Below the pieces are notes generated by a model. The model did no database searches and was not told where the DNA came from. It saw only the letters and a program-made list of their open reading frames with translations. A stretch of DNA of 64,000 bases from Planctomycetota bacterium (GTDB lineage Bacteria; Planctomycetota; Phycisphaerae; Phycisphaerales; SM1A02). The translations under genes were made by a program, and so were the position numbers. Positions 1 to 64,000 of this stretch are shown piece after piece; within the stretch, counting starts at the first letter, position 1, and every line of letters begins with the position of its first letter. The DNA is taken from contig VGXR01000006.1 in the NCBI GenBank assembly GCA_016873255.1, positions 1-64,000 on the forward strand. The letters are read 5' to 3'.

Positions 1-550
1 GCCAGCCGACGGTGTCGGCGGTGGCCAGCACCCCCGCCCCGAGGACGACGAACGCGATGCGGTACCCCGTGACGAACGAGCTCGCGCCCGCGCCGAGCTC
101 CTCCTCGCGCAGCGACTCCGTGCGGAGGGCATCGGCCACCGTGTCCTGCGTGGCCGAGAGGAACGCCACGAAGGCAAGCAGCCCGGTGAACGCCACCGGG
201 CGCTCCGGCCCCACGAAGCACATCGCCACCAGCCCCCCAAGCACCGCCATCTGAGTGATGAGCAGCCATCCGCGCCGCAGCCCCAGCCGCCCGACGACCG
301 GCACGTGCAGCGCATCGACCGCCGGCGCCCACAGGAACTTCAGCGCGTACGGGAACGTCCAGAACCCGAGCGCGCCGATCGCGGCCACGTCCCACCCGTC
401 CGCCGTGGCCCACGCCGAGGCGATGTCAGTCACCATCACGTTGGGAAGGCCGCCCGCGAACCCCAGCGCCAGCAGGCACAGCATGGTGCGGTTGCCGTAG
501 AGCGCCAGCAGCCCGGGCCGCGAGGCGGCATGAGGGTCGTCCGTGACCAT
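1..550 (-). CDS. MFS transporter, AmpG-like (3' end outside window)
   Basis: The first 183 residues of an inner-membrane permease are present; the rest lies left of the window. It starts at the ATG at 550 with MVTDDPHAASRPG, followed by a hydrophobic segment containing LGFAGGLPN, then a loop with LKFLWAPAVD and GRRRGW-like LRRGWLLITQ, and further on SATQDTVADALR. This order (GLP, LKFLWAP, RRGWLL, SATQD) is characteristic of the AmpG/PAT branch of the major facilitator superfamily, which imports muropeptides or related solutes. The exact substrate cannot be fixed from half a protein. No convincing ribosome binding site precedes the ATG. It lies downstream of the PEP-CTERM gene on the same strand, separated by a strong hairpin, so it is probably a separate unit. 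Confidence 0.75.
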   Translation of the reverse strand, partial: MVTDDPHAASRPGLLALYGNRTMLCLLALGFAGGLPNVMVTDIASAWATADGWDVAAIGALGFWTFPYALKFLWAPAVDALHVPVVGRLGLRRGWLLITQMAVLGGLVAMCFVGPERPVAFTGLLAFVAFLSATQDTVADALRTESLREEELGAGASSFVTGYRIAFVVLGAGVLATADTVGW

Positions 551-580
551 GCGCGCAAGGTACGCCGCGCAAAATGCAGC

Positions 581-610
581 CTGGGCCCCGGCATGAATGC
601 CGGGGCCCAG
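581..610 (-). terminator. Intrinsic terminator-like hairpin after PEP-CTERM gene 1
   Basis: A perfect 14-bp inverted repeat (581-594 pairing with 597-610) with a minimal loop lies 47 bp past the stop of the 658-1362 gene. On the minus strand it is followed within about 10 nt by TTTT (571-574). Position and structure fit a rho-independent terminator for that gene. Confidence 0.7.
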
Positions 611-657
611 GCAAAGGATGTCAGCCGAAGGGCGTAAGCGTCGGTCCGTCAGCCCGC

Positions 658-1362
658 TCAGCGGCGGCGACGGGCACCGGCGATGCCGGCCACGCCGAGA
701 AGCGCGAGCGCGCCCGGGGCGGGAACCAGCGTGCCGTTGACGTTTACCATCATGCGGCTCGGCGACGCTCCGGGCGGGGTGCCGAAGGCGAAGAAGGCTT
801 GGAAGACGCCGCTCCCGGACAAGTTGAAAATGCCGAACCCGTTGATCGAGGCGCCGGTCGTCGGGGCGTTGACCACGCGCCAGCCGTTGTCGGTGCTCGC
901 GGCATTGGCGCCGGTGAACTCGACGCCGATCCACCAGCCGCCGAGCCCGGCGTTGGACGCGGTCTCGAGGTTCAGGGTGACGCCCGACACCGCGCCGGTG
1001 TTCACGAGCTGCGTCACCGACGCAGTGCCGCTGCCGAGCGACGCCGAGGAGTAGATCAGGTAGTTGGCGCCGCGGCCGAAGTTGGTGCCGTCGAAGGTCA
1101 TCTCAGCGGCGTAGATCTTGATGCCGACATCGCGCAGGGCTCCCGCAGTCGCAATGCGGCGGATGCCGACGATCGCGCTCTCGAGCGAGAGCTGCGTCTG
1201 GCCCGCGCCGACGGAGGTGAAGCAGTTCATGTAGGTGATGGCGCCGGCACCAGCGTTGAAACGGTTGCCGGTCTCGGTGCCGCCGCCGTACACGAGGGCA
1301 GCGTTCGAGGCGGAAGCGAGGGCGAGGGAAGCGACGGCCGAGGCGGAAAGGCGTGCCAGCAT
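658..1362 (-). CDS. PEP-CTERM-type exported protein 1
   Basis: A 234-aa secreted protein of unknown function. Residues 1-21 form a signal peptide (MLARLSASAVASLALASASNA). The middle is a Gly/Ala/Thr/Asn-rich, probably beta-sandwich region without a recognised domain. The C-terminus reads VPAPGALALLGVAGIAGARRRR in two parts: the sorting motif PAPGALALLG, a hydrophobic stretch, then four arginines. That is the tripartite PEP-CTERM signal processed by exosortase, with PAP in place of PEP. The protein is probably anchored or released at the cell surface. It appears monocistronic, with its own leader element (1368-1388) and terminator (581-610). Two other genes in this window (48782-49378, 59462-60262) share the same tail but not the body. 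Confidence 0.8.
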   Translation of the reverse strand: MLARLSASAVASLALASASNAALVYGGGTETGNRFNAGAGAITYMNCFTSVGAGQTQLSLESAIVGIRRIATAGALRDVGIKIYAAEMTFDGTNFGRGANYLIYSSASLGSGTASVTQLVNTGAVSGVTLNLETASNAGLGGWWIGVEFTGANAASTDNGWRVVNAPTTGASINGFGIFNLSGSGVFQAFFAFGTPPGASPSRMMVNVNGTLVPAPGALALLGVAGIAGARRRR

Positions 1363-1367
1363 GTCTG

Positions 1368-1388
1368 GGGAACTCCGGGTCGAAAGGG
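1368..1388 (-). promoter_or_regulatory. Conserved leader element of PEP-CTERM genes (copy 1)
   Basis: Read on the minus strand, CCCTTTC (1382-1388) is followed after five bases by GGAGTTCCC (1368-1376), with the ATG five bases later. GGAG is the likely ribosome binding site. The same two blocks with nearly the same spacing precede the PEP-CTERM gene at 49378, and a weaker version precedes the one at 60262. Confidence 0.5.
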
Positions 1389-1554
1389 ATCAAGTCCGGC
1401 CAAGGCGCCACGAGGCGCATCGCGCAGACTTCATGAACATTCCCTTTTTCCGGGTCCCGCCAAAGCGGACGCAGTTCCTACAAGGTGCCACCGACCCGCA
1501 GGCGGGCAAGCGAATCCCGGAGCAAATGTGAGGGAACGTGGCGAAAGGAGCCCG

Positions 1555-2508
1555 TTATCGGGACGCAGCGAGCGCCAATCCCAGCCCCGCCGCCATCGAA
1601 GACCCCAGGTCCGCCGGGCTTTCCGCCACCACCAGCCCGCATGACCGCAGCGCGTCCATCTTGGACTGCGCCGTGTCGTCGGCGCCGCCGATGATGGCAC
1701 CCGCATGGCCCATGCGACGCCCCGGGGGCGCCGTCCGGCCGGCGATGAAGGCCACCACGGGCTTGTGGCGCATGTTGGCCTGGATCCAGCGGCCGGCCTC
1801 CACCTCGTCGGTGCCGCCGATCTCGCCGATCATGATCACGCCCTCGGTGTCCTGGTCGGCCGCGAACATCTCCAGCACGTCGATGAAGTTCATGCCCTTC
1901 ACCGGGTCGCCGCCGATGCCGACGCACGTGGACTGGCCGATCCCGAGTTCCGACGTCTGCCACACGGCCTCGTAGGTGAGCGTGCCCGAGCGGCTGACGA
2001 TCCCCACGGCATTGCGCGTGGAGGCATCAAGCCGGTGGGTGTGGATGTAGCCCGGCATGATGCCGATCTTGCAGCCGCCCTCGTAGCGGCCGGGCGTTGC
2101 GGTCTTGCGCCCTGGCGTGATGACGCCCGGGCAGTTCGGGCCCACGAGCGTGCTGTCCGGATACCCCGCAAGACGCGCACGCACGCGCACCATGTCCTGC
2201 ACCGGGATGCCCTCGGTAATGGCCACGATGGTGCGGATGCCGGCATCCGCCGCCTCGAGGATGGCGTCCGCCGCGAACGGCGGCGGGACGAAGATCATGC
2301 TTGCGGTGGCACCGGTCGAGCGCACCGCCTGGCTCACAGTGTCGAAGATCGGCAGGCCGTTGGCGTCCTTCCGGCCGCCCTTGCCCGGCGTGGTGCCGCC
2401 CACCATGCGGGTGCCGTAATCGAGGCAACCCTTCGTATGGAAGGCGCCCGAGCTGCCGGTGATGCCCTGGCAGATGACCGTGGTGTTGCCGTCGATGAGG
2501 ATCGCCAT
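1555..2508 (-). CDS. sucD: Succinate-CoA ligase, alpha subunit
   Basis: Alpha subunit of succinyl-CoA synthetase (TCA cycle), which couples succinyl-CoA cleavage to nucleotide triphosphate formation. The 317-aa protein begins [18 protein letters not shown] (CoA-binding Rossmann domain). It carries [10 protein letters not shown] at about 124-133 and the phospho-histidine loop GHAGAIIGG, with the catalytic His at 268. The longer in-frame extension upstream of 2508 is rejected because it is antisense to cysE and MAILID is the conserved family start. It is about 25 residues longer than typical, mainly an insertion near 152-166 ([15 protein letters not shown]). The beta subunit gene sucC is not adjacent and not in this window. 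Divergent from cysE, 41 bp between start codons. Confidence 0.95.
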
Positions 2509-2549
2509 GGGGGCGGGAAGAATAGTCGAACACGCTAAGATCGGGCCCG

Positions 2550-3449
2550 ATGGAAGCTCATGCCGCCAACCCGTCGCTTCGCGCGGTCGCGCGCTCGATC
2601 GCCGAGCTGCCGCAGTTGGCCCGGTTCGGCGGCAGCGCCTCGCTGGACCATGCGTTGGCGGGCCGCCTGCTGGCGGCGTTCCGCGAGATCGCCTTTCCCG
2701 GGTTCCATGCCCTGCCCCACGGCGGCACCCATGAGACACCGGAGGCCTTCGTCGCCGAGCGGGTTCCCGCGCTGCGTGCGCTGCTCGCGGGGTGCATCGC
2801 CGCATCGGCCCGGAGCGAAGGACGCCCAGTCGACGAACGCGCTGCGCTCGACGCGGCCGACGCGCTGCTCGCGCGGATCCCGCAGGTGCGCGCGATGCTC
2901 TCGGAGGACGTCGACGCCGCCTACCGCGGCGACCCCGCGGCACGCAGCGTGGCGGAGGTCATCCTCTGCTACCCCGGCATCGCGGCCATGGTGGCGCACC
3001 GGTTCGCGCACGAACTCTGGAACGCGGGCGCCACGGTGCTGGCCCGGATGATGTCGGAGATCGCGCATTCGGCAACGGGCATCGACATCCACCCGGGCGC
3101 CTCGATCGGCCACGGCGTGTTCATCGACCACGGCACCGGCGTGGTGATCGGCGAGACGTGCGTCATCGGCGCCGGATGCCGGATCTACCAGGGCGTGACG
3201 CTCGGCGCCAAGAAGTTCGAGCGCGCGGCCGACGGATCGCTCCGCAAGGGTTCGAAGCGCCACCCGACGCTCGGTGAGCGCGTGACCATCTACGCAGGCG
3301 CCACCATCCTCGGCGGCGATACGGTGATCGGCGACGATTGCGTCGTGGCGGGCGGCGTGTTCGTCACGCAGAGCGTGCCGCCCGGCCACCTGGTGGCCAA
3401 TCCCAAGGCGCAGGTCCGTGTTCTCCCGCACGGGGGCGATCCGTCATGA
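2550..3449 (+). CDS. cysE: Serine O-acetyltransferase
   Basis: Transfers acetyl from acetyl-CoA to L-serine, giving O-acetylserine for cysteine synthesis in the cytosol. 299 aa. The N-terminal helical domain (about 1-150) includes [16 protein letters not shown]. It leads into a left-handed beta-helix of hexapeptide repeats (about 165-290) with [21 protein letters not shown] (read in two parts), GAKKF and [15 protein letters not shown]. His residues in DIHPGA and IDHGTG match the catalytic and substrate positions of the family. It overlaps the next gene by an ATGA, indicating translational coupling to the SGNH hydrolase. Confidence 0.93.
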
Positions 3450-4426
3450 GCGCACGGCTCGGGATGCGCGGCCTGTCGGGGCTGGCGCTCGCGATCGCGG
3501 CGGCGGTCACGCTTGCCGTGGTGCCGGTGGCGATGCCGTCGCCGGTGCGCGACGCGCTCCCGGGACTGGACGCGCCGACGCTCTACGCGCGCGTGCACGT
3601 GATCGGCGCGAGCGCAAGCGCGGGCTTCGGCGTGCGGCCGCCGGTGGAACGCGGCACGCCGGGACGGCTCTCGGGCCTCACGCTCGCGCAGGTGGCCGAG
3701 TGCGCCGGCAACGGCAGCTGCCGCGTCACCGGCGACGCGACGGCGCTCTTCTCCGCAAGCCCGCTGTCTACGGGCACCGAGCAGGTGGAGGGGCTCCTCG
3801 CCATGGACCCGCGCCCCACCGTGGTGTTCGCCGACGACTTCCTCTTCTGGTTCACGTACGGCGCCCTCGCCGTCGACGGCAACCGCACGCCGATCACCGA
3901 CGAGTCGCAGCGGCTGCAGATGCTGGAGTCCGGGCTTGCGCTCCTCGACCGCGTGGTGGAGGTGAAGCTGCCGCTGGTGGTCGGCGACATACCCGACATG
4001 TCGGTGGCAGTCGGCGGGATGCTCAGCCGCATGCAGATGCCGAAGCCGGACACGCTGGCGCGGGCCAACGAACGGATCCGCGCATGGGCCGCCGGGAAGC
4101 CCCGCGTGGCGGTGCTGCCCCTGGCACGGCTCGTCGAGGAGCTGCGGTCCGGCAAGCCCTTCGATGCCGGCCGACGCAGCTGGAGCGAGGCCACCGACGG
4201 CCCGCTCATCCAGCGCGACCAGCTGCATGCCACGTTCGCGGGCACCGTGGCGCTGCTCGCCCGCACCGAGCAATCGGCGAACGAGCGGTTCCTGGGAATC
4301 AGGCAGCCGAACGCGCCCGGAGCACCCGCGGTGTTCGAGCACGACCCCGCCACGGTCGGCGCACGCGTGCGCGAGTCGCTCCGTGCCGCAAGCGAAGCGC
4401 TCAGGCCCGCTCAGCCCGCGCCCTGA
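3446..4426 (+). CDS. SGNH/GDSL-like hydrolase domain protein, exported
   Basis: 326 aa, starting at the ATG that overlaps the cysE stop (ATGA, 3446-3449). An N-terminal hydrophobic segment (about 8-30, LSGLALAIAAAVTLAVVPVAM) looks like a signal peptide or anchor. VIGASASAGFGV fits SGNH block I with the nucleophile serine in GAS. Near the C-terminus DQLHATFAG fits block V (DxxH). An ester or acetyl substrate is likely but unidentified. The 3' end overlaps the stop of the opposing gene at 4411 by 16 bp. The SGNH assignment rests on two of the usual four blocks. Confidence 0.65.
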   Translation: MSARLGMRGLSGLALAIAAAVTLAVVPVAMPSPVRDALPGLDAPTLYARVHVIGASASAGFGVRPPVERGTPGRLSGLTLAQVAECAGNGSCRVTGDATALFSASPLSTGTEQVEGLLAMDPRPTVVFADDFLFWFTYGALAVDGNRTPITDESQRLQMLESGLALLDRVVEVKLPLVVGDIPDMSVAVGGMLSRMQMPKPDTLARANERIRAWAAGKPRVAVLPLARLVEELRSGKPFDAGRRSWSEATDGPLIQRDQLHATFAGTVALLARTEQSANERFLGIRQPNAPGAPAVFEHDPATVGARVRESLRAASEALRPAQPAP

Positions 4427-6435
4427 AGCTGCGCCAGCGTGCGCTTGGTGTCCGGGTCCCTCGCGCGCGCGATCAGGTCGTTGAGCCACGTGTCCGCCGC
4501 GACCGCGCCGTCCACGGCGCGCACCGCCTTCACGAGCGCCTTGGCATCCATGTCGAGCCGCGGCTCGCGCACCGCGGCCTTCAGCACGGCCACCGCGGCT
4601 CGGTCGCGGAGCGCCGGCAGGTCCACCGCCCAGAGCTGCCAGAGCATGTCGCGCTCCTCGTCGGTGGGCGCCTTGGCAAGCACCCACGCATCCATGAAGT
4701 CGGCGCGCGTGCCCGCACGGAAGAGCGCCCCGAGGGCCAGCCCCGCGACCGCATCGCCCGCGCCCTTGGCGCGCGCAAGCTTCCAGAGCTGCACGGCGAG
4801 CGCATCGTCACCGACCATCACGAGGTCGCGCATCGCCAGCGCGTACTCGCCCGCAGCGGCTTCGGCCGACGCGGACTTCGAGCGCTCCAGCGCCGCGCGT
4901 GCCGCGGCCCGCACGTCAACCTCGCCGTCGCCGACCGCCGGCGGCGCATCGCGGCCGGGCATCGTGGCCATGACCTTGGGCGCCGGCACGGTCATCAGCG
5001 GATCGCCGATGGTGGCCACGCGCCAGGCCTGCGGGATGGGGTCGCCGGGCCACTGCCGGCCCGCGACGACGAACGGCGCCAGCGAAAGCAGCCGCTGCAC
5101 GAATGCCTCGGGCGGCACGAACGCGCTGAGGAAGGGCTCGTGCACCGAACCGACGTAGGCATACGCGCCGTGCGCGAGCCAGCGGCCGCCGATCGACCAC
5201 TCGGTGTCGGGCTGCTGCAGCGAGAAGCTGTGGACCATGCTGAGCGCCACCGGCGTGCGCAGCACCGGGATGTCGGTTGATGGAACGATCGACGAGGGCT
5301 CGAGCTCGAAGAAGTCCGCGTGGCCGCTCGAGTTGACGAACACGAGGTCCGCGAGCACTCCCTTGGCAAGCATGGACCGCCATCCGGCGACGGTGCCGTC
5401 CTGCCCTTCCCACGCGCGCGTGCGCCACCCGGCGTCCGCAAGCGCCGGCGCGGCCTTGGCGAACGAGTAGGCCGGGAACGCACCGGCGTTGCCCCGCTCC
5501 GCATAGCCGTTGAACATCCACGCCTCCCCGCGGCCGAGGAAGAGCGAGCACATCGCCATCGATGCCGCGCGCACGCGATCGCCGAACACCTGCGACGCGA
5601 ACGCGTAGCGCGACCCATCCGCGTTGCGGCAGAGCGCATCGGTGAGCGAGAGCGGGCCGTCGTCGCGGGGTAACTGCGGGTTGCGGCCGCCCGGCGGTGC
5701 GGGGAGGTTCACGCGGAGCGCCGCGCGGCGGCAGAGCGTGAGCGTCTCCAGGTCATCACCGAGCGCGTCCCAGCGCAGGCCGCTCGATGCGAACGCCTTG
5801 CGGACGTCGGCATCGAAGGTCGCGAAGCCCCCGGCGTCGAGCACGTCGTTTGCGCTGCCCCCGAGCGGCTGCTCGCCCCAGAGGAGCGGCTGCCCGCGCC
5901 CGGCGGCAAGCGCCACGGCCGCGGTCCACGAGGGATCCGCTGCGGACGCAACGACCATCCCCGCGGGCACCAGGCCCACGGCCCGAAACGCCGCGACCTG
6001 TCCCGCGACGGGGTCGCCGTTCCACGCGCGGCAGATGGCCGCGTCGCATGCGGCGCGCAGCGCAGCCGAATCGGCGGGGGGATTCCCGGCAGCGCGGCGG
6101 AGCACCTGCGCCGGCTTGAACGCTCGGATGAACCGCGGCGCGAACGCGGCGTCCTCGAAGAGGACGGGCCACCTCGCCTTGGTGGTCCACCTGGAGATCT
6201 CCGCGAGGTACGCGCCCTCGTCGGGCACCAGCACCACGCGATCGACGACGGGCAGCTTGGTCTCCACCGCGAGCGAACGCATGCCGAGCTTCGCGAACCA
6301 CGGCATGTCCTGCTGCTCGGGAGGCGGCGAGGGCGCGGGCGGCGGTGCGGGCGGCGGTGCGGGCGACGGTGCGGGCGGCGGTGCGGCCTGGGCAATCACG
6401 GACACCACGCATGCAACCACCGCTTGGAGCGTCAT
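4411..6435 (-). CDS. Secreted protein of unknown function with a Pro-rich linker
   Basis: 674 aa from the ATG at 6435. MTLQAVVACVVSVIAQA is a signal peptide, followed directly by a Pro/Ala/Ser repeat linker (about 18-40). I do not recognise the family. The middle has a segment LAVETKLPVVDRVVLVPDEGAYLAEI and a later stretch with VNSSGHADFFEL, WSIGGRWLAHGAYAYVGSV and ATIGDPLMTV. The pattern SGH... then GxxxEPF... then GDPLMT vaguely recalls caspase-like C25/gingipain-type domains, but I cannot assign catalytic residues with confidence. The last ~150 residues are helical and repeat-like (Ala/Leu/Arg/Asp). It is the last gene of a minus-strand run after the MIP channel (34 bp away). Confidence 0.6.
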   Translation of the reverse strand: MTLQAVVACVVSVIAQAAPPPAPSPAPPPAPPPAPSPPPEQQDMPWFAKLGMRSLAVETKLPVVDRVVLVPDEGAYLAEISRWTTKARWPVLFEDAAFAPRFIRAFKPAQVLRRAAGNPPADSAALRAACDAAICRAWNGDPVAGQVAAFRAVGLVPAGMVVASAADPSWTAAVALAAGRGQPLLWGEQPLGGSANDVLDAGGFATFDADVRKAFASSGLRWDALGDDLETLTLCRRAALRVNLPAPPGGRNPQLPRDDGPLSLTDALCRNADGSRYAFASQVFGDRVRAASMAMCSLFLGRGEAWMFNGYAERGNAGAFPAYSFAKAAPALADAGWRTRAWEGQDGTVAGWRSMLAKGVLADLVFVNSSGHADFFELEPSSIVPSTDIPVLRTPVALSMVHSFSLQQPDTEWSIGGRWLAHGAYAYVGSVHEPFLSAFVPPEAFVQRLLSLAPFVVAGRQWPGDPIPQAWRVATIGDPLMTVPAPKVMATMPGRDAPPAVGDGEVDVRAAARAALERSKSASAEAAAGEYALAMRDLVMVGDDALAVQLWKLARAKGAGDAVAGLALGALFRAGTRADFMDAWVLAKAPTDEERDMLWQLWAVDLPALRDRAAVAVLKAAVREPRLDMDAKALVKAVRAVDGAVAADTWLNDLIARARDPDTKRTLAQLQGAG

Positions 6436-6469
6436 GCGTCGAATGATAGGTCTGCGCAACCGCGCGGTG

Positions 6470-7240
6470 TCACGCCACGCACGCGCGCCATGCCCATGCC
6501 GCAAGCAGCGCGCCGAGCGCGGGTCCCGCCACCGCGATCCATGCGTCGGCCCACGTGCCAGGCTGCCGGTCGCCCGCGGGCACGACCGCATGCACGACGC
6601 GGCCCACGACGGCGCGCGCAGGGTTCAACGGCGCGCCGACCGCGCCCGCGCCGACCACGCACGCAAAGAGCAGGATGCCTGCGATGACGGCGGACTCGGC
6701 GAGGTGACCGAGCACGTACGGCGGCTGCGTGGCAAGGGGCATGCCGGCATCGGCGCCGGAATCGCCGCCCGGGCCGAGCGGTTCGCCCGCCAGGATGCGG
6801 AGCATGACGAACACGAGTGCGCCGGTGGTCACCACGGACGCAAGCAGGTTGGAGAGCGGTGCTCGCACGGCCGGCCGCTCCATCAGCACCTCGGCCCGGT
6901 CCTCGGGCGCGCTGCGCGTCCACTGCGGGACGAAGGCGACCAGCGCCACGCCCATGCCGACGGCGGTGCCGGCGCACTGCGCGGCGACGTGCCGCACTGC
7001 GTCGGTGCCGGACATGCGGTCGCAGGCCCAGAGCCCGAGCGTCACGGCCGGGTTCATGTGGGCGCCCGCCCTTCCCGCGGCGAAGAGGCCGCAGGCGAAT
7101 GCCGCGCCCCAGCCCGCCGCGACCGCGGATGCGGGCACCGCGGCACCCGCATGCCGCGCCAGGCGCGCGTTGCATGACACGGCAGTCCCCAGCAGCATGA
7201 ACACCGACGTTGCCACGAAGTCCGCCGCTGGAGCGCTCAT
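6470..7240 (-). CDS. MIP family channel (aquaporin/glycerol facilitator)
   Basis: 256 aa, inner-membrane channel for water or small neutral solutes. Six hydrophobic segments and both half-helix NPA motifs are visible: HMNPAVTLG (about residue 61) and PLNPARAVVGR (about 209). The Arg after the second NPA is the selectivity-filter arginine. The sequence between NPA boxes contains a longer Gly/Pro-rich loop (EPLGPGGDSGADAG). It starts at ATG 7240 and overlaps the stop of the 886-aa gene by four bases, so it is translated from the same message. Water versus glycerol specificity is not decided by what I can see. Confidence 0.88.
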   Translation of the reverse strand: MSAPAADFVATSVFMLLGTAVSCNARLARHAGAAVPASAVAAGWGAAFACGLFAAGRAGAHMNPAVTLGLWACDRMSGTDAVRHVAAQCAGTAVGMGVALVAFVPQWTRSAPEDRAEVLMERPAVRAPLSNLLASVVTTGALVFVMLRILAGEPLGPGGDSGADAGMPLATQPPYVLGHLAESAVIAGILLFACVVGAGAVGAPLNPARAVVGRVVHAVVPAGDRQPGTWADAWIAVAGPALGALLAAWAWRACVA

Positions 7241-9897
7241 GAGCCGGAGTCTAGGTCCGGGTCCTGCCAGCGTGCATCGGCGGCACGCCCGAAGCGGCCC
7301 CAGTCCCGGCAGCGCGCACGGACCTCGCGGGGCACCGCGTCGCGGATGCGCTCGATGGCGAGCAGGCGAAGCGCAAGGACCTCGGCCTGGAACGAGCCGA
7401 GCGCCACCTCGGACTCGGCGCGCCTGCGATCGGCGTGCGATGCGGAGATCGGCAGGCGCCGGTCGAGCGACCCGGCGCGGCGGATCGACTCCCGACACAC
7501 GCCTTCGGCGCGCGCGACGAGGCGGTCGAACAGCGCCACAACCGACACGCGGAGCTCCGCCTGCTCCGGCGGAATCTGCGCGTCGATGGCACCCCACAGC
7601 GCGCGCAGGGACGCCTCGGGCCGATGCGCGTCGGGATAGCGCCGCCGGTCGGCCGTCGCCCGGATGCGCGCTGCATCCTCGGCGCCAAGCGCCGCACACG
7701 TTGCCTCGATGGCATCGTCGAAGGCGGCCCGGCACGCACGCTCGCGCTCGAGGGCAGCGCGCTGCTCGGCCTCGATCATCGCCCGGCGCGCCGCGCGCTC
7801 CTCGATGGGGGTGCGCCGGGACATGCCGCGCCAACCGCTGGACCCGCACTCCGTCGCCCGCACGTGCGCGGTGCGCGCCGCGGCGAGGACGGCGGCAAGC
7901 GACGGCGCTCGGCCCAGCAGCACGTCGGCGGCGCGCGCCCGCGCCTGCGGTGACAGCCCCGCGGCCAGCACCACGTCGGCCGGGTTGACGCGCAGCGACT
8001 GGACGGGGTGATCGCCCGTGGGGCGCGCGGTGGCCTCTCGGCGCGCATCGCCGAGCGCGCGCGAAACAGCGAGCAGCGCGCGGTCGTGATCGGCGATGGC
8101 GTCGCCGAACGCGGCATCGATCGCCGCAAGGAGCACCGCATCCTCGGCGGCAAGTGCCTTGCGGCCCTGCGCCTCCGCACGCTCGACGGCGGGCAGCAGC
8201 TCCGCCGAGGCCCATGCGTCCTCCGGCACGGCGGCATCGACTGCCTCCGAGGCCGCCATGCGCACGGCGGCCCATCGCTCGGCGTGGTCGGTGGCGATGG
8301 CATCGACGGCGGCAAGCCGCGCCTTATCGACGCCGAGCGACGCCAGCGTGTCCCGCAGCGCGGCCGGCCAGGCAGCATCGCCCCACTCGTCCGGCATGCC
8401 GAGCGACCAGGACCAGAAGTCGTACGGGGACGTGCCGCCGGGCTCCTCGTCGGCCTCCGGATCCTCCGAGGATCCCCCGAGGCGACGCCAGGAGCGAACG
8501 TGCTTGGTGAGCTCGGGGATGCGCTCGAGGCGCGCCCACAACTCCTCCTGGTCGGCCATGCCGCCCTCGCCCTCGGCGCCGTCGGGCATGTCCGCGTCCG
8601 GGCAATGCGCACCGCAGTCGGCGAGCAGCTGCGCGATGCGCTCGGAGCGCTCGCGCTCGGCGTCCTCGAAAACGACGCCATTCCCGAGCTCGTCCTCCTC
8701 CGGAGGCTTGCCGAGCGCCTCCGCGGCGCGGCCGAACTGCCTGAGGTACAGGTCCACCGATTCCTCGCGCCAGCGCGCCAGCGCGCGGTGCACGCAGGCC
8801 TCGCACGCGCCGGAGACGCCGCGGGCATGCAGCGGCGCGAAGAGGTCCATCGGCAGCACGCCCTCCGCGGTGCCCTCCAGGTGATTTGAGAGAATGCGGT
8901 AGAGGAGGGCCCACCGCCGCTCCGTCGCGACGGCCTGCAGCGCCGCGCGGCAGGCCTCGAGCTGCACGCGCGCGAGCGCTCCCAGCGCAGGACGGGCCGG
9001 CGCGGTCGCCGCCTCTGCCGCAGCGCCGTACGCCCGGTAGAGCTCGTTGAGCCGAGCGCCGGCGACCTCGCGTGCCGCGGAGCGCTCGGGCGTGTCGGCC
9101 TCGCCCTCCGCCGGCGGCCAGGCGTCGCGGCGCAGCTGCATGGCCTCCTCGGAGGTGAGCTCGCCCCAGCCATTGGCGGCTGCCCACCGCGCGCGAAGCA
9201 GCGGCTCACGTCGCTGCACCTCGGCAGCGTCCTGCGCGGCGGCGCGACGGCGGGCCGCGAACGGCGCGATGGCCTCGCGCACGGCGGCACGCGCCGCGGG
9301 ATCGTCGCGCAGCGCGTCGTCGAGCGCGGTCTCCAGGTCGCAGGAGACCAGCGTCGAAACCAGCTCGTCGCCGGTCTCCAGGCTGATCGACCCGAGCAGG
9401 ACACGAAGCTCGCGCCGCGACTGCGCGCGTCGCACCGCATCGCGCTCGGGGTCGGCAACGGCGGACGCGAGCTCCGCGAAGAGCGCCCCCTCGATCGCGG
9501 CGCGATCCGCCGCGCTCCGCTGCAGGAGGTCCACGAGCGCCGCACCGCCTTCGACGGATCCGAAGACCCGCCCGGCGCCCGCGGCCCACTCGACATCGGC
9601 ACGGGCCGCGCGCGGCCCCCACGCATCCGCGGAGGCGCGCCAGGCCTGCAGGTACCGCTCGTAGGCGGCGAAGAGCGCCTCGCGCGGCAACGTGGCCCCC
9701 GCGATGCGCACCAGCGCGTCGACATCGGTCACCTGCATCAGCGGCGGGGCCGACGGATGCCAGGCGCCGTCGCCGACATCCTGCGCGCGCGCCGATTGCG
9801 CCGCCACCGCGACCGCCGCGACAGCCCACACGACCGCAGGCCGCACCGCGCGACCGATGCGCGCCGCGCAGGCCGCCCCGGCGCGCCGCAGGTTCAC
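7237..9897 (-). CDS. Large secreted alpha-helical protein, unknown function
   Basis: 886 aa from a GTG at 9897 that overlaps the DinB-like gene's stop (GTGA). This start gives a clean signal peptide (VNLRRAGAACAARIGRAV... AQSARA before QD), whereas the longer form from 9972 would bury it. The mature protein is almost entirely predicted helix, rich in Ala, Arg, Glu and Asp, with long heptad-like stretches (for example 640-720) and acidic patches (PEEDELGN, DPEADEEPGG). Cysteines occur in CEAC and CGAHC pairs. No enzymatic motif is visible. It could be a periplasmic scaffold or stress protein. Gene order DinB-like, this protein, MIP channel with two 4-bp overlaps indicates one operon. Confidence 0.7.
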   Translation of the reverse strand: MNLRRAGAACAARIGRAVRPAVVWAVAAVAVAAQSARAQDVGDGAWHPSAPPLMQVTDVDALVRIAGATLPREALFAAYERYLQAWRASADAWGPRAARADVEWAAGAGRVFGSVEGGAALVDLLQRSAADRAAIEGALFAELASAVADPERDAVRRAQSRRELRVLLGSISLETGDELVSTLVSCDLETALDDALRDDPAARAAVREAIAPFAARRRAAAQDAAEVQRREPLLRARWAAANGWGELTSEEAMQLRRDAWPPAEGEADTPERSAAREVAGARLNELYRAYGAAAEAATAPARPALGALARVQLEACRAALQAVATERRWALLYRILSNHLEGTAEGVLPMDLFAPLHARGVSGACEACVHRALARWREESVDLYLRQFGRAAEALGKPPEEDELGNGVVFEDAERERSERIAQLLADCGAHCPDADMPDGAEGEGGMADQEELWARLERIPELTKHVRSWRRLGGSSEDPEADEEPGGTSPYDFWSWSLGMPDEWGDAAWPAALRDTLASLGVDKARLAAVDAIATDHAERWAAVRMAASEAVDAAVPEDAWASAELLPAVERAEAQGRKALAAEDAVLLAAIDAAFGDAIADHDRALLAVSRALGDARREATARPTGDHPVQSLRVNPADVVLAAGLSPQARARAADVLLGRAPSLAAVLAAARTAHVRATECGSSGWRGMSRRTPIEERAARRAMIEAEQRAALERERACRAAFDDAIEATCAALGAEDAARIRATADRRRYPDAHRPEASLRALWGAIDAQIPPEQAELRVSVVALFDRLVARAEGVCRESIRRAGSLDRRLPISASHADRRRAESEVALGSFQAEVLALRLLAIERIRDAVPREVRARCRDWGRFGRAADARWQDPDLDSGS

Positions 9898-10391
9898 ATC
9901 GCGCTCCCGAGGCCCATCACGCGGCGCCAGGTGCTCACCTGCCCGAGGTGCATCTGCATGTGGCCGATGCACAGGAAGGTGATGGCACCGCCCTTCTTCG
10001 GGAACATCTCCTTGAAGCGGCCCTCGGCGGGGTTCTCCTCGGCGAACACCGAGTCGGGTGCCGTCTCGAGCGCCTTGGCCACCGCGCGGTAGCCCGCGTT
10101 GAAGTGCGCCATCACCTCGTCCTTGGACGGGTACTCGCCCGGCTGCGCCTCCACGCCCGCCTTGAAGCGGTCGTCCCAGCCGGCCGGGTTGGGCACCACC
10201 AGGTCCGGGCGGCCGAGCATGCCGAGCGCGCGGTGCGGGTAGATCGCCAGGTGCGCCAGGTAGAAGGCCGGGCAGACCACCTCCTTCGCCGGGAACTGCG
10301 CGAACTTCTCCGCGGGGATGGTCTTGGTGAGGGCATCGGCGTAGCCGAGCCCGATGTTGAGGCCGGAGAGGACGTAGGAACCGTACGACAT
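9894..10391 (-). CDS. DinB/DUF1569-like four-helix protein
   Basis: 165 aa, no signal peptide. The DinB fold is suggested by three spaced histidine clusters that could hold a metal: LAHLAIYPHR (about 47-54) and HMQMHLGQVSTWRR (about 143-156), the second being the classic DinB C-terminal H-x3-HxxQ element. DinB-family proteins include thiol-dependent transferases using mycothiol or bacillithiol, but many have no known activity. First gene of the run that continues into the 886-aa protein by a 4-bp overlap. Confidence 0.75.
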   Translation of the reverse strand: MSYGSYVLSGLNIGLGYADALTKTIPAEKFAQFPAKEVVCPAFYLAHLAIYPHRALGMLGRPDLVVPNPAGWDDRFKAGVEAQPGEYPSKDEVMAHFNAGYRAVAKALETAPDSVFAEENPAEGRFKEMFPKKGGAITFLCIGHMQMHLGQVSTWRRVMGLGSAM

Positions 10392-10412
10392 GGCCCGCAG
10401 TCTACGCGGCGG

Positions 10413-11858
10413 TCAGAGCACCTCGGCGGCAAGGCTCGCGAGCTCGCTGCGCTCGGTCTTGGAGAGCGTGACGTGGCCGGCGATGGCCTGGCCCTTCATG
10501 CGCTCGATGGCGTGCGCCAGCCCGTTCGACGCGGCGTCGAGGTACGGGTTGTCGATCTGGCCGATGTCGCCGCAGAGCACGATCTTGGTGCCGTCGCCCA
10601 CGCGGCTCACGATGGTCTTGACCTCGTGCGGGCTGAGGTTCTGCGCCTCGTCCACGATCATGAACTGGTGCGGGATGCTGCGGCCGCGGATGTACGTGAG
10701 CGGCTCCATCACCAGCTTGCCCGTGGCCATCAGCTGGTCCATGCGCTGCTCCGTGCTCTTGCTGTCGGCGTCGCCCTGCGCGGTGCCCGACCGCGTGGAG
10801 AGCAGGTAGCCCACGTTGTCGAAGATGGGCTGCATCCACATGGAGAGCTTCTCGTCCTTGTCGCCCGGCAGGTAGCCGATGTCGCGCCCGAGCGGCATGA
10901 TGGGCCGCGCCACCAGCAGCTTGTCGAGGCGCTCCTCCTTGAGCACCTTCTGCATCCCCGAGGCGATGGCCATGAGCGTCTTGCCGGTGCCGGCGGGGCC
11001 GATGAGCGTGACCAGCTTCACGTCGTCGTCGAGCAGGAGGTCGAGCGCCATCGTCTGCTGCACGTTGCGCGCCATGACGCCGTAGACGGGCTTGCGCGGG
11101 CCGGTCACCGGGATCAGGTGGCCGGTGTTCCCGAGGACCCGTGCCAGGCCCGTGTGCCCGGGGTCGGCCTGGTCCATCAGGATCACGAACTGGTTCGGGA
11201 CGAGGGACTCGACGTCGAGCTTCTCGCCGTCGGGGCTGGTGGCCGGGAGCCCTTCGAGCGCGGAACGCGCCAGCTGGCGCTCGGAGTACAGCGAGTCGAT
11301 GAGGTCGGTCGGCACCTGCATCGAGCAGTACCCGGAGTGCAGCCAGTCCGCGTCCACGCGGTCGGCCTCGAAGTCCTCGCACGCGATGCCGAGCGCGTCG
11401 CACTTCACGCGCGCGTTGATGTCCTTGGTGATGAAGATGGTGCGCAGGCCCTTCGCCTTCAGCGCGGCCGCCACCGAGAGGATGCGGTTGTCGTTCTTGT
11501 CGAGCTCGAGCGATGAGTCGCCGGCGGCGGCCTCGGTGCGCGCCACCCGGATGCTGCCGCCCTGCTCGTTCCAGCGCACGCCCTCGAACAGGTGCCCGAA
11601 GCCGCGGAGCTTGTCGAGCGAGCGGATCACCTGGCGCGAGTTGCGGCCGGTCTCGTCGTTGTTCTTCTTGAACTTGTCGAGCTCCTCGATGACCGTCAGA
11701 GGGATGACGACCTCGTGCTCCTCGAACTTGAAGATCGACTGCGGGTTGTGCAGCAGCACGTTCGTGTCGAGCACGAAGTGCTTCCGGGTGGCCGTCGACG
11801 CGGCGGTGCTGGCGGTGCTTCGGGGTTCGGACGCGTCGCGGGCGGTGTGAATGGTCAA
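10413..11858 (-). CDS. PIN domain-PhoH ATPase fusion (PhoH2 type)
   Basis: About 481 aa. An N-terminal PIN nuclease domain (VLDTNVLLHN near 29-38, with acidic residues in IEELDKFK, RNSRQVIRSLD, DNRILSVA) is joined to a PhoH P-loop domain (GPAGTGKT at about 287-294, Walker B FMIVDEAQN, GDIGQID). PhoH2 proteins are RNA helicase/RNases. I chose the TTG at 11858 because AAGGA lies about 9 nt upstream on the minus strand. The upstream ATG at 11966 has no ribosome binding site, and the 36 extra codons span a GGCCGGCG-rich inverted repeat that looks non-coding. The ATG remains possible. Monocistronic. Confidence 0.88.
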   Translation of the reverse strand: MTIHTARDASEPRSTASTAASTATRKHFVLDTNVLLHNPQSIFKFEEHEVVIPLTVIEELDKFKKNNDETGRNSRQVIRSLDKLRGFGHLFEGVRWNEQGGSIRVARTEAAAGDSSLELDKNDNRILSVAAALKAKGLRTIFITKDINARVKCDALGIACEDFEADRVDADWLHSGYCSMQVPTDLIDSLYSERQLARSALEGLPATSPDGEKLDVESLVPNQFVILMDQADPGHTGLARVLGNTGHLIPVTGPRKPVYGVMARNVQQTMALDLLLDDDVKLVTLIGPAGTGKTLMAIASGMQKVLKEERLDKLLVARPIMPLGRDIGYLPGDKDEKLSMWMQPIFDNVGYLLSTRSGTAQGDADSKSTEQRMDQLMATGKLVMEPLTYIRGRSIPHQFMIVDEAQNLSPHEVKTIVSRVGDGTKIVLCGDIGQIDNPYLDAASNGLAHAIERMKGQAIAGHVTLSKTERSELASLAAEVL

Positions 11859-12032
11859 CGCGCGATCCTTCGTGCTTTGGGGGCCCTGGAGCCCCTGGTG
11901 GCGCCGGCCTTCGCCGGCCTGCGCGGCCGGCGTCCATGCCGGTCGCTTCCGAACGACTCTGGCCATAGGGTGCGATATCCCGTGGCCCGGGTCAAGCGGA
12001 TCCCGTCGGGATGAACGCTACCCTTGCGCGCC

Positions 12033-13316
12033 ATGGCACGCCAACCGCCCCGCCGCCCGCCCTCGGGCGCCGCCTCCGGACGTTCCCGCCGCATGCCGCG
12101 CAGCACGGGCCCGCGCCCCTCCACGATCGGTGCGCTGGCGGAGGCCATGGATCGCGTGGCGCCGGCGCGGCTCGCCGAGCCATGGGACAACGTCGGCCTG
12201 CTGCTCGGGGACCGCGCGGATCCCTGCGGGCGCGTGCTGGTGGCCGTCGACTGGACCGCCGCGGTGCTGGAGGAGGCCATTGCCCTCCGGGCCGATGCCG
12301 TGGTCTGCTACCACCCGCCGATCTTCGACGCGCTGAAGCGCCTCGCCTCCGACGACCCGCGCCAGCGCCTGCTCCTCGATGCCGCGCGCGCGGGCGTGGC
12401 GCTCCTCTCCCCGCACACGGCGCTCGACGCCGTGAAGGGCGGCGTCAACGACTGGCTGGCCGAGGGCATCGCCGGCGGTCCCGAGCCGTTCGCGCGCTGC
12501 GCGGGGCTTGAGCCGCTTCGGCCGGCGTCCAGCCTGCCGGGCGGCGAGGCCTTCAAGCTGGTGACGTTCGTGCCCGCGGAGGCCTCCGCGCGCGTGCGCG
12601 AGGCGCTTGCCGACGCCGGCGCCGGGGTCATCGGCGCCTACGACCGCTGCACCACGCGCGGCGACGTCACGGGCACGTTCCGCGGCGGCACGGGCACGAG
12701 CCCCGCCGTCGGCGCCGCCGGGCGCCAGGAGGAGGTGCGCGAGGAGCGCATCGAGACCGTGGCGTCCGCGGCCCGGTTGCCGTGGGCCATCGCCGCGCTG
12801 CGCGCGGTGCACCCCTACGAGGAACCCGCCTTGGAGGTGCACGCGCTCGCCGCACGCCCCTCGCTCGACGAGGGAGCCGGCCGCCTGCTCACGCTGCGCA
12901 CGCCGGCGTCGGTACGCGAGGTCGCCGTGCGCCTGCGACGCCACCTCGGCGTGCGGCGCATCGAGAGCGCGTGCCCGCCGGGCGCGGAGGCGGCACGGCA
13001 CTCCGTGATCGCGCTCTGCCCGGGTGCGGGCGCCTCGTTCCTCGCGGAAGCGGCAGCGCGCGGCGCGACCATGCTCGTGACGGGCGAGGCGCGCCACCAC
13101 GAGCACCTCGGCGCCATGGCCGCCGGCCTCACGCTGCTCCTGCCGGGCCACACGCAGACCGAGCGCGGCTACATGCCGACGCTCGCGCGCAAGCTCGCGC
13201 ACGCGCTCCCCGGCGTCTCGTTCACGACCAGCCAGTGCGACCTGCCGCCGCTCAGCGAGGCAGGCGGCTCGCCCGCGAGGGCACGAGCAGCCCGGCCTGC
13301 ACGACCGCGTCCCTGA
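12033..13316 (+). CDS. NIF3/DUF34 family dinuclear metal protein
   Basis: 427 aa from the ATG at 12033 (a TTG at 12024 is also in frame). Motifs in order: LAEPWDNVGLLLGD, CYHPPIF (the metal-site HH is YH here, as in many NIF3 proteins), HTALDAVKGGVNDWLAE, a middle insert domain (about 170-300), TGEARHHEHLGA and LLPGHTQTERGYMPTLA. The inserted domain matches the three-domain YqfO type. The family binds two metals and forms hexamers; GTP cyclohydrolase-like and metal-insertion roles have been proposed but are not settled. Its last 65 bp overlap the 3' end of the opposing cobalamin gene. Confidence 0.9.
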   Translation: MARQPPRRPPSGAASGRSRRMPRSTGPRPSTIGALAEAMDRVAPARLAEPWDNVGLLLGDRADPCGRVLVAVDWTAAVLEEAIALRADAVVCYHPPIFDALKRLASDDPRQRLLLDAARAGVALLSPHTALDAVKGGVNDWLAEGIAGGPEPFARCAGLEPLRPASSLPGGEAFKLVTFVPAEASARVREALADAGAGVIGAYDRCTTRGDVTGTFRGGTGTSPAVGAAGRQEEVREERIETVASAARLPWAIAALRAVHPYEEPALEVHALAARPSLDEGAGRLLTLRTPASVREVAVRLRRHLGVRRIESACPPGAEAARHSVIALCPGAGASFLAEAAARGATMLVTGEARHHEHLGAMAAGLTLLLPGHTQTERGYMPTLARKLAHALPGVSFTTSQCDLPPLSEAGGSPARARAARPARPRP

Positions 13317-14355
13317 GGCTGTGCGCCACGGCATCGGCGCCGAGCGTGGCGCCGAGACCCGGCTCCTCGGCCAGCGCCCCGCCGCCCACCAGGAGCGGCA
13401 CGGCAGAGGCGAAGGGCGAGGCCCGCATCGTCGCCACCAGGTCGCCGAGCGACCGGAGCGCCAGCGTCGTGGACGCGCTCGCCACCACCAGGTGGAAGGC
13501 GGACGCCGGCGTCGCGGAGCGCTCCTCGACGGACATCACCACCTCGCCGGCAGGCACGTTGCATCCGAGGAACTCGACGGACCAGCCGTCGATCTCGAGG
13601 AGGTCCGCCACCATGCGGATGCCGACCTCGTGCATGTCGCCGGCCACCGAGCAGCAGATCGCACGCCGTCCATCGGCAGGCCGCGCCTGGCCCGAGGCGG
13701 CCACGCGCAGCTGCGCGACGATGGAACGCGTCGCCGCGGTGCAGTAGTGCTCGTCCGCGATCGACGCCTCCTGCATGTGCCACATGCGGCCGATCTCGGC
13801 CATGGCCGGTGCGAGCACTCGCTCGTAGACATCGCCGAGCGGCAAGCCGCCGCGCAGCGCGTCGAGCGCAAGCGCGGTGGCCTGCTCCTTGTCGCGCTGC
13901 AGCAGGTGCAGCAGGTAGAGGCGGGCCAGCGTCGACTCGCGGCCCTCGCCGTCGAGGAGACCAGCGCCGGAGAACGGGCGCTCGAGCGCGCGGGCTCCCT
14001 CGACGAGGTACGGGCCCACGGCCGCTGCCGCGGTGTCGGGCAGCTCGGCCGCCACCGCCACGGAGAGCTGCTCCATGTGCGCGCGGATGTCACTTTCGGG
14101 CACGCCGCGGGTGCGCAGCGCCTCCGCGGACCACGATGCGTGGGACGCGAAGAGCCCCGGCCGCCCGCAGGCAACCGCCTCGGCCAGGTGCGCCAGGCGC
14201 GACTCCATCTCGGTGCGCCAGATGCGGCGCGCGTTGCCGCCGTAGCGACCGTCGAGCGCCGGGTCCGAACCGAGCAGACCGTCCATGGCGAGGTCGGCCA
14301 GGCCGCGCCGGAGGTCATCCAGCGTGGCGGCATGGGATCGGAGCGCCGGGTCCAT
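13252..14355 (-). CDS. Cobalamin-binding protein with CarH-like light-sensor motifs
   Basis: 367 aa from ATG 14355 (a GTG at 14397 overlapping the fabF stop would add 14). Residues 1-125 are an unassigned helical region. About 130-225 is a four-helix B12-binding cap containing W192, then nine residues, then E202-H203: the W-x9-EH motif that in CarH-type photoreceptors caps adenosylcobalamin. About 230-360 is the Rossmann B12 domain with D240-x-H242-x2-G245, the lower-axial histidine motif, then VVASAS and LLVGGGAL. No MerR-type DNA-binding domain is visible, so the output would be through partner binding or the N-terminal region. Sits just downstream of fabF on the same strand. Methyl-transfer carrier function is the alternative. 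Confidence 0.82.
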   Translation of the reverse strand: MDPALRSHAATLDDLRRGLADLAMDGLLGSDPALDGRYGGNARRIWRTEMESRLAHLAEAVACGRPGLFASHASWSAEALRTRGVPESDIRAHMEQLSVAVAAELPDTAAAAVGPYLVEGARALERPFSGAGLLDGEGRESTLARLYLLHLLQRDKEQATALALDALRGGLPLGDVYERVLAPAMAEIGRMWHMQEASIADEHYCTAATRSIVAQLRVAASGQARPADGRRAICCSVAGDMHEVGIRMVADLLEIDGWSVEFLGCNVPAGEVVMSVEERSATPASAFHLVVASASTTLALRSLGDLVATMRASPFASAVPLLVGGGALAEEPGLGATLGADAVAHSLRDAVVQAGLLVPSRASRLPR

Positions 14356-14389
14356 CGTTGGTGGGATTCGCCCGCCCCGCCCCGCGGAT

Positions 14390-15646
14390 TCAGCCACGGA
14401 ACCGGCCCAGCACCATCGAGGTGTTGTGCCCGCCGAACCCGAACGAGTTGTTGATGGCCACGTCCACCTTTGTCTCCTGCGCGGCGTTCGCCACGAAGTT
14501 CAGGTCGAAGCCCTCGTCGGGGTGGTCGAGGTTGATGGTGGGGGGCAGCACGCCATCGACGATCGCCTTGATGGTGGCCACGGCCTCGATTGCGCCGGCG
14601 CCGCCGAGCGTGTGCCCGGTGACGCTCTTGGTGCTCGACATGGCGAGCCTCGAGGCGTGCGCGCCGAACAGGCCCTTGACCGCGTGCACCTCGGCCTTGT
14701 CGCCGAGCGGGGTGCTGGTGCCGTGCGCGTTGATGTAGCCCACGGCGGTCGGGTCGAGCTCGGCGTCGCGGAGCGCGTTCTCCATGGCGCGGCGCGCGCC
14801 GCGGCCCTCATCGTCGGGGGCGGCGATGTGGAACGCGTCGCCCGTCACGCCGAAGCCGAGGAGCTCCGCGTAGATGCGGGCGCCTCGGCGCCGGGCGTGC
14901 TCGAGTTCCTCGAGGACCACGATGCCAGCACCCTCGGCGAGCACGAACCCGTCGCGATCCCTGTCGAACGGGCGGCTGGCCTTGCTGGGCGCGTCGTTGC
15001 GGGTGCTCAGCGCCTTCATCGCGGCGAAGCTGCCCACGCAGAGCGGGGTCACGGCGCCCTCGCTGCCGCCGGCCACCACCGCGTCGGCATCGCCGCGCTG
15101 GATCATGTGGAACGCGGCGCCGATGGCATGGCTGCCGGTGGCGCACGCGGTGGCCGTGGCGATGTTCGCGCCGCGCAGGCCGAAGCGGATGCTCACGTTG
15201 CCGGCCAGGGCGTTCACCATCAGCTTGGGCACGACGAACGGGCTGACCGTGCGCGGGCCCTTCTCGATGAGCTTGCGCAGGCCGACCTCGATGGTGTCGA
15301 TGCCGCCGATGCCGCTGCCGATGGCCACTCCGTAGCGGTACGGGTCGCCCTCGGAGAAGTCGAGGCCGCTGTCGGCCACGGCCTCCTCGGCGGCGCACAT
15401 GCCGAACACGCTGAAGCGGTCCATGCGCGAGATCGACTTGGGGTCGATGCGCTTCTCGGGATTGAGGTTGCGAACCTCGCCCGCGAAGTTGACGGTCCAC
15501 TCGGGCGTCGGGGTGAAGCTGGTGATCGGGCCGATGCCGGACCGCCCCTCGATGAGGGACTTCCAGAACTCGGGGACCGTGTTTCCGACGTCGGTCACGG
15601 CACCGAGGCCGGTGATGACGACTCGACGGAGGGTAATCGTCCGCAT
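14390..15646 (-). CDS. fabF: Beta-ketoacyl-ACP synthase II
   Basis: 418 aa. Condenses malonyl-ACP with a growing acyl-ACP in fatty-acid elongation. The thiolase-fold triad is present: Cys168 in TATACATGSHA, His in NAHGTSTPLGD (about 305) and His in SVTGHTLGGAG (about 343). C-terminal NNSFGFGGHN is the conserved family end. 95 bp after acpP on the same strand, the usual acpP-fabF order. Confidence 0.96.
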   Translation of the reverse strand: MRTITLRRVVITGLGAVTDVGNTVPEFWKSLIEGRSGIGPITSFTPTPEWTVNFAGEVRNLNPEKRIDPKSISRMDRFSVFGMCAAEEAVADSGLDFSEGDPYRYGVAIGSGIGGIDTIEVGLRKLIEKGPRTVSPFVVPKLMVNALAGNVSIRFGLRGANIATATACATGSHAIGAAFHMIQRGDADAVVAGGSEGAVTPLCVGSFAAMKALSTRNDAPSKASRPFDRDRDGFVLAEGAGIVVLEELEHARRRGARIYAELLGFGVTGDAFHIAAPDDEGRGARRAMENALRDAELDPTAVGYINAHGTSTPLGDKAEVHAVKGLFGAHASRLAMSSTKSVTGHTLGGAGAIEAVATIKAIVDGVLPPTINLDHPDEGFDLNFVANAAQETKVDVAINNSFGFGGHNTSMVLGRFRG

Positions 15647-15741
15647 GGCGGTGGGGGCGGGAGGTGGCTGACGGCGGAAAGAAATGCGCCCCGGCCCGCG
15701 GGGGGCCGGAGCGCGGGGTTACGTGCGGGACCGGCCCGGGC

Positions 15742-15999
15742 TCACTTCGCGCCCTTGGCCTGCATCTGGTCGTGGATGAAGTCGACCGCGTTGCCGACCG
15801 TCAGGATCTTGCTGGTCTGGTCGTCCGGGATCTGGATGTCGAACTCCTCCTCGAGTTGCATCACCAGCTCGACGAGGTCGAGGCTGTCGGCGTTCAGGTC
15901 GCTGGTGAAGTTCGTGTCGCGTTTGACCTTGTCCTTGTCGGCCGAGAGCTTCTCGGCAACGACCGCGATCACCTTCGGCTCGATCTCGTCCTTGGTCAC
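15742..15999 (-). CDS. acpP: Acyl carrier protein
   Basis: 85 aa carrier of acyl chains in fatty-acid synthesis. The phosphopantetheine attachment serine is Ser39 in DLNADSLDLVELV, and the protein is acidic as expected. The start is set by a GTG at 15999 with a strong AAAGGAG about 7 nt upstream; the in-frame ATG at 16074 would add 25 atypical residues and pass through a hairpin. Lies between fabG and fabF. Confidence 0.95.
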   Translation of the reverse strand: MTKDEIEPKVIAVVAEKLSADKDKVKRDTNFTSDLNADSLDLVELVMQLEEEFDIQIPDDQTSKILTVGNAVDFIHDQMQAKGAK

Positions 16000-16025
16000 G
16001 TCGCGCTCCTTTGGGAGGGTTTGGC

Positions 16026-16047
16026 GGGGCCGGTGGTTTCCGGCCCC
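16026..16047 (-). other. Hairpin in the acpP leader
   Basis: An 8-bp GC-only stem (16026-16033 with 16040-16047) with a 6-nt loop lies between the fabG stop and the acpP ribosome binding site. There is no T-run, so it may be an RNA processing or stability element that lets acpP be expressed at higher level than its neighbours, rather than a terminator. Confidence 0.4.
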
Positions 16048-16170
16048 TTGTGTGAAGGGGGGAATATAGCGCAAACCCGGCAGGCAAGTGGGCCACCGGG
16101 ACCCGGCCCATGGCCGGGAAGAACGCCTCCGGAAACCCGCCGCGGGGCCTTCCGGTCGGCGGGGCGGCGG

Positions 16171-16905
16171 TCACATCGGGAGGCCGCCGTCCACCACCAG
16201 CACCTGACCGGTGATGTAGCCGGCATCGTCGGAGGCCAAATACGACACGGCGGCGGCGATGTCCTCGGGGACCCCGAGGCGCCCGACGGTGATGTGCTCG
16301 GACACCTTCTTCTTGTCGTCGGGACCCAGGAACGCGGTCATGTCCGTCTCGACGAAGCCGGGGGCCACCACGTTGGCCGTGACGCCCTTGCTCCCGAGTT
16401 CCTTGGCCACGCTCTTGGACAGGCCGATGAGGCCGGCCTTGGCGGCCGAGTAGTTGGCCTGTCCCTTGTTGCCCTCGACGCCGCTGACGCTGCCGATGTT
16501 GACGATGCGGCCGAACTTGCCGCGGATCATCGGGCGCGCCGCGGCCCGGCAGGCGATGAACACCGACCGCAGGTTGACGTTCATCACCACGTCGAAGTCC
16601 TCGTCGGACATGCGCATCAGCAGCCCGTCCTTGGTGATGCCGGCGTTGTTCACCAGGATGTCGAGGCGACCGTGCTTCTCGGTGACCTCCTCGACCATGC
16701 GCTGCACGGCCTGGCCGTCGGCCATGTCGCAGGTGCGGTGCTCGCATGAACCGCCGTCGGCGGCGATCTCGGACTCGAGCGACTTCAGCTGCTCGGCGTT
16801 GCGGGCCACGGCCACCACATGGCGCCCGTCGCGCGCAAGCCGCTTGGCGATTGCCCGGCCGATCCCGCGGCTGGCTCCGGTGACGAGGGCGACGCGCTTG
16901 TCCAT
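16171..16905 (-). CDS. fabG: 3-oxoacyl-ACP reductase
   Basis: 244 aa NADPH-dependent reductase of the fatty-acid cycle (short-chain dehydrogenase). Cofactor motif TGASRGIG (9-16), NNAG (86-89), catalytic Ser139, Tyr152 and Lys156, and the C-terminal YITGQVLVVDGG. Start ATG at 16905 preceded by AAGGAG. Lies in the fab cluster between the lipoprotein gene and acpP; a terminator-like hairpin separates it from the lipoprotein gene, so it may have its own promoter. Confidence 0.96.
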   Translation of the reverse strand: MDKRVALVTGASRGIGRAIAKRLARDGRHVVAVARNAEQLKSLESEIAADGGSCEHRTCDMADGQAVQRMVEEVTEKHGRLDILVNNAGITKDGLLMRMSDEDFDVVMNVNLRSVFIACRAAARPMIRGKFGRIVNIGSVSGVEGNKGQANYSAAKAGLIGLSKSVAKELGSKGVTANVVAPGFVETDMTAFLGPDDKKKVSEHITVGRLGVPEDIAAAVSYLASDDAGYITGQVLVVDGGLPM

Positions 16906-16957
16906 GCGGCTCTCCTTGGTGAGGGTGGGGCGGAAGTCTAACGCGCGGCAAAAGCAC

Positions 16958-16986
16958 GGAAGGGCCGGCGTTCGCGCGGCCCTTCC
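16958..16986 (-). terminator. Terminator-like hairpin after the lipoprotein gene
   Basis: A 9-bp stem (16958-16966 with 16978-16986) with further pairing inside the loop lies 10 bp beyond the stop of the 16996-17847 gene and is followed on the minus strand by TTTT. It would split the fab cluster into an rpmF-to-lipoprotein unit and a fabG-acpP-fabF unit. Confidence 0.6.
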
Positions 16987-16995
16987 GGGAGTGGT

Positions 16996-17847
16996 TCACC
17001 TGCTGCCGGGCCCGCCGGGCGGGCCCTTCGGCTTGTCGATGCCTCCCGGCGGCGGCTTGTTGCGCATCGGCGGCGCGCCGATGGGGCCATCGCCGCCACC
17101 GCCGCCCTCGGATGCCTCGGGCTTCTCCTGTTCCTCGACCTTCGCGGTGGGCTTCAGGACCTCGTCGGGCTCGGTGGCGACCTTGCGCTCGGCCTCGGCC
17201 ACGGCGACCCATGCGCCCACGAGGTCATTGCCGCTGAGGCGCGACATGATCTCGACGGGCTGGTAGACGCTGGTGAACTGCTGCGAGGTGACCTTCTTGC
17301 CCTCGCCCTCGGCCTTGAAGTTCCAGAGCTGCGCCTCGACCTGGCCCTTGGTGCGGAACACGGCGATCACCACGCCCTTGCCGTTGACCACCTTGGTGGC
17401 GAGGTCGATTCGGGTCACGGGCGCGCACGCGGACGCGAACGCGCCGGTGGCCTTCATGGCGTCGAGCACGGCGGCATCGTCGGCGGCCATCGCCGCACGG
17501 ATGCCGTCGGGCTGGCTCTTGGCGAACCCGTCGAAGAACCTGAGGACCGCCACGCGCTCAGGGTCGGTGGCCGGGGCCTTCTCCTCGGGAAACCGGATCT
17601 TGTCGCTGATGCCGAGCTCCTTCATGAGCTGCGCGATCGGCGTCACCGTCGGGGCCGGGGGCGGAGGAGGCGGCGGAGGAGGCGGCGGAGCCGCGGCCAC
17701 CGGGGCTTCCTCTTCCTCGCCGCCGCAGCCCGCGAGGGGAGCGACGAGGAGGGACGCGGCGATGCCGACGATGCCCGCGGTCCGGGCGAGCGCGCGGAGC
17801 GCGTCGGCATCAGGCCTGGGCTGCATGGTCTCGTTGCGGTTGGTCAT
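16996..17847 (-). CDS. Lipoprotein of unknown function inside the fab cluster
   Basis: 283 aa (ATG 17847 overlaps the fabD 3' end by 38 bp; ATG 17826 is the alternative). A charged N-region, a hydrophobic stretch (about 19-38) and the lipobox LAGC (Cys41) are followed by GGEEEE, a run of about eleven prolines near 55-66, and a compact domain (about 75-225) without recognised motifs. The tail is Gly/Pro-rich and low complexity. It is not a fatty-acid enzyme; its position may be incidental or it may report on envelope synthesis. Confidence 0.75.
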   Translation of the reverse strand: MTNRNETMQPRPDADALRALARTAGIVGIAASLLVAPLAGCGGEEEEAPVAAAPPPPPPPPPPPAPTVTPIAQLMKELGISDKIRFPEEKAPATDPERVAVLRFFDGFAKSQPDGIRAAMAADDAAVLDAMKATGAFASACAPVTRIDLATKVVNGKGVVIAVFRTKGQVEAQLWNFKAEGEGKKVTSQQFTSVYQPVEIMSRLSGNDLVGAWVAVAEAERKVATEPDEVLKPTAKVEEQEKPEASEGGGGGDGPIGAPPMRNKPPPGGIDKPKGPPGGPGSR

Positions 17848-18766
17848 GGCTTGTCACCTCGATGGATCGGTCGATCCGGCGCATCAGGCCCTTCAGGACG
17901 GTGTTCGGAGCAAGCTCGTGGAAGGTTGCGCCGCCCGCCGCCCGGACGGACCCGATCAGGTCCGCGCAGGACTGGCTCCATCGTACCGGGGACACGATCT
18001 GCTCCACCAGCAGCTTTTTCAGGTTTGCCGGGTCGTTCCGGGCGTGCTTCAGCCCGGTCACGTTGCTCCAGACGTCCACGGAGAGCGGCTTGAGCTCCAC
18101 GTGCTCGAGCGCGCGCGCCATGCCCTCGGCCGCGGGGGCCATCAGCGGGCTGTGGAACGCGCCGGCCACCGCCAGCTTGGTGGCTCGCAGGCCCATGGTC
18201 CCGGCGACCTCGACGGCCCGGTCGCACGCGGCCACGCTGCCCGAGACCACGATCTGCCCGGGTGCGTTGAAGTTGGCCGGCACCAGCACCTCGCCGCCGG
18301 CGGCGGCCGCGCACAGCTCCGTGGCCTGCGCCTCGTCGGCGCCGATCAGCGCCACCATGCCGCCCTTGGACGACTCCGCGGCCTGCTGCATGAGGCGGCC
18401 GCGCGTGGCGACCAGGCGGAGGCCGTCGGCGAACGTGAAGGCGCCCGCGATGCACAGCGCCGTGTACTCGCCGAGCGAGAGGCCGTTGGCGGCGAGGGTC
18501 TCGATGCCGGGGTGCCGGTCATGCAGCGCGGCGTGGCAGGCGATGCCGCAGGTGAAGAGCGCGGGCTGGCTGACGTCGGTGCGGTTGAGCTCCTCCTGCG
18601 GGCCGGCGAAGCAGAACTCGCTGAGTCGCCGCGCGCCGAGGCTGGTGACCTCGTCGGCGGTGCGGAAGACGCTGGCGGCCGCGGGGCTCGACCCGACCCA
18701 GGCCTGGCCCATGCCGACGGCCTGCGCGCCCTGCCCCGGGCAGAGGAAGACGAACTGGTTGCTCAT
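17810..18766 (-). CDS. fabD: Malonyl-CoA:ACP transacylase
   Basis: 318 aa. Loads malonyl groups onto ACP. FLCPGQGAQAVGMG at the N-terminus and the nucleophile elbow GLSLGEYTAL (Ser97), with Leu in place of the His commonly found before the serine (GHSLGE). Catalytic His in GAFHSPLM (about 203) and the oxyanion/Gln motif are present. Preceded by AAAGGAG at the ATG. Follows fabH by 18 bp. Confidence 0.95.
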   Translation of the reverse strand: MSNQFVFLCPGQGAQAVGMGQAWVGSSPAAASVFRTADEVTSLGARRLSEFCFAGPQEELNRTDVSQPALFTCGIACHAALHDRHPGIETLAANGLSLGEYTALCIAGAFTFADGLRLVATRGRLMQQAAESSKGGMVALIGADEAQATELCAAAAGGEVLVPANFNAPGQIVVSGSVAACDRAVEVAGTMGLRATKLAVAGAFHSPLMAPAAEGMARALEHVELKPLSVDVWSNVTGLKHARNDPANLKKLLVEQIVSPVRWSQSCADLIGSVRAAGGATFHELAPNTVLKGLMRRIDRSIEVTSHDQPQRDHAAQA

Positions 18767-18784
18767 GGCGTGCTCCTTTCGGAT

Positions 18785-19783
18785 TCAGGTGTTCCAGACG
18801 CACGAGGCCCACGTGACGCCCGCGCCGAAGGCCACGAGCACGATGGGCTTCCCGGATTCGACGCGCCCCGCCTCGAACAGCTCGTCGAGGCAGATGGGGA
18901 TGCTTGCGGCGCTGGTGTTGCCGTAGCGGTCGATGTTGACGTAGACGCGCTCGGGCGGAAGCCTCAGCTTCTCGATGGCGCTCTCGATGATCCGCTGGTT
19001 CGACTGGTGGCAGATGTAGTGCTGCACCTCGTCGACCTTCAGGCCGGTGCGCTCGAGGGCCTCGTGGATCGCCTGCTGGAAGCGCGTCACCGCGAACTTG
19101 TAGATCTCGCGGCCGTGCATGCGCAGGTAGCCGAGCCGGATCGGGTTGGCCGTGTCATTGTCGGGCACGTCGCGCGGGACCTTCGGGTGGTAAAGGGTGC
19201 GCCACAGGCGGCCGTCGCCGTGCATGGTCTGGTGCACGCATCCCTTGCGCGGGTCGGGGTCGGCCACCAGCACCGCGGCGCCGGCGCCGTCGCCGAAGAT
19301 GATCGACACCGTGCGGTCGCTCCAGTCGACGAGTCGCGTGAGCACCTCGACGCCGATGATGGCGATCCTGTCGGCGCGGCCGCAGCGGATCATGGTGTCG
19401 GCAAGGTTCATCCCGTAGAGGAACCCGCTGCACGCGGCGGCCAGGTCGAACACCGCCGCGTCGTTGGCGCCGACGGCCTCGCCGATGCGCGCCGCGGTGG
19501 ACGGGCACAGCATCTCGCCGCTGACGCTGGCGACGATGATCATGTCCAGTTCCTCGCCCTTGATGCCCGCGCGGTCGAGCGCCTTGAGGAGCGCGTCGCG
19601 ACCGAGGCTGAAGACGGTCTCGTGGTCGGCGGCCTTGTGGCGCGCGCGGATGCCCGTGCGCTGCGCGATCCACTCGTCGCTGGTGTCGACGATCTTCGCG
19701 AGGTCGTGGTTGGTGACCACGTGGGCCGGCACGGCGCGGCCGGTTCCGGCGATGCGCACGCCGCGCCCGAATGCCTCGGTCAT
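18785..19783 (-). CDS. fabH: Beta-ketoacyl-ACP synthase III
   Basis: 332 aa. Starts fatty-acid synthesis by condensing acetyl-CoA with malonyl-ACP. Cys118 ([10 protein letters not shown]), His259 (ICHQSNQRI) and Asn289 ([10 protein letters not shown]) form the catalytic triad. The ATG at 19783 overlaps the plsX stop by 4 bp, which fixes the start and indicates coupling. Confidence 0.96.
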
Positions 19784-20805
19784 GCCTCGACCTGCTCCAT
19801 CTTCACGGTCGCGAGGCGCGCCACGATCTTCTCGTTGATGCGCGCCTCGGCGAACGCCTTCCCGCGGAGGATGGCGTTCTTGATCGTGCGGTCCTTGCTC
19901 GACCCGTGGCTGATGAGCGAGACGCCGTTCACGCCCAGAAGGGGCGCGCCGCCGTACTCGTGGTAGTCGTACTTCGCGTAGAGGGTCTTGATGACGCCCT
20001 CGAGGCGGAGGACCAGGTCGGGGTCGCTCTCGAGCACCTGGTGCGCGAGCGCCTTGAAAATGCCGGAGGAGAGGCCCTCGGCGAGCTTGAGCATGACGTT
20101 GCCGACGACGCCGTCCGTGATGACCACGTCGGCCTCGCCGTCGAACACGCCGCGGCCCTCGACGAAGCCGCTGAAGTTGACGTTCTCGAACTGGCGCAGC
20201 AGGTCTCGCGCGCTGCGCATCAGGTCGGTGCCCTTCTGCTCCTCGCCGCCGACGTTCATGAGCGCCACGCGCGGGCTCTTGATGCCGAGGATCTCGCGGG
20301 CATACACGTCGCCCATCACGCCGTACTGCGCGAGGTGGCTGGGCTTGGGCTCGATGTTGGCGCCCACGTCGATCAGCACGATCGGCCCGCTGAAGGTGGG
20401 CACGGTCACGCAGATGCCGGGGCGCACCACGCCGGGCAGGCGGCGCATGAAGTACTGGCTGGCGGCGACGCACGCGCCGGTGTTGCCGGCGCTGATCACC
20501 ACGTCCACGCGGTTCTCCGCGCGCGGCGAGGCCATCTGGTTCATGACCACGATGGACGAGTTCTTCTTCGCCTTCATCGCCTCCACGGGAGGCTCGTCCA
20601 TCCCGATCACCTCGGCGGTGGCGACGATCTCGATGCGCTGGTCCTTCGCGAAGCCGCGCTCGGAGAGCGCATCGCGGACGGGGCCCTCGTCACCGACCAG
20701 CACCAGCCGGTCGTCGTGGGACAGCATCGGGATTGCCTGGATGCAACCCTTCAGGATCTGGTCGGGGGCGTTGTCGCCCCCCATCACGTCGACGGCGATG
20801 CGCAT
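19780..20805 (-). CDS. plsX: Phosphate acyltransferase PlsX
   Basis: 341 aa. Makes acyl-phosphate from acyl-ACP for phosphatidic acid synthesis. [20 protein letters not shown] is the family N-terminus (in two parts [12 protein letters not shown] / APDQIL), and [17 protein letters not shown] and FEGFVEG-like [11 protein letters not shown] are seen. Rpmf-plsX-fabH order is conserved across many bacteria. 27 bp downstream of rpmF. Confidence 0.95.
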
Positions 20806-20832
20806 GCCCTGGTCTTGGCGCAGGACCGAGGC

Positions 20833-21018
20833 TTACGCCTCGGGCTGGGCCACCCGCAGCTGGAGGCCGGGGCGCACGTAGCCGCAGTCGCGGCACGCGG
20901 TGTGCGGGCGCTTGGTGGCGCCGCAGTTCGGGCAAGTGACGGTGTGCGCCGACTTGAGCGCCTGGTGGGCGCGGCGGCGGCGCGTACGGCCGGGGGACTG
21001 GCGGAATGCGGGGACCAT
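20833..21018 (-). CDS. rpmF: 50S ribosomal protein L32
   Basis: 61 aa, too small to stand out but clear: a basic N-terminus ([19 protein letters not shown]) followed by a zinc ribbon CPNC ... CRDCGYV. The start ATG at 21018 has GAGGT about 7 nt upstream. Leads the plsX-fab operon, and a promoter-like sequence lies 45 bp upstream. Confidence 0.95.
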
Positions 21019-21062
21019 GGTGTGACCTCTGTGTCGTGGGCTGCGAAGCGCAGGGGGGCCAA

Positions 21063-21091
21063 TGGTAACGCAAACGCCGTGAATTCCGCAA
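21063..21091 (-). promoter_or_regulatory. Putative sigma70 promoter of rpmF-plsX-fab
   Basis: On the minus strand TTGCGG (21086-21091), a 17-bp spacer and TTACCA (21063-21068) sit 45 bp before the rpmF start. The same -35 hexamer is found before rpsL. Predicted by eye only. Confidence 0.45.
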
Positions 21092-21147
21092 GCGTTGCAC
21101 CATCGCGGACCGGCGACGGCGGCATTTCCGGTAATCTTGCGCGCCCC

Positions 21148-21621
21148 ATGCCCGCATTCGAATTGTTCACGGATGGAGCCTGCTCCGGCAACCCGGGCCC
21201 GGGCGGCTGGGGCTTCATCCTGCGCGGGGACGGCATCGCAGGCGAAGTGGCCGAGAGCGGCGGAGAGCCGGCCACCACCAACAACAGGATGGAGATGACC
21301 GCGGCCATCCGGGGCCTTGCGCTGGTGCCCGACGGGGCGACGGTCGTGCTCACCACCGACAGCGAGTACTGCGTGAAGGGCCTCAACGAGTGGATCGAGG
21401 GCTGGAAGCGACGCGGATGGCGCAAGAGCGACAAGAGCCCGGTGGCCAACCGCGACCTGTGGGAGGCGCTCGACGCGCACCGCACGCGGATGTCGTTGCG
21501 CGCCACGTGGATTCGCGGGCACAACATGCACCCGGAGAACGAGCGCTGCGACCGACTGGCGGTGGCGGCCATCGAATCGGTGCGCCGCAGCGGCGGGACC
21601 GTGCATCTGCGTGGCTCATAA
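21148..21621 (+). CDS. rnhA: Ribonuclease HI
   Basis: 157 aa. Cleaves the RNA strand of RNA-DNA hybrids. Catalytic carboxylates Asp9 ([11 protein letters not shown]), Glu49 (NNRMEM), Asp71 (TTDSEY) and Asp135 (ERCDRLA), plus the basic handle (EGWKRRGW). Divergent from rpmF; the 129-bp gap holds the rpmF promoter. Confidence 0.96.
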
Positions 21622-21659
21622 CTGCGTGCATTCGCCGGGTTTCCGCGTTGCGCGGATGG

Positions 21660-21688
21660 TTGCGGCACGCGACCGATCTGGCTATCTT
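21660..21688 (+). promoter_or_regulatory. Putative sigma70 promoter of rpsL-rpsG
   Basis: TTGCGG (21660-21665), a 17-bp spacer and TATCTT (21683-21688) lie 35 bp before the rpsL ATG, giving a leader of about 28 nt. Spacing and position are good for a housekeeping promoter. Confidence 0.5.
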
Positions 21689-21723
21689 TGTCCCTTCCCC
21701 CAAACGGAACCAGACAGAGCACC

Positions 21724-22116
<393 letters not shown>

Positions 22117-22269
22117 CCGACCGCACCTTCCGACCGCACTTTGGCCGCGGGAAGGTCCCGCGCGCCGCTTCCACTTTCACCGGCGAGTAATCCCGCCCAC
22201 TTCCACGGACGCCTGTCCTGGACGGGATGAAGACCCCGGCAGCAGCCGGAACCGCCAGAGGAGACACCG

Positions 22270-22757
<488 letters not shown>

Positions 22758-22764
<7 letters not shown>

Positions 22765-22865
22765 TTGGGCATGGTGATTGGGCATGGTGATTGGGCATGG
22801 TGATTGGGCATGGTGAGTCGGGCCTGGTGAGTCGGGCCTGGTGAGTCGGGCCTGGTGAGTCGGGC
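22758..22865 (+). repeat. Tandem repeat array starting inside the rpsG stop
   Basis: Four exact copies of a 13-mer (ATGGTGATTGGGC, 22758-22809) are followed by four copies of a related 14-mer (the first ATGGTGAGTCGGGC, the other three CTGGTGAGTCGGGC, 22810-22865). The first unit contains the rpsG stop codon, so the array looks like slippage amplification of the gene's end. It lies between rpsG and its terminator. Confidence 0.95.
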
Positions 22866-22887
22866 CCCATGACATGACAGAGACTTC

Positions 22888-22916
22888 CCGGAGCGCCGGC
22901 ACTGCCGGCGCTCCGG
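22888..22916 (+). terminator. Terminator hairpin of rpsL-rpsG
   Basis: A perfect 13-bp GC-rich stem (22888-22900 with 22904-22916) and 3-nt loop, followed by TGCCTTT. It is the first strong stop signal after rpsG and precedes the ThiF-like gene. Confidence 0.7.
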
Positions 22917-22949
22917 TGCCTTTGGGGCCGAACGCGCCGGCGGCCTATC

Positions 22950-24032
22950 GTGCGTGGCGTGAGCGTGCGCCGCCCGTCCCCGTCCGACCGGCACCACCGG
23001 CAGGCGATCCTGCCCGGTTTCGGAGCCGACGCTCAGGAGCGGCTCCGCGCCTCGCATGCGCTGGTGGTCGGATGCGGTGCGCTCGGGTGCGCGACGATCG
23101 ACCTGCTCGCGCGCGCCGGCGTCGGCCGGCTCACGCTGGTCGACCGCGACGTCGTGGAGGTGACCAACCTGCAGCGGCAGTCGCTGTATGTCGATGCCGA
23201 TGCGCGCGCGGGCACGCCCAAGGCCGAGGCCGCGGCGCGGCGCGTCCGGGCGATCGACCCCGGGATCCGCGCCGATGCCTGCGTCGAGCATGTCGGCCCG
23301 GAGGCGGCAGCGGAGCTGGTGCCCGACTGCGACCTCGTGGTCGACGGGCTCGACAACTACCGCACGCGCTACCTCCTCAACGACGCGGCGGTCCGGTTCG
23401 GCAGGCCCTTCGTGCACGCAGGCGCCGTGGGGCTGCGCGGGACATCGATGCCGGTGCTCGCGGGCGCGGCGGAGCGCCTCGGCACGGCGCGCACCGATGC
23501 GCCGTGCCTGCGCTGCCTGTTCCCGGAGGTGCCGCCCGCCGGCGAGGGCGAGACCTGCGACACCGCGGGCGTGCTCGGGCCGCTGGCGGCGATGGTGGGT
23601 GCGCATGCGGCCGCGCAGGCGATCGCGCTGCTTGCCGGCGTGCCCGCGCTCCTCGATCGCTCGCTCTGGTCGGTGGACATGGCCGTGCACCGCACGGTGC
23701 GCGTGCCGCTCGCGGGTGCCTCGCGCGACGACTGCCCCTGCTGCGCGCTGCGGAGGTTCGAGTTCCTCGACGCCGAGGACGAGCGCTGCGCGGTGCTGTG
23801 CGGGCGCAACGCCGTGCAGGTGCGGCCCGCGCGCGCATCGACCGTCGACATGGGACGCATGCGGGCGCGGCTTGCGAATGCCGGCGACTTCGCGATGGAC
23901 GACGGGCGGCTGGTGGGGACGGTGGGCGGCGGGCTCGAGCTCACCGTGTTCGGCGATGGCCGCGCCATCGTGCGCGGGACGGTCGACCCGGTGGCGGCGC
24001 TCGCGGCCTACGCCCGGTACGTGGGCGAGTGA
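22950..24032 (+). CDS. ThiF/MoeB/HesA-type E1-like adenylyltransferase
   Basis: 360 aa from GTG 22950 (GTG 22959 and 22965 also possible). Activates the C-terminus of a ubiquitin-like sulfur carrier by adenylation. Nucleotide loop VVGCGALGC (about 33-41), DRDVVEVTNLQRQSLY, zinc pairs CLRC and CPCC, and a Cys in GETCDTAGVLGPL (crossover loop). The last ~65 residues form a small separate domain. MoaD or ThiS partners are not in the window, so molybdopterin versus thiamine versus other cannot be chosen. Confidence 0.88.
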   Translation: MRGVSVRRPSPSDRHHRQAILPGFGADAQERLRASHALVVGCGALGCATIDLLARAGVGRLTLVDRDVVEVTNLQRQSLYVDADARAGTPKAEAAARRVRAIDPGIRADACVEHVGPEAAAELVPDCDLVVDGLDNYRTRYLLNDAAVRFGRPFVHAGAVGLRGTSMPVLAGAAERLGTARTDAPCLRCLFPEVPPAGEGETCDTAGVLGPLAAMVGAHAAAQAIALLAGVPALLDRSLWSVDMAVHRTVRVPLAGASRDDCPCCALRRFEFLDAEDERCAVLCGRNAVQVRPARASTVDMGRMRARLANAGDFAMDDGRLVGTVGGGLELTVFGDGRAIVRGTVDPVAALAAYARYVGE

Positions 24033-24085
24033 GCGGGGGGCGCGCTTCGGCGCGGTTGCGGCCGGGGCACGCCGGAGCGCATAGA

Positions 24086-24907
24086 ATGGAGCCCATGCTT
24101 CAACTCCGTTCCTCCAATCCGGTGCTCGCAGACGACCAGCTCGTGGCCACCTCGCACGCACGCCCCGTGGCCGAGGCGGCCACCGTCGCGGGCGTGGCGC
24201 AGAAGACCGCATTCGCCGCCATGCTCGCGGTGGTGGGCGGGATCGGCGGCGCGGCCCTCGTGCGCGCCACCGGCCAGGCCGCGATCTGGGGCATCTTCAT
24301 CGGCTCGCTCGTGGCCAGCCTGGTGTGCTTCCTCGCGCTGTGGCGCAAGCCCGAGCGCGCGTACTGGTGCGCCCCCCTCTACAGCATCGCGCAGGGCGCG
24401 ATGCTCGGCGTGATGGCGCTGCTCCTCGACGCGATGCTCGCCAGCCGCGGCATCAGCGCCCTCGGCGGGCTGGGCCTGCAGGCATTCGTGATCACGCTCT
24501 CGGTGACGGGCGCGATGCTCCTCGTCTACCGCGCGGGGCTGATCAAGGCCAACGGCACGTTCGTGGCGGTGCTGTCGACGCTGACCATCGGCATCAGCCT
24601 CATGTACCTCGCGCAGCTCGTGCTGGGCCTCTTCAACATCTCCATCCCGGGGCTCGGGCTGCAGAGCGCCATGCAGGGAGGCAGCGGCGCGTGGATCGGC
24701 CTGGCCATCAACGGCGCCATTCTCGTGATCGCCTCGCTGTGGCTGATCGTCGACTTCCAGCAGATCGAGTCCGCGGTGGCCACGCGCGTGGGCAAGGAGT
24801 ACGAGTGGTACTTCGCCTACGGCCTGATGGTCACGCTGGTGTGGATCTACGTCGAGGCCCTGAAGCTCGCATTCCACGCGGCGATGATGGCCAACGAGCG
24901 CAAGTGA
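24086..24907 (+). CDS. Bax1-I/YccA-type multipass membrane protein
   Basis: 273 aa, about seven transmembrane segments from residue 43 onward, after a short cytoplasmic N-terminus. Motifs of the bacterial Bax inhibitor-1 branch: YSIAQGAMLG, GLGLQAFVITLSVTGAMLL-like, and the C-terminal ATRVGKEYEWYFAYGLMVTLVWIYVEAL (in two parts). Related proteins are pH-gated calcium leak channels. ATG 24086 and 24095 are both usable; GGAG precedes each. Confidence 0.88.
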   Translation: MEPMLQLRSSNPVLADDQLVATSHARPVAEAATVAGVAQKTAFAAMLAVVGGIGGAALVRATGQAAIWGIFIGSLVASLVCFLALWRKPERAYWCAPLYSIAQGAMLGVMALLLDAMLASRGISALGGLGLQAFVITLSVTGAMLLVYRAGLIKANGTFVAVLSTLTIGISLMYLAQLVLGLFNISIPGLGLQSAMQGGSGAWIGLAINGAILVIASLWLIVDFQQIESAVATRVGKEYEWYFAYGLMVTLVWIYVEALKLAFHAAMMANERK

Positions 24908-24946
24908 CGCGCGCGCCCGCGGGGCGCGGCCGGGCAACGACGATTC

Positions 24947-24976
24947 CCGCGGCCACGGCGCTTGCCGTGGCCGCGG
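24947..24976. terminator. Bidirectional hairpin between convergent genes
   Basis: A perfect 13-bp stem (24947-24959 with 24964-24976) with loop GCTT lies in the 73-bp gap between the Bax1-I gene and the opposing ROK gene, 4 bp from the latter's stop. No T-run on either side. Confidence 0.55.
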
Positions 24977-24980
24977 CGCT

Positions 24981-25958
24981 TCAGCCGAGCGCGTCCCACG
25001 CGAGCATTGCCGCTCCGAGCACGCCTGCCTCGTCCTTCAGCTTCGTCATGCGGATGCTCACCTTGGGCGCCAGCGCCGAGGGGAACACGTGCCGGCGCAC
25101 CGAGGCCTCGACGCGCTCGATGTAGGGCTTGCCGAGCGCCTCGGTGACGCCGCCGCCGAGCACCACCGTGCGCATCGACATCATGGTGACCCAGTTGGCG
25201 ACGGTGACGCCGAGCAGTTCGGCGGCGGAATGCACCACTTCCTGCACAGGCGCATCCCCCGCGGCATAGCAGTCTGCGAGCGCCCCGCTGCCGAGCGGCC
25301 CGCCCTTGCCGTCGGCCACGTGGCGGGCGAGCGCCTTGTTGAAGAGCGAGTCGGGGTGCAGGCCGCCGAGCGTGGTGAGCGAGCGCAACATGCCGGTGCG
25401 GCTGCAGAACTCCTCCACCTTCTGGCTTCCCGGCTGGCCGTTGGGGTACGTGACCACGTGCCCGATCTCGCCCGCGGTCCACAGGTCGCCGCGCCAGACG
25501 CCGCCGTTGATCACGATGCCCGCGCCCACGCCGGTGCCGACCCACACCGCAAGGAGGGAGTCGACGCCCTCGCCCGCGCCCACGGTCGCCTCGCCCCAGG
25601 CCGCCACGTTGGCGTCGTTGTCCACGCACACCGGGACGCCGGTGCGCTTGCGGAGGATCTCGGCGAGCGGCACGTTCTTCCAACCGAGGTTGCCGGCGGT
25701 GATCACCACGCCGCGCTCGAAGTCGACGGGGCCCGGGGCGCCGATCCCCACCGTGGTCACCGCATCGAGCGCGGTGCCCGCGTCCTCGCACGCGGCCTGC
25801 ATGGAGGCCACGAGGCGCTCGATGACCACGTCGCGGCCCTCTTGCGCCTTGGTCTTCTTCTTGGCGCGCCCCATGACGCGACCGCGGCGGTCGACCACGC
25901 CCACGTTGATGTTGGTGCCGCCGAGGTCGATGCCGATCGCGAGTTCGTCCTTCGCCAT
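24981..25958 (-). CDS. ROK family sugar kinase
   Basis: 325 aa. Probably glucokinase-like, phosphorylating a hexose with ATP. ATP-binding DLGGTNINVGVVD (10-22), second GVGIGAPGPVDFERG-like region, catalytic DNDANVAAWGE, VGTGVGAGIVINGG and GEIGHVV. The cysteine zinc cluster (CxCGxxGC) typical of many ROK members is missing; only one Cys (EEFCSRTG) remains near that spot. Divergent from gatC, 38 bp apart. Confidence 0.85.
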   Translation of the reverse strand: MAKDELAIGIDLGGTNINVGVVDRRGRVMGRAKKKTKAQEGRDVVIERLVASMQAACEDAGTALDAVTTVGIGAPGPVDFERGVVITAGNLGWKNVPLAEILRKRTGVPVCVDNDANVAAWGEATVGAGEGVDSLLAVWVGTGVGAGIVINGGVWRGDLWTAGEIGHVVTYPNGQPGSQKVEEFCSRTGMLRSLTTLGGLHPDSLFNKALARHVADGKGGPLGSGALADCYAAGDAPVQEVVHSAAELLGVTVANWVTMMSMRTVVLGGGVTEALGKPYIERVEASVRRHVFPSALAPKVSIRMTKLKDEAGVLGAAMLAWDALG

Positions 25959-25996
25959 GAGGACCTCAAGATAGCGGGGCTCCGTACACTGCCCGC

Positions 25997-26317
25997 ATGA
26001 AGGAGCAGGAAGCACGCGGCAACGCGCTCTCCGCGGCGCAGGTGGCCCACGTGGCCAAGCTGGCGCGGCTGGAGGTGGCGCCCGGGCGCATCGAGGAATA
26101 CCGCACGCAGCTGGCGGCGGTGCTGGCGCACATCGCCAAGCTCGACGCGGTGGACATCGCAGGCACCGAGCCGATGGCGCACCCGTTCGAGTCGAGCAAC
26201 CGCCTCGACGACGACGAGCCCGTGGAGGGCCTGCCCATCGAGGCGATCCTGCGCAACGCGCCCGCGGCCGAGGGCCGGTTCCTTGCCGTGCCCAAGGTGC
26301 TGGCGGAGGGCGACTGA
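25997..26317 (+). CDS. gatC: Asp-tRNA(Asn)/Glu-tRNA(Gln) amidotransferase subunit C
   Basis: 106 aa stabilising subunit of the tRNA-dependent amidotransferase. VAHVAKLARLEV, LAAVLAHIAKLDAVD and EGRFLAVPKVL are the family motifs. Two bases before gatA on the same strand. Confidence 0.92.
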   Translation: MKEQEARGNALSAAQVAHVAKLARLEVAPGRIEEYRTQLAAVLAHIAKLDAVDIAGTEPMAHPFESSNRLDDDEPVEGLPIEAILRNAPAAEGRFLAVPKVLAEGD

Positions 26318-26319
26318 CC

Positions 26320-27798
26320 ATGCAGCACGCCGACCTCACCGCGCTGCGGGACGCCATCGCCACCGGGGCCGCGAGCGCGGAAGCCGCGTGCGCGGCGATG
26401 CTCGACGCCGCCGACCGCCTCAACCCGGTGCTCAACGCGTACCACGAGACCTTCCGCGACCACGCGCTGGCCGAGGCCCGCGCGGTCGATGCCGATGCGC
26501 GGGCAGGCCGACCGCTGCCGCCGCTTGCGGGCGTGCCCGTCGCCGTGAAGGACAACATCGCGACCGTGCTGGGGCACACCACGTGCTCGAGCCGCATGCT
26601 CGGCAACTACCGTTCGCCGTTCGATGCCTCGGCGGTGGAGCGCCTGCGGTCCGCGGGCGCCGTCACGATCGGCAAGACCAACCTCGACGAGTTCGCCATG
26701 GGGTCGTCCGGCGAGCACTGCCACTGGGGCCCCGTGCGCAACCCGTGGGACACCGCGCGCGTCCCGGGCGGCAGCAGCGCGGGGAGCGCCGCGGCGGTGG
26801 CCGCGGGGCTCTGCGCGGCTGCGATCGGCAGCGACACCGGCGGCTCCATCCGCCAGCCCGCGTCGCTCTGCGGCATCGTGGGCCTGAAGCCAACCTATGG
26901 CCGCGTCAGCCGCTGGGGGCTGGTGGCGTTCGGCTCCAGCCTCGACCAGGTGGGCCCGATGACCCGCAGCGTGCGCGACGCGGCGCTGATGCTCGACTGC
27001 ATGAGCGGGCTCGATGCGCGCGACAGCACCACCGCGGATCGCCCGGCGACGGCGCTCGCGGCGACGGTCGAGCGGCCCGTGGAGGGCCTGCGCGTGGGCA
27101 TCCCGCGCCAGTACGTGAGCGGCGCGAACGATCCGGAGGTGAACGCCGCCGTGCAGGCCGCGGCCGATGCCTACCGCGCCATGGGCGCGACCATCGTCGA
27201 GGCGGACCTGCCGCTCACCGACGTCGGCATCAGCACCTACTACGTGATCGCGCCGGCCGAGGCGTCGAGCAACCTCGCGCGCTACGACGGCATCCGCTAC
27301 GGGCACCGTGCGCAGCTGAGGCCGGGCGAGGACCTGTTCACGCTCTACGCGCGCAGCCGCAGCGAGGGCTTCGGCCCCGAGGTGCAGCGGCGCATCATGC
27401 TGGGAACATACATGCTCTCGAGCGGCTACTACGACGCGTTCTACAAGCGCGCGCTGCAGGTGCGCCGGCGCATCAAGGAGGAGTTCGACCGCGCGTTCGC
27501 GGAGTGCGACGTGCTGCTCGGGCCCACCGCGCCGACCCCCGCCTTCGGCTTCGGCGCCAACGCCGACCCGCTGGCCATGTACCTCTGCGACGTCTACACC
27601 GTGAACACCAACATCGCGGGGATCTGCGGCGTGTCCCTGCCGGCGGGCCACGCCGTGCGCGACGGGAAGCACCTGCCGATCGGCGTGCAGCTGCAGGCGA
27701 ACGCGTTCGAGGAGGACCGGCTGCTGCGCGCGGCGCGGATGCTCGAGCGCGCGTTCGCGGAGCGAAACGCGAAGGCGCGGCCCGCGGTCTCGGCGTGA
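26320..27798 (+). CDS. gatA: Asp-tRNA(Asn)/Glu-tRNA(Gln) amidotransferase subunit A
   Basis: 492 aa amidase subunit that releases ammonia from glutamine. Ser-cisSer-Lys triad: Lys77 (VAVKDNI), Ser153 (GGSSAGSAA) and Ser176 (SDTGGSIRQPAS). GLKPTYGRVSRWGLVAF distinguishes GatA from general amidases. gatB is not in the window. Confidence 0.95.
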   Translation: MQHADLTALRDAIATGAASAEAACAAMLDAADRLNPVLNAYHETFRDHALAEARAVDADARAGRPLPPLAGVPVAVKDNIATVLGHTTCSSRMLGNYRSPFDASAVERLRSAGAVTIGKTNLDEFAMGSSGEHCHWGPVRNPWDTARVPGGSSAGSAAAVAAGLCAAAIGSDTGGSIRQPASLCGIVGLKPTYGRVSRWGLVAFGSSLDQVGPMTRSVRDAALMLDCMSGLDARDSTTADRPATALAATVERPVEGLRVGIPRQYVSGANDPEVNAAVQAAADAYRAMGATIVEADLPLTDVGISTYYVIAPAEASSNLARYDGIRYGHRAQLRPGEDLFTLYARSRSEGFGPEVQRRIMLGTYMLSSGYYDAFYKRALQVRRRIKEEFDRAFAECDVLLGPTAPTPAFGFGANADPLAMYLCDVYTVNTNIAGICGVSLPAGHAVRDGKHLPIGVQLQANAFEEDRLLRAARMLERAFAERNAKARPAVSA

Positions 27799-27801
27799 GC
27801 G

Positions 27802-28341
27802 TCAGGACGCGGGCGCAACGTCCGGCTGCGGGCGCTTGATGGACCCGAGGCGGCGGAGTTCCTTGGTGACGGCATCGGTGAAGGCGCGGTCGCGGGCCTC
27901 GTCCGGGAAGGTGCCCAGCTGCGCACCCACGGTGATGCTGCCCCCGGCGCCGCGCCGGACGGTGACCGTGCCCTGCTGCCCATCCGCCAGGATGGTCGAG
28001 CCGACCACCGTGTCCGCGGTGCGCTGGTAGGCAGCGACGCCGACGAACGAGCGCTTGGACACGTTGGTCACCGCCATCTCCACGTCGTCCCAGCGGACGC
28101 CGTCGGCGGCGGGGAGCAGCGGCCGCGCCTGGTATCCGGCCGTGGTCGCGGTCATCGCATCCTCGGCGCGGCCGGCGCGCGCACCCGCAAGCACGACGGA
28201 CGGGTCGAAGCGATCGCCCGGGGCTCGACGGTTGGTGGTGGCGGCATCCGGCGCGCAGCCGGCGCCCGAGGCGATCAGCGCAATCGATGCCCACCGATAA
28301 AAGCGGGCCTTCGGCGAGTTGGCAGGCCGGCAGCGAGGCAC
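27802..28341 (-). CDS. Putative lipoprotein, unknown function
   Basis: 179 aa from a GTG at 28341. A basic N-region and hydrophobic stretch lead to IASGAGC, a plausible lipobox (Cys29). The rest is a small domain with VTVRRGAGGSITVGAQLG near 127-144, without recognised family. Convergent with gatA (3 bp apart) and divergent from the 7TM-HD gene (77 bp). Confidence 0.65.
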   Translation of the reverse strand: MPRCRPANSPKARFYRWASIALIASGAGCAPDAATTNRRAPGDRFDPSVVLAGARAGRAEDAMTATTAGYQARPLLPAADGVRWDDVEMAVTNVSKRSFVGVAAYQRTADTVVGSTILADGQQGTVTVRRGAGGSITVGAQLGTFPDEARDRAFTDAVTKELRRLGSIKRPQPDVAPAS

Positions 28342-28418
28342 GCGCCGGATGGTATCGGGGCAGCCCGTCGACGGCCGATACGATCAACCGGACCCGGCCC
28401 CGCCGGACCGCACACGCC

Positions 28419-30725
28419 ATGGTCTTCGGACTCCATCCTGGCCGCACCGGCCGTTCGGGCCGCCGCGTCCGGCTGCGCCGGAAGCTCCCGAGGCAGACCT
28501 CGCCGGTCCTGCTGTGGCTGCGCGACGAACGCAACCTGAGCGCGGTGCTGGTGGTGGCGGCCTTCATCGGCGCGGCCACCCTGCTCGCAGCGTGGGCCGA
28601 CCGCCTTCCGCGGGAATTCGCGGGCCAGCGCGTGGCCGGCAGCCGGGTCAACCGCGTGGAGTACAGCGACGTCGACGAGGCAGCCACCGGGCGCCGCCGC
28701 GACGAGGCCCGCAAGGCGGCACCGCTGGTGTTTGCCGCGAGCACCGACTACCTGCAGCGCATGCAGGGCGAGATCGAGGGCCTGCCGCTCCTGGTGCGAG
28801 ACAAGCAGTCGCTGGCGGAGGTGCCCGAGACCACCTCGGTGCGCTACGGGCTGGACGAGGAGTCGTTCCAGGCGCTGCGCGAGCTCGACGAGGCGCACGA
28901 GCTCGACGGGTGGCGCAAGTGGACGGACCGCCTGATCGGCACCCTGACCACCGGCGTGCCGCTGGTGTCCGGCGCGGAGTTCGACGCGTATTCCACGGCC
29001 GCGCGCCGCATCGCGGTGGTTGCGCCGCGACCCGACGTGCCGGGCGACCGCGCCCGCACCGCGCCCCTCGGTCGCGGCGCAATCGAGCTGCGGACCGACG
29101 ACCCGGGCCCGATGCGGTCGCGGCTGATGGCCGAGGCCACCGAGTCGGGGTTCCCCCTGTCGCTCGCGCGCGTGGCGGTGGCGCCGATCGTGGCCGAGCC
29201 GAAGCCGACCGTCGCGCTCGACGCCGAGGCGACGCGCAGGTCCGCGGACGAGGCCGCGTCATCGGTGGCGCCCGTGCTGGAGGTGCACCGACGCGGCGAG
29301 GCCATCTGGGTGCCGGGCGACATGCTCTCGCAGGCGCAGGTCGATCGCGCGGCAGACGAGCGACGACGCCACGCGGAGGCGCTCGGGACGCGCGGCTCGC
29401 TCGGGCTGCTCGCCGAGTCGGCGGGCATCGCGCTGGCGCTCGGGCTCCTTGCCGCCACGCTGGTGGCCCACCAGGACCTCGGGATCTTCAGGGACTGGCG
29501 CAAGCTGGCGTCGCTGCTCGCCCTGGTGCTGCTGCCGGCGGCCGCCGGCACGGCGATCGCCGCCGTGTACCCGCGCGCCCTGCCCTTCGTGCTGCTGGGC
29601 GGGTCGCTCCTTGCGGTGGGCGCGCTGACGGTCGCGTTCGGGCTGCGGACGTCGCTCCTGGCGGTGCTGCTGCAGTCGCTGCTTGCCGCGCTGGCGCTGC
29701 GGCCCGGTGCCGATGCGTTCCTCGCGACGCTCTCCTCGAGCGTGGCGTTCGCAATCCTCCTCCGCGACATCCGCCACCGCTCGACGCTCGTGGTGGCGAC
29801 GCTCGCCTCGGCCGCGGCGGCAGGGGCCGCGATGGTGCTCGCCAACCTGGCCGACGGCATGGACGGGCGCGATGCGCTCACCTCGGTGCTCGGCGACGCG
29901 CTGGTGGCCGTGGTCACGGCCTTCTTCGCGGGCTTCGTGGTGATCGGCCTGCTGTCAAACGTCGAGCGCGCCTTCGGCGTGGCGACCGGCATGACGCTCA
30001 CCGAGCTGCGCGACCCGAAGCAGCCGCTCCTGCGCGAGCTGCAGCGGCGCGCGCCGGGCACTTGGAACCACTCGCTGCAGGTCGCCAACATCGCCGAGGC
30101 CGCGGCGGAGTCGATCGGCGCGGACAGCCTGCTTGCGTACGTCGGTGCGCTCTACCACGACGTCGGCAAGGTGAACAAGCCCGAGTACTTCGTCGAGAAC
30201 CAGTCGGGCACCAACCGCCACGAGCGCCTTTCGCCGGCCATGAGCCTCCTGGTGATCGTGGGGCACGTGAAGGACGGCATGGAGCTTGCGGCGGAGTACG
30301 GCCTGCCGATGCAGCTGCGCCACTTCATCGAGGCGCACCACGGCACCACACTCATGGAGTACTTCTTCAATGCCGCGCAGCGTCGCGCAGGCGAGGACGA
30401 GGTCAACGAGGCGGACTTCCGCTACCCGGGGCCCAAGCCGCGCACGCGCGAGGCGGCAATCCTCATGCTCTGCGACTGCGTGGAGAGCGCAAGCCGCACG
30501 CTCAGCGAGCCGACGCCCGCGCGCATCGAGCAGCTGGTCCGGGACCTGAGCCACCGGCGACTGGTGGACGGGCAGTTCGACGACTCGCCGCTGACGCTGC
30601 GCGAGCTGCGTGCGGTGGAGGACTCGGTGATCAAGAGCCTCAACGCCATCTACCACGGGCGCATCAGCTACCCGTCGGCGCGGAGCGACCAGCGCGACCA
30701 GCCGATGCCGAAGGTGGCGTCCTGA
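28419..30725 (+). CDS. 7TM-HD membrane phosphohydrolase (PgpH type)
   Basis: 768 aa. One N-terminal transmembrane helix, an extracytoplasmic domain (about 70-325), a seven-helix membrane region (about 340-520) and a cytoplasmic HD domain. HD motifs: GTWNHSLQVANIAE (first His), YHDVGK with His580-Asp581, IVGHVKDG, EAHHGTTLMEYF and a final Asp in CDCVESASR. PgpH members hydrolyse cyclic di-AMP, which is the likely substrate here. Start at ATG 28419; the upstream 44 codons in frame overlap the divergent lipoprotein gene. Its 3' end overlaps mutY by 62 bp. Confidence 0.9.
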   Translation: MVFGLHPGRTGRSGRRVRLRRKLPRQTSPVLLWLRDERNLSAVLVVAAFIGAATLLAAWADRLPREFAGQRVAGSRVNRVEYSDVDEAATGRRRDEARKAAPLVFAASTDYLQRMQGEIEGLPLLVRDKQSLAEVPETTSVRYGLDEESFQALRELDEAHELDGWRKWTDRLIGTLTTGVPLVSGAEFDAYSTAARRIAVVAPRPDVPGDRARTAPLGRGAIELRTDDPGPMRSRLMAEATESGFPLSLARVAVAPIVAEPKPTVALDAEATRRSADEAASSVAPVLEVHRRGEAIWVPGDMLSQAQVDRAADERRRHAEALGTRGSLGLLAESAGIALALGLLAATLVAHQDLGIFRDWRKLASLLALVLLPAAAGTAIAAVYPRALPFVLLGGSLLAVGALTVAFGLRTSLLAVLLQSLLAALALRPGADAFLATLSSSVAFAILLRDIRHRSTLVVATLASAAAAGAAMVLANLADGMDGRDALTSVLGDALVAVVTAFFAGFVVIGLLSNVERAFGVATGMTLTELRDPKQPLLRELQRRAPGTWNHSLQVANIAEAAAESIGADSLLAYVGALYHDVGKVNKPEYFVENQSGTNRHERLSPAMSLLVIVGHVKDGMELAAEYGLPMQLRHFIEAHHGTTLMEYFFNAAQRRAGEDEVNEADFRYPGPKPRTREAAILMLCDCVESASRTLSEPTPARIEQLVRDLSHRRLVDGQFDDSPLTLRELRAVEDSVIKSLNAIYHGRISYPSARSDQRDQPMPKVAS

Positions 30726-31827
30726 CCGGGACGCGCGCGGCCTCGAGCACGCGCCAGGCTGCGTTGGAGAGGGGCTGCGAGGCAAGCTGCTCCGCGGGGA
30801 CCCGCAGCACGCCGTCCGCGTCGGGGCGCGCGGCCGCGGCAGCCGGAACGAAGACACGGAAGTGAACGTCGCGGTGGCTGGTGACGTGGGTGAAGGCGCC
30901 CACCTCGCGAATCGCCACGCCCCAGGAGCGCTCGAGCCCGCCGGCCTCCACGGGCGCATCGGCCTCCACCGTGGGCGGCTGCAGCATGCCCGCCCACAGG
31001 CCGCGCGCGGGACGGCGCTCGAGCGCCACGCCGCCGGGGCCGATGTCCACGAGCGCGTGCCAATGCACCGCCCGCCGCGGAGCCGCCCGACGCGGGCGGG
31101 GGATGTCGGCGGCGCTGCCCGCTGCGCGCGCCCGGCACTGCGCCCGCAGCGGGCACGAACCGCACTTCGGCGCCGCCGGCGTGCACACCGTGGCGCCGAG
31201 TTCCATCAGTCCCTCGTTGAGAACGCCCGGGCGGTCCGCCGCCTCGACGAGCCGCGATGCCTCGCGCCAGGCCCAGCGTTCGTCCGGAGGGCTTCCCGCC
31301 CGCGCCGGGTGCGCGGCAAGCCGCGACACCACGCGCAGCACGTTGCCGTCGACGATGGGCACGCGCTCCCCGTGCACGATGCTCGCGATGGCACCGGCCG
31401 TGTAGCGGCCGATGCCGGGGAGTGCCTGCAGCTCGGCCGCGGTGGCCGGCACGGTTCCCCCGTGGAGGTCACGCACCGCGCGTGCCGCGCCATGGAGGAG
31501 CCGCGCGCGCCGGTAGTAGCCAAGGCCCTGCCATGCCGCGAGCACCTCGTGCTCGGAGGCTTCCGCAAGCGCGCAGGGCGTCGGGAAGCGCTCCATGAAC
31601 CGCGCGAAAGCACCGATCACCCGCCCCACCTGGGTCTGCTGCAGCATCAATTCGCTCACCAACGCGCCGTAGCCGGATCGGTGCCGGCGCCAGGGAAGGT
31701 CGCGGGCGGCGGCCGGGAACCACGCCTCCAGGGCCTCGGAAACCCCCCGCGGGTCGGCGATCGCCGCGGGCGGCAGCGCCTCGGCTGGTCGGGGGGAACC
31801 GGGCTTGGGGCGGCTGCGGATCGGCAT
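30664..31827 (-). CDS. mutY: A/G-specific adenine DNA glycosylase
   Basis: 387 aa. Removes adenine mispaired with 8-oxoguanine. Glu59 (SELMLQQTQV), HhH LPGIGRYTAGAIAS, catalytic Asp160 (VDGNVLRVVSR), iron-sulfur Cys215, 222, 225 and 231 (C-x6-C-x2-C-x5-C), and a C-terminal NUDIX-like domain (about 245-370) for 8-oxoG recognition. The last 21 codons overlap the opposing HD gene. Confidence 0.94.
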   Translation of the reverse strand: MPIRSRPKPGSPRPAEALPPAAIADPRGVSEALEAWFPAAARDLPWRRHRSGYGALVSELMLQQTQVGRVIGAFARFMERFPTPCALAEASEHEVLAAWQGLGYYRRARLLHGAARAVRDLHGGTVPATAAELQALPGIGRYTAGAIASIVHGERVPIVDGNVLRVVSRLAAHPARAGSPPDERWAWREASRLVEAADRPGVLNEGLMELGATVCTPAAPKCGSCPLRAQCRARAAGSAADIPRPRRAAPRRAVHWHALVDIGPGGVALERRPARGLWAGMLQPPTVEADAPVEAGGLERSWGVAIREVGAFTHVTSHRDVHFRVFVPAAAAARPDADGVLRVPAEQLASQPLSNAAWRVLEAARVPVRTPPSASAGRAGRSAPTGS

Positions 31828-31941
31828 GGTGGCCCCGGTCGCTTGCGGTCGGATCGGGGAACGCGGTAGCGTATGACCTCCGGCCGTCGATGGCCGGAAA
31901 ACCGCCCCCAGGGCGGGGTTCACCCTCGGAAGACACCCACC

Positions 31942-32973
31942 ATGGCCAAGCTGTTCTACACGCTCCAGGAAGCCGCCCAGAAGCTCCGCAAGTCGACGGA
32001 TGAGGTCATGAGCATGGCCAAGGCCGGCCAGCTGCAGGAGCTGCGAGACAAGGACCAGGTGCTCTTCCGCCGCTCGGCGATCGACCAGATCGCGGGCGAC
32101 ACCGATGGCGGCGACATCAACCTCGACGGCCTCGACCTCTCCAACAGCGGAAGCAGCATCCAGCTCGACGGCAGCTCAGCCGGCGGCAACGCGGACCTCC
32201 GCCTCGACGACGACCTCCGCCTCGAGGACGACCTGCGGCTCGACGACGAGCCGTTGGCCCCGGCCACGCCCATCGCTGCAAGCGGTGCCGACGACTCGAT
32301 GGCCCTCGATGAACTCACGCTGGCCGACGACGAGCCCGCATCCACCCCGCCGCCGGCGCCCGCGCCGCGCGCGGTGGCGACGCCGTCTCCGGCGGCAAGC
32401 AGCGGCGGAAGCCGCGGCGGCAGCGGAACCGGCCTCGGGCTGGTGGACAGCAGCGCCGGCAGCATGGCGATGGCCGCAGGCGGCATGGATGACTCCATGG
32501 CGCTCAACCCCGGCCAGACCCAGCTCGAGGCCGTGGGCTCGGGCAGCGGCCTCCTGGACATCTCGAGCGAGGAGAGCTTCTTCGGCGCGCAGATGATCGA
32601 GGAGAGCATGGGCGGCGACGAGGCCGCCGTGATGCCCGATGCAGGCGGCGCCGACATCTTCGGGGGCGGCGAGGCCGCGACCACCGAGGAAGTGGCCCCC
32701 GTGACCGCGGGCACCGCGGGCGTGGCCTTCGGCCAGACCAAGGTGGCCGAGGCGTTCGATGCCAAGTTCTCCGGCTTCACCGGCGGCGCCATGATCGTGG
32801 CCGCGCTGTGCCTGGTGGCCGGCGGGTGGGCCGTGGCCGAGATGGCCGTCGGCAACTACACCGACATCGCCAAGATGATCGCCGAGAACTGGATGTACGT
32901 CCTGGGCGGCGGCGTGGGCGCGGTGCTCGTCTTCGGCGGCATCGGCCTGGGCATCGGCAAGGCGACGGCCTGA
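31942..32973 (+). CDS. HTH domain-acidic linker-membrane protein
   Basis: 343 aa. Residues 1-50 (FYTLQEAAQKLRKS ... VLFRRSAIDQI) resemble the excisionase/MerR-like winged HTH seen at the N-terminus of several planctomycete proteins. Residues 55-265 are an acidic, Ser/Gly/Ala-rich low-complexity region with repeats of LRLDDD/LRLEDD (about 89-105). Two transmembrane helices follow (about 274-296 and 318-340). No signal peptide, so the HTH should be cytoplasmic and tethered to the membrane. Ligand or DNA target unknown. Followed by psd after 4 bp. Confidence 0.75.
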   Translation: MAKLFYTLQEAAQKLRKSTDEVMSMAKAGQLQELRDKDQVLFRRSAIDQIAGDTDGGDINLDGLDLSNSGSSIQLDGSSAGGNADLRLDDDLRLEDDLRLDDEPLAPATPIAASGADDSMALDELTLADDEPASTPPPAPAPRAVATPSPAASSGGSRGGSGTGLGLVDSSAGSMAMAAGGMDDSMALNPGQTQLEAVGSGSGLLDISSEESFFGAQMIEESMGGDEAAVMPDAGGADIFGGGEAATTEEVAPVTAGTAGVAFGQTKVAEAFDAKFSGFTGGAMIVAALCLVAGGWAVAEMAVGNYTDIAKMIAENWMYVLGGGVGAVLVFGGIGLGIGKATA

Positions 32974-32977
32974 CGCG

Positions 32978-33640
32978 ATGCTGCTGACCCGCTACGGCTT
33001 CCGGGAATGGGGAGCGATCACGCTCGCCTGCGGCGCGCTGGCCTTCGGGCTGGGCTGGTTCGGCATCTGGTGGGGCGTGGCCGCGGCGGTCGTCGTGTGG
33101 CTGGCGCTGGTGGCCTTCTTCCGAGACCCGCTGTTCCGCAAGCCCGCATCCGATGCGCCCAACGACATGGTGAGCCCGGCCGACGGCAAGGTCTCGGCGG
33201 TGCTCGACCTCGACCACCACGCCGCCACCGGCGGTCCGGCGAAGGTCGTGCGCATCTTCCTCAGCGTGCTCGACGTGCACGTGAACCGGTTCCCCTGCAA
33301 CGGCACCGTGGCCGACGTGAGCTACGCGCCGGGCAAGTACCTCGATGCACGCACCGAGGAGAGTGCCAAGGTCAACGAGTCGATGACCACGGTGCTGACC
33401 ACGGCAAGCGGCGAGCGCATCGGTATCCGGCAGGTCTCCGGCGCCATCGCGCGACGGATCGTGTGCGCCACCAAGCCGGGGCACCGCGCCGAGCGCGCGG
33501 CCCGCTTCGGCATGATCAAGTTCGGGTCCACCACGGAACTCATCCTCCCCCGGCCGAAGGACGTCGAGGTGAGGGTGAAGGTCGGCGACCGCGTGACCGG
33601 TGGCGTGACCATCCTGGCCACGCTGCGCGCGCCGCGCTGA
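32978..33640 (+). CDS. psd: Phosphatidylserine decarboxylase proenzyme
   Basis: 220 aa, short archaeal/Gram-negative 'Psd-B-like' form. Two N-terminal membrane helices, SPADGKVS, FLSVLDVHVNRFPCNG, and the self-cleavage site GST at Ser184 (KFGSTTEL), which becomes the pyruvoyl group. Makes phosphatidylethanolamine at the inner membrane. Starts 4 bp after the HTH gene. Confidence 0.93.
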   Translation: MLLTRYGFREWGAITLACGALAFGLGWFGIWWGVAAAVVVWLALVAFFRDPLFRKPASDAPNDMVSPADGKVSAVLDLDHHAATGGPAKVVRIFLSVLDVHVNRFPCNGTVADVSYAPGKYLDARTEESAKVNESMTTVLTTASGERIGIRQVSGAIARRIVCATKPGHRAERAARFGMIKFGSTTELILPRPKDVEVRVKVGDRVTGGVTILATLRAPR

Positions 33641-33676
33641 GCGAATCGCGCGTCCCGCGCCGCCGGGGCCGCGGCG

Positions 33677-34426
33677 TCAGTCCGCGCCGTCGGGGCCGGG
33701 CTCGCCGCCGCCTGCGGTGGGCCAGCTGCTGCTCCGCTGCATGACGATCCGCGTGATGCGATCGATCTGCTCGCCGAGCACGCCGGCGATGGCGCCGAGC
33801 TGGTCGGCGGCGTTGGCCTGCCACGGCGCGCTCTGGTCCTGCAGCAGCAGGATGGCGCCGAAGCGCTCGCCGCGGTGGCTCATCGGGCAGATCATCGCGC
33901 GCCGGCCCGGCAGGACGCCGCCCCCCGGCGGCGGGGCGTGGACGAGGTCGAGCGCGCTCTCCGTTACGAGGGGCGCGGCATCGGCCGCCAGCCCCGGGCA
34001 CACCTCGCGGCCGACCAGGCCGAGGGTGGACTCGGCGCGCCCACGGGGCGTGTCGCTCGCGCCGTAGGCAGCAAGGCCATGGTCGCCCCGGGCATTGCAC
34101 AGCCAGATGGCGGCATTGCTCGGACGGAAGCGCGCCAGCAGGTGCTCGATGGCCACGGTCAGCATGGTGTCCACGTCGAGGTCGTGGCCGAGCAGGCCGC
34201 GAAGCTCCGCTGCCGCGATGGCGGCGTCGGTGCGGGCGTCGATCGCCTCGAACGCCATCACGAAGTCGTCACCGGCGGTGCGCAGCCGAAGCCGAGTGCG
34301 CTCCAGGTCGGCCCGCGCGCGCGCACGGCTGGCGAGCGCGGAGCGGAGCAGGTCCTCCAGGCGCGAGCAGCGCGACTTGAGGGCCGAGGCAGTGGCAGTG
34401 GCGGACGCGGAACGGCGGGTTGGCAT
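33677..34426 (-). CDS. GAF domain protein
   Basis: 249 aa. An Arg/Ala-rich helical N-terminus (about 1-75, coiled-coil-like) precedes a GAF fold (about 80-235): DTMLTVAIEHLLARFRPSNAAIWL, ESTLGLVGREVC, MICPMSHRGERFGAILLLQD (each part of the fold). No output domain, so it may bind a ligand or partner. ATG 34426 chosen because the upstream frame lies over tsaB antisense. Confidence 0.75.
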   Translation of the reverse strand: MPTRRSASATATASALKSRCSRLEDLLRSALASRARARADLERTRLRLRTAGDDFVMAFEAIDARTDAAIAAAELRGLLGHDLDVDTMLTVAIEHLLARFRPSNAAIWLCNARGDHGLAAYGASDTPRGRAESTLGLVGREVCPGLAADAAPLVTESALDLVHAPPPGGGVLPGRRAMICPMSHRGERFGAILLLQDQSAPWQANAADQLGAIAGVLGEQIDRITRIVMQRSSSWPTAGGGEPGPDGAD

Positions 34427-34529
34427 GGCACCACGCGGATCGGCGGCCCGGGCGGGAGCCTTCAGTCCGAACGCAGAAACGCGGGACGGGCGATGCCGTG
34501 CGTTCCGGCTGGTCCGGCCGGGTTGCGGG

Positions 34530-35219
34530 TTACCGAACCCTGCCCCCGTGGCGGGCTTCCCACAGCGAGACCGCCTCGGGCGGCCGCGGGTAGAGCGGCG
34601 CCAGCGCCAAGGGGTCGATCTCCTGCCCCTCGGCGCGGAGGAACTCGCCGACCTCGAGGCACGCGGCCGCGCTCCAGCGGGCGGGAATGCAGCCTTCCGG
34701 GAACCGCGCCGCAAGCGCCGCGGGAACGTGGGCATCGGCAATCAGCGCGCCGCGGAGCGGCGCGCCATCGCCCGAGAGCAGCGCGCCACCTGCCCCGGAC
34801 GGCATGCCGCCCTTCACGTCCACGGGCGTGCACCAGGCATCGTGCGCCTTGGACGCGAGCGCGACCGTGCACGCACCGTCGCCGATGGCGCCGGCCCGCA
34901 CGCACTCGCGCGCCACCACCAGCGCCGACGGCACGGCCACCAGCGCGCAGCCGGTGACGTCCGCGATGGCCTTGGCCGTGGCACAGGCGACGCGGAGGCC
35001 GGTGAACCCGCCGGGACCGATGCTCACGGCGATGGCCGCGATGCCGGCGGGCGAGACGCCGGCCCCGCGACACGCGGCATCGATCACCTGCATCAGGTGG
35101 TCCTCGGAATCCGTGGAAGGCGGCACCTCGAGCGCCTCGATCGGCGCACCAGGCGTGGCGCGGATGGCGACGCCCATCGCCCGCTGCGATGCCTCGATTG
35201 CAAGGAATGCGCTAGCCAT
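34530..35219 (-). CDS. tsaB: tRNA t6A37 biosynthesis protein TsaB
   Basis: 229 aa partner of TsaD in threonylcarbamoyl-adenosine synthesis. N-terminal FLAIEASQRAMGVAI and the diagnostic IAVSIGPGGFTGLRVACATAKAIA (in two parts IGPGGFTGLR / ATAKAIA). ATG 35219 overlaps the end of the metallophosphoesterase gene by 8 bp; GTG 35228 is an alternative. Confidence 0.92.
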   Translation of the reverse strand: MASAFLAIEASQRAMGVAIRATPGAPIEALEVPPSTDSEDHLMQVIDAACRGAGVSPAGIAAIAVSIGPGGFTGLRVACATAKAIADVTGCALVAVPSALVVARECVRAGAIGDGACTVALASKAHDAWCTPVDVKGGMPSGAGGALLSGDGAPLRGALIADAHVPAALAARFPEGCIPARWSAAACLEVGEFLRAEGQEIDPLALAPLYPRPPEAVSLWEARHGGRVR

Positions 35220-36108
35220 GGAGCGCACCGAACGATGCGAGCGGGAGCGATTCCATCACCAGGTCGTCGGCGGTCGCCACGGGCGCCGAGAGGTCCACGG
35301 CGACGACGCGGGCACGCTCGTGGTCGGAGTTCAGGAGGAGGAGGTCGGGGAACGGCGCCTCGGCGCCGTGGTCGACGTAGGCGTGCCCGAGCACGAAGGT
35401 CCGCACGCCCCACAGGGCGGCAAGCTCGTCCAGTTCATCGCGGGTCCAGCCGCGGCCCCACACCATGCGCCATGCGCTGCCGGCACGATGCGCGTAGTCG
35501 TCCTCGCGGAGCGGCCGGTCGAGGATGCCGCGATCGAAGCCGTCGAGCTCGTACGGCGACGGCAGCGAGTGGCTGAGCATCAGGCCGTTCGCGCACCGCA
35601 CCGCAAGCGGCATGGCGCGCACGAACCTGCCGATGGCCTCGTCGACCGTGGTGCAGTCGTCGCCGAAGGCCCACTCGAGCCCGGCATCGAAGAGCTCGAG
35701 GTTCTCGCCGGCGCCCTTCGACACTGGCTGGCGGAACGCCTGCGCGAGCTCGTGGTTTGCAAGCACCACGTGCACCTGCCCCGGGTGCGACAGGACCGCC
35801 TGCGCCGCGCGGCAGAGCATGCGGTAGCTGAGGTCGACGCCGGAGACGAGGCGCTCGCCGTGGATCAGCTCATGCAGCACCAGGTGGTGGTCAGGCGACC
35901 GTTCCAGCCGCGCGAGGCCGTCGATCACCTGCAGGTGCGCGGTGCTGTCGTGGAGATCGCCCGTGAGCAGGATGCGCCCGCGCGCGGGCAGGTGCACCGA
36001 GGAACCGCGGCGATTGGGGTCGGAACGGAGCGTCGAAGACGCGGCATCGAGAAGAGCGGCCACCCCCAGGGCGTCCTGCATGGAGACGGTCCGGTGGTCG
36101 AAGGTCAC
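35212..36108 (-). CDS. Metallophosphoesterase
   Basis: 298 aa calcineurin-like phosphoesterase. RILLTGDLHDS gives the DxH metal motif and VHVVLANHELAQ the GNHE-type motif (here ANHE), with LMLSHSLPSP and VLGHAYVDHG supplying further His ligands. GTG start at 36108 overlaps the upstream stop (GTGA). Substrate unknown. Middle gene of a three-gene chain joined by overlaps. Confidence 0.82.
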   Translation of the reverse strand: MTFDHRTVSMQDALGVAALLDAASSTLRSDPNRRGSSVHLPARGRILLTGDLHDSTAHLQVIDGLARLERSPDHHLVLHELIHGERLVSGVDLSYRMLCRAAQAVLSHPGQVHVVLANHELAQAFRQPVSKGAGENLELFDAGLEWAFGDDCTTVDEAIGRFVRAMPLAVRCANGLMLSHSLPSPYELDGFDRGILDRPLREDDYAHRAGSAWRMVWGRGWTRDELDELAALWGVRTFVLGHAYVDHGAEAPFPDLLLLNSDHERARVVAVDLSAPVATADDLVMESLPLASFGALHG

Positions 36109-37193
36109 GGGACGACCGTCACCGCAACGTAGACGAGGCCCTTGCCGGTGCCGGTCTCCACCTGCACGGGCACGTACATGGGGCCCTTGGTGCCGGCCGC
36201 GGGCCGGAACTCGAAGGTGATGTCCGCGAAGTCGGTGCCGCGCTTGGTGACGGCACCGAGCGTGGCCGTGCCCTCGCCTCCCGGCACGGTGACGGACTTC
36301 ACGTCCGACCAGGCCGGATTGGTCACGGCGCCCTGCGCGGCGGGGTTCAGGTGCTCGATGGTGGCGACCAGCGCCACCGGCTGGCCGGGCTTCGCGACGC
36401 CTGCGAGCACCACGCTCTCGGGCACGAACCAGAAGCGCGCGTTGGCACCCGGGTCGAAGCGGATGCCGGTGGTCTCGTGGCGGATGCGCAAGGGGACCTG
36501 CGGGCAGTCGGTGCGGTCGGTGTCGACCACCCACCACTGGGGAATCTGGCCTGCACCGAGGTCGGCCATGGTCCATCGCAGCACGTACTCGGCGCGAGGT
36601 GCGTCCGTGGCGGCGTCGAACCCCACGAGCGCGGGCGCGCGGCCTCCGGCGGAGAGGACGCGGAACGGCTTGCCGTCGACGGACGAGAGCGCGATGGTGC
36701 CCTCGGTCTTGCCCTTGAGCGCATCGACGAACGCCGGCACCGCGCGCACCGGCATGGTGACGTCGGCCACCATCTGCGCCACGACCATGCCCGCCTGGCC
36801 CTGCAGCGAGATCATGACCTTGGCGTCCTTCTCGCCGGGGGACTTGGGCACCAGGAGCGCCGCGGTCAGTTCCAGCGTGCCTCCGGGCGGGATGGTCTTG
36901 CCGACGATGTCGGAGACATCGGTGCACTTGCAGCTCGGCTGTGCCTTGGCGATGGTCAGCGGCTCGGTCCCGGTGTTGCGAAGGAGGAAGCGCGCGGGAT
37001 GCTTGGTGCCCGGGGCAACGGTGCCGAAGTTGATGCCAGGCGGCTCAACGGCGAGCGTGCCGCGCTGGCCGGCGGCGGACAGCGGCTGGCGCTGCTGCGG
37101 CGGGGCGGACTGCGGCGCTGCGCCCGAAGCAAGGACCGCCGCGAGCGCGAGGAGCGATGAAAGCAGCATGACCCTCGATTCTACGAGGGCCAT
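36105..37193 (-). CDS. Exported DUF1573 domain protein
   Basis: 362 aa. N-terminal signal peptide (VMLLSSLLALAAVLASGAA). Residues about 50-140 match DUF1573, an Ig-like fold: INFGTVAPG, FLLRNTGTEPLTIAKAQPSCKCTDV, with the Cys-x-Cys pair. A second beta-rich region follows. Function unknown. ATG 37169 is an alternative start that loses the only positive charge before the hydrophobic core. Confidence 0.82.
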   Translation of the reverse strand: MALVESRVMLLSSLLALAAVLASGAAPQSAPPQQRQPLSAAGQRGTLAVEPPGINFGTVAPGTKHPARFLLRNTGTEPLTIAKAQPSCKCTDVSDIVGKTIPPGGTLELTAALLVPKSPGEKDAKVMISLQGQAGMVVAQMVADVTMPVRAVPAFVDALKGKTEGTIALSSVDGKPFRVLSAGGRAPALVGFDAATDAPRAEYVLRWTMADLGAGQIPQWWVVDTDRTDCPQVPLRIRHETTGIRFDPGANARFWFVPESVVLAGVAKPGQPVALVATIEHLNPAAQGAVTNPAWSDVKSVTVPGGEGTATLGAVTKRGTDFADITFEFRPAAGTKGPMYVPVQVETGTGKGLVYVAVTVVP

Positions 37194-37238
37194 GCACGGA
37201 AATGCGCGAGGTTCCGAACGCGGGCGCCGCGGACGCCG

Positions 37239-38627
37239 TCAGCCGGCCGTCCAGTTGGCGAGCAGCAGGCCGAGGTCGGCGCCGTTCACCTGCCCGTTGG
37301 CATCGAGGTCACCGGGGCACGGCGTGCCGCAGGGGCCCCATCCGGCGAGCAGGAGACCGAGGTCCGCGCCGTTCACGACGCCGTTGTTGTCGAGGTCACC
37401 GATGAGCGGCGGGGTGCAGGTGCCGTCACCGGACGCGGGAATGATCTTGTAGATCTGGCCACCGTGGTCGGCGATGTAGAGCTCGCCGTTGGCATCCTCG
37501 CCGAAGGCGACGATCTGGTTCACCACGCCGCCCTCGGCGGAGGTGCCCAGCGTCGCGTTGCGGTTCTGGAACTCCGTCTTGGTGTTGGTGGCCACGTTGA
37601 GGCGGAACGACCAGATGTTGGGCGACACGTAGTCCGCGAAGAAGTACGTGCCCTGCAGGTCGGGGATGCGGCAGCCGCGGTAGACGTGGCCGCCGGTGAT
37701 CGAGAAGCCGCCGGTGGTTCCGGAGACATGGCTGTAGGTGTGGATGGGGCCGGTCAGCGAGGGTGACCCGAAGGTGCAGCCCGTGAGACCCGTGTTCGAC
37801 AGGCCCTCGGTGCAGCGCCACCCGTAGTTGCGGCCGCCGGCTGCGCCCGCCGCCTGGACGTTGATCTCCTCGACGGCGTTCTGGCCCACGTCCGCGATCC
37901 AGAGGTCGCCCGTGGCGCGGTCGAACGAGCATCGCCACGCATTGCGCAGGCCGTACGCCCAGACGGTGTCGTCGGCGGTGGAGGAGCCGCCCACGAACGG
38001 GTTGTCGGCAGGCACGGTGTAGAACGGCGCGGCGCCGCCGACGACGGGCTTGATGCGGTGGATCTTGCCGAGCCGATCGGTGAGGTTCTGCGCGCGGTTG
38101 CCCGGGTCGTTGGCGCTGCCGCCGTCGCCGGTCGACATGTACAGGTTTCCGTCGGGGCCGAAGTCGATCCACCCGCCGTTATGGTTGGTGAACGGGTCGG
38201 ACCACGTCATCATGACCACGCCCGCGGCGTTGGCCACGTTGGGGTCTGCCGACACGGTGTAGCGCGCCAGGTTGTTGGTGCCGGTGCCCGTGTAGTAGAC
38301 GTAGAACTGGCCGTTGGTGGCGTAGTTGGGGTCGAACGCCATCCCCAGCAGGCCCTGCTCGTCGCTGGTGGAGGCGCCGCCGGTGACAATCGGGTCGATG
38401 TTCAGGAACGGGGTGGCCCGCAGCGTGTTGGTGGCCAGGTCGATGATGCGGACGCGGCCGGCCTTCTCGATCACGAAGAGGCGGCCGGTGTCGCCGGGGG
38501 CGGAACCGATCCAGCACGGGAAGGTGAGGCCCGTGCTGATGATGCGCTTGGTGTCGATGGCGGTCTGCGCAAAGGCCGGCGCGCTCAGGAGGATGGCGGC
38601 GGCGAAGAGGGTGGATCGTGCCTTCAT
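37239..38627 (-). CDS. Secreted sugar dehydrogenase-like propeller with dockerin-type C-terminus
   Basis: 462 aa. Signal peptide to about residue 21 (SAPAFAQ). Residues 25-390 are a PQQ-dependent soluble aldose dehydrogenase (GSDH) beta-propeller: TFPCWIGSAPGDTGRLFVIE, DEQGLLGMAFDPNY, GDGGSANDPGNRAQ, YGLRNAWRCSFD, DVGQNAVEEIN and HVYRG. Residues 400-462 carry two calcium-binding repeats, GDLDNNGVVNGADLGLLLAGWG and GDLDANGQVNGADLGLLLANW in the dockerin type I pattern. Such tails are common on exported proteins of Phycisphaerae; no cohesin is visible. Upstream 192 bp hold no gene and no clear signal. Confidence 0.88.
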   Translation of the reverse strand: MKARSTLFAAAILLSAPAFAQTAIDTKRIISTGLTFPCWIGSAPGDTGRLFVIEKAGRVRIIDLATNTLRATPFLNIDPIVTGGASTSDEQGLLGMAFDPNYATNGQFYVYYTGTGTNNLARYTVSADPNVANAAGVVMMTWSDPFTNHNGGWIDFGPDGNLYMSTGDGGSANDPGNRAQNLTDRLGKIHRIKPVVGGAAPFYTVPADNPFVGGSSTADDTVWAYGLRNAWRCSFDRATGDLWIADVGQNAVEEINVQAAGAAGGRNYGWRCTEGLSNTGLTGCTFGSPSLTGPIHTYSHVSGTTGGFSITGGHVYRGCRIPDLQGTYFFADYVSPNIWSFRLNVATNTKTEFQNRNATLGTSAEGGVVNQIVAFGEDANGELYIADHGGQIYKIIPASGDGTCTPPLIGDLDNNGVVNGADLGLLLAGWGPCGTPCPGDLDANGQVNGADLGLLLANWTAG

Positions 38628-38819
38628 GGGGTCATGCGCTCCGGTCTGGAATTGGTCAATCGGTCGGCGAACAGGGAGACGATACGCAGAGGGGTGCGGA
38701 CGGGGTCTGCCGGAAGGGGAAAGATGTTCTCGGAATGGGGTGCGCGCAAGCCGAACCGGTGACGCTTTCCGCCGATGGCACCGAATTCGCGGCCCGCACA
38801 CCCGGAGAACCCCGAAATT

Positions 38820-41012
38820 TCAGGACCCTCGGCCGGAGACCCCGCCCGCCGCGGCCGCGCCGGGCCGGGGCGCATCGAGCGCGCGGACGGCCTCGTCGGC
38901 CTCTGCGACGGCCTGGTCGAGCCGGTCGAACGCTCCCCGGTAGCGGTCGATGGCCGCGTTCACCGCGTCCGCGGGCCCGTCCTGCAGCGCCTCGGCAAGG
39001 AGCGGGAGCATGGTGGGCGCATAGCCGTTGTTGCGGTCGGTGGCGGCCAGCAGGCTGCGGTACCACGGCCGGTCCTGAAGGCCTCGCGGGTCGAGCCAGG
39101 CCCGGTCGATGGCCATGAGCGCGCGATCGATCCGCGCGGTGGCGGCGATGCGTGCGGGGTCCCTCGAACCGACCGGCAGTTGCGCCGACAGCGTGCCGAT
39201 GGACGCATCGAGCCGGCCGCCCGCCTCCGCCAGCCGCTGCGCGCGGCCGATGAGCGCGTCGATGGCCGCGGTGGTGGCCGGGTCCGTGGAGCGGTCGCGC
39301 AGCTGCGAGAGCAGCCGCCGGCCCTCAATGCCGTGGCGAGCCGCCGACAGCGGCACGATGGGCGCATCGGCAAGGGCGCACGCCAGCGCGTTGGTCATGC
39401 GCGTGATCATCAGCGCGGGCGCGTAGTCGGCGCCGACGGTGGCCCGGTACCAGGCGATGGTGTCGTAGTTGGAGTGGTAGCTGGTGCCCTCGGCCCCGCC
39501 CGAGCCGAGCCCCGCGCACGGGATCCCGGCGTGGCAGTTGAAGCCGACGTGGTCCGATCCACCGCCGATGTCGCCGAACTGCGGCTCGCGGCTGCCGCCC
39601 GCGGAGAGGCGGTCGTACACGGTCTCGCCGTCGGCGCCGCGCGCCTGCGGGACCCGGACGGCGGCGCCGAGCAGCACGTCGCGCAGGCTCGGGGAGCACG
39701 AGCCGCCGAAGTTCGGGCCCATCGCCGCCATGTCGAGGTTGATGTACCCGACCGCGTCGCGCGTCAGGCGGCCGCGGTACGCCTCCACGAACTCCGTGCT
39801 CCCGAAGATGCCGTACTCCTCCGCACCCCACGCGCAGAACACGAGCGTGCGTGCGGGCCGATCGCCGCGCCGTGCCGCGTCGGCGAAGGCCCGGGCGCTC
39901 TCCATCAGCGCAATGGTGCCCGCGAGCGGATCCGCGGCGCCGAAGCACCACGCGTCGTGGTGGCAGCCGATGATCACCTGCTCGTCCGGGTGCACGGCGC
40001 CGCGGAGGGTGGCCACCACGTTGGCAGTGCGGCGGACCTTCCGGTCCTGCATGACCTTGACGCGCACCTGCAGCGCAGGCCCGCCCTCCAGCACATACGG
40101 GAACTGCAGCCCGCCCGTCCACCCGCTGTCCGCGGGGACCGGCTTGCCCTCCATGCGGCGAACGATCTCGGCGGCCGCCGCGTAGCCGATCGGCTGCACG
40201 GGGATGCGCGGAAGGTCCATGGACGACTCATCGAGACCGGTGCCGCCGGGCACGGACGGTCGCATGGGAGTGCGCGGGTCGCCCGGCTGGCTGCCCGTCA
40301 CCACCGAGCCGCGCTGCACGCAGGTGTCGTTGGCCCACCCGCCCTCGGGCCAGACCTTTCCCTTGGCGAAGCCGCCGTCGGCAGGGTCCGTGAAGATGAT
40401 CAGCGCCGCGGCTCCCGCGTCCTCCGCGAAGCGCGCCTTGTAGCCGCGGAAGTTGCCGCCGTAGCGGGCCAGCACCACCTTGCCCTTGCAGTCGATGCCC
40501 CATTCGCGCAGGCGCGCGAAGTCACGGTCGGTGCCGTAGTTGGCGTAGACGACCCCGGCGGTGACGTCGCCCGAGGCGCTGAAGGCGTTCCAGCCGAAGG
40601 TCAGTCCGGGGTGGGCGGTGGCGGGATCCTCGGCGAGGTTGCGTTCGCTGACCGGGAGCGAGATCACGCCGCGGCGGCCCGCCTGCGGCGCGGGTATCGC
40701 CGGCCCGCCGACGATCTCGACGATCCCCTCCTGCGGCTGCGGCAGGACGGCATCGAATTCCTCGACGACGGTCTCCAGGCCCATGGCGACGAACGCCGCG
40801 CGCATGCGCTCGATGTTCCGCCAGTCTGCGTCAGTGCCCGCGATGTGCGGCTCGCTGCCGAGCAATTCATGCCAGCGCGCGAGCGACTCGGACGTGGGCA
40901 ACGCGTTCACGCGCGCGAGCAGCCGATCCGAGGGCACGCCCTGCGGTACGGCCGCCGCGCCGCAGGACACGGCGAGCACCAGCGCAACCGGCGACAGCGC
41001 ACGGAACGACAC
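38820..41012 (-). CDS. M28 peptidase, glutamate carboxypeptidase II type
   Basis: 730 aa from GTG 41012. N-terminal hydrophobic segment with VLAVSC (lipobox-like, Cys17), then an M28 peptidase with a PA-domain insertion (about 165-320). Zinc ligands and acid: HHDAWCFGAADPLAG (His, Asp), WGAEEYGIFGS (Glu-Glu), YINLDMA (Asp), TSYHSNYDT (His). A C-terminal TFR-type dimerisation domain (about 590-720) is followed by a Gly/Ala tail. All metal ligands are intact, so an active exported carboxypeptidase is expected. Three bases after the Msr gene. Confidence 0.93.
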   Translation of the reverse strand: MSFRALSPVALVLAVSCGAAAVPQGVPSDRLLARVNALPTSESLARWHELLGSEPHIAGTDADWRNIERMRAAFVAMGLETVVEEFDAVLPQPQEGIVEIVGGPAIPAPQAGRRGVISLPVSERNLAEDPATAHPGLTFGWNAFSASGDVTAGVVYANYGTDRDFARLREWGIDCKGKVVLARYGGNFRGYKARFAEDAGAAALIIFTDPADGGFAKGKVWPEGGWANDTCVQRGSVVTGSQPGDPRTPMRPSVPGGTGLDESSMDLPRIPVQPIGYAAAAEIVRRMEGKPVPADSGWTGGLQFPYVLEGGPALQVRVKVMQDRKVRRTANVVATLRGAVHPDEQVIIGCHHDAWCFGAADPLAGTIALMESARAFADAARRGDRPARTLVFCAWGAEEYGIFGSTEFVEAYRGRLTRDAVGYINLDMAAMGPNFGGSCSPSLRDVLLGAAVRVPQARGADGETVYDRLSAGGSREPQFGDIGGGSDHVGFNCHAGIPCAGLGSGGAEGTSYHSNYDTIAWYRATVGADYAPALMITRMTNALACALADAPIVPLSAARHGIEGRRLLSQLRDRSTDPATTAAIDALIGRAQRLAEAGGRLDASIGTLSAQLPVGSRDPARIAATARIDRALMAIDRAWLDPRGLQDRPWYRSLLAATDRNNGYAPTMLPLLAEALQDGPADAVNAAIDRYRGAFDRLDQAVAEADEAVRALDAPRPGAAAAGGVSGRGS

Positions 41013-41015
41013 GCG

Positions 41016-42218
41016 TCAGTGTCCCGCGGCAGGTGCGGACTTGCCGGTGCCGAGCACCTGCGGCCACGGGTTGATGCCGTGGCACGCGCGACCGGTGCGG
41101 TCGACGTAGTCCTGGTGGTAGTCCTCGGCGGCCCAGAAGCGCGGGGCAGGTTCGACCACCTGCGTGACGATCTGCTTGGTCCCGAACGCCTTGGCGGCGG
41201 CGAGCCCGTCGATCACGTCGCGCGCGGCCTTCGCCTGCGCGGGCGTCGCGCAGAAGATCGCGGAGCGGTACTGGTCGCCGACATCGGGGCCCTGGCGGTT
41301 GAGCTGCGTCGGGTCGTGCATCATGAAGAAGCCCTCCACGAGCTGCCGGTAGGTGACCTTCGCGGGGTCGAACACCACCTTCACCACCTCGGCATGGCCG
41401 GTGGAGTGCTCGCACACCTGCCGGTAGGTGGGATTGTCGATGCTGCCGCCCATGTAGCCGCTGACGGCCTCCTTCACGCCCGGGCACACCGAGAACCAGT
41501 GCTCGATGCCCCAGAAGCAGCCGCCGGCGAAGTACGCGGTCTCGAGCGTGTCCTTCATGGGTTGGTCCTTGGTCGCTGCGGCGGCACCCGCGGAGGGGGC
41601 CGCGGCGGCCTCCCCGCGCGCGAGGCCCGTGGGATCCTTCGTGAACGCATCGGCCGGCAGCGCGCCCTTGTCGTAGAAGCGGAGCGACGCGGAGTTGAGG
41701 CAGTAGCGCAGGCCGGTCGGGCGCGGGCCGTCGTCGAACACGTGGCCGAGGTGCGCGCCGCAGCGGGCGCAGTTGATCTCCTGGCGCACCATGCCGTGGC
41801 TCGCGTCGGTGCGCTCGGCGACGTGGGCGGGGTCGACGGGCGCGTAGAAGCTGGGCCAGCCGGTGCCCGAATTGAACTTGTGCTCGCTGGAGAAGAGCGG
41901 CAGGCCGCAGACGATGCATGCGTACGTGCCCTGCTTCTTGTTGTCGAGCAGGTTGCCGCAGAACGCGGGCTCGGTGCCGGCGTTCTGCGTGACCCGGTAG
42001 CTCTCGGGGTCGAGCCGGGAGGCGAGCTCCTTCACCTGCTCGCGCGACATCGGCGTCACGTCGTAGCCGGACTGCGAGCGGGCGGGAGCGGGCGTTGAGG
42101 AGGCGGGCTTCGGGGTCATGGGAGTCGAGCCGGATTCAGGGGGTGCACAGCCGGCGCCGCCCACGAGGGCCACGGTCAGCGCAAGGAACAGGCGGAAGCG
42201 GCGCGGCGAGGTGGGCAT
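41016..42218 (-). CDS. MsrB-MsrA fusion, lipoprotein
   Basis: 400 aa. Reduces both R- and S-methionine sulfoxide, here in the envelope: signal sequence and lipobox GGAGC (Cys24). MsrB domain (about 50-185) with zinc Cys101, 104, 150, 153 and catalytic Cys173 (LRYCLNSASL). An Ala/Pro linker, then MsrA (about 225-390) with GGCFWG (Cys234). The MsrA C-terminal extension with recycling Cys is short. AAAGGA precedes ATG 42218. Divergent from the amidase gene. Confidence 0.93.
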   Translation of the reverse strand: MPTSPRRFRLFLALTVALVGGAGCAPPESGSTPMTPKPASSTPAPARSQSGYDVTPMSREQVKELASRLDPESYRVTQNAGTEPAFCGNLLDNKKQGTYACIVCGLPLFSSEHKFNSGTGWPSFYAPVDPAHVAERTDASHGMVRQEINCARCGAHLGHVFDDGPRPTGLRYCLNSASLRFYDKGALPADAFTKDPTGLARGEAAAAPSAGAAAATKDQPMKDTLETAYFAGGCFWGIEHWFSVCPGVKEAVSGYMGGSIDNPTYRQVCEHSTGHAEVVKVVFDPAKVTYRQLVEGFFMMHDPTQLNRQGPDVGDQYRSAIFCATPAQAKAARDVIDGLAAAKAFGTKQIVTQVVEPAPRFWAAEDYHQDYVDRTGRACHGINPWPQVLGTGKSAPAAGH

Positions 42219-42296
42219 CGGGAGTCCTTTGCACCAAGGGTATGCCATCGGGGCCGCCGTGCGCTGCGCCGGGCACGCGTAACCTCCGCGGCCGCC

Positions 42297-43991
42297 ATGC
42301 CCCACGGTGACCGACGCGAATTCCTGCTCCGTGCCACGGCCGTGGCGGCCGCGGGCGCCTCGCTCGCAAGCGCCTCAGGGGCGCCTGCGGGTCCCGGCGG
42401 CACGCCGATCACCGATACCACGCTGGCCGAGGCCGAGAAGCTCGCGGGCATCGCGTTCACCGAGACCGAGCGTGCGCAGATCCTGCGCACGGTGGGAGAG
42501 CTGCGAACGCAGCTGGAGGCCCGGGGCAAGTCGGCGCTGGAGCTCCGCGAGGGAAGCGCCCCGGCCGAGGTGTTCCGCGCGGCGCTGCCGGGGCAGGACG
42601 CGACGCCGGTCACCGCCACGGGAGACCCGGCCGTGCTGCCGCTCCTCAAGATCGCGGGCGACCGCGCACCGACGGACGACGAGCTCGCGTGGGCCGGCAT
42701 CCCGACGCTTGCGGCGATGCTGCGCACGCGCATGGTGAGCAGCGAGCGGCTCGCGCGGCTCGCGCTCGACCGTCTCGAGCGGCTCAACCCGACGCTCCTC
42801 TGCGCCATCACGGTGATGCGCGAGCAGGCGATCGAGCGCGCGCGGGCGATGGACGCGGAGCTGGCCGCCGGCCGCGTGCGCGGGCCGCTCCACGGCATCC
42901 CGTGGGCAGCGAAGGACATCCTCGACACCAAGGGCGTGCGAACCACCTGGGGCGCCGAGCCGTGGAAGGACCGCGTGCCCGACCGCGACGCGTGGGCGGT
43001 GGACGCGATGGACCGCGCCGGCGCGGTGCTGGTGGCGAAGACCGCGGTCGGTGCGCTGGCATACGGCGACATCTGGTTCGGCGGCCGCTGCCGCAACCCC
43101 TGGAAGCCCGACGAGGGCTCGAGCGGCTCGAGCGCCGGGAGCGCAAGTGCGGTTGCGGCAGGCATCGTGCCCTTCGCGCTCGGCACCGAGACGCTGGGAT
43201 CGATCGTCAGCCCGTGCACGCGCTGCGGCACCAGCGGGCTGCGGCCCACGTTCGGGCGCATCCCGCGCACGGGCTGCATGGCGCTGGTGTGGAGCATGGA
43301 CAAGATCGGGCCCATCGCGCGCAGCGCGGCCGACTGCGGCATCGTGCTGTCGCAGCTCGCGGGAACCGACGCCGGCGACCCCGCATGCGACGAACGGCCG
43401 TTCCGCTGGAGCATGTCGCAGGATGCGCGCGGCCTGCGCGTCGGCTTCGCGAAGGGGTGGTTCGACGGTCCGGCCGAGCCGCTGCGTCCGGCGCTCGATG
43501 CGCTGCGCGCGGCCGGCGCGGAGCTCGTGGAGATCGAGCCGCCGGACCTCGACCCGACGCCGCTCCTCGTGCCGCTCTACTGCGAGGCGGCCGCGGCGTT
43601 CGAGCGCCTGACGCGCAGCGGCAGCGACGATGCGCTGTCGTGGCAGGCGGACGAGGCGTGGCCCAACACGTTCCGGCAGTCGTGGTTCATCCCGGCCATC
43701 GAGATGGTGCAGTGCTCGCGCTACCGGCGCGCGGTGATGGAGCGCATGCACGCATGGTTCGGCGCGGTGGACGCGGTGGTGTGCCCGCCGTTCGCCGGCA
43801 ACCTGCTGACCATCACCAACGCGACCGGGCATCCGTGCGCCGTGGCGCGCGCGGGCTTCGGCACCGACGGCATGCCGCTCACGATGACGGTGATGTCGCG
43901 GCTCTTCGACGAGGGCACGGCCCTGCGCGCGGCGCAGGCGATCGAGGAACGGCTTGCCGCGGGAGCGCGGAGGCCCGCGATCGCGTCGTGA
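42297..43991 (+). CDS. Tat-exported amidase (amidase signature family)
   Basis: 564 aa. Twin-arginine signal RREFLLRATAVAAAGASLA, then a linker and an amidase domain. Lys206 (WAAKDIL), cis-Ser279 (SSGSSAGSASAV) and Ser302 (TETLGSIVSP) form the triad. Lacks the GatA-specific features. Amide substrate unknown. Stop overlaps the porin start (GTGA). Confidence 0.9.
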   Translation: MPHGDRREFLLRATAVAAAGASLASASGAPAGPGGTPITDTTLAEAEKLAGIAFTETERAQILRTVGELRTQLEARGKSALELREGSAPAEVFRAALPGQDATPVTATGDPAVLPLLKIAGDRAPTDDELAWAGIPTLAAMLRTRMVSSERLARLALDRLERLNPTLLCAITVMREQAIERARAMDAELAAGRVRGPLHGIPWAAKDILDTKGVRTTWGAEPWKDRVPDRDAWAVDAMDRAGAVLVAKTAVGALAYGDIWFGGRCRNPWKPDEGSSGSSAGSASAVAAGIVPFALGTETLGSIVSPCTRCGTSGLRPTFGRIPRTGCMALVWSMDKIGPIARSAADCGIVLSQLAGTDAGDPACDERPFRWSMSQDARGLRVGFAKGWFDGPAEPLRPALDALRAAGAELVEIEPPDLDPTPLLVPLYCEAAAAFERLTRSGSDDALSWQADEAWPNTFRQSWFIPAIEMVQCSRYRRAVMERMHAWFGAVDAVVCPPFAGNLLTITNATGHPCAVARAGFGTDGMPLTMTVMSRLFDEGTALRAAQAIEERLAAGARRPAIAS

Positions 43992-45349
43992 GGGGCAAGC
44001 GCGCGCAGTGCCTCGGCATCGTGGCGGCCGCGCTCGCGGCAGTCACGGCGTGGGCACAGGACCCGGACGCGGCGATGAAGCAGGAGCGCGTGCCCGGGGA
44101 GCCGCAGCCGCCCGCCGGGCCGTTTGCCGCACAGCCGGGATTCACGCTCTTCCCCGCCAAGCCGCCGGAACTGATGCCGTACCTGGCATCCACCACGCTC
44201 TACGGCAGCACCTGCCTGCAGGAGGGTGCGCTCCTCAAGGGCGACCCGCTCTCGCACGCGGCGCAGGCGGTGAAGACGGAGCTGGCGAAGTACGGCATCA
44301 ACTACGCCATCTGGCAGTCGTTCGACTTCACCGCCATGAGCGGCACGGTGCCGGGCGCCAAGAGCGCGCTCAGCTACTACTCGTTCAACTCCTACCTCAC
44401 CTGGAACGTCTTCCAGACCGACGAGCTCTCCGGAAGCAGCGGCTGGATCACCATCGGCGCGAGCGCAGGCAGCGGGCTCGGCCAGGACAACAGCGTCCAG
44501 AACGTGCAGAACAACGTCGGCGTGGTTGGGTTCCCGCTTGGCACCGAGTACGGCCAGCAGGCGTTCCTCTACCAGTGCGCCTGGCAGCAGAGCTTCCTGG
44601 ACGGCCAGCTGGTGGTGACCGCCGGATTCATGGACCCAGAGGTCTACATGGACCTCAACACCTACTCCAACAACCAGTACAACCAGCTGCTGAACTACGA
44701 GTTCATCAACCCGTCCACCATCCCGTGGTCGTTCAACTCGCTGGGCGTGGTGGTGCAGTGGCAGCCGGTCGACTGGTTCTACGCGATGTTCGGGAGCCTG
44801 GCCAACAACACCATCTCGGGCCAGAGCCCGTTCACCGGGCTGTCCGGCGACGACTGGACCAACACCTTCGAGTTCGGCTGGATCGTGGAGGACGCCTTCG
44901 GGCTGGGGAAGGGGATCTACCGCGTGCTTCCCTACTGGGGCGCGTACCAGGGCGAGGACGGCGGGGGCGTGATGCTCAACCTCGAGCAGAAGCTCGGCAA
45001 GGACAACCCGATGGGAGTGTTCGTGCGCACCGGGTGGACCAGCGACGGACTGGCCCCGGTGCAGAACGGGAGCGCGTGCTTCGCGGCGGGATTCGCGTGC
45101 GACGGGCCGAGCGAGTCGCCGCTCCTGCGCACGGAGCAGGCGTACTTCGCGGCGGGCGTCTACTGGCTGCAGGTGCCCGGCACCGGCCTGGTGCGGCAGG
45201 ACGAGTACGGGCTGGAGTTCACCTACGTGCTGCAGCTGACCGAGACGCTGACGCTGCAGCCGGACCTGCAGTTCGTGTTCGACGCCGTGAACAACCCGGT
45301 GGCCGACGCCAACACCATCTTCACGATCCAGCTGAACTACGTGTGGTGA
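43988..45349 (+). CDS. OprB-like outer-membrane porin
   Basis: 453 aa from the GTG overlapping the amidase stop. Signal peptide (AALAAVTAWAQ), then a 16-strand-type sequence with alternating aromatic residues (YSFNSYLTWNVFQ, FLYQCAWQQSFLDGQLVV, WFYAMFGSLANN) ending in NYVW, the C-terminal aromatic of barrel proteins. Closest in style to carbohydrate-selective OprB porins. Coupled to the amidase, suggesting uptake of an amidase product or substrate. 3' end overlaps the opposing gene by 29 bp. Confidence 0.82.
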   Translation: MRGKRAQCLGIVAAALAAVTAWAQDPDAAMKQERVPGEPQPPAGPFAAQPGFTLFPAKPPELMPYLASTTLYGSTCLQEGALLKGDPLSHAAQAVKTELAKYGINYAIWQSFDFTAMSGTVPGAKSALSYYSFNSYLTWNVFQTDELSGSSGWITIGASAGSGLGQDNSVQNVQNNVGVVGFPLGTEYGQQAFLYQCAWQQSFLDGQLVVTAGFMDPEVYMDLNTYSNNQYNQLLNYEFINPSTIPWSFNSLGVVVQWQPVDWFYAMFGSLANNTISGQSPFTGLSGDDWTNTFEFGWIVEDAFGLGKGIYRVLPYWGAYQGEDGGGVMLNLEQKLGKDNPMGVFVRTGWTSDGLAPVQNGSACFAAGFACDGPSESPLLRTEQAYFAAGVYWLQVPGTGLVRQDEYGLEFTYVLQLTETLTLQPDLQFVFDAVNNPVADANTIFTIQLNYVW

Positions 45350-46586
45350 CCTGCACCTCCGCGGTGAACGCGGCGCGCGGGTCGTAGCGATCGGCGAGCA
45401 CGCGCTCCACGGTGGCGCGGGTGCGCGGCACCCTGCCCTTGAAGAGCTCCTGGCCCGACTGCGTCACGCGCACGTCGGCATCGAGGTCGAGCATGGAGTC
45501 GTCGAGCAGGAACCGCAGCGCGATGCCGGCGGGCGCCTCCAGGACGCGGATCTCCTGCCCCTCGCGCTCCACCACCACGCGCTGCCCCTGCTTGGGGTCC
45601 GGGTTCTCCACCCAGTAGAGGCGCGGGTGCGTGACGTCGTCCTGCAGCCAGACCACCTTGCGCGGGCGCGGGTCGCGGGTGAAGCCCGCCATCCACGGAA
45701 CGGCCTTCGCGTCCTCGCGGTCCATCCAATGGCCCTTGCCCGCGTGGATGTCGGTGACGTGCACGTACGCGCCCGGGTCGGCCTGCGCGAGCGCATCGAG
45801 CATGGCGCCCCACTTCCCCGCGATCGTGTTGCGGTCGTACGCGCCATCGAGCGCGCCCATGTGGATGGCGAACGGCAGGTTGCGCAGGCCGTCGGGCTTG
45901 GCCTCGTTGGGGTGGCCCGCCATCATCGATGCGGCGGCGAAGCGATCGGCCATGCGCGGCGCGAGCTGGTACACGCCGTCGCCGCCGGCGCTGTAGCCCA
46001 TGAGGTACACGCGGTCGGGGTCGCCCTGCTGCGTGATGACGAGGTCCTCGATGAGCCGCGCGAAGAGCCGGTCCACGGGTGCCTGGTGCCACAGGTTCCA
46101 CTCGTTGCTCGGCGCGCGCGGCGCCACGTAGATGCCCTCGGGCGGCTGGTAGAGGCGCTTCTGGTTCTCCCACTGCTGGTCGTTGACCGGCGCGGGCGCA
46201 CCGCCGCCGCCATGCATCGAGATCCAGATGGGCCGGAGCTTCGCGCGTGCGGAGGGGGACGGCGCCTGCACGCGCCTGCCGTCCTCCACGCGCTTGCCGC
46301 CCTCGTAGAGCGCCATCCATACGGGCATGCGCGCGCCGTCGGCCTCGAGCACGCCGGACTTGAGTTCCTTGGTGCGCGCCGCGCGGGTGCGGTCCGCGAG
46401 CGACTTGACCGCGGCACGCACGGCGGCCTCGCCCTGCTCCCTCGTGAGCGGTGCGCCGGCGGCAGGCCCGTCTCCCGCCGCGGCACACGGCACGGCGAGC
46501 GCGAGGAGCGCGGAGAAGGCCGCTGCGGGAACGATCATGGACGGCGGTGGCGCAGCGGCGGAAGCTGCCGAAGACTTGGCGCGCAT
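45321..46586 (-). CDS. Exported alpha/beta hydrolase
   Basis: 421 aa. N-terminal signal (MIVPAAAFSALLALAVPCAAA region from residue 17). Nucleophile Ser in MGYSAGGDGVYQLA, oxyanion region SMHGGGGAPAP, catalytic His in AGKGHWMD. The fold resembles PHB depolymerase/dienelactone-like esterases. Start at ATG 46586, 10 bp after the phosphatase-TPR gene. Confidence 0.82.
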   Translation of the reverse strand: MRAKSSAASAAAPPPSMIVPAAAFSALLALAVPCAAAGDGPAAGAPLTREQGEAAVRAAVKSLADRTRAARTKELKSGVLEADGARMPVWMALYEGGKRVEDGRRVQAPSPSARAKLRPIWISMHGGGGAPAPVNDQQWENQKRLYQPPEGIYVAPRAPSNEWNLWHQAPVDRLFARLIEDLVITQQGDPDRVYLMGYSAGGDGVYQLAPRMADRFAAASMMAGHPNEAKPDGLRNLPFAIHMGALDGAYDRNTIAGKWGAMLDALAQADPGAYVHVTDIHAGKGHWMDREDAKAVPWMAGFTRDPRPRKVVWLQDDVTHPRLYWVENPDPKQGQRVVVEREGQEIRVLEAPAGIALRFLLDDSMLDLDADVRVTQSGQELFKGRVPRTRATVERVLADRYDPRAAFTAEVQVTTRSSAGS

Positions 46587-46596
46587 GCGCGCGAGG

Positions 46597-48660
46597 CTAC
46601 CGCGCGGCGCGCCACGCCTCGGCGCCGCGCGACGATGGGTACGGCGCCGGCGCGGCAGCGGCCGCCGCAGCGAGGCGTTCGCGGAGCGCCGCGGCATCCG
46701 ACGCACGCCCCTGCGCCTCGGCAACCTCGGCGGCGAAGGCAAGCGCCTCGCGGTGTCCGGGCGCGAAGCGCAGCGCGATGTCCAGGCTCTGCGCGGCGTG
46801 GTCGAGTTCGCCGCCCCACGCAAGCGCCGCACCGAGCAGGTAGTGCACCTCGGGGAGCGCCATCATGCGTTCCGTGGCATCGAGGCAGTGCTCGACCGCT
46901 GCCTCGAATGCGCCGCGCTCGAGCGCCGCGCGGGCGCACGACAGGTGCGGCTCGGGGGAACCGGGATCGTGCGATGCGGCGCGCGCGGCGAAGGCCTGCG
47001 AATCGTCCCAGCGGCCCGCGCGGCCGAGGAGGTCGGCGAGGCTCCGTGCAAGTCCCGGCACCGAGCCATGCGCGCGGATGGCATCGTCGAGGCGCGCGTT
47101 GGCCGCGGCCGCGTCGCCGGAGGCAAGGAGCGAGAGCACGCGCATGAGGCGCGGCTCGGGCGCATCCGGCGAGGCGGCCTCCCACGCATCGATGGCACCG
47201 AGCGCGCGGCGGTGCTCGCCCGCGGCCTGCAGGGCCTGGGCGAGCGCCGATGCGTAGCGCACCTGGCCGGGGCACTCCGCGAGCAGGGCCTCGATCACGG
47301 GCACCGCCTGCGCGGCGCGGCCCGTCGTCATGAGCGCCGCGGCGAGGTTGTAGCGGGACTCGCGGCGCGTCAGCTCGACCAGCCGGTGCTGGTCCTCGCC
47401 GACCTCGGCCATGTAGCCGAGGTCGATGAGCTGTCGCAGCGCGTCAGCGGCCTCGAACGGGTCCTGCCGCATCTCCGGCGGATGCTCGCCGGCATCGCCG
47501 GGCTCGAGGTCCCAGCTGTCGATCGCGGCGACCTCGGGAGGTGTCTCGAATGCCTCCGCGACGACGCGGCCATCCATGTCCTTGCCCACGGGGAGTCCCA
47601 GCGCGGCGAGCGCGGTCGGGGCGATGTCCAGGAGCGTCGGCGCAGCGATGGCCTGCCCGGCGCGGAAGCCCGGACCCGCGAACACCGCGATGCCGAAGGC
47701 GCGGTGCCAGCGGCTTTCCAGTGCCGCGCGCTCTTCCTTGGACACGTCCACGATGGCGGGGCGCTCCGCGCCGGAGTGGAAGCCATGGTCGGACACCAGC
47801 ATCACCGAGGTACCGTCGCCGCACGCCGCGAGCAGCTCCCCGAGCAATCGGTCGTGCAGCCGGTACGTGCGGTCCATCACCTCGCCGTACACGCGCAGGT
47901 CGGCAGGCTTCACGTGCGCCATGCGCGGCGCGCGATACTCCATGAAATGGTGGCCGATGGTGTCGATGGTGTCGTGGAACACCAGCGCGCAGTCCCAGTC
48001 GCCGCCGCGCAGGGCCTCGAGGGCGGCGCCGTGCAGCGAGAGAGCGCGTGAAAGCTCCTTCGCGAGCGTGGCGGGGCGCTGGTCACCGCGACTGGCCTGC
48101 GCGGCATTCGGCAGCACCTCTCGGAGCGCCTCGCGCGGGAGGCCTGCGGGCGCCACGCGCGCGGCGGCGATGCGGTCGGCCAGACCGTCTGAACCTGGTG
48201 CAGGCTTCACCACGCCCGGCATCAGCGGCCACGGGGCGCCGGCAGCGGCGGGCGCGCCCTCGCAGAGGAGGTTTGAGACGCAGGTGCCCGTGATTGGCTC
48301 GGCCGGGTGCGACGCGTACCAGCCCACGGCTTGCACGCGCAGCCCGCGCACCGTGAGGATGTTCCAGAGCGCACGGGTGCGGCGGGTGGTGCTGGCGGAG
48401 ACGCGCACGCCCTCGCCCGACGGGTTCGGCTCGACGAAGTTGAGGATGCCGTGCTTGTCGGCGGTCTTGCCGGTGGCGATGGTCGACCAGAGGATGGGCG
48501 AGAGCTTGGGTTCGAGCGTGCGCAGGTCGGCGCGGGTGCCGGCGGCGAGCAGGCGTGCCAGGTTCGGCATCTGCCCGCGAGCGAGCAGCGGGTCGATCAC
48601 CTGCCAGTCGGCGGCGTCCCAGCCGAGGATCAGCAGCCGTTGCGCGGGGCGGGCGAGCAT
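46597..48660 (-). CDS. Alkaline phosphatase-superfamily hydrolase with TPR repeats
   Basis: 687 aa. Residues 1-380: type I phosphodiesterase/nucleotide pyrophosphatase fold with LILGWDAADWQVIDPL, SPILWSTIATGKTADKHGI (nucleophile Thr/Ser region), HDTIDTIGHHF and SDHGFHSGAERPAIV. Residues 420-670: helical TPR repeats (AAALMTTGRAAQAVPVIEALL, and others). No signal peptide is visible at the N-terminus (MLARPAQRLLILG). Substrate unknown; this architecture recurs in planctomycetes. Operon with the hydrolase. Confidence 0.85.
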   Translation of the reverse strand: MLARPAQRLLILGWDAADWQVIDPLLARGQMPNLARLLAAGTRADLRTLEPKLSPILWSTIATGKTADKHGILNFVEPNPSGEGVRVSASTTRRTRALWNILTVRGLRVQAVGWYASHPAEPITGTCVSNLLCEGAPAAAGAPWPLMPGVVKPAPGSDGLADRIAAARVAPAGLPREALREVLPNAAQASRGDQRPATLAKELSRALSLHGAALEALRGGDWDCALVFHDTIDTIGHHFMEYRAPRMAHVKPADLRVYGEVMDRTYRLHDRLLGELLAACGDGTSVMLVSDHGFHSGAERPAIVDVSKEERAALESRWHRAFGIAVFAGPGFRAGQAIAAPTLLDIAPTALAALGLPVGKDMDGRVVAEAFETPPEVAAIDSWDLEPGDAGEHPPEMRQDPFEAADALRQLIDLGYMAEVGEDQHRLVELTRRESRYNLAAALMTTGRAAQAVPVIEALLAECPGQVRYASALAQALQAAGEHRRALGAIDAWEAASPDAPEPRLMRVLSLLASGDAAAANARLDDAIRAHGSVPGLARSLADLLGRAGRWDDSQAFAARAASHDPGSPEPHLSCARAALERGAFEAAVEHCLDATERMMALPEVHYLLGAALAWGGELDHAAQSLDIALRFAPGHREALAFAAEVAEAQGRASDAAALRERLAAAAAAAPAPYPSSRGAEAWRAAR

Positions 48661-48718
48661 GAAGGCGGCATCCTAGGGAAGGGCCGGGGTGCATCCCATC
48701 GTGCGCAAAAGCGAAGCG

Positions 48719-48744
48719 GGGGGCAGTCCTCGCGGACTGCCCCC
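48719..48744 (-). terminator. Terminator of PEP-CTERM gene 2
   Basis: A perfect 11-bp stem (48719-48729 with 48734-48744), loop TCGC, followed on the minus strand by TTTT about 8 nt on (48707-48710). It lies 37 bp beyond the stop of the 48782-49378 gene. Confidence 0.75.
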
Positions 48745-48781
48745 GTGGATGCACAGGGTGCCTTCATTGCCGAGACCGCGA

Positions 48782-49378
48782 TCAGCGGCGACGGCGGATG
48801 CCGGCGAGGCCAGCCACGCCCAGGAGCGCGAGCGCGCCCGGAGCGGGAATAGCGACAACGACGATCGGGGTGAGCGAGGTGGTCTCGTAGTACAGGTTGG
48901 TGATGGTGCGGTCGAGGAAGGTGTTACCGACGAGCATCGTGCCGAAGCCATACTTCGTGCCGTTATCAGAACCCCTCATGCGGAAGGCGAAGTAGTTGAT
49001 CTGGTTGAGCTTCCAGTTGCCGTTTGCTGAACCGAAGATGACTCCGCCGCTGCCGAAGCTGGCAGCGCTACTGACCGTGGTGCCAGGGGCGAGGCTGCCT
49101 GCCGATCCAGTGGTCACGCCGGGGAAGCGCATCATGCCGGTGCCCGGGGCGTTGAACCAGGCGAGTCTGTCTGCGCCGTACGGGTTGAGGTCCCAGCCAG
49201 CGAGGAGAGAGCCGGCCGAAGCGGTGCTTTGCGTCTCAAGGTTGATGTAGATACCGTCAAGGGTCGCGGGGATCGCGATGTTGCAGTTCAGCCAGCTGAC
49301 GACAGCGGCGTTGGCCGAGGCGGCCACGGCGACAGCAGCCGCAGCAGCGATGTGCTTCTCAAGACGAGCGTTACGCAT
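48782..49378 (-). CDS. PEP-CTERM-type exported protein 2
   Basis: 198 aa from ATG 49378. Signal peptide to about residue 27 (AVAASANAA). A short beta-rich domain follows, with no named family. The tail has IPAPGALALLGVAGLAG and four Arg (PEP-CTERM variant). The leader motif is shared with gene 1. The upstream in-frame extension to 49564 is rejected because it crosses the leader motif. Confidence 0.82.
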   Translation of the reverse strand: MRNARLEKHIAAAAAVAVAASANAAVVSWLNCNIAIPATLDGIYINLETQSTASAGSLLAGWDLNPYGADRLAWFNAPGTGMMRFPGVTTGSAGSLAPGTTVSSAASFGSGGVIFGSANGNWKLNQINYFAFRMRGSDNGTKYGFGTMLVGNTFLDRTITNLYYETTSLTPIVVVAIPAPGALALLGVAGLAGIRRRR

Positions 49379-49653
49379 TGGAGGGAACTCCAGTTGAAAG
49401 GGAAACGGGAACGAAGGTCGCCTGACGGGAGGGAGATCCGTTAGGTCATCGCCCTGCCTCACGGCAGGGATTCCGAACCGAGGGAGCAGTACGGAACAAG
49501 GGAAGGATGTCCCAAGACCGCCGCTAGGCAAGAAAATTGAACAGGAATTCGATGCGTGGCGCATCCGGGTGTTGAAAGCACGCGGTCTTGGCGCGTCAGT
49601 ACGGATTCGGCAGCTGAAATCTGCTTTTCCACACCTCCGCTAACCTTTGCCGG
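49379..49653. other. Divergent intergenic region, 275 bp
   Basis: Lies between the PEP-CTERM 2 start and the fucosidase start. Contains the leader element, a 7-bp hairpin (49452-49458 with 49463-49469) and a stretch more A/T-rich than its surroundings near 49530-49650. No ORF of substance and no recognised RNA. Confidence 0.5.
49383..49402 (-). promoter_or_regulatory. Conserved leader element of PEP-CTERM genes (copy 2)
   Basis: On the minus strand CCCTTTC (49396-49402), four bases, then GGAGTTCCC (49383-49391) and ATG four bases on. Nearly identical to the element before PEP-CTERM gene 1. Confidence 0.5.
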
Positions 49654-51243
49654 ATGAGCCCTGCGGCCCACGAATCCATGGTGTGGGCGGCTCAGCTGGC
49701 CCTCGCGGCGCTGGCCGAGCCAACGCCGGCAACCACCATGAGCCCCCTGCCGCCACCTGCTGACCATGTTGCACCAGCCGCCCCCGGCGAGGACGCGCCC
49801 CAGCCAGGTGCGCCCGCACCGTGCGAGCCGGTCCCCACCGCGGCGCAGCGGGCGTGGAAGGACGTTGAGTTCACTGGGTTCATCCATTTTGGGCCGAACA
49901 CCTTCACCGACCGGGAATGGGGCCACGGTGACGAGCCTGCAGCCGTGTTCAACCCAACGTCGCTGGATGCGCGGCAGTGGGTCCGCGTAATGAAGGACGC
50001 GGGGATGGGCGGCGTGGTGGTGACCGCCAAGCACCACGACGGGTTCTGCAACTGGCCGACAGCCAAGAGCGGGCACTCCGTGAAGGGGAGCCCGTGGAAG
50101 GACGGCGCTGGTGACGTGCTGCGCGATCTGTCGGATGCCTGCCGCGAGGCAGGGCTGAGGTTCGGCGTGTACCTGTCGCCATGGGACCGGAACAACCCTG
50201 CCTATGGCACGGGCGAGGCGTACAACCAGTACTTCCGCGACCAGCTGCGCGAGGTGCTCACGGGATACGGGCCGGTGTTCGAGGTGTGGTTCGATGGCGC
50301 GTGCGGCGAGGGGCCCAACGGCAAGCGGCAGGTCTACGACTTCGCGAGCTTCGAGCGGACGGTGCGCGAGCTGCAGCCGCAGGCGGTGATCTTCAGCGAC
50401 GTGGGGCCGGACATCCGCTGGGTGGGCAACGAGCAGGGCTGGGCCGGCGACACGTGCTGGTCGATGCTGAAGGCGAAGGGCCACGGACGCGGCGCGGACA
50501 ACCCGCCGCCCACGAAGAGCCTGAACGAAGGCGACGAGGACGGCGAGGCGTGGGTCCCGGCCGAGTGCGACGTGAGCATCCGCCCGGGCTGGTTCTATCA
50601 CGCGCACGAGGATGACAAGGTGAAGACGCCGGAGCAGCTCTTCGACCTCTGGGAGCGCAGCGTCGGGCACAATGCCAACCTCCACCTGAATTTCCCGGTG
50701 GATCGGCGCGGGCTGATCCACGAGAACGACGCGACGGCCGTGCGCGGGCTGCGCAGCTTGATCGATTCGACGTACGGGCCCGGGACCGATCTCGCGCGCG
50801 GCCGGGTGACGGCGGTCGACAACATCCGCGGCTTCGTGCCTCGAGGGGCCAGGGAGCCGCTGAGAGAGAGTGCCTTCGACGGATCGAAGGCGGTTGACGG
50901 CGATCCGCGCTCATACTGGGCGACAAACGATGCCGTGCGCGCGGCGACGATCGAGGTGGAGCTCGACCCGGGAGCGGCATGGGACCGCGTGGTGCTGGCC
51001 GAGCCAACCGAGCTTGGCCAGCGCATCCGCAGGTTCCGCGTGAGCGTGCCGGCGGGCCCGGGCACCAGCAACAACAACCGCGATTGGCGGGTGCTGGCCG
51101 AGGGCACGACGGTCGGACACAAGCGAATCGTGCGCGTGCCCGAGACGCACGCGTCGCGCGTGCGGGTGGAGATCCTCGACGCCCGCGCGTGCCCGCTGCT
51201 GTCGGTGGTGGGCGTGCACCACACGAAGTCGGGTCCGGGGTAA
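49654..51243 (+). CDS. GH29-family alpha-L-fucosidase
   Basis: 529 aa. Catalytic barrel (about 65-370): FTGFIHFGPNTFTDREWG, VVVTAKHHDGFCNWPT, RFGVYLSPWD, and the nucleophile Asp214 in FEVWFDGACG. The C-terminal ~130 residues form a discoidin/F5-8C-like beta domain (SAFDGSKAVDGDPRSYWA). N-terminus is Ala/Pro-rich with only a weak signal-like stretch (VWAAQLALAALA). Removes terminal L-fucose. The repeat at 51233 overlaps the stop. Confidence 0.88.
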   Translation: MSPAAHESMVWAAQLALAALAEPTPATTMSPLPPPADHVAPAAPGEDAPQPGAPAPCEPVPTAAQRAWKDVEFTGFIHFGPNTFTDREWGHGDEPAAVFNPTSLDARQWVRVMKDAGMGGVVVTAKHHDGFCNWPTAKSGHSVKGSPWKDGAGDVLRDLSDACREAGLRFGVYLSPWDRNNPAYGTGEAYNQYFRDQLREVLTGYGPVFEVWFDGACGEGPNGKRQVYDFASFERTVRELQPQAVIFSDVGPDIRWVGNEQGWAGDTCWSMLKAKGHGRGADNPPPTKSLNEGDEDGEAWVPAECDVSIRPGWFYHAHEDDKVKTPEQLFDLWERSVGHNANLHLNFPVDRRGLIHENDATAVRGLRSLIDSTYGPGTDLARGRVTAVDNIRGFVPRGAREPLRESAFDGSKAVDGDPRSYWATNDAVRAATIEVELDPGAAWDRVVLAEPTELGQRIRRFRVSVPAGPGTSNNNRDWRVLAEGTTVGHKRIVRVPETHASRVRVEILDARACPLLSVVGVHHTKSGPG

Positions 51244-51261
51244 ACCCGCACTTCTTTATCG
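51233..51261 (+). repeat. Copy of the GTCCGGGGTAA repeat (AMSDH leader)
   Basis: 29 bp overlapping the fucosidase stop. It differs from 55319-55347 (left arm of the kmo element) at only three or four positions, and its continuation (GCGGACC... CGGCAG) resembles the sequence inside the right arm of that element. Lies 22 bp before the dehydrogenase ATG. Confidence 0.75.
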
Positions 51262-51283
51262 CGGACCTTCGGCAGTGCCCACC

Positions 51284-52732
51284 ATGATGAATCGCGTGCC
51301 CAACTGGATCGACGGACGACCGCAGCCCGCGGCGCGCGGGTGCGAGATGCCCGTGGTCGACCCAGCCACCGGGGAGCAAGTGGCGATGCTCGCGGCTTCG
51401 GGTGCCGAGGACGTGGCGGAGGCGCAAACCGCGGCGGGGCGCGCGTTCCCGGCGTGGAGCGCGCGGCGCGCCCCGGAGCGAGCGGAACTGCTGGAACGAC
51501 TTGCGGGCCTGGTGGAGCGTGACCTCGACCGACTGGCGCGCCTGGAGAGCGTCGACAGCGGCAAGCCGCTGGCGCTCGCGCGGAGCGTGGACATCCCGCG
51601 CGCGGCGGCAAACCTGCGGTTCTTCGCCGAGGCCGTGCGTGCGTGGAAGCCCGACGAGGAGCTGCGCACGGCCAACTCCCAGTCGCTTGTGCTGCGGCGG
51701 CCCGCGGGCGTGGCTGGATGCATCAGCCCGTGGAACCTGCCGCTCTACCTCTTCACATGGAAGATCGCGCCGGCGCTCGCGGCCGGGTGCACGGTCGTCG
51801 CCAAGCCGAGCGAGGAGACGCCGATGACCGCGGCCGCGCTCGGCGAGCTGAGTGCGGAGGCGGGTTTCCCGGCAGGCGTGCTGAACGTCGTGCAGGGGCG
51901 CGGCGCCGACGCGGGCGCGGCGATCGTGGCGGACCCGGGCATCCCGGTCATCACGTTCACGGGCGGAACGGCGACGGGCGCGCGCATCATGCAGGTGGCA
52001 GGACCGATGTTCAAGCGCGTGGCGCTCGAGCTCGGCGGCAAGAACCCGACGGTCGTGTTCGGCGACGCGGACTTCGACGCGGCGGTTGCGGGTGCCGTGC
52101 GGGCGGGCTTCCAGAACCAGGGGCAGATATGCCTGTGCGGAAGCCGCGTGCTCGTGGAGCGCGGGACGTATGCGCGGTTCCGCGATGCGTTCGTGGAGCG
52201 CGTGCGTGCGCTGCGCGTGGGCGACCCGATGGAGGCCGGCACGGACCAGGGCTCGCTGGTGTCGCAGGCGCATCGCGCGAAGGTGGCGGCGGCGGTCGAG
52301 CGCGCGCGCGCGGAGGGCGGGCGCGTGCTGTGCGGAGGCGGTCCACCGGAGCCGGCGTCGCTTCCGGCGCGCGTGCGCGGCGGCGCGTTCTGGATGCCAA
52401 CCGTGGTCGAGGGCCTGCCGATGGGCTGCGCCACGAACCAGGAGGAGATCTTCGGGCCCGTGGTCACCGTTGCGCCCTTCGACGGCGAGGACGAGGCCGT
52501 GGCGCTTGCCAACCACAGCCGCTACGGGCTGGCCGCGAACGTCTGGACGCGCGACCACGCGCGCGGGCTGAGAATGGCCGAGCGGCTTGACTTCGGCATC
52601 GTGTGGATCAACGCTTGGCTGCTGCGCGACCTGCGCGTGCCGTTCGGCGGCACGAAGCAGAGCGGCGTCGGCCGCGAAGGCGGCGATGAGGCGCTGCGGT
52701 TCTTCACGGAACCGAAGGCCGTGACGTGGTGA
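51284..52732 (+). CDS. 2-Aminomuconate-6-semialdehyde dehydrogenase
   Basis: 482 aa NAD-dependent aldehyde dehydrogenase. Catalytic Cys in GQICLCGSR, Glu in LELGGKNP, coenzyme Gly in FTGGTATG, EIFGPVV near the C-terminus. Family alone would not give the substrate; its place beside kynurenine-pathway genes makes 2-aminomuconate semialdehyde (ACMSD product) the expected one, giving 2-aminomuconate. ATG ATG at 51284/51287; GTG 51275 also in frame. Confidence 0.82.
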   Translation: MMNRVPNWIDGRPQPAARGCEMPVVDPATGEQVAMLAASGAEDVAEAQTAAGRAFPAWSARRAPERAELLERLAGLVERDLDRLARLESVDSGKPLALARSVDIPRAAANLRFFAEAVRAWKPDEELRTANSQSLVLRRPAGVAGCISPWNLPLYLFTWKIAPALAAGCTVVAKPSEETPMTAAALGELSAEAGFPAGVLNVVQGRGADAGAAIVADPGIPVITFTGGTATGARIMQVAGPMFKRVALELGGKNPTVVFGDADFDAAVAGAVRAGFQNQGQICLCGSRVLVERGTYARFRDAFVERVRALRVGDPMEAGTDQGSLVSQAHRAKVAAAVERARAEGGRVLCGGGPPEPASLPARVRGGAFWMPTVVEGLPMGCATNQEEIFGPVVTVAPFDGEDEAVALANHSRYGLAANVWTRDHARGLRMAERLDFGIVWINAWLLRDLRVPFGGTKQSGVGREGGDEALRFFTEPKAVTW

Positions 52733-52758
52733 ATCCGTTCCTGGTTAGTTTGCCACCA
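52733..52758 (+). repeat. Inverted repeat left of the RidA gene
   Basis: 26 bp starting immediately after the dehydrogenase stop. The inverse copy is at 53293-53318 (23 of 26 match). Its first 16 bases equal the last codons and stop of kynB. Confidence 0.85.
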
Positions 52759-52822
52759 GTTGTTTTCTCCGGAGAAACGGGTCTGCGCCGGCTGGCCGCC
52801 CGTGAGGCACGAGGATCGATCG

Positions 52823-53248
52823 ATGACTGACGCACTGAACTCCGCGCGCGCGCCCGAACCCGTCGGCCCATACCCCCACGCCAAGCGCGTCGGCAACCTG
52901 CTCTTCATGTCCGGCGTGGGCCCGCGGGTGCGCGGGTCGAAGGAGATCCCCGGCGTGACGCTGGCAGCCGATGGCTCGGTGCAGAGCCACGACATCGAGG
53001 CGCAATGCAGGAGCTGCTTCGCGAATTGCCGCGCGGTGGTCGAGGACGCCGGCGCGCGGTGGGAGGACGTGGTGGACGTGACGGTGTTCCTGACGGACAT
53101 CCGGCGTGACTTCGCGGCGTACAACCGCGTCTACGCGGAGTGGTTCGCGGGGCCGGGCAACCCGAATCCCACGCGCACGACGCTCGGGATCACGGCGCTT
53201 CCCACGCCGATCGCGGTCGAGGTGAAGGCGATCGCCGTGATGCGGTGA
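52823..53248 (+). CDS. RidA-family protein, probable 2-aminomuconate deaminase
   Basis: 141 aa. GNLLFMSGVGP, the family's conserved VVDVTVFLTDI and the Arg in NPTRTTLGI. Rid proteins hydrolyse enamine/imine intermediates; in Pseudomonas and Bordetella nitrobenzoate/tryptophan routes a member of this family deaminates 2-aminomuconate. Position next to the dehydrogenase supports this. AGGA 8 nt before ATG 52823. Flanked by inverted repeats. Confidence 0.82.
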   Translation: MTDALNSARAPEPVGPYPHAKRVGNLLFMSGVGPRVRGSKEIPGVTLAADGSVQSHDIEAQCRSCFANCRAVVEDAGARWEDVVDVTVFLTDIRRDFAAYNRVYAEWFAGPGNPNPTRTTLGITALPTPIAVEVKAIAVMR

Positions 53249-53292
53249 AGTTCGTCCCGTTCCTCCCGGGCCATTTCCCGTGGCGCGGAAAT

Positions 53293-53318
53293 TGGTGCCG
53301 AGCTAACCAGGAACGGAT
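53293..53318 (-). repeat. Inverted repeat right of the RidA gene, within the kynB end
   Basis: 26 bp, inverse of 52733-52758. It contains the last five kynB codons and its TAG stop, and runs into the 54-bp gap between ridA and kynB. Confidence 0.85.
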
Positions 53319-53938
53319 TTCAGGATGGCGCGGACGGGGCTCGCGTCGGCGCCCTCGATGCGCAGCGGTAGCGCGATCAGCTCATAGCGGCCCTCGGGAA
53401 CGGCGTCGAGCACCACGCCCTCGATGATCGCGATGCCGGTGCGGAAGAACGCCGCGTGCGCGGGAAGGTCCTTGCTGTCGGAGCGGTCGACGCTCGGCGT
53501 GTCGATCGCGACCAGGCGCACGCCGCGCGTGTCGAGCCACTCGACGAGCGCGGGGTCGATCGATGCGAAGTCCGCGTTCCAGCGCTCGGGGTCGGGGAAG
53601 CTGCCCGTGGCAAGCACGAGCCGCTCGGTGCCGAACGGCACGCGGCCGGCGACATCCTGCACCGTGACGGCGCGGCCCCGCACACCGTCCACGCGCACGA
53701 CGATGCACGGGCCCACGTAGAGGTCGAGCGGCTGGCGGTCGATCGTCCCACCGCCCTTGCCGTAGTGCACCGGTGCATCGGCATGCGAGCCGAGGTGCAC
53801 GGTCGAGGTCACCGAAGACAAGGAGATGTGGTCCCCACGGTCGACGTGCATCGGCTCGCGGCGCTCGAACGGCGTGTCACCCGGGAACACCGCGAGGCGC
53901 GCGGAGATCACCGGCGAGATGTCGTGGATGCGCGTCAT
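53303..53938 (-). CDS. kynB: Kynurenine formamidase
   Basis: 211 aa cyclase-family metal hydrolase that deformylates N-formylkynurenine. Metal motif HLGSHADAPVH (H-x-G-S/T-H-x-D-x3-H) near 49-59, ISPVISARLAVFPGDTPF at the N-terminus. ATG 53938 overlaps the kmo stop (ATGA). Last gene of the minus-strand kynurenine run. Confidence 0.9.
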   Translation of the reverse strand: MTRIHDISPVISARLAVFPGDTPFERREPMHVDRGDHISLSSVTSTVHLGSHADAPVHYGKGGGTIDRQPLDLYVGPCIVVRVDGVRGRAVTVQDVAGRVPFGTERLVLATGSFPDPERWNADFASIDPALVEWLDTRGVRLVAIDTPSVDRSDSKDLPAHAAFFRTGIAIIEGVVLDAVPEGRYELIALPLRIEGADASPVRAILKSVPG

Positions 53939-55308
53939 GGCCACTTGCTCCCCGCCGACGCCGCGCGAACCGCGAACGCCGCCAGCGCCACAAGAGCCAC
54001 GAACGCTACGGTCGCAAGCGCCGCACCGGCCGCCAGCACCGTGCGATCTTGCCTGCGCGCGCGATCGCGCGCCGCCGCATACGGCACCGTGGTGAAGCTC
54101 ACGAGGTCGTAGAGCGGCACGAACGCGCGTGGCATGACGCGATTCAGCGCGTGGTCGAGCTTCTTCTTGAGCCGGAAGCTGAGGTGCGCGGTGCGGTCGC
54201 GCATCTCGACGAAGTTGTTGAGCGCCATGTCCGCGATCGCGTCGGCATTTGGCTTGCGCTCGCGCTGGTATTCCTCGAGCGCGCAGGACACGTCGGACGG
54301 GTTGCGCTCGAGCGCGTCCACGAGGCACTCGCAGTCCTCGAAGCTCGCGTTCGCGCCCTGGCCGTAGAACGGCACGATGGCATGCGCGGCGTCGCCGAGC
54401 AGCGCGAATCGGCCGCCCATGGCCCACGGCCAGCAGCGGATGGTGACCATCGAGCCGACCGGGTTGCGGTCGAAGTCCTCGGCGAGCGTCGGCATGATCG
54501 GCACCGCGTCGGGATAGACCCGCCGGAAGTACTCGAGCGCCGCGCGGCCGTCGCGGACGGATGCGAACGAGGCGTCGCCGCCGCCCTCGAACGGCCAGAA
54601 GAGCGTGCACGTGAAGCTGCCGTCGGGATTCGGGAGCGCGATCATCATGCTGCCGCCGCGCGGCCAGATGTGGAGCGCGTTCGGGTCCATCGCGAACGGC
54701 GCGTGCGGGCCGGCGGCTACGGGCGGGATCACCAGCTCCTTGTAGCCGTGCGCGAGCGACGACTGCGAGTACTCGAACCGCTCTCGCCGCTCCATGTGCC
54801 CGCGCACCGCGCTGAATGCGCCGTCGGCGCCGACCACGAGGTCCGCCTGGGCCTCGACGCGCGTCCCGTCCTGCCACTCGAAGACCGCGGCACCACGCTG
54901 CTCGTCGAGGCCGGTGCAGCGATGGTCGAAGAAGAGCTCGACGTTCGGGTGCGCCGCCGCCGCGCGCAGCAGCATCATGTTGAGCGCGCTGCGGCTGAAG
55001 CTGACGATCGCGCGGCTCGGGTCGGCCGAGTACGGCACGTACATCGTCTGCCCGGCGGCGGAATGGAGGATGCGCCCGGGCATGCGGATGCCGTGGGTAC
55101 GCACCTCCTCGGCGAGTCCGGCGCGCTCGAGCGCATGCAGGCCGCGGGCGCTGATGGCGAGGTTGATCGATCGCCCACCCACGCACCCGCGCGCGCGCGG
55201 GTCGCCGCGGCGCTCGAACACGCGAACGTGCCACCCGCGCCGGCCCAGGAAGTGCGCCAGGAGCGAGCCGCCGAGTCCGGCGCCGATGATGACCGCGGTG
55301 CGTGGCAT
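53935..55308 (-). CDS. kmo: Kynurenine 3-monooxygenase
   Basis: 457 aa FAD monooxygenase making 3-hydroxykynurenine with NADPH and O2. GAGLGGSLLAHFLGRRGW (FAD), GRSINLAIS, VGADGAFS, GDAAHAIVPFYGQG, the last being the KMO-type flavin motif. A single hydrophobic helix sits at the C-terminus (about 422-450, with flanking Arg), as in eukaryotic KMO. 3 bp of spacer to the inverted repeat upstream, no good ribosome binding site. Confidence 0.93.
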   Translation of the reverse strand: MPRTAVIIGAGLGGSLLAHFLGRRGWHVRVFERRGDPRARGCVGGRSINLAISARGLHALERAGLAEEVRTHGIRMPGRILHSAAGQTMYVPYSADPSRAIVSFSRSALNMMLLRAAAAHPNVELFFDHRCTGLDEQRGAAVFEWQDGTRVEAQADLVVGADGAFSAVRGHMERRERFEYSQSSLAHGYKELVIPPVAAGPHAPFAMDPNALHIWPRGGSMMIALPNPDGSFTCTLFWPFEGGGDASFASVRDGRAALEYFRRVYPDAVPIMPTLAEDFDRNPVGSMVTIRCWPWAMGGRFALLGDAAHAIVPFYGQGANASFEDCECLVDALERNPSDVSCALEEYQRERKPNADAIADMALNNFVEMRDRTAHLSFRLKKKLDHALNRVMPRAFVPLYDLVSFTTVPYAAARDRARRQDRTVLAAGAALATVAFVALVALAAFAVRAASAGSKWP

Positions 55309-55311
55309 GCG

Positions 55312-55438
55312 AAATTGTGTCCGGGGTAACCCCGCACTCCTTTGTCGAGACTCAGGCGACGAGACCCATGTCGCGCCGCCGCCGCTGCCGGATGCAAGGT
55401 CCGCGCAAAACAGTGCGGGGTTACCCCGGACACAATTT
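55312..55438. repeat. 127-bp palindromic element between kynU and kmo
   Basis: Perfect 27-bp inverted repeats at 55312-55338 and 55412-55438 enclose 73 bp. The right arm overlaps the kynU stop (55437) and the left arm ends 3 bp from the kmo start, so the element is almost the entire intergenic space. A partial direct copy is at 51233-51261. Size and structure suggest a small palindromic (REP/MITE-like) element or a regulatory hairpin. No transposase seen. Confidence 0.9.
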
Positions 55439-56720
55439 AGCGTCCGCAGAGCGCGGCTGCCGCGGCGCGCGCGTCCTGCCAGCCGCTGTAGAGCGGCACG
55501 GGTGCGAGGCGCACGATGTTCGGCTCGCGGAAGTCGCACACGATGCCGCGGCGGCCGAGCTCCGCGTGCCGCGCGCGCGCATCCCGCTCGAACGCGATGC
55601 TCAGCTGCGCGCCGTGCGCTCCGGGCGCATCCGGCGTCACCACGCGGCAGCCCTCCGGGCCCCACGCCGCGATCAGCGACCGCAGGTACCCCGTCACGGC
55701 GCGGCTCTTCGCGTGCAGCGCATCCATCCCGACGCGGTCGAAGATCCGCAGGCTGGCCAGCAGCGGGGCAAGCGCCATGATCGGCGGGTTCGAGCACTGC
55801 CAGCCGTCCGCACCCACGCGCGCCGTGAACTCGGGCCCCATGGCAAACCGCGTGGCAGGGTCGTTGCCCCACCACCCCGCGAAGCGCGGCAGGTCCGTCC
55901 GCCGCCCGTGCCGCTCGTGCACGAACGCGCCAGCCACCGCACCCGGGCCGGCGTTCAGGTACTTGTACGAGCACCAGCACGCGAAGTCCACGTCCCACTC
56001 GTGCAGCCTCGCCGGGAGGTTCCCTGCCCAGTGCGCCAGGTCCCAGCCCGCGACCGCGCCCACGGCATGCGCAGCCGCGGTGATGCGCGCGATGTCGAAC
56101 GCCTGGCCCGTCGCGTAGTTCACGCCGCCCACCATCACCAGCGCGAGCGACTCGCCAGCCTCCCGGATCGCGTCAAGGAGGTCATCCTCGCGGATGAGCG
56201 CCTCGCCCGCGCGCGGCCCGACCTCGATCACCTCGCGCGCCGGGTCGAGCCCACGCGCGCGCACGTGCGTCTTCACCGCGTAGGTATCGCTCGGAAACGC
56301 GCCGCGCTCCATCAGCACCTTGGTGCGCCTGCCCTCGGGCCGCCAGAAGCTCACCATCAGGAGGTGCAGGTTCACCGTGAGCGAGTTCATCATCACCACC
56401 TCGCCCGGCCGCGCGCCCACGAGCCGCGCGCCCAGCTCGCGGAACTGCTCGTGGTAGTCGACCCACGGCCGCCGCGCATGCAGGTGACCCTCCACGGCAA
56501 GCCGCGACCAATCGTCGAACTCCTCCTGCACCAGCCGGCGCGCCTCGCGCGGAAGAAGGCCCAGCGAGTTCCCGCAGAGGTACGTGAGCGGTGCGCCGTC
56601 CGCGCCGCGCGGGAACTCGAACTCCTCGCGCACGGCACGGAGCGGATCCGCCGCGTCCATGCGGGCCGCGAACTCGGCGGAAGCATCAAGGGGATTCGGC
56701 ACGGTCGCGGTCATGGTCAT
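55437..56720 (-). CDS. kynU: Kynureninase
   Basis: 427 aa PLP enzyme cleaving (3-hydroxy)kynurenine to (3-hydroxy)anthranilate and alanine. PLP Lys253 in WCSYKYLNAGPG, LCGNSLGLLPR, GWDLAHWAGN, VTPDAPGAHGAQLS. ATG 56714 has the better ribosome binding site (GGAG, 7 nt) and would shorten it by two codons. 12 bp after the ACMSD gene. Confidence 0.95.
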   Translation of the reverse strand: MTMTATVPNPLDASAEFAARMDAADPLRAVREEFEFPRGADGAPLTYLCGNSLGLLPREARRLVQEEFDDWSRLAVEGHLHARRPWVDYHEQFRELGARLVGARPGEVVMMNSLTVNLHLLMVSFWRPEGRRTKVLMERGAFPSDTYAVKTHVRARGLDPAREVIEVGPRAGEALIREDDLLDAIREAGESLALVMVGGVNYATGQAFDIARITAAAHAVGAVAGWDLAHWAGNLPARLHEWDVDFACWCSYKYLNAGPGAVAGAFVHERHGRRTDLPRFAGWWGNDPATRFAMGPEFTARVGADGWQCSNPPIMALAPLLASLRIFDRVGMDALHAKSRAVTGYLRSLIAAWGPEGCRVVTPDAPGAHGAQLSIAFERDARARHAELGRRGIVCDFREPNIVRLAPVPLYSGWQDARAAAAALCGR

Positions 56721-56732
56721 ACTCCCTCGGCC

Positions 56733-57797
56733 TCACGCGGTGGCATCGACATGCGGCGGCACGCGCCCATCTCCCGCGCCACCCGCGGCGCGCACCGCTC
56801 GCGACGCACGCTCGCCGAGGAAGGCCGCCGCGGCGCCGTGCAGGATGCTCTCGCGCATCTCGGCGTCCAGCCACCCGGCCTTGCGCACCACCTCGCCCGC
56901 CGACAGCTCGCCGAGCGGAAACGGGTAGTCCGTGCCCAGCGCCACCTTGCCATTGCCAGCCACCGAAAGCAGGAGCCGCAGCGCCTCGGGGTCGTGCACC
57001 AGCGAGTCGAACCACACGCGCCGGATCGACTCGCGCGGCGATTCGCGCGTCATCGTCTGGCAGAGGTCGGGCCGCTCGCGGAAGCCGTGCTCCCAGCGCC
57101 CGAGCGTCATCGGCGCGGCACCGCCCCCGTGCGCGAACCCGATGCGAAGCGACGGCAGCCGCTCGAGGACGCCGCCGAAGCACACGCTGCCCACCGCGAG
57201 CGCCGTCTCTGCCGGCATGCCCACGAGCCACGGGAACCAGTGCCGCGGCATGCGGTCGGCGGCCATCATGTCCCACGGATGCACGAACACGCACGCGCCC
57301 AGCGCCGCCGCGGCCTCGAGCACCTCGACCACCGCAGGATCGTCGAGGTTGCGGCCGTTCACGTGCGAGCCGATCTGCACGCCGGGCATGCCGAGCTCGC
57401 GCACGCACCGCTCGAGCTCGCGCACCGCGAGCCGCGGGTCCTGCATCGGCACGGTGCCGAGGCCCGTGAAGCGGTCCGGAAATGCCTGCACGACCCCCGC
57501 CACGTGGTCGTTGAGGAACGCCGCCAGGTCCGCCGCATCCTGTGCCTTGGCCCAGTAGCCGAACATCACGGGCACCGTGCTCAGTGCCTGCACGCGCACG
57601 CCGGAAGCGTCGCAGTCGGCCACGCGCACCGCCGGGTCCCAGCAGTTCGACTGGATCTCCCGGAACATCCTCCCGTCCTTCCACAGGCGCGCACGGCACG
57701 CGCCGCAGTGCTCGATCGACACCCAGCCCGGGTACCCGTACTTCGCGCACAGGTCTGGCCAGCGCTCCGGCAGGATGTGCGTGTGGAGGTCGATCAT
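56733..57797 (-). CDS. nbaD: 2-Amino-3-carboxymuconate-6-semialdehyde decarboxylase
   Basis: 354 aa amidohydrolase-fold zinc enzyme. [16 protein letters not shown] (HxH metal ligands at 5 and 7), [24 protein letters not shown] (His and the family pattern, in two parts), [11 protein letters not shown] (Asp). Decarboxylation of ACMS removes the precursor of quinolinate. The longer in-frame reading upstream of 57797 is antisense-like and rejected. Confidence 0.93.
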
Positions 57798-57844
57798 CGT
57801 GGTCCGTGGCTGCCGCGCGAAGCGCGCACGGCCGGCGCCTTGCC

Positions 57845-58432
57845 TCAGTACGGACGCATCACGCGCGTGCCGCACTTGCGACAGGTGCAGAGCTTCTCGT
57901 CGGCCCAGAACTCCTCCATGGCCCTCTTGAAGTGCTGCACGATGTCCTTGCAGCAGAACACCTTGTCGTAGACCAGTTCCCCGCACTTCTCGCAGAAGAA
58001 CATGAGGTGCTCCGGCTCGGTCTCGGGGCGCCGCCGCTCCACGACCAGGCCCAGCGTGTCCGGCCCGCGCTGCGGGCTGTGCGGAACGCCGCCGGGGATG
58101 AAGAACGTCTCGCCCTCGCGCACGGGGACGTCCCTGATGCCGTCCTTGTCGCGGATGCGCACGACGATGTCGCCCTTCAGCTGGATGAAGAACTCCTCGC
58201 TGTCGGTCATGTGGAAGTCGTTGCGCGCGTTGGGGCCCGCGATGACCATCACGAAGAAGTCCTGCCCGCTGTAGAGGTACTTGTTGCCGACCGGCGGCAC
58301 CATCATGTGCCGGTTCTCGGCGATCCACCTCATCAGCCCGACCGACGGCGCGACGGTGCCGTCGGTCATGAAGCCCGTGGGGTCGCCGAGGTCGTTCGTA
58401 GCGCGCTGCGCCGTGGCGGAGGCGGTGTGCAT
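57845..58432 (-). CDS. nbaC: 3-Hydroxyanthranilate 3,4-dioxygenase
   Basis: 195 aa cupin. Iron ligands His74, Glu80 and His118 ([19 protein letters not shown]), and a C-terminal rubredoxin-like site from Cys147, 150, 184 and 187, the bacterial form. Opens the aromatic ring to give ACMS. 47 bp from the ACMSD gene. Confidence 0.95.
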
Positions 58433-58508
58433 CGCCCGAGGATACCTGCGTGCGCAGCCGCTCCCGCCCCGGACGAGTCGCCCGCACCGCTCCGAACCCG
58501 ATGCTCCG

Positions 58509-59306
58509 CTACAGCCGCGTCCTGATCGCCCACAGATCCGGGAACAGCGGGTTGAACAGCGTCGTCCGCAGGTACGCAGCCCCCGGGCTGCCGCCCGTGC
58601 CCTGCTTGAAGCCGATGGTGCGCTCCACCATCTTCACGTGGCGGTAGCGCCACTCCTGGATGCCCTCGTCGAGGTCGACGAGCAGCTCGCACACGCCGCG
58701 CTCCGACGGGCACTCGCGGTAGAGCGCAAGCAGCGTCTCCTGGAACGCGGGCCATTCCTGCATCGGCTGCGTGACGTCGCGCGCGAGCAGCTCCGCGGGC
58801 ACCGCATGCCCCCGCGCGGCCACGAAGCGCGCGAACGCGTCGTACACGGTCGGCGCCGCGTACCGACGCTCCAGCGCCGCGCGCTCGGCGCTGCCCTCCG
58901 GGTAGTGCGCGAGCATGCGCGGGTTCTTGTTGCCGAGCAGGAACTCGAACTCGCGGAACTGCGCGCTCTGGAAGCCGCTCGAGTTGGCCAGGAAGCTGCG
59001 GAAGGACAGGAAGTCGACGGGCGTCATCGTCTCGAGCACGTCGATCTGCTGCACCATGGTCTTGAGGATGGTGAGCATGCGCTTGAGCGTCGGTGCCGCA
59101 TGGACCGCATCGCCGGACAGCAGGCACCCGACGAGCCGGTCGCCCTCGTGCAGCTGCTGCCTGAACCACAGCTCGTACACCTGGTGGATGACGATGAAGA
59201 GCATCTCGTCGTGCTCGGGCTGGTCGGACCCGGGCGCACGCGAGAGCGGCTGCTGCAGCGAGAGGAGCTCGGGGACCTTGAGGTAGCTGCCGTAGGTGAT
59301 GTTCAT
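58509..59306 (-). CDS. kynA: Tryptophan 2,3-dioxygenase
   Basis: 265 aa haem enzyme starting the pathway. YGSYLKVPELLSLQ, IHQVYELWFRQ (substrate and haem-distal region), EWRYRHVKMVERTIG (proximal His) and KQGTGGSPGAAYLR. Start ATG 59306 with AAGG 9 nt upstream. First gene of the minus-strand run; 76 bp to the next. Confidence 0.95.
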   Translation of the reverse strand: MNITYGSYLKVPELLSLQQPLSRAPGSDQPEHDEMLFIVIHQVYELWFRQQLHEGDRLVGCLLSGDAVHAAPTLKRMLTILKTMVQQIDVLETMTPVDFLSFRSFLANSSGFQSAQFREFEFLLGNKNPRMLAHYPEGSAERAALERRYAAPTVYDAFARFVAARGHAVPAELLARDVTQPMQEWPAFQETLLALYRECPSERGVCELLVDLDEGIQEWRYRHVKMVERTIGFKQGTGGSPGAAYLRTTLFNPLFPDLWAIRTRL

Positions 59307-59383
59307 GTGGAAGCCTTGCCGCCGCGGCGAGGCCCGCGCGGTCGCCCGGAGAGTACGGCTGAAGGACCTGCCAATCATGGACG

Positions 59384-59423
59384 CACCCGGGATCCCGCCT
59401 CGGTCAGGTCGGAATCCCGGGTG
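59384..59423 (-). terminator. Hairpin after PEP-CTERM gene 3
   Basis: 10-bp stem (59384-59393 with 59414-59423), 20-nt loop, 39 bp beyond the stop of the 59462-60262 gene and before the kynA promoter region. No T-run. Confidence 0.45.
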
Positions 59424-59461
59424 GGACCGTGGATCATGGGCGTCTGCGGCCGGCGGACCGA

Positions 59462-60262
59462 TCAGGCGCGCCGGCGCGGCCTCAGCGCCATTGCCAATCC
59501 GAGCGCCGCCAACGCACCCGGCGCCGGAACGGCATTGCCGTAGAACGCCGAGGTCTGGCCGGTGACTCCGTCGCGGACATTCACATTGGCTCGCCAGCCG
59601 AAATCAAATGTGTCCGTCGGCAACAGCGGGTAAGTCACGTTGCCCGCGACGAAACTGAGGTTCTGCAGGGAGGCGTTGGCAAGGACGAGATGAGCGCACC
59701 AAACCCCCCACTGCGCGCCCGCTGAGCCGGGTGAGCCCGCAATGGACCCGTTCGGTAATGTCGGGCCACTGTCGTAGCGAGCGTAGTTGCCGTTGAAGAA
59801 ATTCAGGCTAATCGCCTTCGTGTCGATGCTGGGCGGATTCGAGGCGAACCAGCCACTAATGCCATAGGCCCCGATCGAGTTGTCGGACTGCCCGCCACCC
59901 CACGCGGGGTCGGGAGCCGACGATGCCGAGGCGAAGTACTCGCCGTAGATCTGCTGCCCGCCCGTGCAGCCGATGGTGAAGAAACTGTCGATCGAATTGT
60001 TGGTGCTTGTCGCTGTCGGTTTCCAGGGTTGAGCGCCGGACCCTGTCGGGTTCTGTAAGAAGCCGCCGGCGAGATTGGTGGCGCAGCTGACGTTGTAGCA
60101 GGCGAGCACCCGATCGGTGGAGTTGCTGGTCCCGGCAAACATGTCGATGACCAAATCCGAGCCGACTTGCCTGGCGTAGGTAATGAAGCCGAGAAACCCG
60201 GCGTCAGCATGCGCGCAGAGCGTTGCCACACCGGCAGCGGCGAGGATGAGAGACCTATTCAT
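59462..60262 (-). CDS. PEP-CTERM-type exported protein 3
   Basis: 266 aa. Signal peptide to about residue 20 (CAHADA). The body is beta-rich with paired Cys residues (CYNVSC, FTIGCTGG) and is not similar to the other two. Tail VPAPGALAALGLAMALRPRRRA, the PAP form of PEP-CTERM. The C3T3 leader (60281-60288) is weaker than in the others. Confidence 0.8.
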   Translation of the reverse strand: MNRSLILAAAGVATLCAHADAGFLGFITYARQVGSDLVIDMFAGTSNSTDRVLACYNVSCATNLAGGFLQNPTGSGAQPWKPTATSTNNSIDSFFTIGCTGGQQIYGEYFASASSAPDPAWGGGQSDNSIGAYGISGWFASNPPSIDTKAISLNFFNGNYARYDSGPTLPNGSIAGSPGSAGAQWGVWCAHLVLANASLQNLSFVAGNVTYPLLPTDTFDFGWRANVNVRDGVTGQTSAFYGNAVPAPGALAALGLAMALRPRRRA

Positions 60263-60479
60263 GATTCGACCTCGTTTGGTGAAAAGGGGGTAAGGGGCGC
60301 GCGGGGCACCGCGCGCTTGTGGGAGGAGCCACAAACATCCGTGAAGAACGGGCGCGGCGCAAGTAAAACTTTGCCCGATCGCTCAGTGCATTCCCTAAGT
60401 GTCTTTCAGTGATTGGCTTAGGCGCCCCTCCCGCAGCCAAGGCCACTCACCGCCCCCACCGGCCGCGCAGACCCGACGC

Positions 60480-61865
60480 TCAGGACAGGAGCGTCCCGCC
60501 GAGGAGCGCCTTGGCGACGAGGAAGTAGATGACCAGCCCGGCCACGTCGACCAGCGTCGCGACCGCGGGCGCCGAGCTCGTGGCGGGGTCGAGGCGGAAC
60601 GAGCGGAGCACGAACGGCAGCATGCTGCCCGCGATGGTCCCCGCCGTGACGACGCCGACAAGGCTGGCCCACACCACGAAGCCGACCGCCACCGCGTGGT
60701 CGCCGAAGTCGTACCACCCGAGGCGGTGCCAGAGGATCACCCGCACGAACCCGAGCGCCCCGAGCATCGCGCCCAGGACCGCGCCCGTGGCCACCTCGCG
60801 CACCAGCACGCGGCGCCAAGAGCCCGGCTCCAGCTCGTCGAGCGCCAGCGCGCGCACGATGAGCGTGGCAGCCTGCGAACCCGTGTTGCCGCCGCTCGAG
60901 ATCACCAGCGGGATGAACATCGCGAGCATCACCGCCGAGGCCAGGTCGTGCTCGAAGTAGCTCATCGCCGTGGCCGTGAGCATCTCGCCGGCGAAGAGCA
61001 CCGAGAGCCACACGCCGCGCTGGCGCAGGAGCAGCCAGAACGGCGTGCGCGCATAGGTGGTGTCGACGGCCGCGACGCCGCCGAAGCGCAGCTGGCTCTC
61101 CGTCTCCTCCTCCTGCGCGATGTCGAGCGCGTCATCGGCAGTGATGATGCCAAGCATGTGCCCGTGCTCGTCGACCACGGCAAGCGCGGAGCGGTCGTAG
61201 CGCTTGAAGAGGCGCACCACCTCCGGGAGCTCGGTGCGCGCGGGGATGGCCACCAGCTGCGGGTGCTCCAGGTGGCGCACCGCCGTGCCGGGGAGCGCCT
61301 TCACGAGCGTCCCCAGCCGCACGTCGAACAGCAGCCGACCCGCCGCGTCCACGACATACAGGACGTTGAGCGTCTCGATGCGGCGGTCGGTGCGCCGGAT
61401 GGCCTCGAGCGCCTCGGCCACGGTCATGTCGGGCGAGAGGCCCACGTACTCGGGCGTCATCCGGTGGCCCGCGGTGCCCTCGGGGTAGCCGAGCAGCGTG
61501 CGCGTGGCCGCCAGCGCCTGCGGATTGAGCGACTCCAGGATGCGCCGCGTCACCTCCGCAGGAAGGTCATCGAGCAGCTGCACGCGGTCGTCGGGCGTCA
61601 TCGCGTTCACGATGTCGCGCATCTGGTCGCTCGACAGCGACGCGATCAGCTCGGCCTGCTGCTCGACCGGCAGATAGGAAAAGACGGCGCCCGCGCGGTC
61701 GCGCGACAGCAGCCGGAAGATCGGGCCCTCGTCGTCCGCGGGCAGGTCCGTCAGGATCTCGGCCACGTCCGGGTCGGCCAGGCCCTCGAGCACGCGCCGC
61801 AGCTCCGCCCAGTCCTTCTGGGCGATGAGTTCCTCGACCTCGACCTGGAGCAGGTGTCCGAGCAC
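60480..61865 (-). CDS. mgtE: Magnesium transporter MgtE
   Basis: 461 aa from GTG 61865. N-terminal helical MgtE-N domain (about 1-130), CBS pair (about 135-260, TAGHRMTPEYVGL, GIITADDALD), then five transmembrane helices with ISSGGNTGSQAATLIVRALAL, the pore signature (in two parts), and the final membrane Asp of LVDVAGLVIYF. Mg2+ sensing is via the N and CBS domains. No leader riboswitch recognised. Confidence 0.95.
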   Translation of the reverse strand: MLGHLLQVEVEELIAQKDWAELRRVLEGLADPDVAEILTDLPADDEGPIFRLLSRDRAGAVFSYLPVEQQAELIASLSSDQMRDIVNAMTPDDRVQLLDDLPAEVTRRILESLNPQALAATRTLLGYPEGTAGHRMTPEYVGLSPDMTVAEALEAIRRTDRRIETLNVLYVVDAAGRLLFDVRLGTLVKALPGTAVRHLEHPQLVAIPARTELPEVVRLFKRYDRSALAVVDEHGHMLGIITADDALDIAQEEETESQLRFGGVAAVDTTYARTPFWLLLRQRGVWLSVLFAGEMLTATAMSYFEHDLASAVMLAMFIPLVISSGGNTGSQAATLIVRALALDELEPGSWRRVLVREVATGAVLGAMLGALGFVRVILWHRLGWYDFGDHAVAVGFVVWASLVGVVTAGTIAGSMLPFVLRSFRLDPATSSAPAVATLVDVAGLVIYFLVAKALLGGTLLS

Positions 61866-62011
61866 GGAGGGCGCAGGGTAACCCGTTTCCGGACGCCCGG
61901 ACCGCGTTCAGGCGCTCGCCCGCGTCGAGTCGACGCGACCGCCGCGGCGAAATCAGTTCCCGGTTGATTCTGGGAATCCGCCGGGTGCGGGCTATTCTTC
62001 AGGAACTCCCG

Positions 62012-64000
62012 ATGCGCATCGCCCCGACCGCTGCATGCTGCCTGCTGACGGCACTGGCCGCCCCCGCAGCGGCACAGGAGTTCGTGCACTTCGAGAGCCC
62101 GCACTCGCACCCCGTCGAGCTCTCGCCGGACGGCCTCCGCCTGCTCGTGGTGAACACGCCGGGGGGCCGCCTCGAGGTCTTCGACCTGCCCGCGTCGGGC
62201 CTTCCGCTGCACGTGGCGTCCGTCGCGGTGGGCGTGGAGCCCGTCGCGGTGCGCATGCGAACGCCCACCGAGGCGTGGGTGGTGAACCGAGTCTCCGACT
62301 CGGTGAGCATCGTCGACCTCTCCGCGCTGCGCGTGATGGACACCGTGCTCGTGGGCGACGAGCCCGCCGACATCGTCTTCGCGGGAACGCCGCGGCGCGC
62401 GTTCGTCTCGCTCGGCCACGAGAACGCCCTCGAGGTGATCGAGCCCGCCGCGCCGCACGCCGCGCATGCGCGCGTGGCGATCGCAGGCAAGGAGCCGCGC
62501 GCGCTGGCGACCGACGGAACGCGCGTCTACGCCGCCATCTTCCAGAGCGGCAACGCCACGACGGTGGTGCCCGCCGACCGCGTGTCCTCGGCTGCGCTCA
62601 GCCCCTACCCCGGTGCACCGAACCCGCCGCCGAACGCGGGCGCAGGCTTCGACCCGCCGATGAACCCGGCGCTGCCGCCGCCGCCGCCCACCGGCGTCAT
62701 CGTGCGCCGCGATGGTGCCGGACGGTGGCGCGACGTGAACGGCGCCGACTGGACCACGGCCGTGACCTGGGGCGTGCTCGACCATGACGTCGCCATCGTC
62801 GACGCGCAGTCGCACGTAGTCACGCACGCAGGCGGCGCGTTCACCGCTTCGACGGCGCTTGCCCCGCTGCCGGACGGACGCGTGCTTGCCATCGGCATGG
62901 ATTCGCGCAACGAGCTGCGATTCGAGAAGCACATCCAAGGTGTGTTCGTCCGGTCGCTGGCCTCGGTGCTCGACCCCGCCTCCGCCACGCTCGCCGCGCC
63001 GTTCGACCTGAACCCGCACCTCGACTACGCCGTCCGCAGCATCCCGATGCCGGCGCGCACCGCGTCGGTCGGCGATCCGCGCGGCCTCGCCGTCAGCGCG
63101 GACGGCACGCGCGCATACGTGTCGGGCATGGGGTCATCGAACGTGGCGATGGTCGATACCGCCACCGGCGCACGCCTCGCGACAGCGCCTGTCGCGACCG
63201 GCGCCACGGGGCTCGCGCTCGACGAAGCACGCGGGCTGCTCTACGTGGCCAGCCGGTTCGACGGTGCGGTGTCGGTGCTGCGCGCCGACACGCTGGCGAC
63301 GCTCGGCACGTCGCGCTACTTCGACCCGACGCCCTTCGACATCGGCCGCGGGCGGCCGTTCCTCTTCGACACCCACCTCACCTCGGGCCTCGGGCAGGCT
63401 TCGTGCGCCACCTGCCACTTCGACGCACGCACCGACGGGCTGCCGTGGGACCTCGGCAACCCCGCCGGCCTCGAGGCCGAGTTCGACCAGGTGTGCTTCG
63501 GCCCCAACGGCCAGGCCGGCGCACTGGACTGCTCGCCGTGGCACCCCGTGAAGGGCCCGATGATCGGCCAGACGCTCGTGGGCATGTCCGGCACCGAGCC
63601 CTTCCACTGGCGCGGCGACCGCGCGTACATCGCCAACTTCGCGCACACCGCGCACAACCTGCAGGGCGCGGACGGCGACATGACAGAGGAGCAGCTCAAG
63701 CAAATGCAGGAATACCTGGCCTCCATCGCGCAGGCACCCAGCCCGCTGCGCACGCTCGAGGGCGGGTTCCTCCAGCAAGTGGAGGACGGCGACCCTGCGC
63801 ACGGCAAGGCGCTCTTCGAGGCATCGCACGGCAATGCGCTCAGCTGCATCGACTGCCATAGCGGCCCGCTCGGGAGCGGCGCATTCGTCGTGCGGCAGGA
63901 CCTCTCGGGAGACGACCAGCTCTTCGCGGTGCCGCACCTCTCGCCGATGCGCGACAAGCGCGGGTTCGAGTCGCTGACTTCCGGCACAAACCTGCGCGGC
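62012..64000 (+). CDS. Exported YVTN beta-propeller/cytochrome c protein (3' end outside)
   Basis: 663 residues present, frame still open at the window edge. AGGA before ATG 62012, signal peptide (TALAAPAAAQ). Residues 25-440 hold propeller blades (VELSPDGLRLLVVNTPGGRLEVFDL; GLAVSADGTRAYVSGM; GLALDEARGLLYVAS). Two haem-binding CxxCH sites: CATCH at about 465 and CIDCH at about 612, with conserved MIGQTLVGMSGTEPFHWRGD between. Likely a periplasmic electron-transfer or peroxidase/MauG-like-associated protein; exact role open. Divergent from mgtE. Confidence 0.82.
   Translation, partial: MRIAPTAACCLLTALAAPAAAQEFVHFESPHSHPVELSPDGLRLLVVNTPGGRLEVFDLPASGLPLHVASVAVGVEPVAVRMRTPTEAWVVNRVSDSVSIVDLSALRVMDTVLVGDEPADIVFAGTPRRAFVSLGHENALEVIEPAAPHAAHARVAIAGKEPRALATDGTRVYAAIFQSGNATTVVPADRVSSAALSPYPGAPNPPPNAGAGFDPPMNPALPPPPPTGVIVRRDGAGRWRDVNGADWTTAVTWGVLDHDVAIVDAQSHVVTHAGGAFTASTALAPLPDGRVLAIGMDSRNELRFEKHIQGVFVRSLASVLDPASATLAAPFDLNPHLDYAVRSIPMPARTASVGDPRGLAVSADGTRAYVSGMGSSNVAMVDTATGARLATAPVATGATGLALDEARGLLYVASRFDGAVSVLRADTLATLGTSRYFDPTPFDIGRGRPFLFDTHLTSGLGQASCATCHFDARTDGLPWDLGNPAGLEAEFDQVCFGPNGQAGALDCSPWHPVKGPMIGQTLVGMSGTEPFHWRGDRAYIANFAHTAHNLQGADGDMTEEQLKQMQEYLASIAQAPSPLRTLEGGFLQQVEDGDPAHGKALFEASHGNALSCIDCHSGPLGSGAFVVRQDLSGDDQLFAVPHLSPMRDKRGFESLTSGTNLRG

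Follow-up and report, generated by a model that had tools for sequence, protein, structure and literature searches.

Burkholderia and Pseudomonas fluorescens degrade tryptophan or 2-nitrobenzoate via 3-hydroxyanthranilate, and their route, in which HAAO, ACMSD, AMSDH and a RidA-type 2-aminomuconate deaminase act in series, ends in meta-cleavage. Animals degrade kynurenine with ACMSD and ALDH8A1, and then proceed through 2-oxoadipate and glutaryl-CoA. For animals, no named gene encoding the reductase of this ending is known to us, nor, to our knowledge, has a gene been assigned to the step after 2-aminomuconate in the reductive route of any organism. The known bacterial ending for 2-aminomuconate is meta-cleavage, as in the amn pathway (PMC6742747, PMC3790839). 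In the fungi, an ascomycete 3-hydroxyanthranilate cluster contains 3HAO, ACMSD, AMSDH and a YjgF/RidA gene, and the reduction to 2-oxoadipate was left open by its authors (PMC7842363).

We analysed a window of 64,000 nucleotides (contig VGXR01000006.1, positions 1 to 64,000) from a planctomycete of the order Phycisphaerales. Positions 51284-59306 of the window hold eight ORFs (Table 1), and it turned out by ORF check and profile searches that all of them are intact and that each matches the family named for it in an earlier note on this DNA, which had described a set leading from tryptophan to past 2-aminomuconate. The layout is also as the note had it, six leftward genes meeting two rightward ones: the AMSDH gene and ridA converge on kynB-kmo-kynU-acmsd-haao-kynA. 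Likewise, the window contains no regulator and no later meta-cleavage genes. There is a 4-bp overlap between kynB and kmo, and kynU is separated from acmsd by 12 bp. The start of kynA is most likely at 59306; an alternative in-frame ATG occurs at 59378. The repeat pair between kynU and kmo (two 36-nt arms, 92% complementary) is predicted by RNA folding to form a very strong hairpin abutting the kmo start codon (MFE -90.1 kcal/mol, z -7.6). A second repeat pair flanks ridA.

Table 1. Features of the kynurenine cluster and its probable partner gene on another contig of the same genome
Feature	Position	Strand	Length (aa)	Family or nearest relative
AMSDH, 2-aminomuconate-6-semialdehyde dehydrogenase	51284..52732	+	482	nearest solved ALDH 4u3w
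ridA, RidA-family 2-aminomuconate deaminase	52823..53248	+	141	nearest solved relative AmnE 6izh
kynB, kynurenine formamidase	53303..53938	-	211	TIGR03035, PF04199
kmo, kynurenine 3-monooxygenase, animal-like	53935..55308	-	457	nearest animal KMO
Inverted repeat pair (GTGTCCGGGGTAACCCCGCAC) between kynU and kmo	55309..55441	none		predicted RNA hairpin
kynU, kynureninase	55437..56720	-	427	TIGR01814
acmsd, ACMSD	56733..57797	-		nearest human ACMSD
haao, 3-hydroxyanthranilate 3,4-dioxygenase (HAAO)	57845..58432	-	195	TIGR03037, PF06052
kynA, tryptophan 2,3-dioxygenase	58509..59306	-	265	TIGR03036, PF03301
Partner SDR	G000:C27:20751-21560	-		ortholog of the SDR adjoining AMSDH elsewhere

For KynU and HAAO, the family models are matched above their cut-offs (411 against 246 bits for TIGR01814; 187 against 146 bits for TIGR03037, with a further match to PF06052); HAAO carries CxxC pairs at its C-terminus. 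KynB and KynA score below the curated cut-offs (204 against 223 bits for TIGR03035; 271 against 391 bits for TIGR03036) with no competing family in either case, and they match PF04199 and PF03301, respectively. The best match of KMO is the animal enzyme 6lkd (340 bits), followed by 6fox (324 bits), with 4j2w at 206 bits, while ACMSD matches human ACMSD best (405 bits, against 222 bits for the 2hbv-type bacterial ACMSD) and retains the motifs HxH, HPWDM, FAHGGG and LGTDYPFP. Judged by these sequence scores, in which the solved bacterial ACMSD and KMO stand at 222 and 206 bits, both enzymes of the window are closer to those of animals than to those of Pseudomonas, which sets the locus apart from the proteobacterial route. 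Among solved ALDHs, the top match of AMSDH is the 2-aminomuconate-6-semialdehyde dehydrogenase 4u3w (422 bits); its top NCBIfam match, 2-hydroxymuconic semialdehyde DH, is under the cut-off, and the alignment retains the NAWxxRDLRxPFGG motif along with the regions of the catalytic Cys, Glu and Asn. The RidA protein matches the 2-aminomuconate deaminase AmnE (6izh) best, at 76 bits. For the cleft of AmnE, the residues Ser35, Gly36, Glu88, residue 103, Arg117 and Lys135 have been named (PMC6742747), and five of these six are retained in the alignment, with Glu88 replaced by Asp.

On the basis of family and gene order, the eight genes very probably encode a pathway from tryptophan to 4-oxalocrotonate. 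KynA would open the indole ring of L-tryptophan and KynB would take off formate, after which KMO and KynU would yield 3-hydroxyanthranilate. HAAO would open the ring of the latter, ACMSD would decarboxylate the product ahead of quinolinate formation, AMSDH would yield 2-aminomuconate, and the RidA protein would deaminate it to 4-oxalocrotonate. The enzymes up to 2-aminomuconate are shared with animals, as are the nearest ACMSD and KMO sequences, though animals have no such compact cluster. The ascomycete cluster shares clustered 3HAO, ACMSD, AMSDH and YjgF/RidA, but it is fungal and was described without clustered kynA, kynB, kmo and kynU (PMC7842363). AMSDH and a RidA-type AmnE also act on 2-aminomuconate semialdehyde and 2-aminomuconate in the amn pathway (Pseudomonas AP-3, B. 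xenovorans LB400), which differs in starting from 2-aminophenol with LigB dioxygenases and in ending with a decarboxylase, a hydratase and an aldolase.

In the earlier note such a compact set was called best known from Proteobacteria; the view that it belongs mainly to that group, and is thus unexpected here, is not borne out: ACMSD is present in 43 of 392 sampled planctomycetes, the kynurenine catabolic set is also found in many other phyla, and relatives of the cluster occur in Bacteroidota, Colwellia and Myxococcota. The same convergent arrangement is kept at 23 of 102 ACMSD loci, and all seven genes other than kynA are together at 19 of the 102. Since the gene order is conserved in other genomes, a chance grouping of the eight genes is excluded. 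The AMSDH and RidA genes recur beside ACMSD in several phyla, so they do not belong to an unrelated pathway. In gene trees the window groups with Phycisphaerales and no recent transfer is seen; a recent transfer from Proteobacteria is rejected. Complete animal-like tryptophan degradation is thus a standing trait of many planctomycetes, not a proteobacterial curiosity. A search of a library of open-access papers returned no description of kynurenine catabolism in planctomycetes.

Taken as a whole, the locus is probably a phylum-conserved planctomycete cluster for tryptophan degradation, whose next step would be carried out by an unlinked SDR, proposed to be a reductase yielding 2-oxoadipate. 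This SDR, encoded on contig C27, would reduce the C=C bond of 4-oxalocrotonate (or of 2-aminomuconate) and give 2-oxoadipate, an animal-like ending. The genome beyond the window was searched by single families and stretches. The OGDH E1 C-terminal family of 2-oxoacid dehydrogenase complexes is present in it. No acyl-CoA dehydrogenase (PF02770) is found in the genome as assembled, which leaves no means of oxidising glutaryl-CoA, and an ending through glutaryl-CoA dehydrogenase, as in animals, is ruled out for this assembly. It is therefore conceivable, if on balance unlikely, that the pathway halts at 4-oxalocrotonate or at 2-oxoadipate/glutarate, which would be excreted or recycled, and that it serves to harvest nitrogen, alanine and formate from tryptophan or to clear toxic intermediates, and not to turn ring carbon into acetyl-CoA. 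The encoded steps release alanine, formate and ammonia, and the 4-hydroxy-2-oxovalerate aldolase of meta-cleavage is lacking along with the acyl-CoA dehydrogenase. However, about 2.5% of the genome may be missing, and relatives do carry acyl-CoA dehydrogenases: among 16 sampled genomes of the family this is the only one without any, G342 has a single, FadE-like one, and G376, which has the same cluster, contains glutaryl-CoA-dehydrogenase-like proteins.

The proposed reduction depends on the SDR, whose gene adjoins the AMSDH gene in planctomycetes, Bacteroidota and Colwellia. The cluster thus normally has a ninth member next to the dehydrogenase gene, which is invisible from the window, the ortholog here being on another contig. 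This ortholog is 52% identical to the query (33% for the next SDR of the genome) and 44-65% identical to SDRs of two cluster types, the second of which is carried by at least 12 planctomycetes that lack ACMSD. In full form, these 2-aminophenol-type clusters hold the SDR with AMSDH, RidA, kynA, kynB and 2-aminophenol 1,6-dioxygenase (360 bits). Across the 392 genomes, ACMSD occurs in 43, the SDR in 66 and both in 37, a co-occurrence uncorrected for kinship; the SDR is missing from 6 of the 43 ACMSD genomes, several of which are incomplete. Because the AMSDH-RidA module is common to both cluster types, the SDR would act at or after 2-aminomuconate, and its membership of the pathway at this point is likely. 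That its reaction is the reduction to 2-oxoadipate, as context and fold predict, has slightly less than an even chance. The classical Tyr-x-x-x-Lys is replaced by Ser-Asn-Thr-x-Arg, invariant in 38 aligned members. In a fold ranking, which is a weak guide inside the SDR superfamily, AerF comes first and BacG/YwfH eighth, both of them SDR reductases that act on conjugated 2-oxo acids (for BacG, PMC9147277); AerF likewise lacks Tyr and Lys at the corresponding places. Both differ from the partner SDR in being only 28-29% identical to it and in acting on tyrosine-derived substrates in peptide-antibiotic or aeruginosin biosynthesis. SDRs are abundant, and the neighbours on C27 include a GH95 fucosidase and a peptidase, with none of the kynurenine pathway, as would suit a hitch-hiker such as a sugar dehydrogenase. 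We consider this improbable, since the SDR adjoins AMSDH in three phyla, occurs in two different clusters and resembles the cluster-borne SDRs, and since the missing Tyr-Lys pair speaks against an ordinary alcohol dehydrogenase.

Returning to the ending, the cluster might instead feed the classical meta-cleavage enzymes known from the amn pathway (4-oxalocrotonate decarboxylase, hydratase, aldolase and acylating acetaldehyde dehydrogenase), encoded elsewhere. The genome does contain a FAHD-like protein, but its only other member of PF01557 is a fumarylacetoacetase, and neither is a 4-oxalocrotonate decarboxylase or 2-oxopent-4-enoate hydratase (E. coli MhpD matches the family). The aldolase model TIGR03217 reaches 29.5 bits in this genome against a cut-off of 286, and passes in one of the 392 planctomycetes, which has no ACMSD, and in none with ACMSD; this model replaced a DmpG domain search, which matched in no control genome and was uninformative. 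An expectation of later meta-cleavage genes thus does not hold for this group, and very probably the route is not the proteobacterial one; such an ending elsewhere in the genome is very doubtful. Weaker still, and rejected, is a role in quinolinate and NAD synthesis, for which some bacteria are known to use the set of kynA, kynB, kmo, kynU plus haao (PMC4217691), since ACMSD would divert ACMS, AMSDH and RidA come after it, and nadA elsewhere in the genome makes NAD synthesis independent of the cluster, in keeping with the degradative role that the earlier note had assigned from ACMSD.

In conclusion, the cluster itself is a modest find, and the SDR is the real lead: shared by both cluster types, it is a concrete candidate for the step after 2-aminomuconate. 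The second cluster comprises kynA, the SDR, a luciferase-like monooxygenase (with no solved relative by sequence), an Asparaginase_II protein, AMSDH, two LigB subunits, RidA and kynB. There, a Baeyer-Villiger oxygenation would turn kynurenine into an aspartyl ester of 2-aminophenol; hydrolysis of the ester would release aspartate and 2-aminophenol, and the latter would be ring-opened to the same semialdehyde as in the window route. This route is apparently undescribed; no kynurenine route through 2-aminophenol was found in a library of open-access papers. Tentatively, the SDR may reduce 4-oxalocrotonate or 2-aminomuconate to 2-oxoadipate for two entry routes, the window cluster and this Baeyer-Villiger 2-aminophenol cluster. 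If that is true, the SDR lets bacteria end the kynurenine route in an animal-like way, and the second cluster would represent a novel kynurenine degradation that dispenses with KMO, kynureninase, HAAO and ACMSD.

All eight genes of the kynurenine cluster were intact at the positions where the earlier note had placed them, and family and structure searches matched every label. The dehydrogenase and the RidA protein, which that note had thought doubtful, turned out to be specific: the top match among all solved aldehyde dehydrogenases is 2-aminomuconate-6-semialdehyde dehydrogenase (AMSDH), and the nearest solved RidA relative is 2-aminomuconate deaminase. ACMSD and KMO lie closer to their animal than to their solved bacterial counterparts (405 and 340 against 222 and 206 bits, respectively). 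From gene content we infer a degradative rather than NAD-forming role, as had been proposed, since nadA lies elsewhere in the genome and ACMSD with its two followers turns the flow away from quinolinate.

The contig (71.8 kb, the window being its first 64 kb) belongs to a 2.78 Mb genome, 97.5% complete, whose named relatives are Phycisphaerales; the closest are two MAGs (ACMSD identity 84 and 93%). The gene order recurs in relatives, and locus L063 carries all eight genes identically ordered (76-85% identity). Of the 392 Planctomycetota sampled, 43 encode a true ACMSD (a loose E-value gives 46, with 3 weak ones left out); outside the phylum the enzyme is found in Bacteroidota, Ignavibacteriota, Colwellia and other Gammaproteobacteria, Myxococcota and more. 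The convergent layout was seen in 23 and all seven non-kynA genes together in 19 of 102 ACMSD loci, counts that are not independent because some loci end at contig edges and the two locus sources partly overlap. The window is nested within planctomycete groups in the HAAO and KynU trees and placed next to Phycisphaerales in the ACMSD and ALDH trees; deep branching is poorly resolved, and there is no sign of recent transfer of the cluster. As a whole, the cluster is a sound though unremarkable example of a widely conserved pathway. Between ACMSD and kynU, the Colwellia loci encode another protein of the cyclase family (PF04199), which is probably a kynurenine formamidase of non-orthologous origin.

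The variant here differs from the characterised bacterial pathway in its ending. The absence of later meta-cleavage genes, reported before for the window, extends to the whole assembly, in which 4-hydroxy-2-oxovalerate aldolase was not found (top score 29.5 bits, cut-off 286) and the hydratase/decarboxylase superfamily (positive control, E. coli MhpD) has just two members, a fumarylacetoacetase and a FAHD-like protein. The aldolase exceeds the cut-off in one of 392 planctomycetes, a genome without ACMSD.

When the genes around ACMSD loci were clustered, AMSDH proved to be immediately preceded by a short-chain dehydrogenase (SDR) gene in planctomycetes, Bacteroidota and Colwellia. The window lacks it, and a clear ortholog lies on contig C27 of the same genome (52% identity to the L039 query; next own SDR, 33%). 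In relatives, SDR-AMSDH pairs lie 33-43 kb (G331, G364) and an SDR-RidA pair about 62 kb (G360) from ACMSD, so the module moves. Both ACMSD and SDR occur in 37 genomes, ACMSD only in 6, SDR only in 29 and neither in 320 (Fisher p ~1e-27, uncorrected for kinship). Besides, fucosidase-type genes adjoin both the cluster and the detached SDR, perhaps a coincidence in a fucose-polymer-degrading genome.

In animals, the pathway ends with reduction of 4-oxalocrotonate to 2-oxoadipate. The SDR has an invariant Ser-Asn-Thr-x-Arg in place of the catalytic Tyr-x-x-x-Lys, and its confident structure model (pLDDT 93.8) ranked AerF first and BacG/YwfH eighth among fold matches. AerF, an SDR reductase of a conjugated 2-oxo acid, likewise lacks Tyr and Lys at the catalytic positions. 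BacG also reduces a conjugated 2-oxo acid (PMC9147277). By the same type of reaction, the SDR would convert 4-oxalocrotonate to 2-oxoadipate; the model-based ranking offers support and not proof for such a reductase, because SDR scores lie near one another.

Beyond 2-oxoadipate, the genome carries OGDH E1, and no acyl-CoA dehydrogenase M-domain protein was found across it, the sole exception among 16 sampled family members (present in all 15 others); with this genome as assembled, the window's organism could not convert glutaryl-CoA to crotonyl-CoA, which speaks against an animal-type ending here. G376, with the linked cluster, encodes one protein for which glutaryl-CoA dehydrogenases are the nearest solved structures, together with another that closely resembles it in profile scores, whereas the lone acyl-CoA dehydrogenase of G342 is FadE-like.

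Several repeats and ORFs accompany the cluster. The gap between kynU and kmo is taken up by a palindromic repeat present twice in opposite orientations; the hairpin predicted for this pair (-90 kcal/mol) abuts the kmo start and may split the six-gene leftward unit in two. Translated strings similar to the ridA-flanking repeat adjoin the SDR on C27 (L145). The tails of the flanking ORFs (PAPGAL...RRR) look like PEP-CTERM-type sorting signals.

Coordinates of the cluster, its detached partner and associated features
Feature	Sequence	Position	Remark
Eight-gene cluster	window	51284-59306	
SDR	C27	20751-21560	minus strand
kynU-kmo repeat pair	window	55309-55441	
Third copy of that repeat	window	51231-51251	diverged
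Repeat flanking ridA	window	52732-52761; 53290-53319	CTGGTTAGTTTGCCACCAG type, inverted
GH29 alpha-L-fucosidase	window	49654-51243	adjoins cluster
GH95-family protein	L149 (C27)	10107-13199	adjoins SDR
Flanking ORFs	window	48782-49564; 59462-60334	
PF04199 protein	L098 (Colwellia) and similar	11043-11882	
Second cluster (planctomycete, without ACMSD)	L181, L182, L187, L189-L196, L200	L187:379-8701 (example)	kynA, SDR, luciferase-like monooxygenase, Asparaginase_II protein, AMSDH, two LigB subunits, RidA, kynB; complete in some loci, not all

The most informative exceptions to the co-occurrence are the SDR-only genomes. Among the 20 of 29 inspected, the SDR adjoins a luciferase-like monooxygenase in 12, mostly with an Asparaginase_II protein too, and the fullest loci additionally hold the other genes of the second cluster. 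One LigB is a 2-aminophenol 1,6-dioxygenase beta subunit by score (360 bits), and both clusters therefore arrive at 2-aminomuconate semialdehyde via different ring cleavages. The gene set suggests that kynurenine is converted to 2-aminophenol and aspartate by Baeyer-Villiger oxygenation followed by ester hydrolysis. As AMSDH, RidA and SDR are common to both, the SDR should act at or after 2-aminomuconate.

In conclusion, the interest of the cluster lies in a candidate gene for the missing reductive step and in a second planctomycete route from kynurenine, apparently undescribed.

Follow-up and report, generated by a model that had tools for sequence, protein, structure and literature searches.

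RAYT transposases with their REP sequences were described by Nunvar 2010 (PMC2817692), and REPINs by Bertels and Rainey 2011 (PMC3116915). As stated in the portions of this literature that concern us here, REPs usually number more than 100 copies per genome (PMC2817692), sit mostly downstream of genes, and have cleavage sites that are chosen by guide tetranucleotides (the latter two points among PMC2817692, PMC3733652, PMC6006769, PMC3116915 and PMC8266576). The ends of GTAG REPs often provide TAG stops (Di Nocera 2013, PMC3733652). The same report described TIRYT transposases and TIRtrons, which mostly correspond to subclass 2.1 of PMC6006769, and published for the TIRs a GGGGWSAS motif that is not found in every TIR. 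Y1/REP transposases, and REP ends that give stop codons, are already published. Our search of the literature found nothing closer on stop-codon targeting, and no paper on REPs in Phycisphaerae.

Here we describe a repeat in the draft genome of a Planctomycetota bacterium (2.78 Mb, 152 contigs, 97.5% complete), where it forms an inverted doublet between kynU and kmo within the window, the whole stretch of 64,000 nucleotides that was analysed. The doublet is most probably (roughly 0.88) a REP/TIR-type non-autonomous mobile element, the enzyme acting on it in trans being a REP-associated single-strand Y1 (HUH) transposase. As in the RAYT/REP systems and REPINs outlined in the relevant parts of PMC2817692 and PMC3116915, a Y1 transposase gene lies between two inverted short palindromic repeats in sister species, the repeats are dispersed between genes as inverted doublets and singles, and their letters are lineage-specific. 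Unlike the REPs of those accounts, the unit has no GT(A/G)G head but starts TRAAAT and carries GTCC-GGGGTAACCCC-GCAC in an alignment of 18 copies; there are 18 copies in place of the usual hundred or more (>100); and the outer end lies on stop codons in most of them.

The TIRYT/TIRtron description, as set out in the relevant part of PMC3733652, shares with our case Y1 transposases between long terminal inverted repeats unrelated to GTAG REPs, and moderately abundant repeat families with many dimers. A counterpart of its GGGGWSAS motif, GGGGACAG, occurs in other repeats of the genus (L105, L113), whereas the doublet's unit has CCCCGGACAC instead of the strict motif. The Y1 proteins carry NHFH, NWQG (with its WQ) and YIERNP, which by eye compare with NH[YF]H, W[EQ] and YIELNP or Y[IV]HLNP for subclass 2.1 in Table 1 of PMC6006769. 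In contrast to the GTAG REPs that supply TAG stops in PMC3733652, most copies here have as their stop the core TAA or, where the unit ends, a TAA or TGA; sister species also have different repeat families on one orthologous stop. The unit appears to resemble both systems, and the TIRYT description probably fits it best; the repeat family, and the refilling of stops by the repeats of different lineages, look new.

Results

The kynU gene (kynureninase; 55437-56720, minus strand; TIGR01814, 410.7 bits) is followed on the same strand by kmo (53935-55308), a kynurenine 3-monooxygenase-like FAD monooxygenase that was recognised as an ORF with its domains and named from context and from the preliminary description. 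Neighbours are 3-HAO, Trp dioxygenase, ALDH and RidA-like genes. Direct reading of the 131-nt gap between kynU and kmo agreed with the preliminary description of a perfect 27-bp inverted repeat that fills it: AAATTGTGTCCGGGGTAACCCCGCACT lies at 55312-55338 and recurs as its exact reverse complement at 55412-55438, with 73 nt between the arms. The arms lengthened to 36 nt at 92% when mismatches were allowed (55309-55344 and 55406-55441), and among inverted repeats of less than 1.5 kb it ranked first for the whole window. Three bases separate the nearer arm from the kmo ATG (55308-55306, minus strand), as had been described. The other arm had been said to hold the kynU stop TAA (55439-55437, minus strand); it does overlap that stop, but covers two of its three bases. 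The 20-nt core matched three times in the window and not once in 100 shuffles, and the repeat is therefore not due to chance.

The inverted repeat consists of two copies, a doublet, of a unit of about 42 bp. One half occupies 55310-55351 on the plus strand, with its outer end toward the kmo start, and scored 51.2 bits with R1, a sequence-only model built from the copies of this genome. The other half occupies 55399-55440 on the minus strand (43.8 bits with R1); the stop of the kynU frame, at -8, is made by its outer end. Between them the alignment leaves a spacer at 55352-55398. The doublet region was predicted to fold as RNA at -90 kcal/mol, where shuffled sequences averaged -56 (z -8.3), in line with the stable mRNA stem proposed earlier. 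The hairpin could conceivably act in cis on the translation of kmo. No sigma-70-like promoter was found within 51000-57000. A terminator-like match was found at 55428-55416, and three such matches in 6 kb against 2.1 expected correspond to the chance level. A known structured RNA or riboswitch was considered and dropped, with no Rfam family matching in the window at gathering thresholds. The kmo start had been noted to lack a ribosome binding site of its own; by eye, none is obvious in the relatives with an empty gap either, so its absence is not caused by the element.

A search of the genome with the 19-nt core, allowing up to 3 mismatches, gave 18 sites, nine of them identical, while the reversed control pattern gave none. 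Model R1 recovered the same 18 and none extra. The units are spread over 10 contigs, ten of them in five inverted pairs and the other eight single, with three of the 18 belonging to the kyn cluster and 15 lying elsewhere; a unit dispersed in this way is not a kyn-specific switch. In the alignment of the 18 copies the consensus is about T(G/A)AAATTGTGTCCGGGGTAACCCCGCACTTCTTTATCGCGGAC, with a core of GGGG-TAA-CCCC that makes a GC hairpin with a T-rich stretch behind it, and GCAC is present in all copies. A single unit of the family lies at 51224-51265 on the plus strand (core 51233-51251, one mismatch). This related copy had been placed at the head of the opposing dehydrogenase gene. The copy is real and ends about 10 bp ahead of the ALDH ORF, which has its GTG at 51275. 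Read in its own direction, however, the unit forms the 3' end of an alpha-L-fucosidase-like ORF that comes before it, with the TAA of the core (51241-51243) as the stop of that ORF.

Two other repeat families were seen in the same cluster. A unit of the second family (TTCGTCCCGTTCCTCCCGGRCCA) begins on the plus strand at the stop TGA of the RidA-like gene (53246-53248) and runs to about 53280, its far end being approximate; this family flanks Y1 transposases in the sister genomes G081, G101 and G102 and, as a variant, in G103. The family (CGTCCCGTTCCTCCCGG) of this unit at the RidA-like stop (53246-53280) has further copies in the genome at L001, L009 and L010, those in L009 and L010 apparently on stop codons. 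The third family (AATCCGTTCCTGGTTAG) is a 30-nt inverted repeat (87%) of unrelated letters that brackets the RidA-like gene (52760-53248). Its plus-strand unit (52732-52761) overlaps the ALDH stop TGA (52730-52732), its inverted partner on the minus strand (53290-53319) carries the stop TAG (53305-53303) of a facing minus-strand ORF, and no copies elsewhere were found among the loci examined. Together with the units of the doublet's family, those of the second and third families place such repeats at five gene ends of the kyn cluster.

Matches to the doublet's unit at E <= 0.01 were found in all five genus members and in none of the 96 other genomes in a draw of 101 genomes from the family; at E <= 0.1, 11 of the 14 genus genomes had matches. 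In the genome collection the exact pattern occurred in 14 stretches. Eleven came from MAGs with the label Planctomycetota, Planctomycetaceae or Phycisphaera, and one each from Streptomyces, Lachnospiraceae and Solobacterium; these last three were taken as chance. A wide distribution was discarded as the exact pattern is nearly confined to planctomycete MAGs, and a viral origin was discarded as it is absent from IMG/VR, with the proviso that records of the present genome may be missing from both the collection and IMG/VR.

The position of the units relative to gene ends was scored from the core start. At 15 of the 18 units of the present genome the in-frame stop of the upstream reading frame lay within -12 to +10, 11 of them at -8 or -9, and two of the other three units have a gene ATG at -10. 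The count in G025 was 14 of 19, leaving out one of 20 units that is cut by a contig end (C132:1-19) and scoring as a miss one that has only 8 upstream codons (L131, 13406-). For G099, G106, G108 and G081 it was at most 16 of 18, an upper bound because forward frames only were examined; this figure omits the G058 unit, two of three G081 units, two of six G106 units and the weak matches of G101, G105, G107 and G109, and one of the 16 (G106, L143) aligns to the start side of a gene. The GC3 rule behind the stop calls can take an antisense frame as a gene, and the calls at G025 20808+ and at C4:45892- of the present genome are ambiguous. Random intergenic positions in the window had a stop so placed in 0.7% of cases, a rough null that is probably too low because the gene set under-calls genes (38 ORFs, 66% coverage). 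The stops of this gene set are 29 TGA, 5 TAG and 4 TAA, and two of the four TAA lie inside units.

Part of this placement is built into the unit, whose letters across copies carry stops in three frames (TGA at -9, TAA at -8 and TAA at +8), so that a frame entering the unit tends to terminate there. By eye, however, the native stop is at the same position in orthologs without the unit for kynU (G103, G109), C55 (G025, G103) and C24 (G107), whereas the C4 gene of the present genome and that of G107 both end 5 codons short of the other species.

Several orthologous stops carry different repeats in different species. At the C55 stop the present genome has the doublet's unit. G103 has one from the CTCCCGTTCCTCCCGGACC family, the family found around the transposase of that genome; G109 shows a decayed-looking unit, and G025 and five other genomes have none. 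C4 holds the doublet's family in the present genome and, at the same codon in G107 (L193, G107:C75), another doublet made of AAATGGGGTTCGGGATAACCCGTACCTATTTC and its inverse. At C13 a short doublet is common to the present genome and G106, and the doublet of G099 and G108 has a longer, unrelated spacer. Two or three species have C8 and C1 occupied, and the letters differ between them. On these few sites we advance, tentatively and at less than even odds, the reading that a lineage of single-strand transposases may target the stop codon itself, orthologous stops being filled, emptied and refilled by the repeat family of each lineage. Repeats that lie on, or have turned into, stop codons would then be harmless.

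Both kynU and kmo were obtained from seven genomes. The doublet is present between them in the present genome and in G025 (gap of 121 nt), and the gap is without the element in G103 (22 nt) and G109 (19 nt). In G105, G058 and G081 it measures 118 nt, with no unit match. This conserved 118-nt gap (L086, L087, L089) starts TAAAGTAG and, from these first letters, may be either a repeat that has decayed or a leader with no relation to it. Divergence among the relatives at kynU-kmo is about 18-20%, which makes exact insertion junctions unreadable; the insertion seems partly to replace gap letters and is not a clean addition.

Trees, junctions and repeat letters together favour two separate insertions in the present genome and G025. 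G025, G109 and G103 grouped apart from the present genome with support of 85 (kynU+kmo), 94 (kynU), 99 (gene flanking the transposase) and 98 (C4 gene), that is 85-99 in four of five trees, which are not all independent, the tree of kmo alone being unresolved at 54. The left junction of the doublet lies at the kynU stop here and some 9 nt earlier in G025, where kynU has lost its last codons, reads into the unit and ends at the core TAA. The spacers of the two doublets are unlike in the alignment. GTAC is found in the arms of the G025 doublet, in the repeats around the G025 transposase and in 13 of 19 G025 units, the others having GCAC (5/19) or GAAC (1/19). One ancestral insertion, followed by separate losses in G103 and G109 and by homogenisation of the letters within each genome, would agree with the shared gap and orientation, the similar lengths and the GCAC that persists in those five G025 units, and drift of orthologous repeat letters around fixed transposase genes is described in the relevant part of Nunvar 2010 (PMC2817692). 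We nevertheless regard it as rather unlikely, as it would cost one gain and two losses against two gains on these trees and has to accommodate left junctions that differ.

A profile search for Y1_Tnp (PF01797) gave 15 matches in 9 of the 14 genus genomes. The Y1 transposase gene is flanked by an inverted pair of the doublet's unit in G099 (C23), G108 (C12) and G025 (C127). Other Y1 genes of the genus had a bracketing inverted repeat of 27-43 nt at all six loci examined, and AAAT-like or ATTT-like letters were seen near the repeat ends at five of these six. Around the Y1 gene of G103 (L115/L171) the repeat is CTCCCGTTCCTCCCGGACC or a variant. The proteins exceeded the Pfam Y1_Tnp cut-off (31.1 and 28.5 against 23 bits), and with NCBIfam REP_Tyr_transpos they scored 54.5 and 45.7 bits, under its 80-bit cut-off. 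In the present genome (152-contig draft, 97.5% complete), a Y1 transposase was found neither with the PF01797 profile nor when the G025 protein was run in tblastn. A RAYT transposase had been suggested as something to look for; a Y1 transposase bracketed by the unit occurs in three sister genomes and was not found in the genome at hand, so present mobility of the copies there cannot be demonstrated.

A gene flanking the transposase was matched in all 14 genomes of the genus, although the match in G106 was weak and covered 82 bases only, and the locus could be read in 13. Seven of these have the transposase (G025, G081, G099, G101, G102, G103 and G108). In G058, G105, G104, G107 and G109 there is no transposase, and 15 to 85 nt lie between the matched flanks. 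The empty site of G058 reads CTG-TAAATCAGCC, and the filled site of G099, where the element stands directly behind a TAA stop, reads CTC-TAAATTGTGTCC...GGACACAATTT(CTGCC)TCAGCC. The present genome has 780 bp of other sequence at this locus. An orthologous transposase there was considered and rejected: the place (L165, G000:C27, about 3199-3712 of the reverse complement) holds an ORF that by eye encodes a small secreted cupredoxin/dockerin-like protein, and the weak matches that tblastn gave (best E 1e-6, with composition correction off) were taken as GC-rich noise. Target-site duplications had been proposed as a sign of mobility, and none was seen. They are generally not expected of the Y1 enzyme class.

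Discussion

The preliminary description had offered two readings of the kynU-kmo repeat, a small mobile palindrome and a regulator or RNA switch of the pathway. The former is supported by 18 dispersed copies, a repeat that flanks Y1 transposases in sister species and a kynU-kmo site that is empty in two relatives. An RNA switch or attenuator of the kyn operon, in which the 27-bp stem would hide the kmo start under the control of a ligand or protein, would make sense of the very stable fold predicted over the gap (z -8.3), of a stem end 3 nt from the kmo ATG and of the doublet in the same gap of G025, and one might add the terminator-like match within the repeat. Yet 15 of the 18 copies are off the kyn cluster, G103 and G109 have kynU and kmo adjacent without the element, the spacer differs between the two occupied species, and Rfam contributes no family to the window; we consider such a switch highly improbable. 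A kyn-specific regulator was rejected as the main reading because the copies are dispersed and relatives lack the element.

A family of transcription terminators or 3'-end stabilisers kept at gene ends by selection would derive the stop-codon placement from function and not from insertion. The outer unit end on stop codons, the GC hairpin and T-rich stretch of the core, and the occupation of the C8 and C13 sites in several species are all consistent with it. However, the C8 unit is trailed by a separate inverted repeat that by eye looks like a terminator, the kynU-kmo copy lies between genes of the same strand, three copies do not face a stop, and many orthologous genes have no unit. A function at 3' ends also leaves the bracketing of transposase genes unexplained, and we judge this account improbable.

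The preferred reading remains that of a non-autonomous element of REP/TIR type. Its repeat is dispersed, transposases are bracketed by it in relatives, orthologous sites are found both occupied and empty, and unit ends lie on in-frame stops. The Y1 transposase would move the units as single-stranded hairpins and join them at or beside stop codons. Such placement might reflect a short enzyme target resembling TRAA(T), or the survival only of insertions that keep or supply a stop. The present genome would have lost the enzyme, its copies being left behind as orphans. In the kyn operon the element would have taken over most of a gap of roughly 20 nt and become the terminus of kynU, and any effect of the doublet hairpin on kmo, while possible, would be incidental. 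The kyn hairpin should accordingly not be taken as a pathway regulator without experiment.

The site choice of REP-like repeats is poorly understood. Target choice can be tested directly in a genus that has repeats on stop codons, orthologous sites both filled and empty, and enzymes that lie between repeats with letters of their own. The placement on stop codons also points to a way in which repeats could insert harmlessly where genes are dense.
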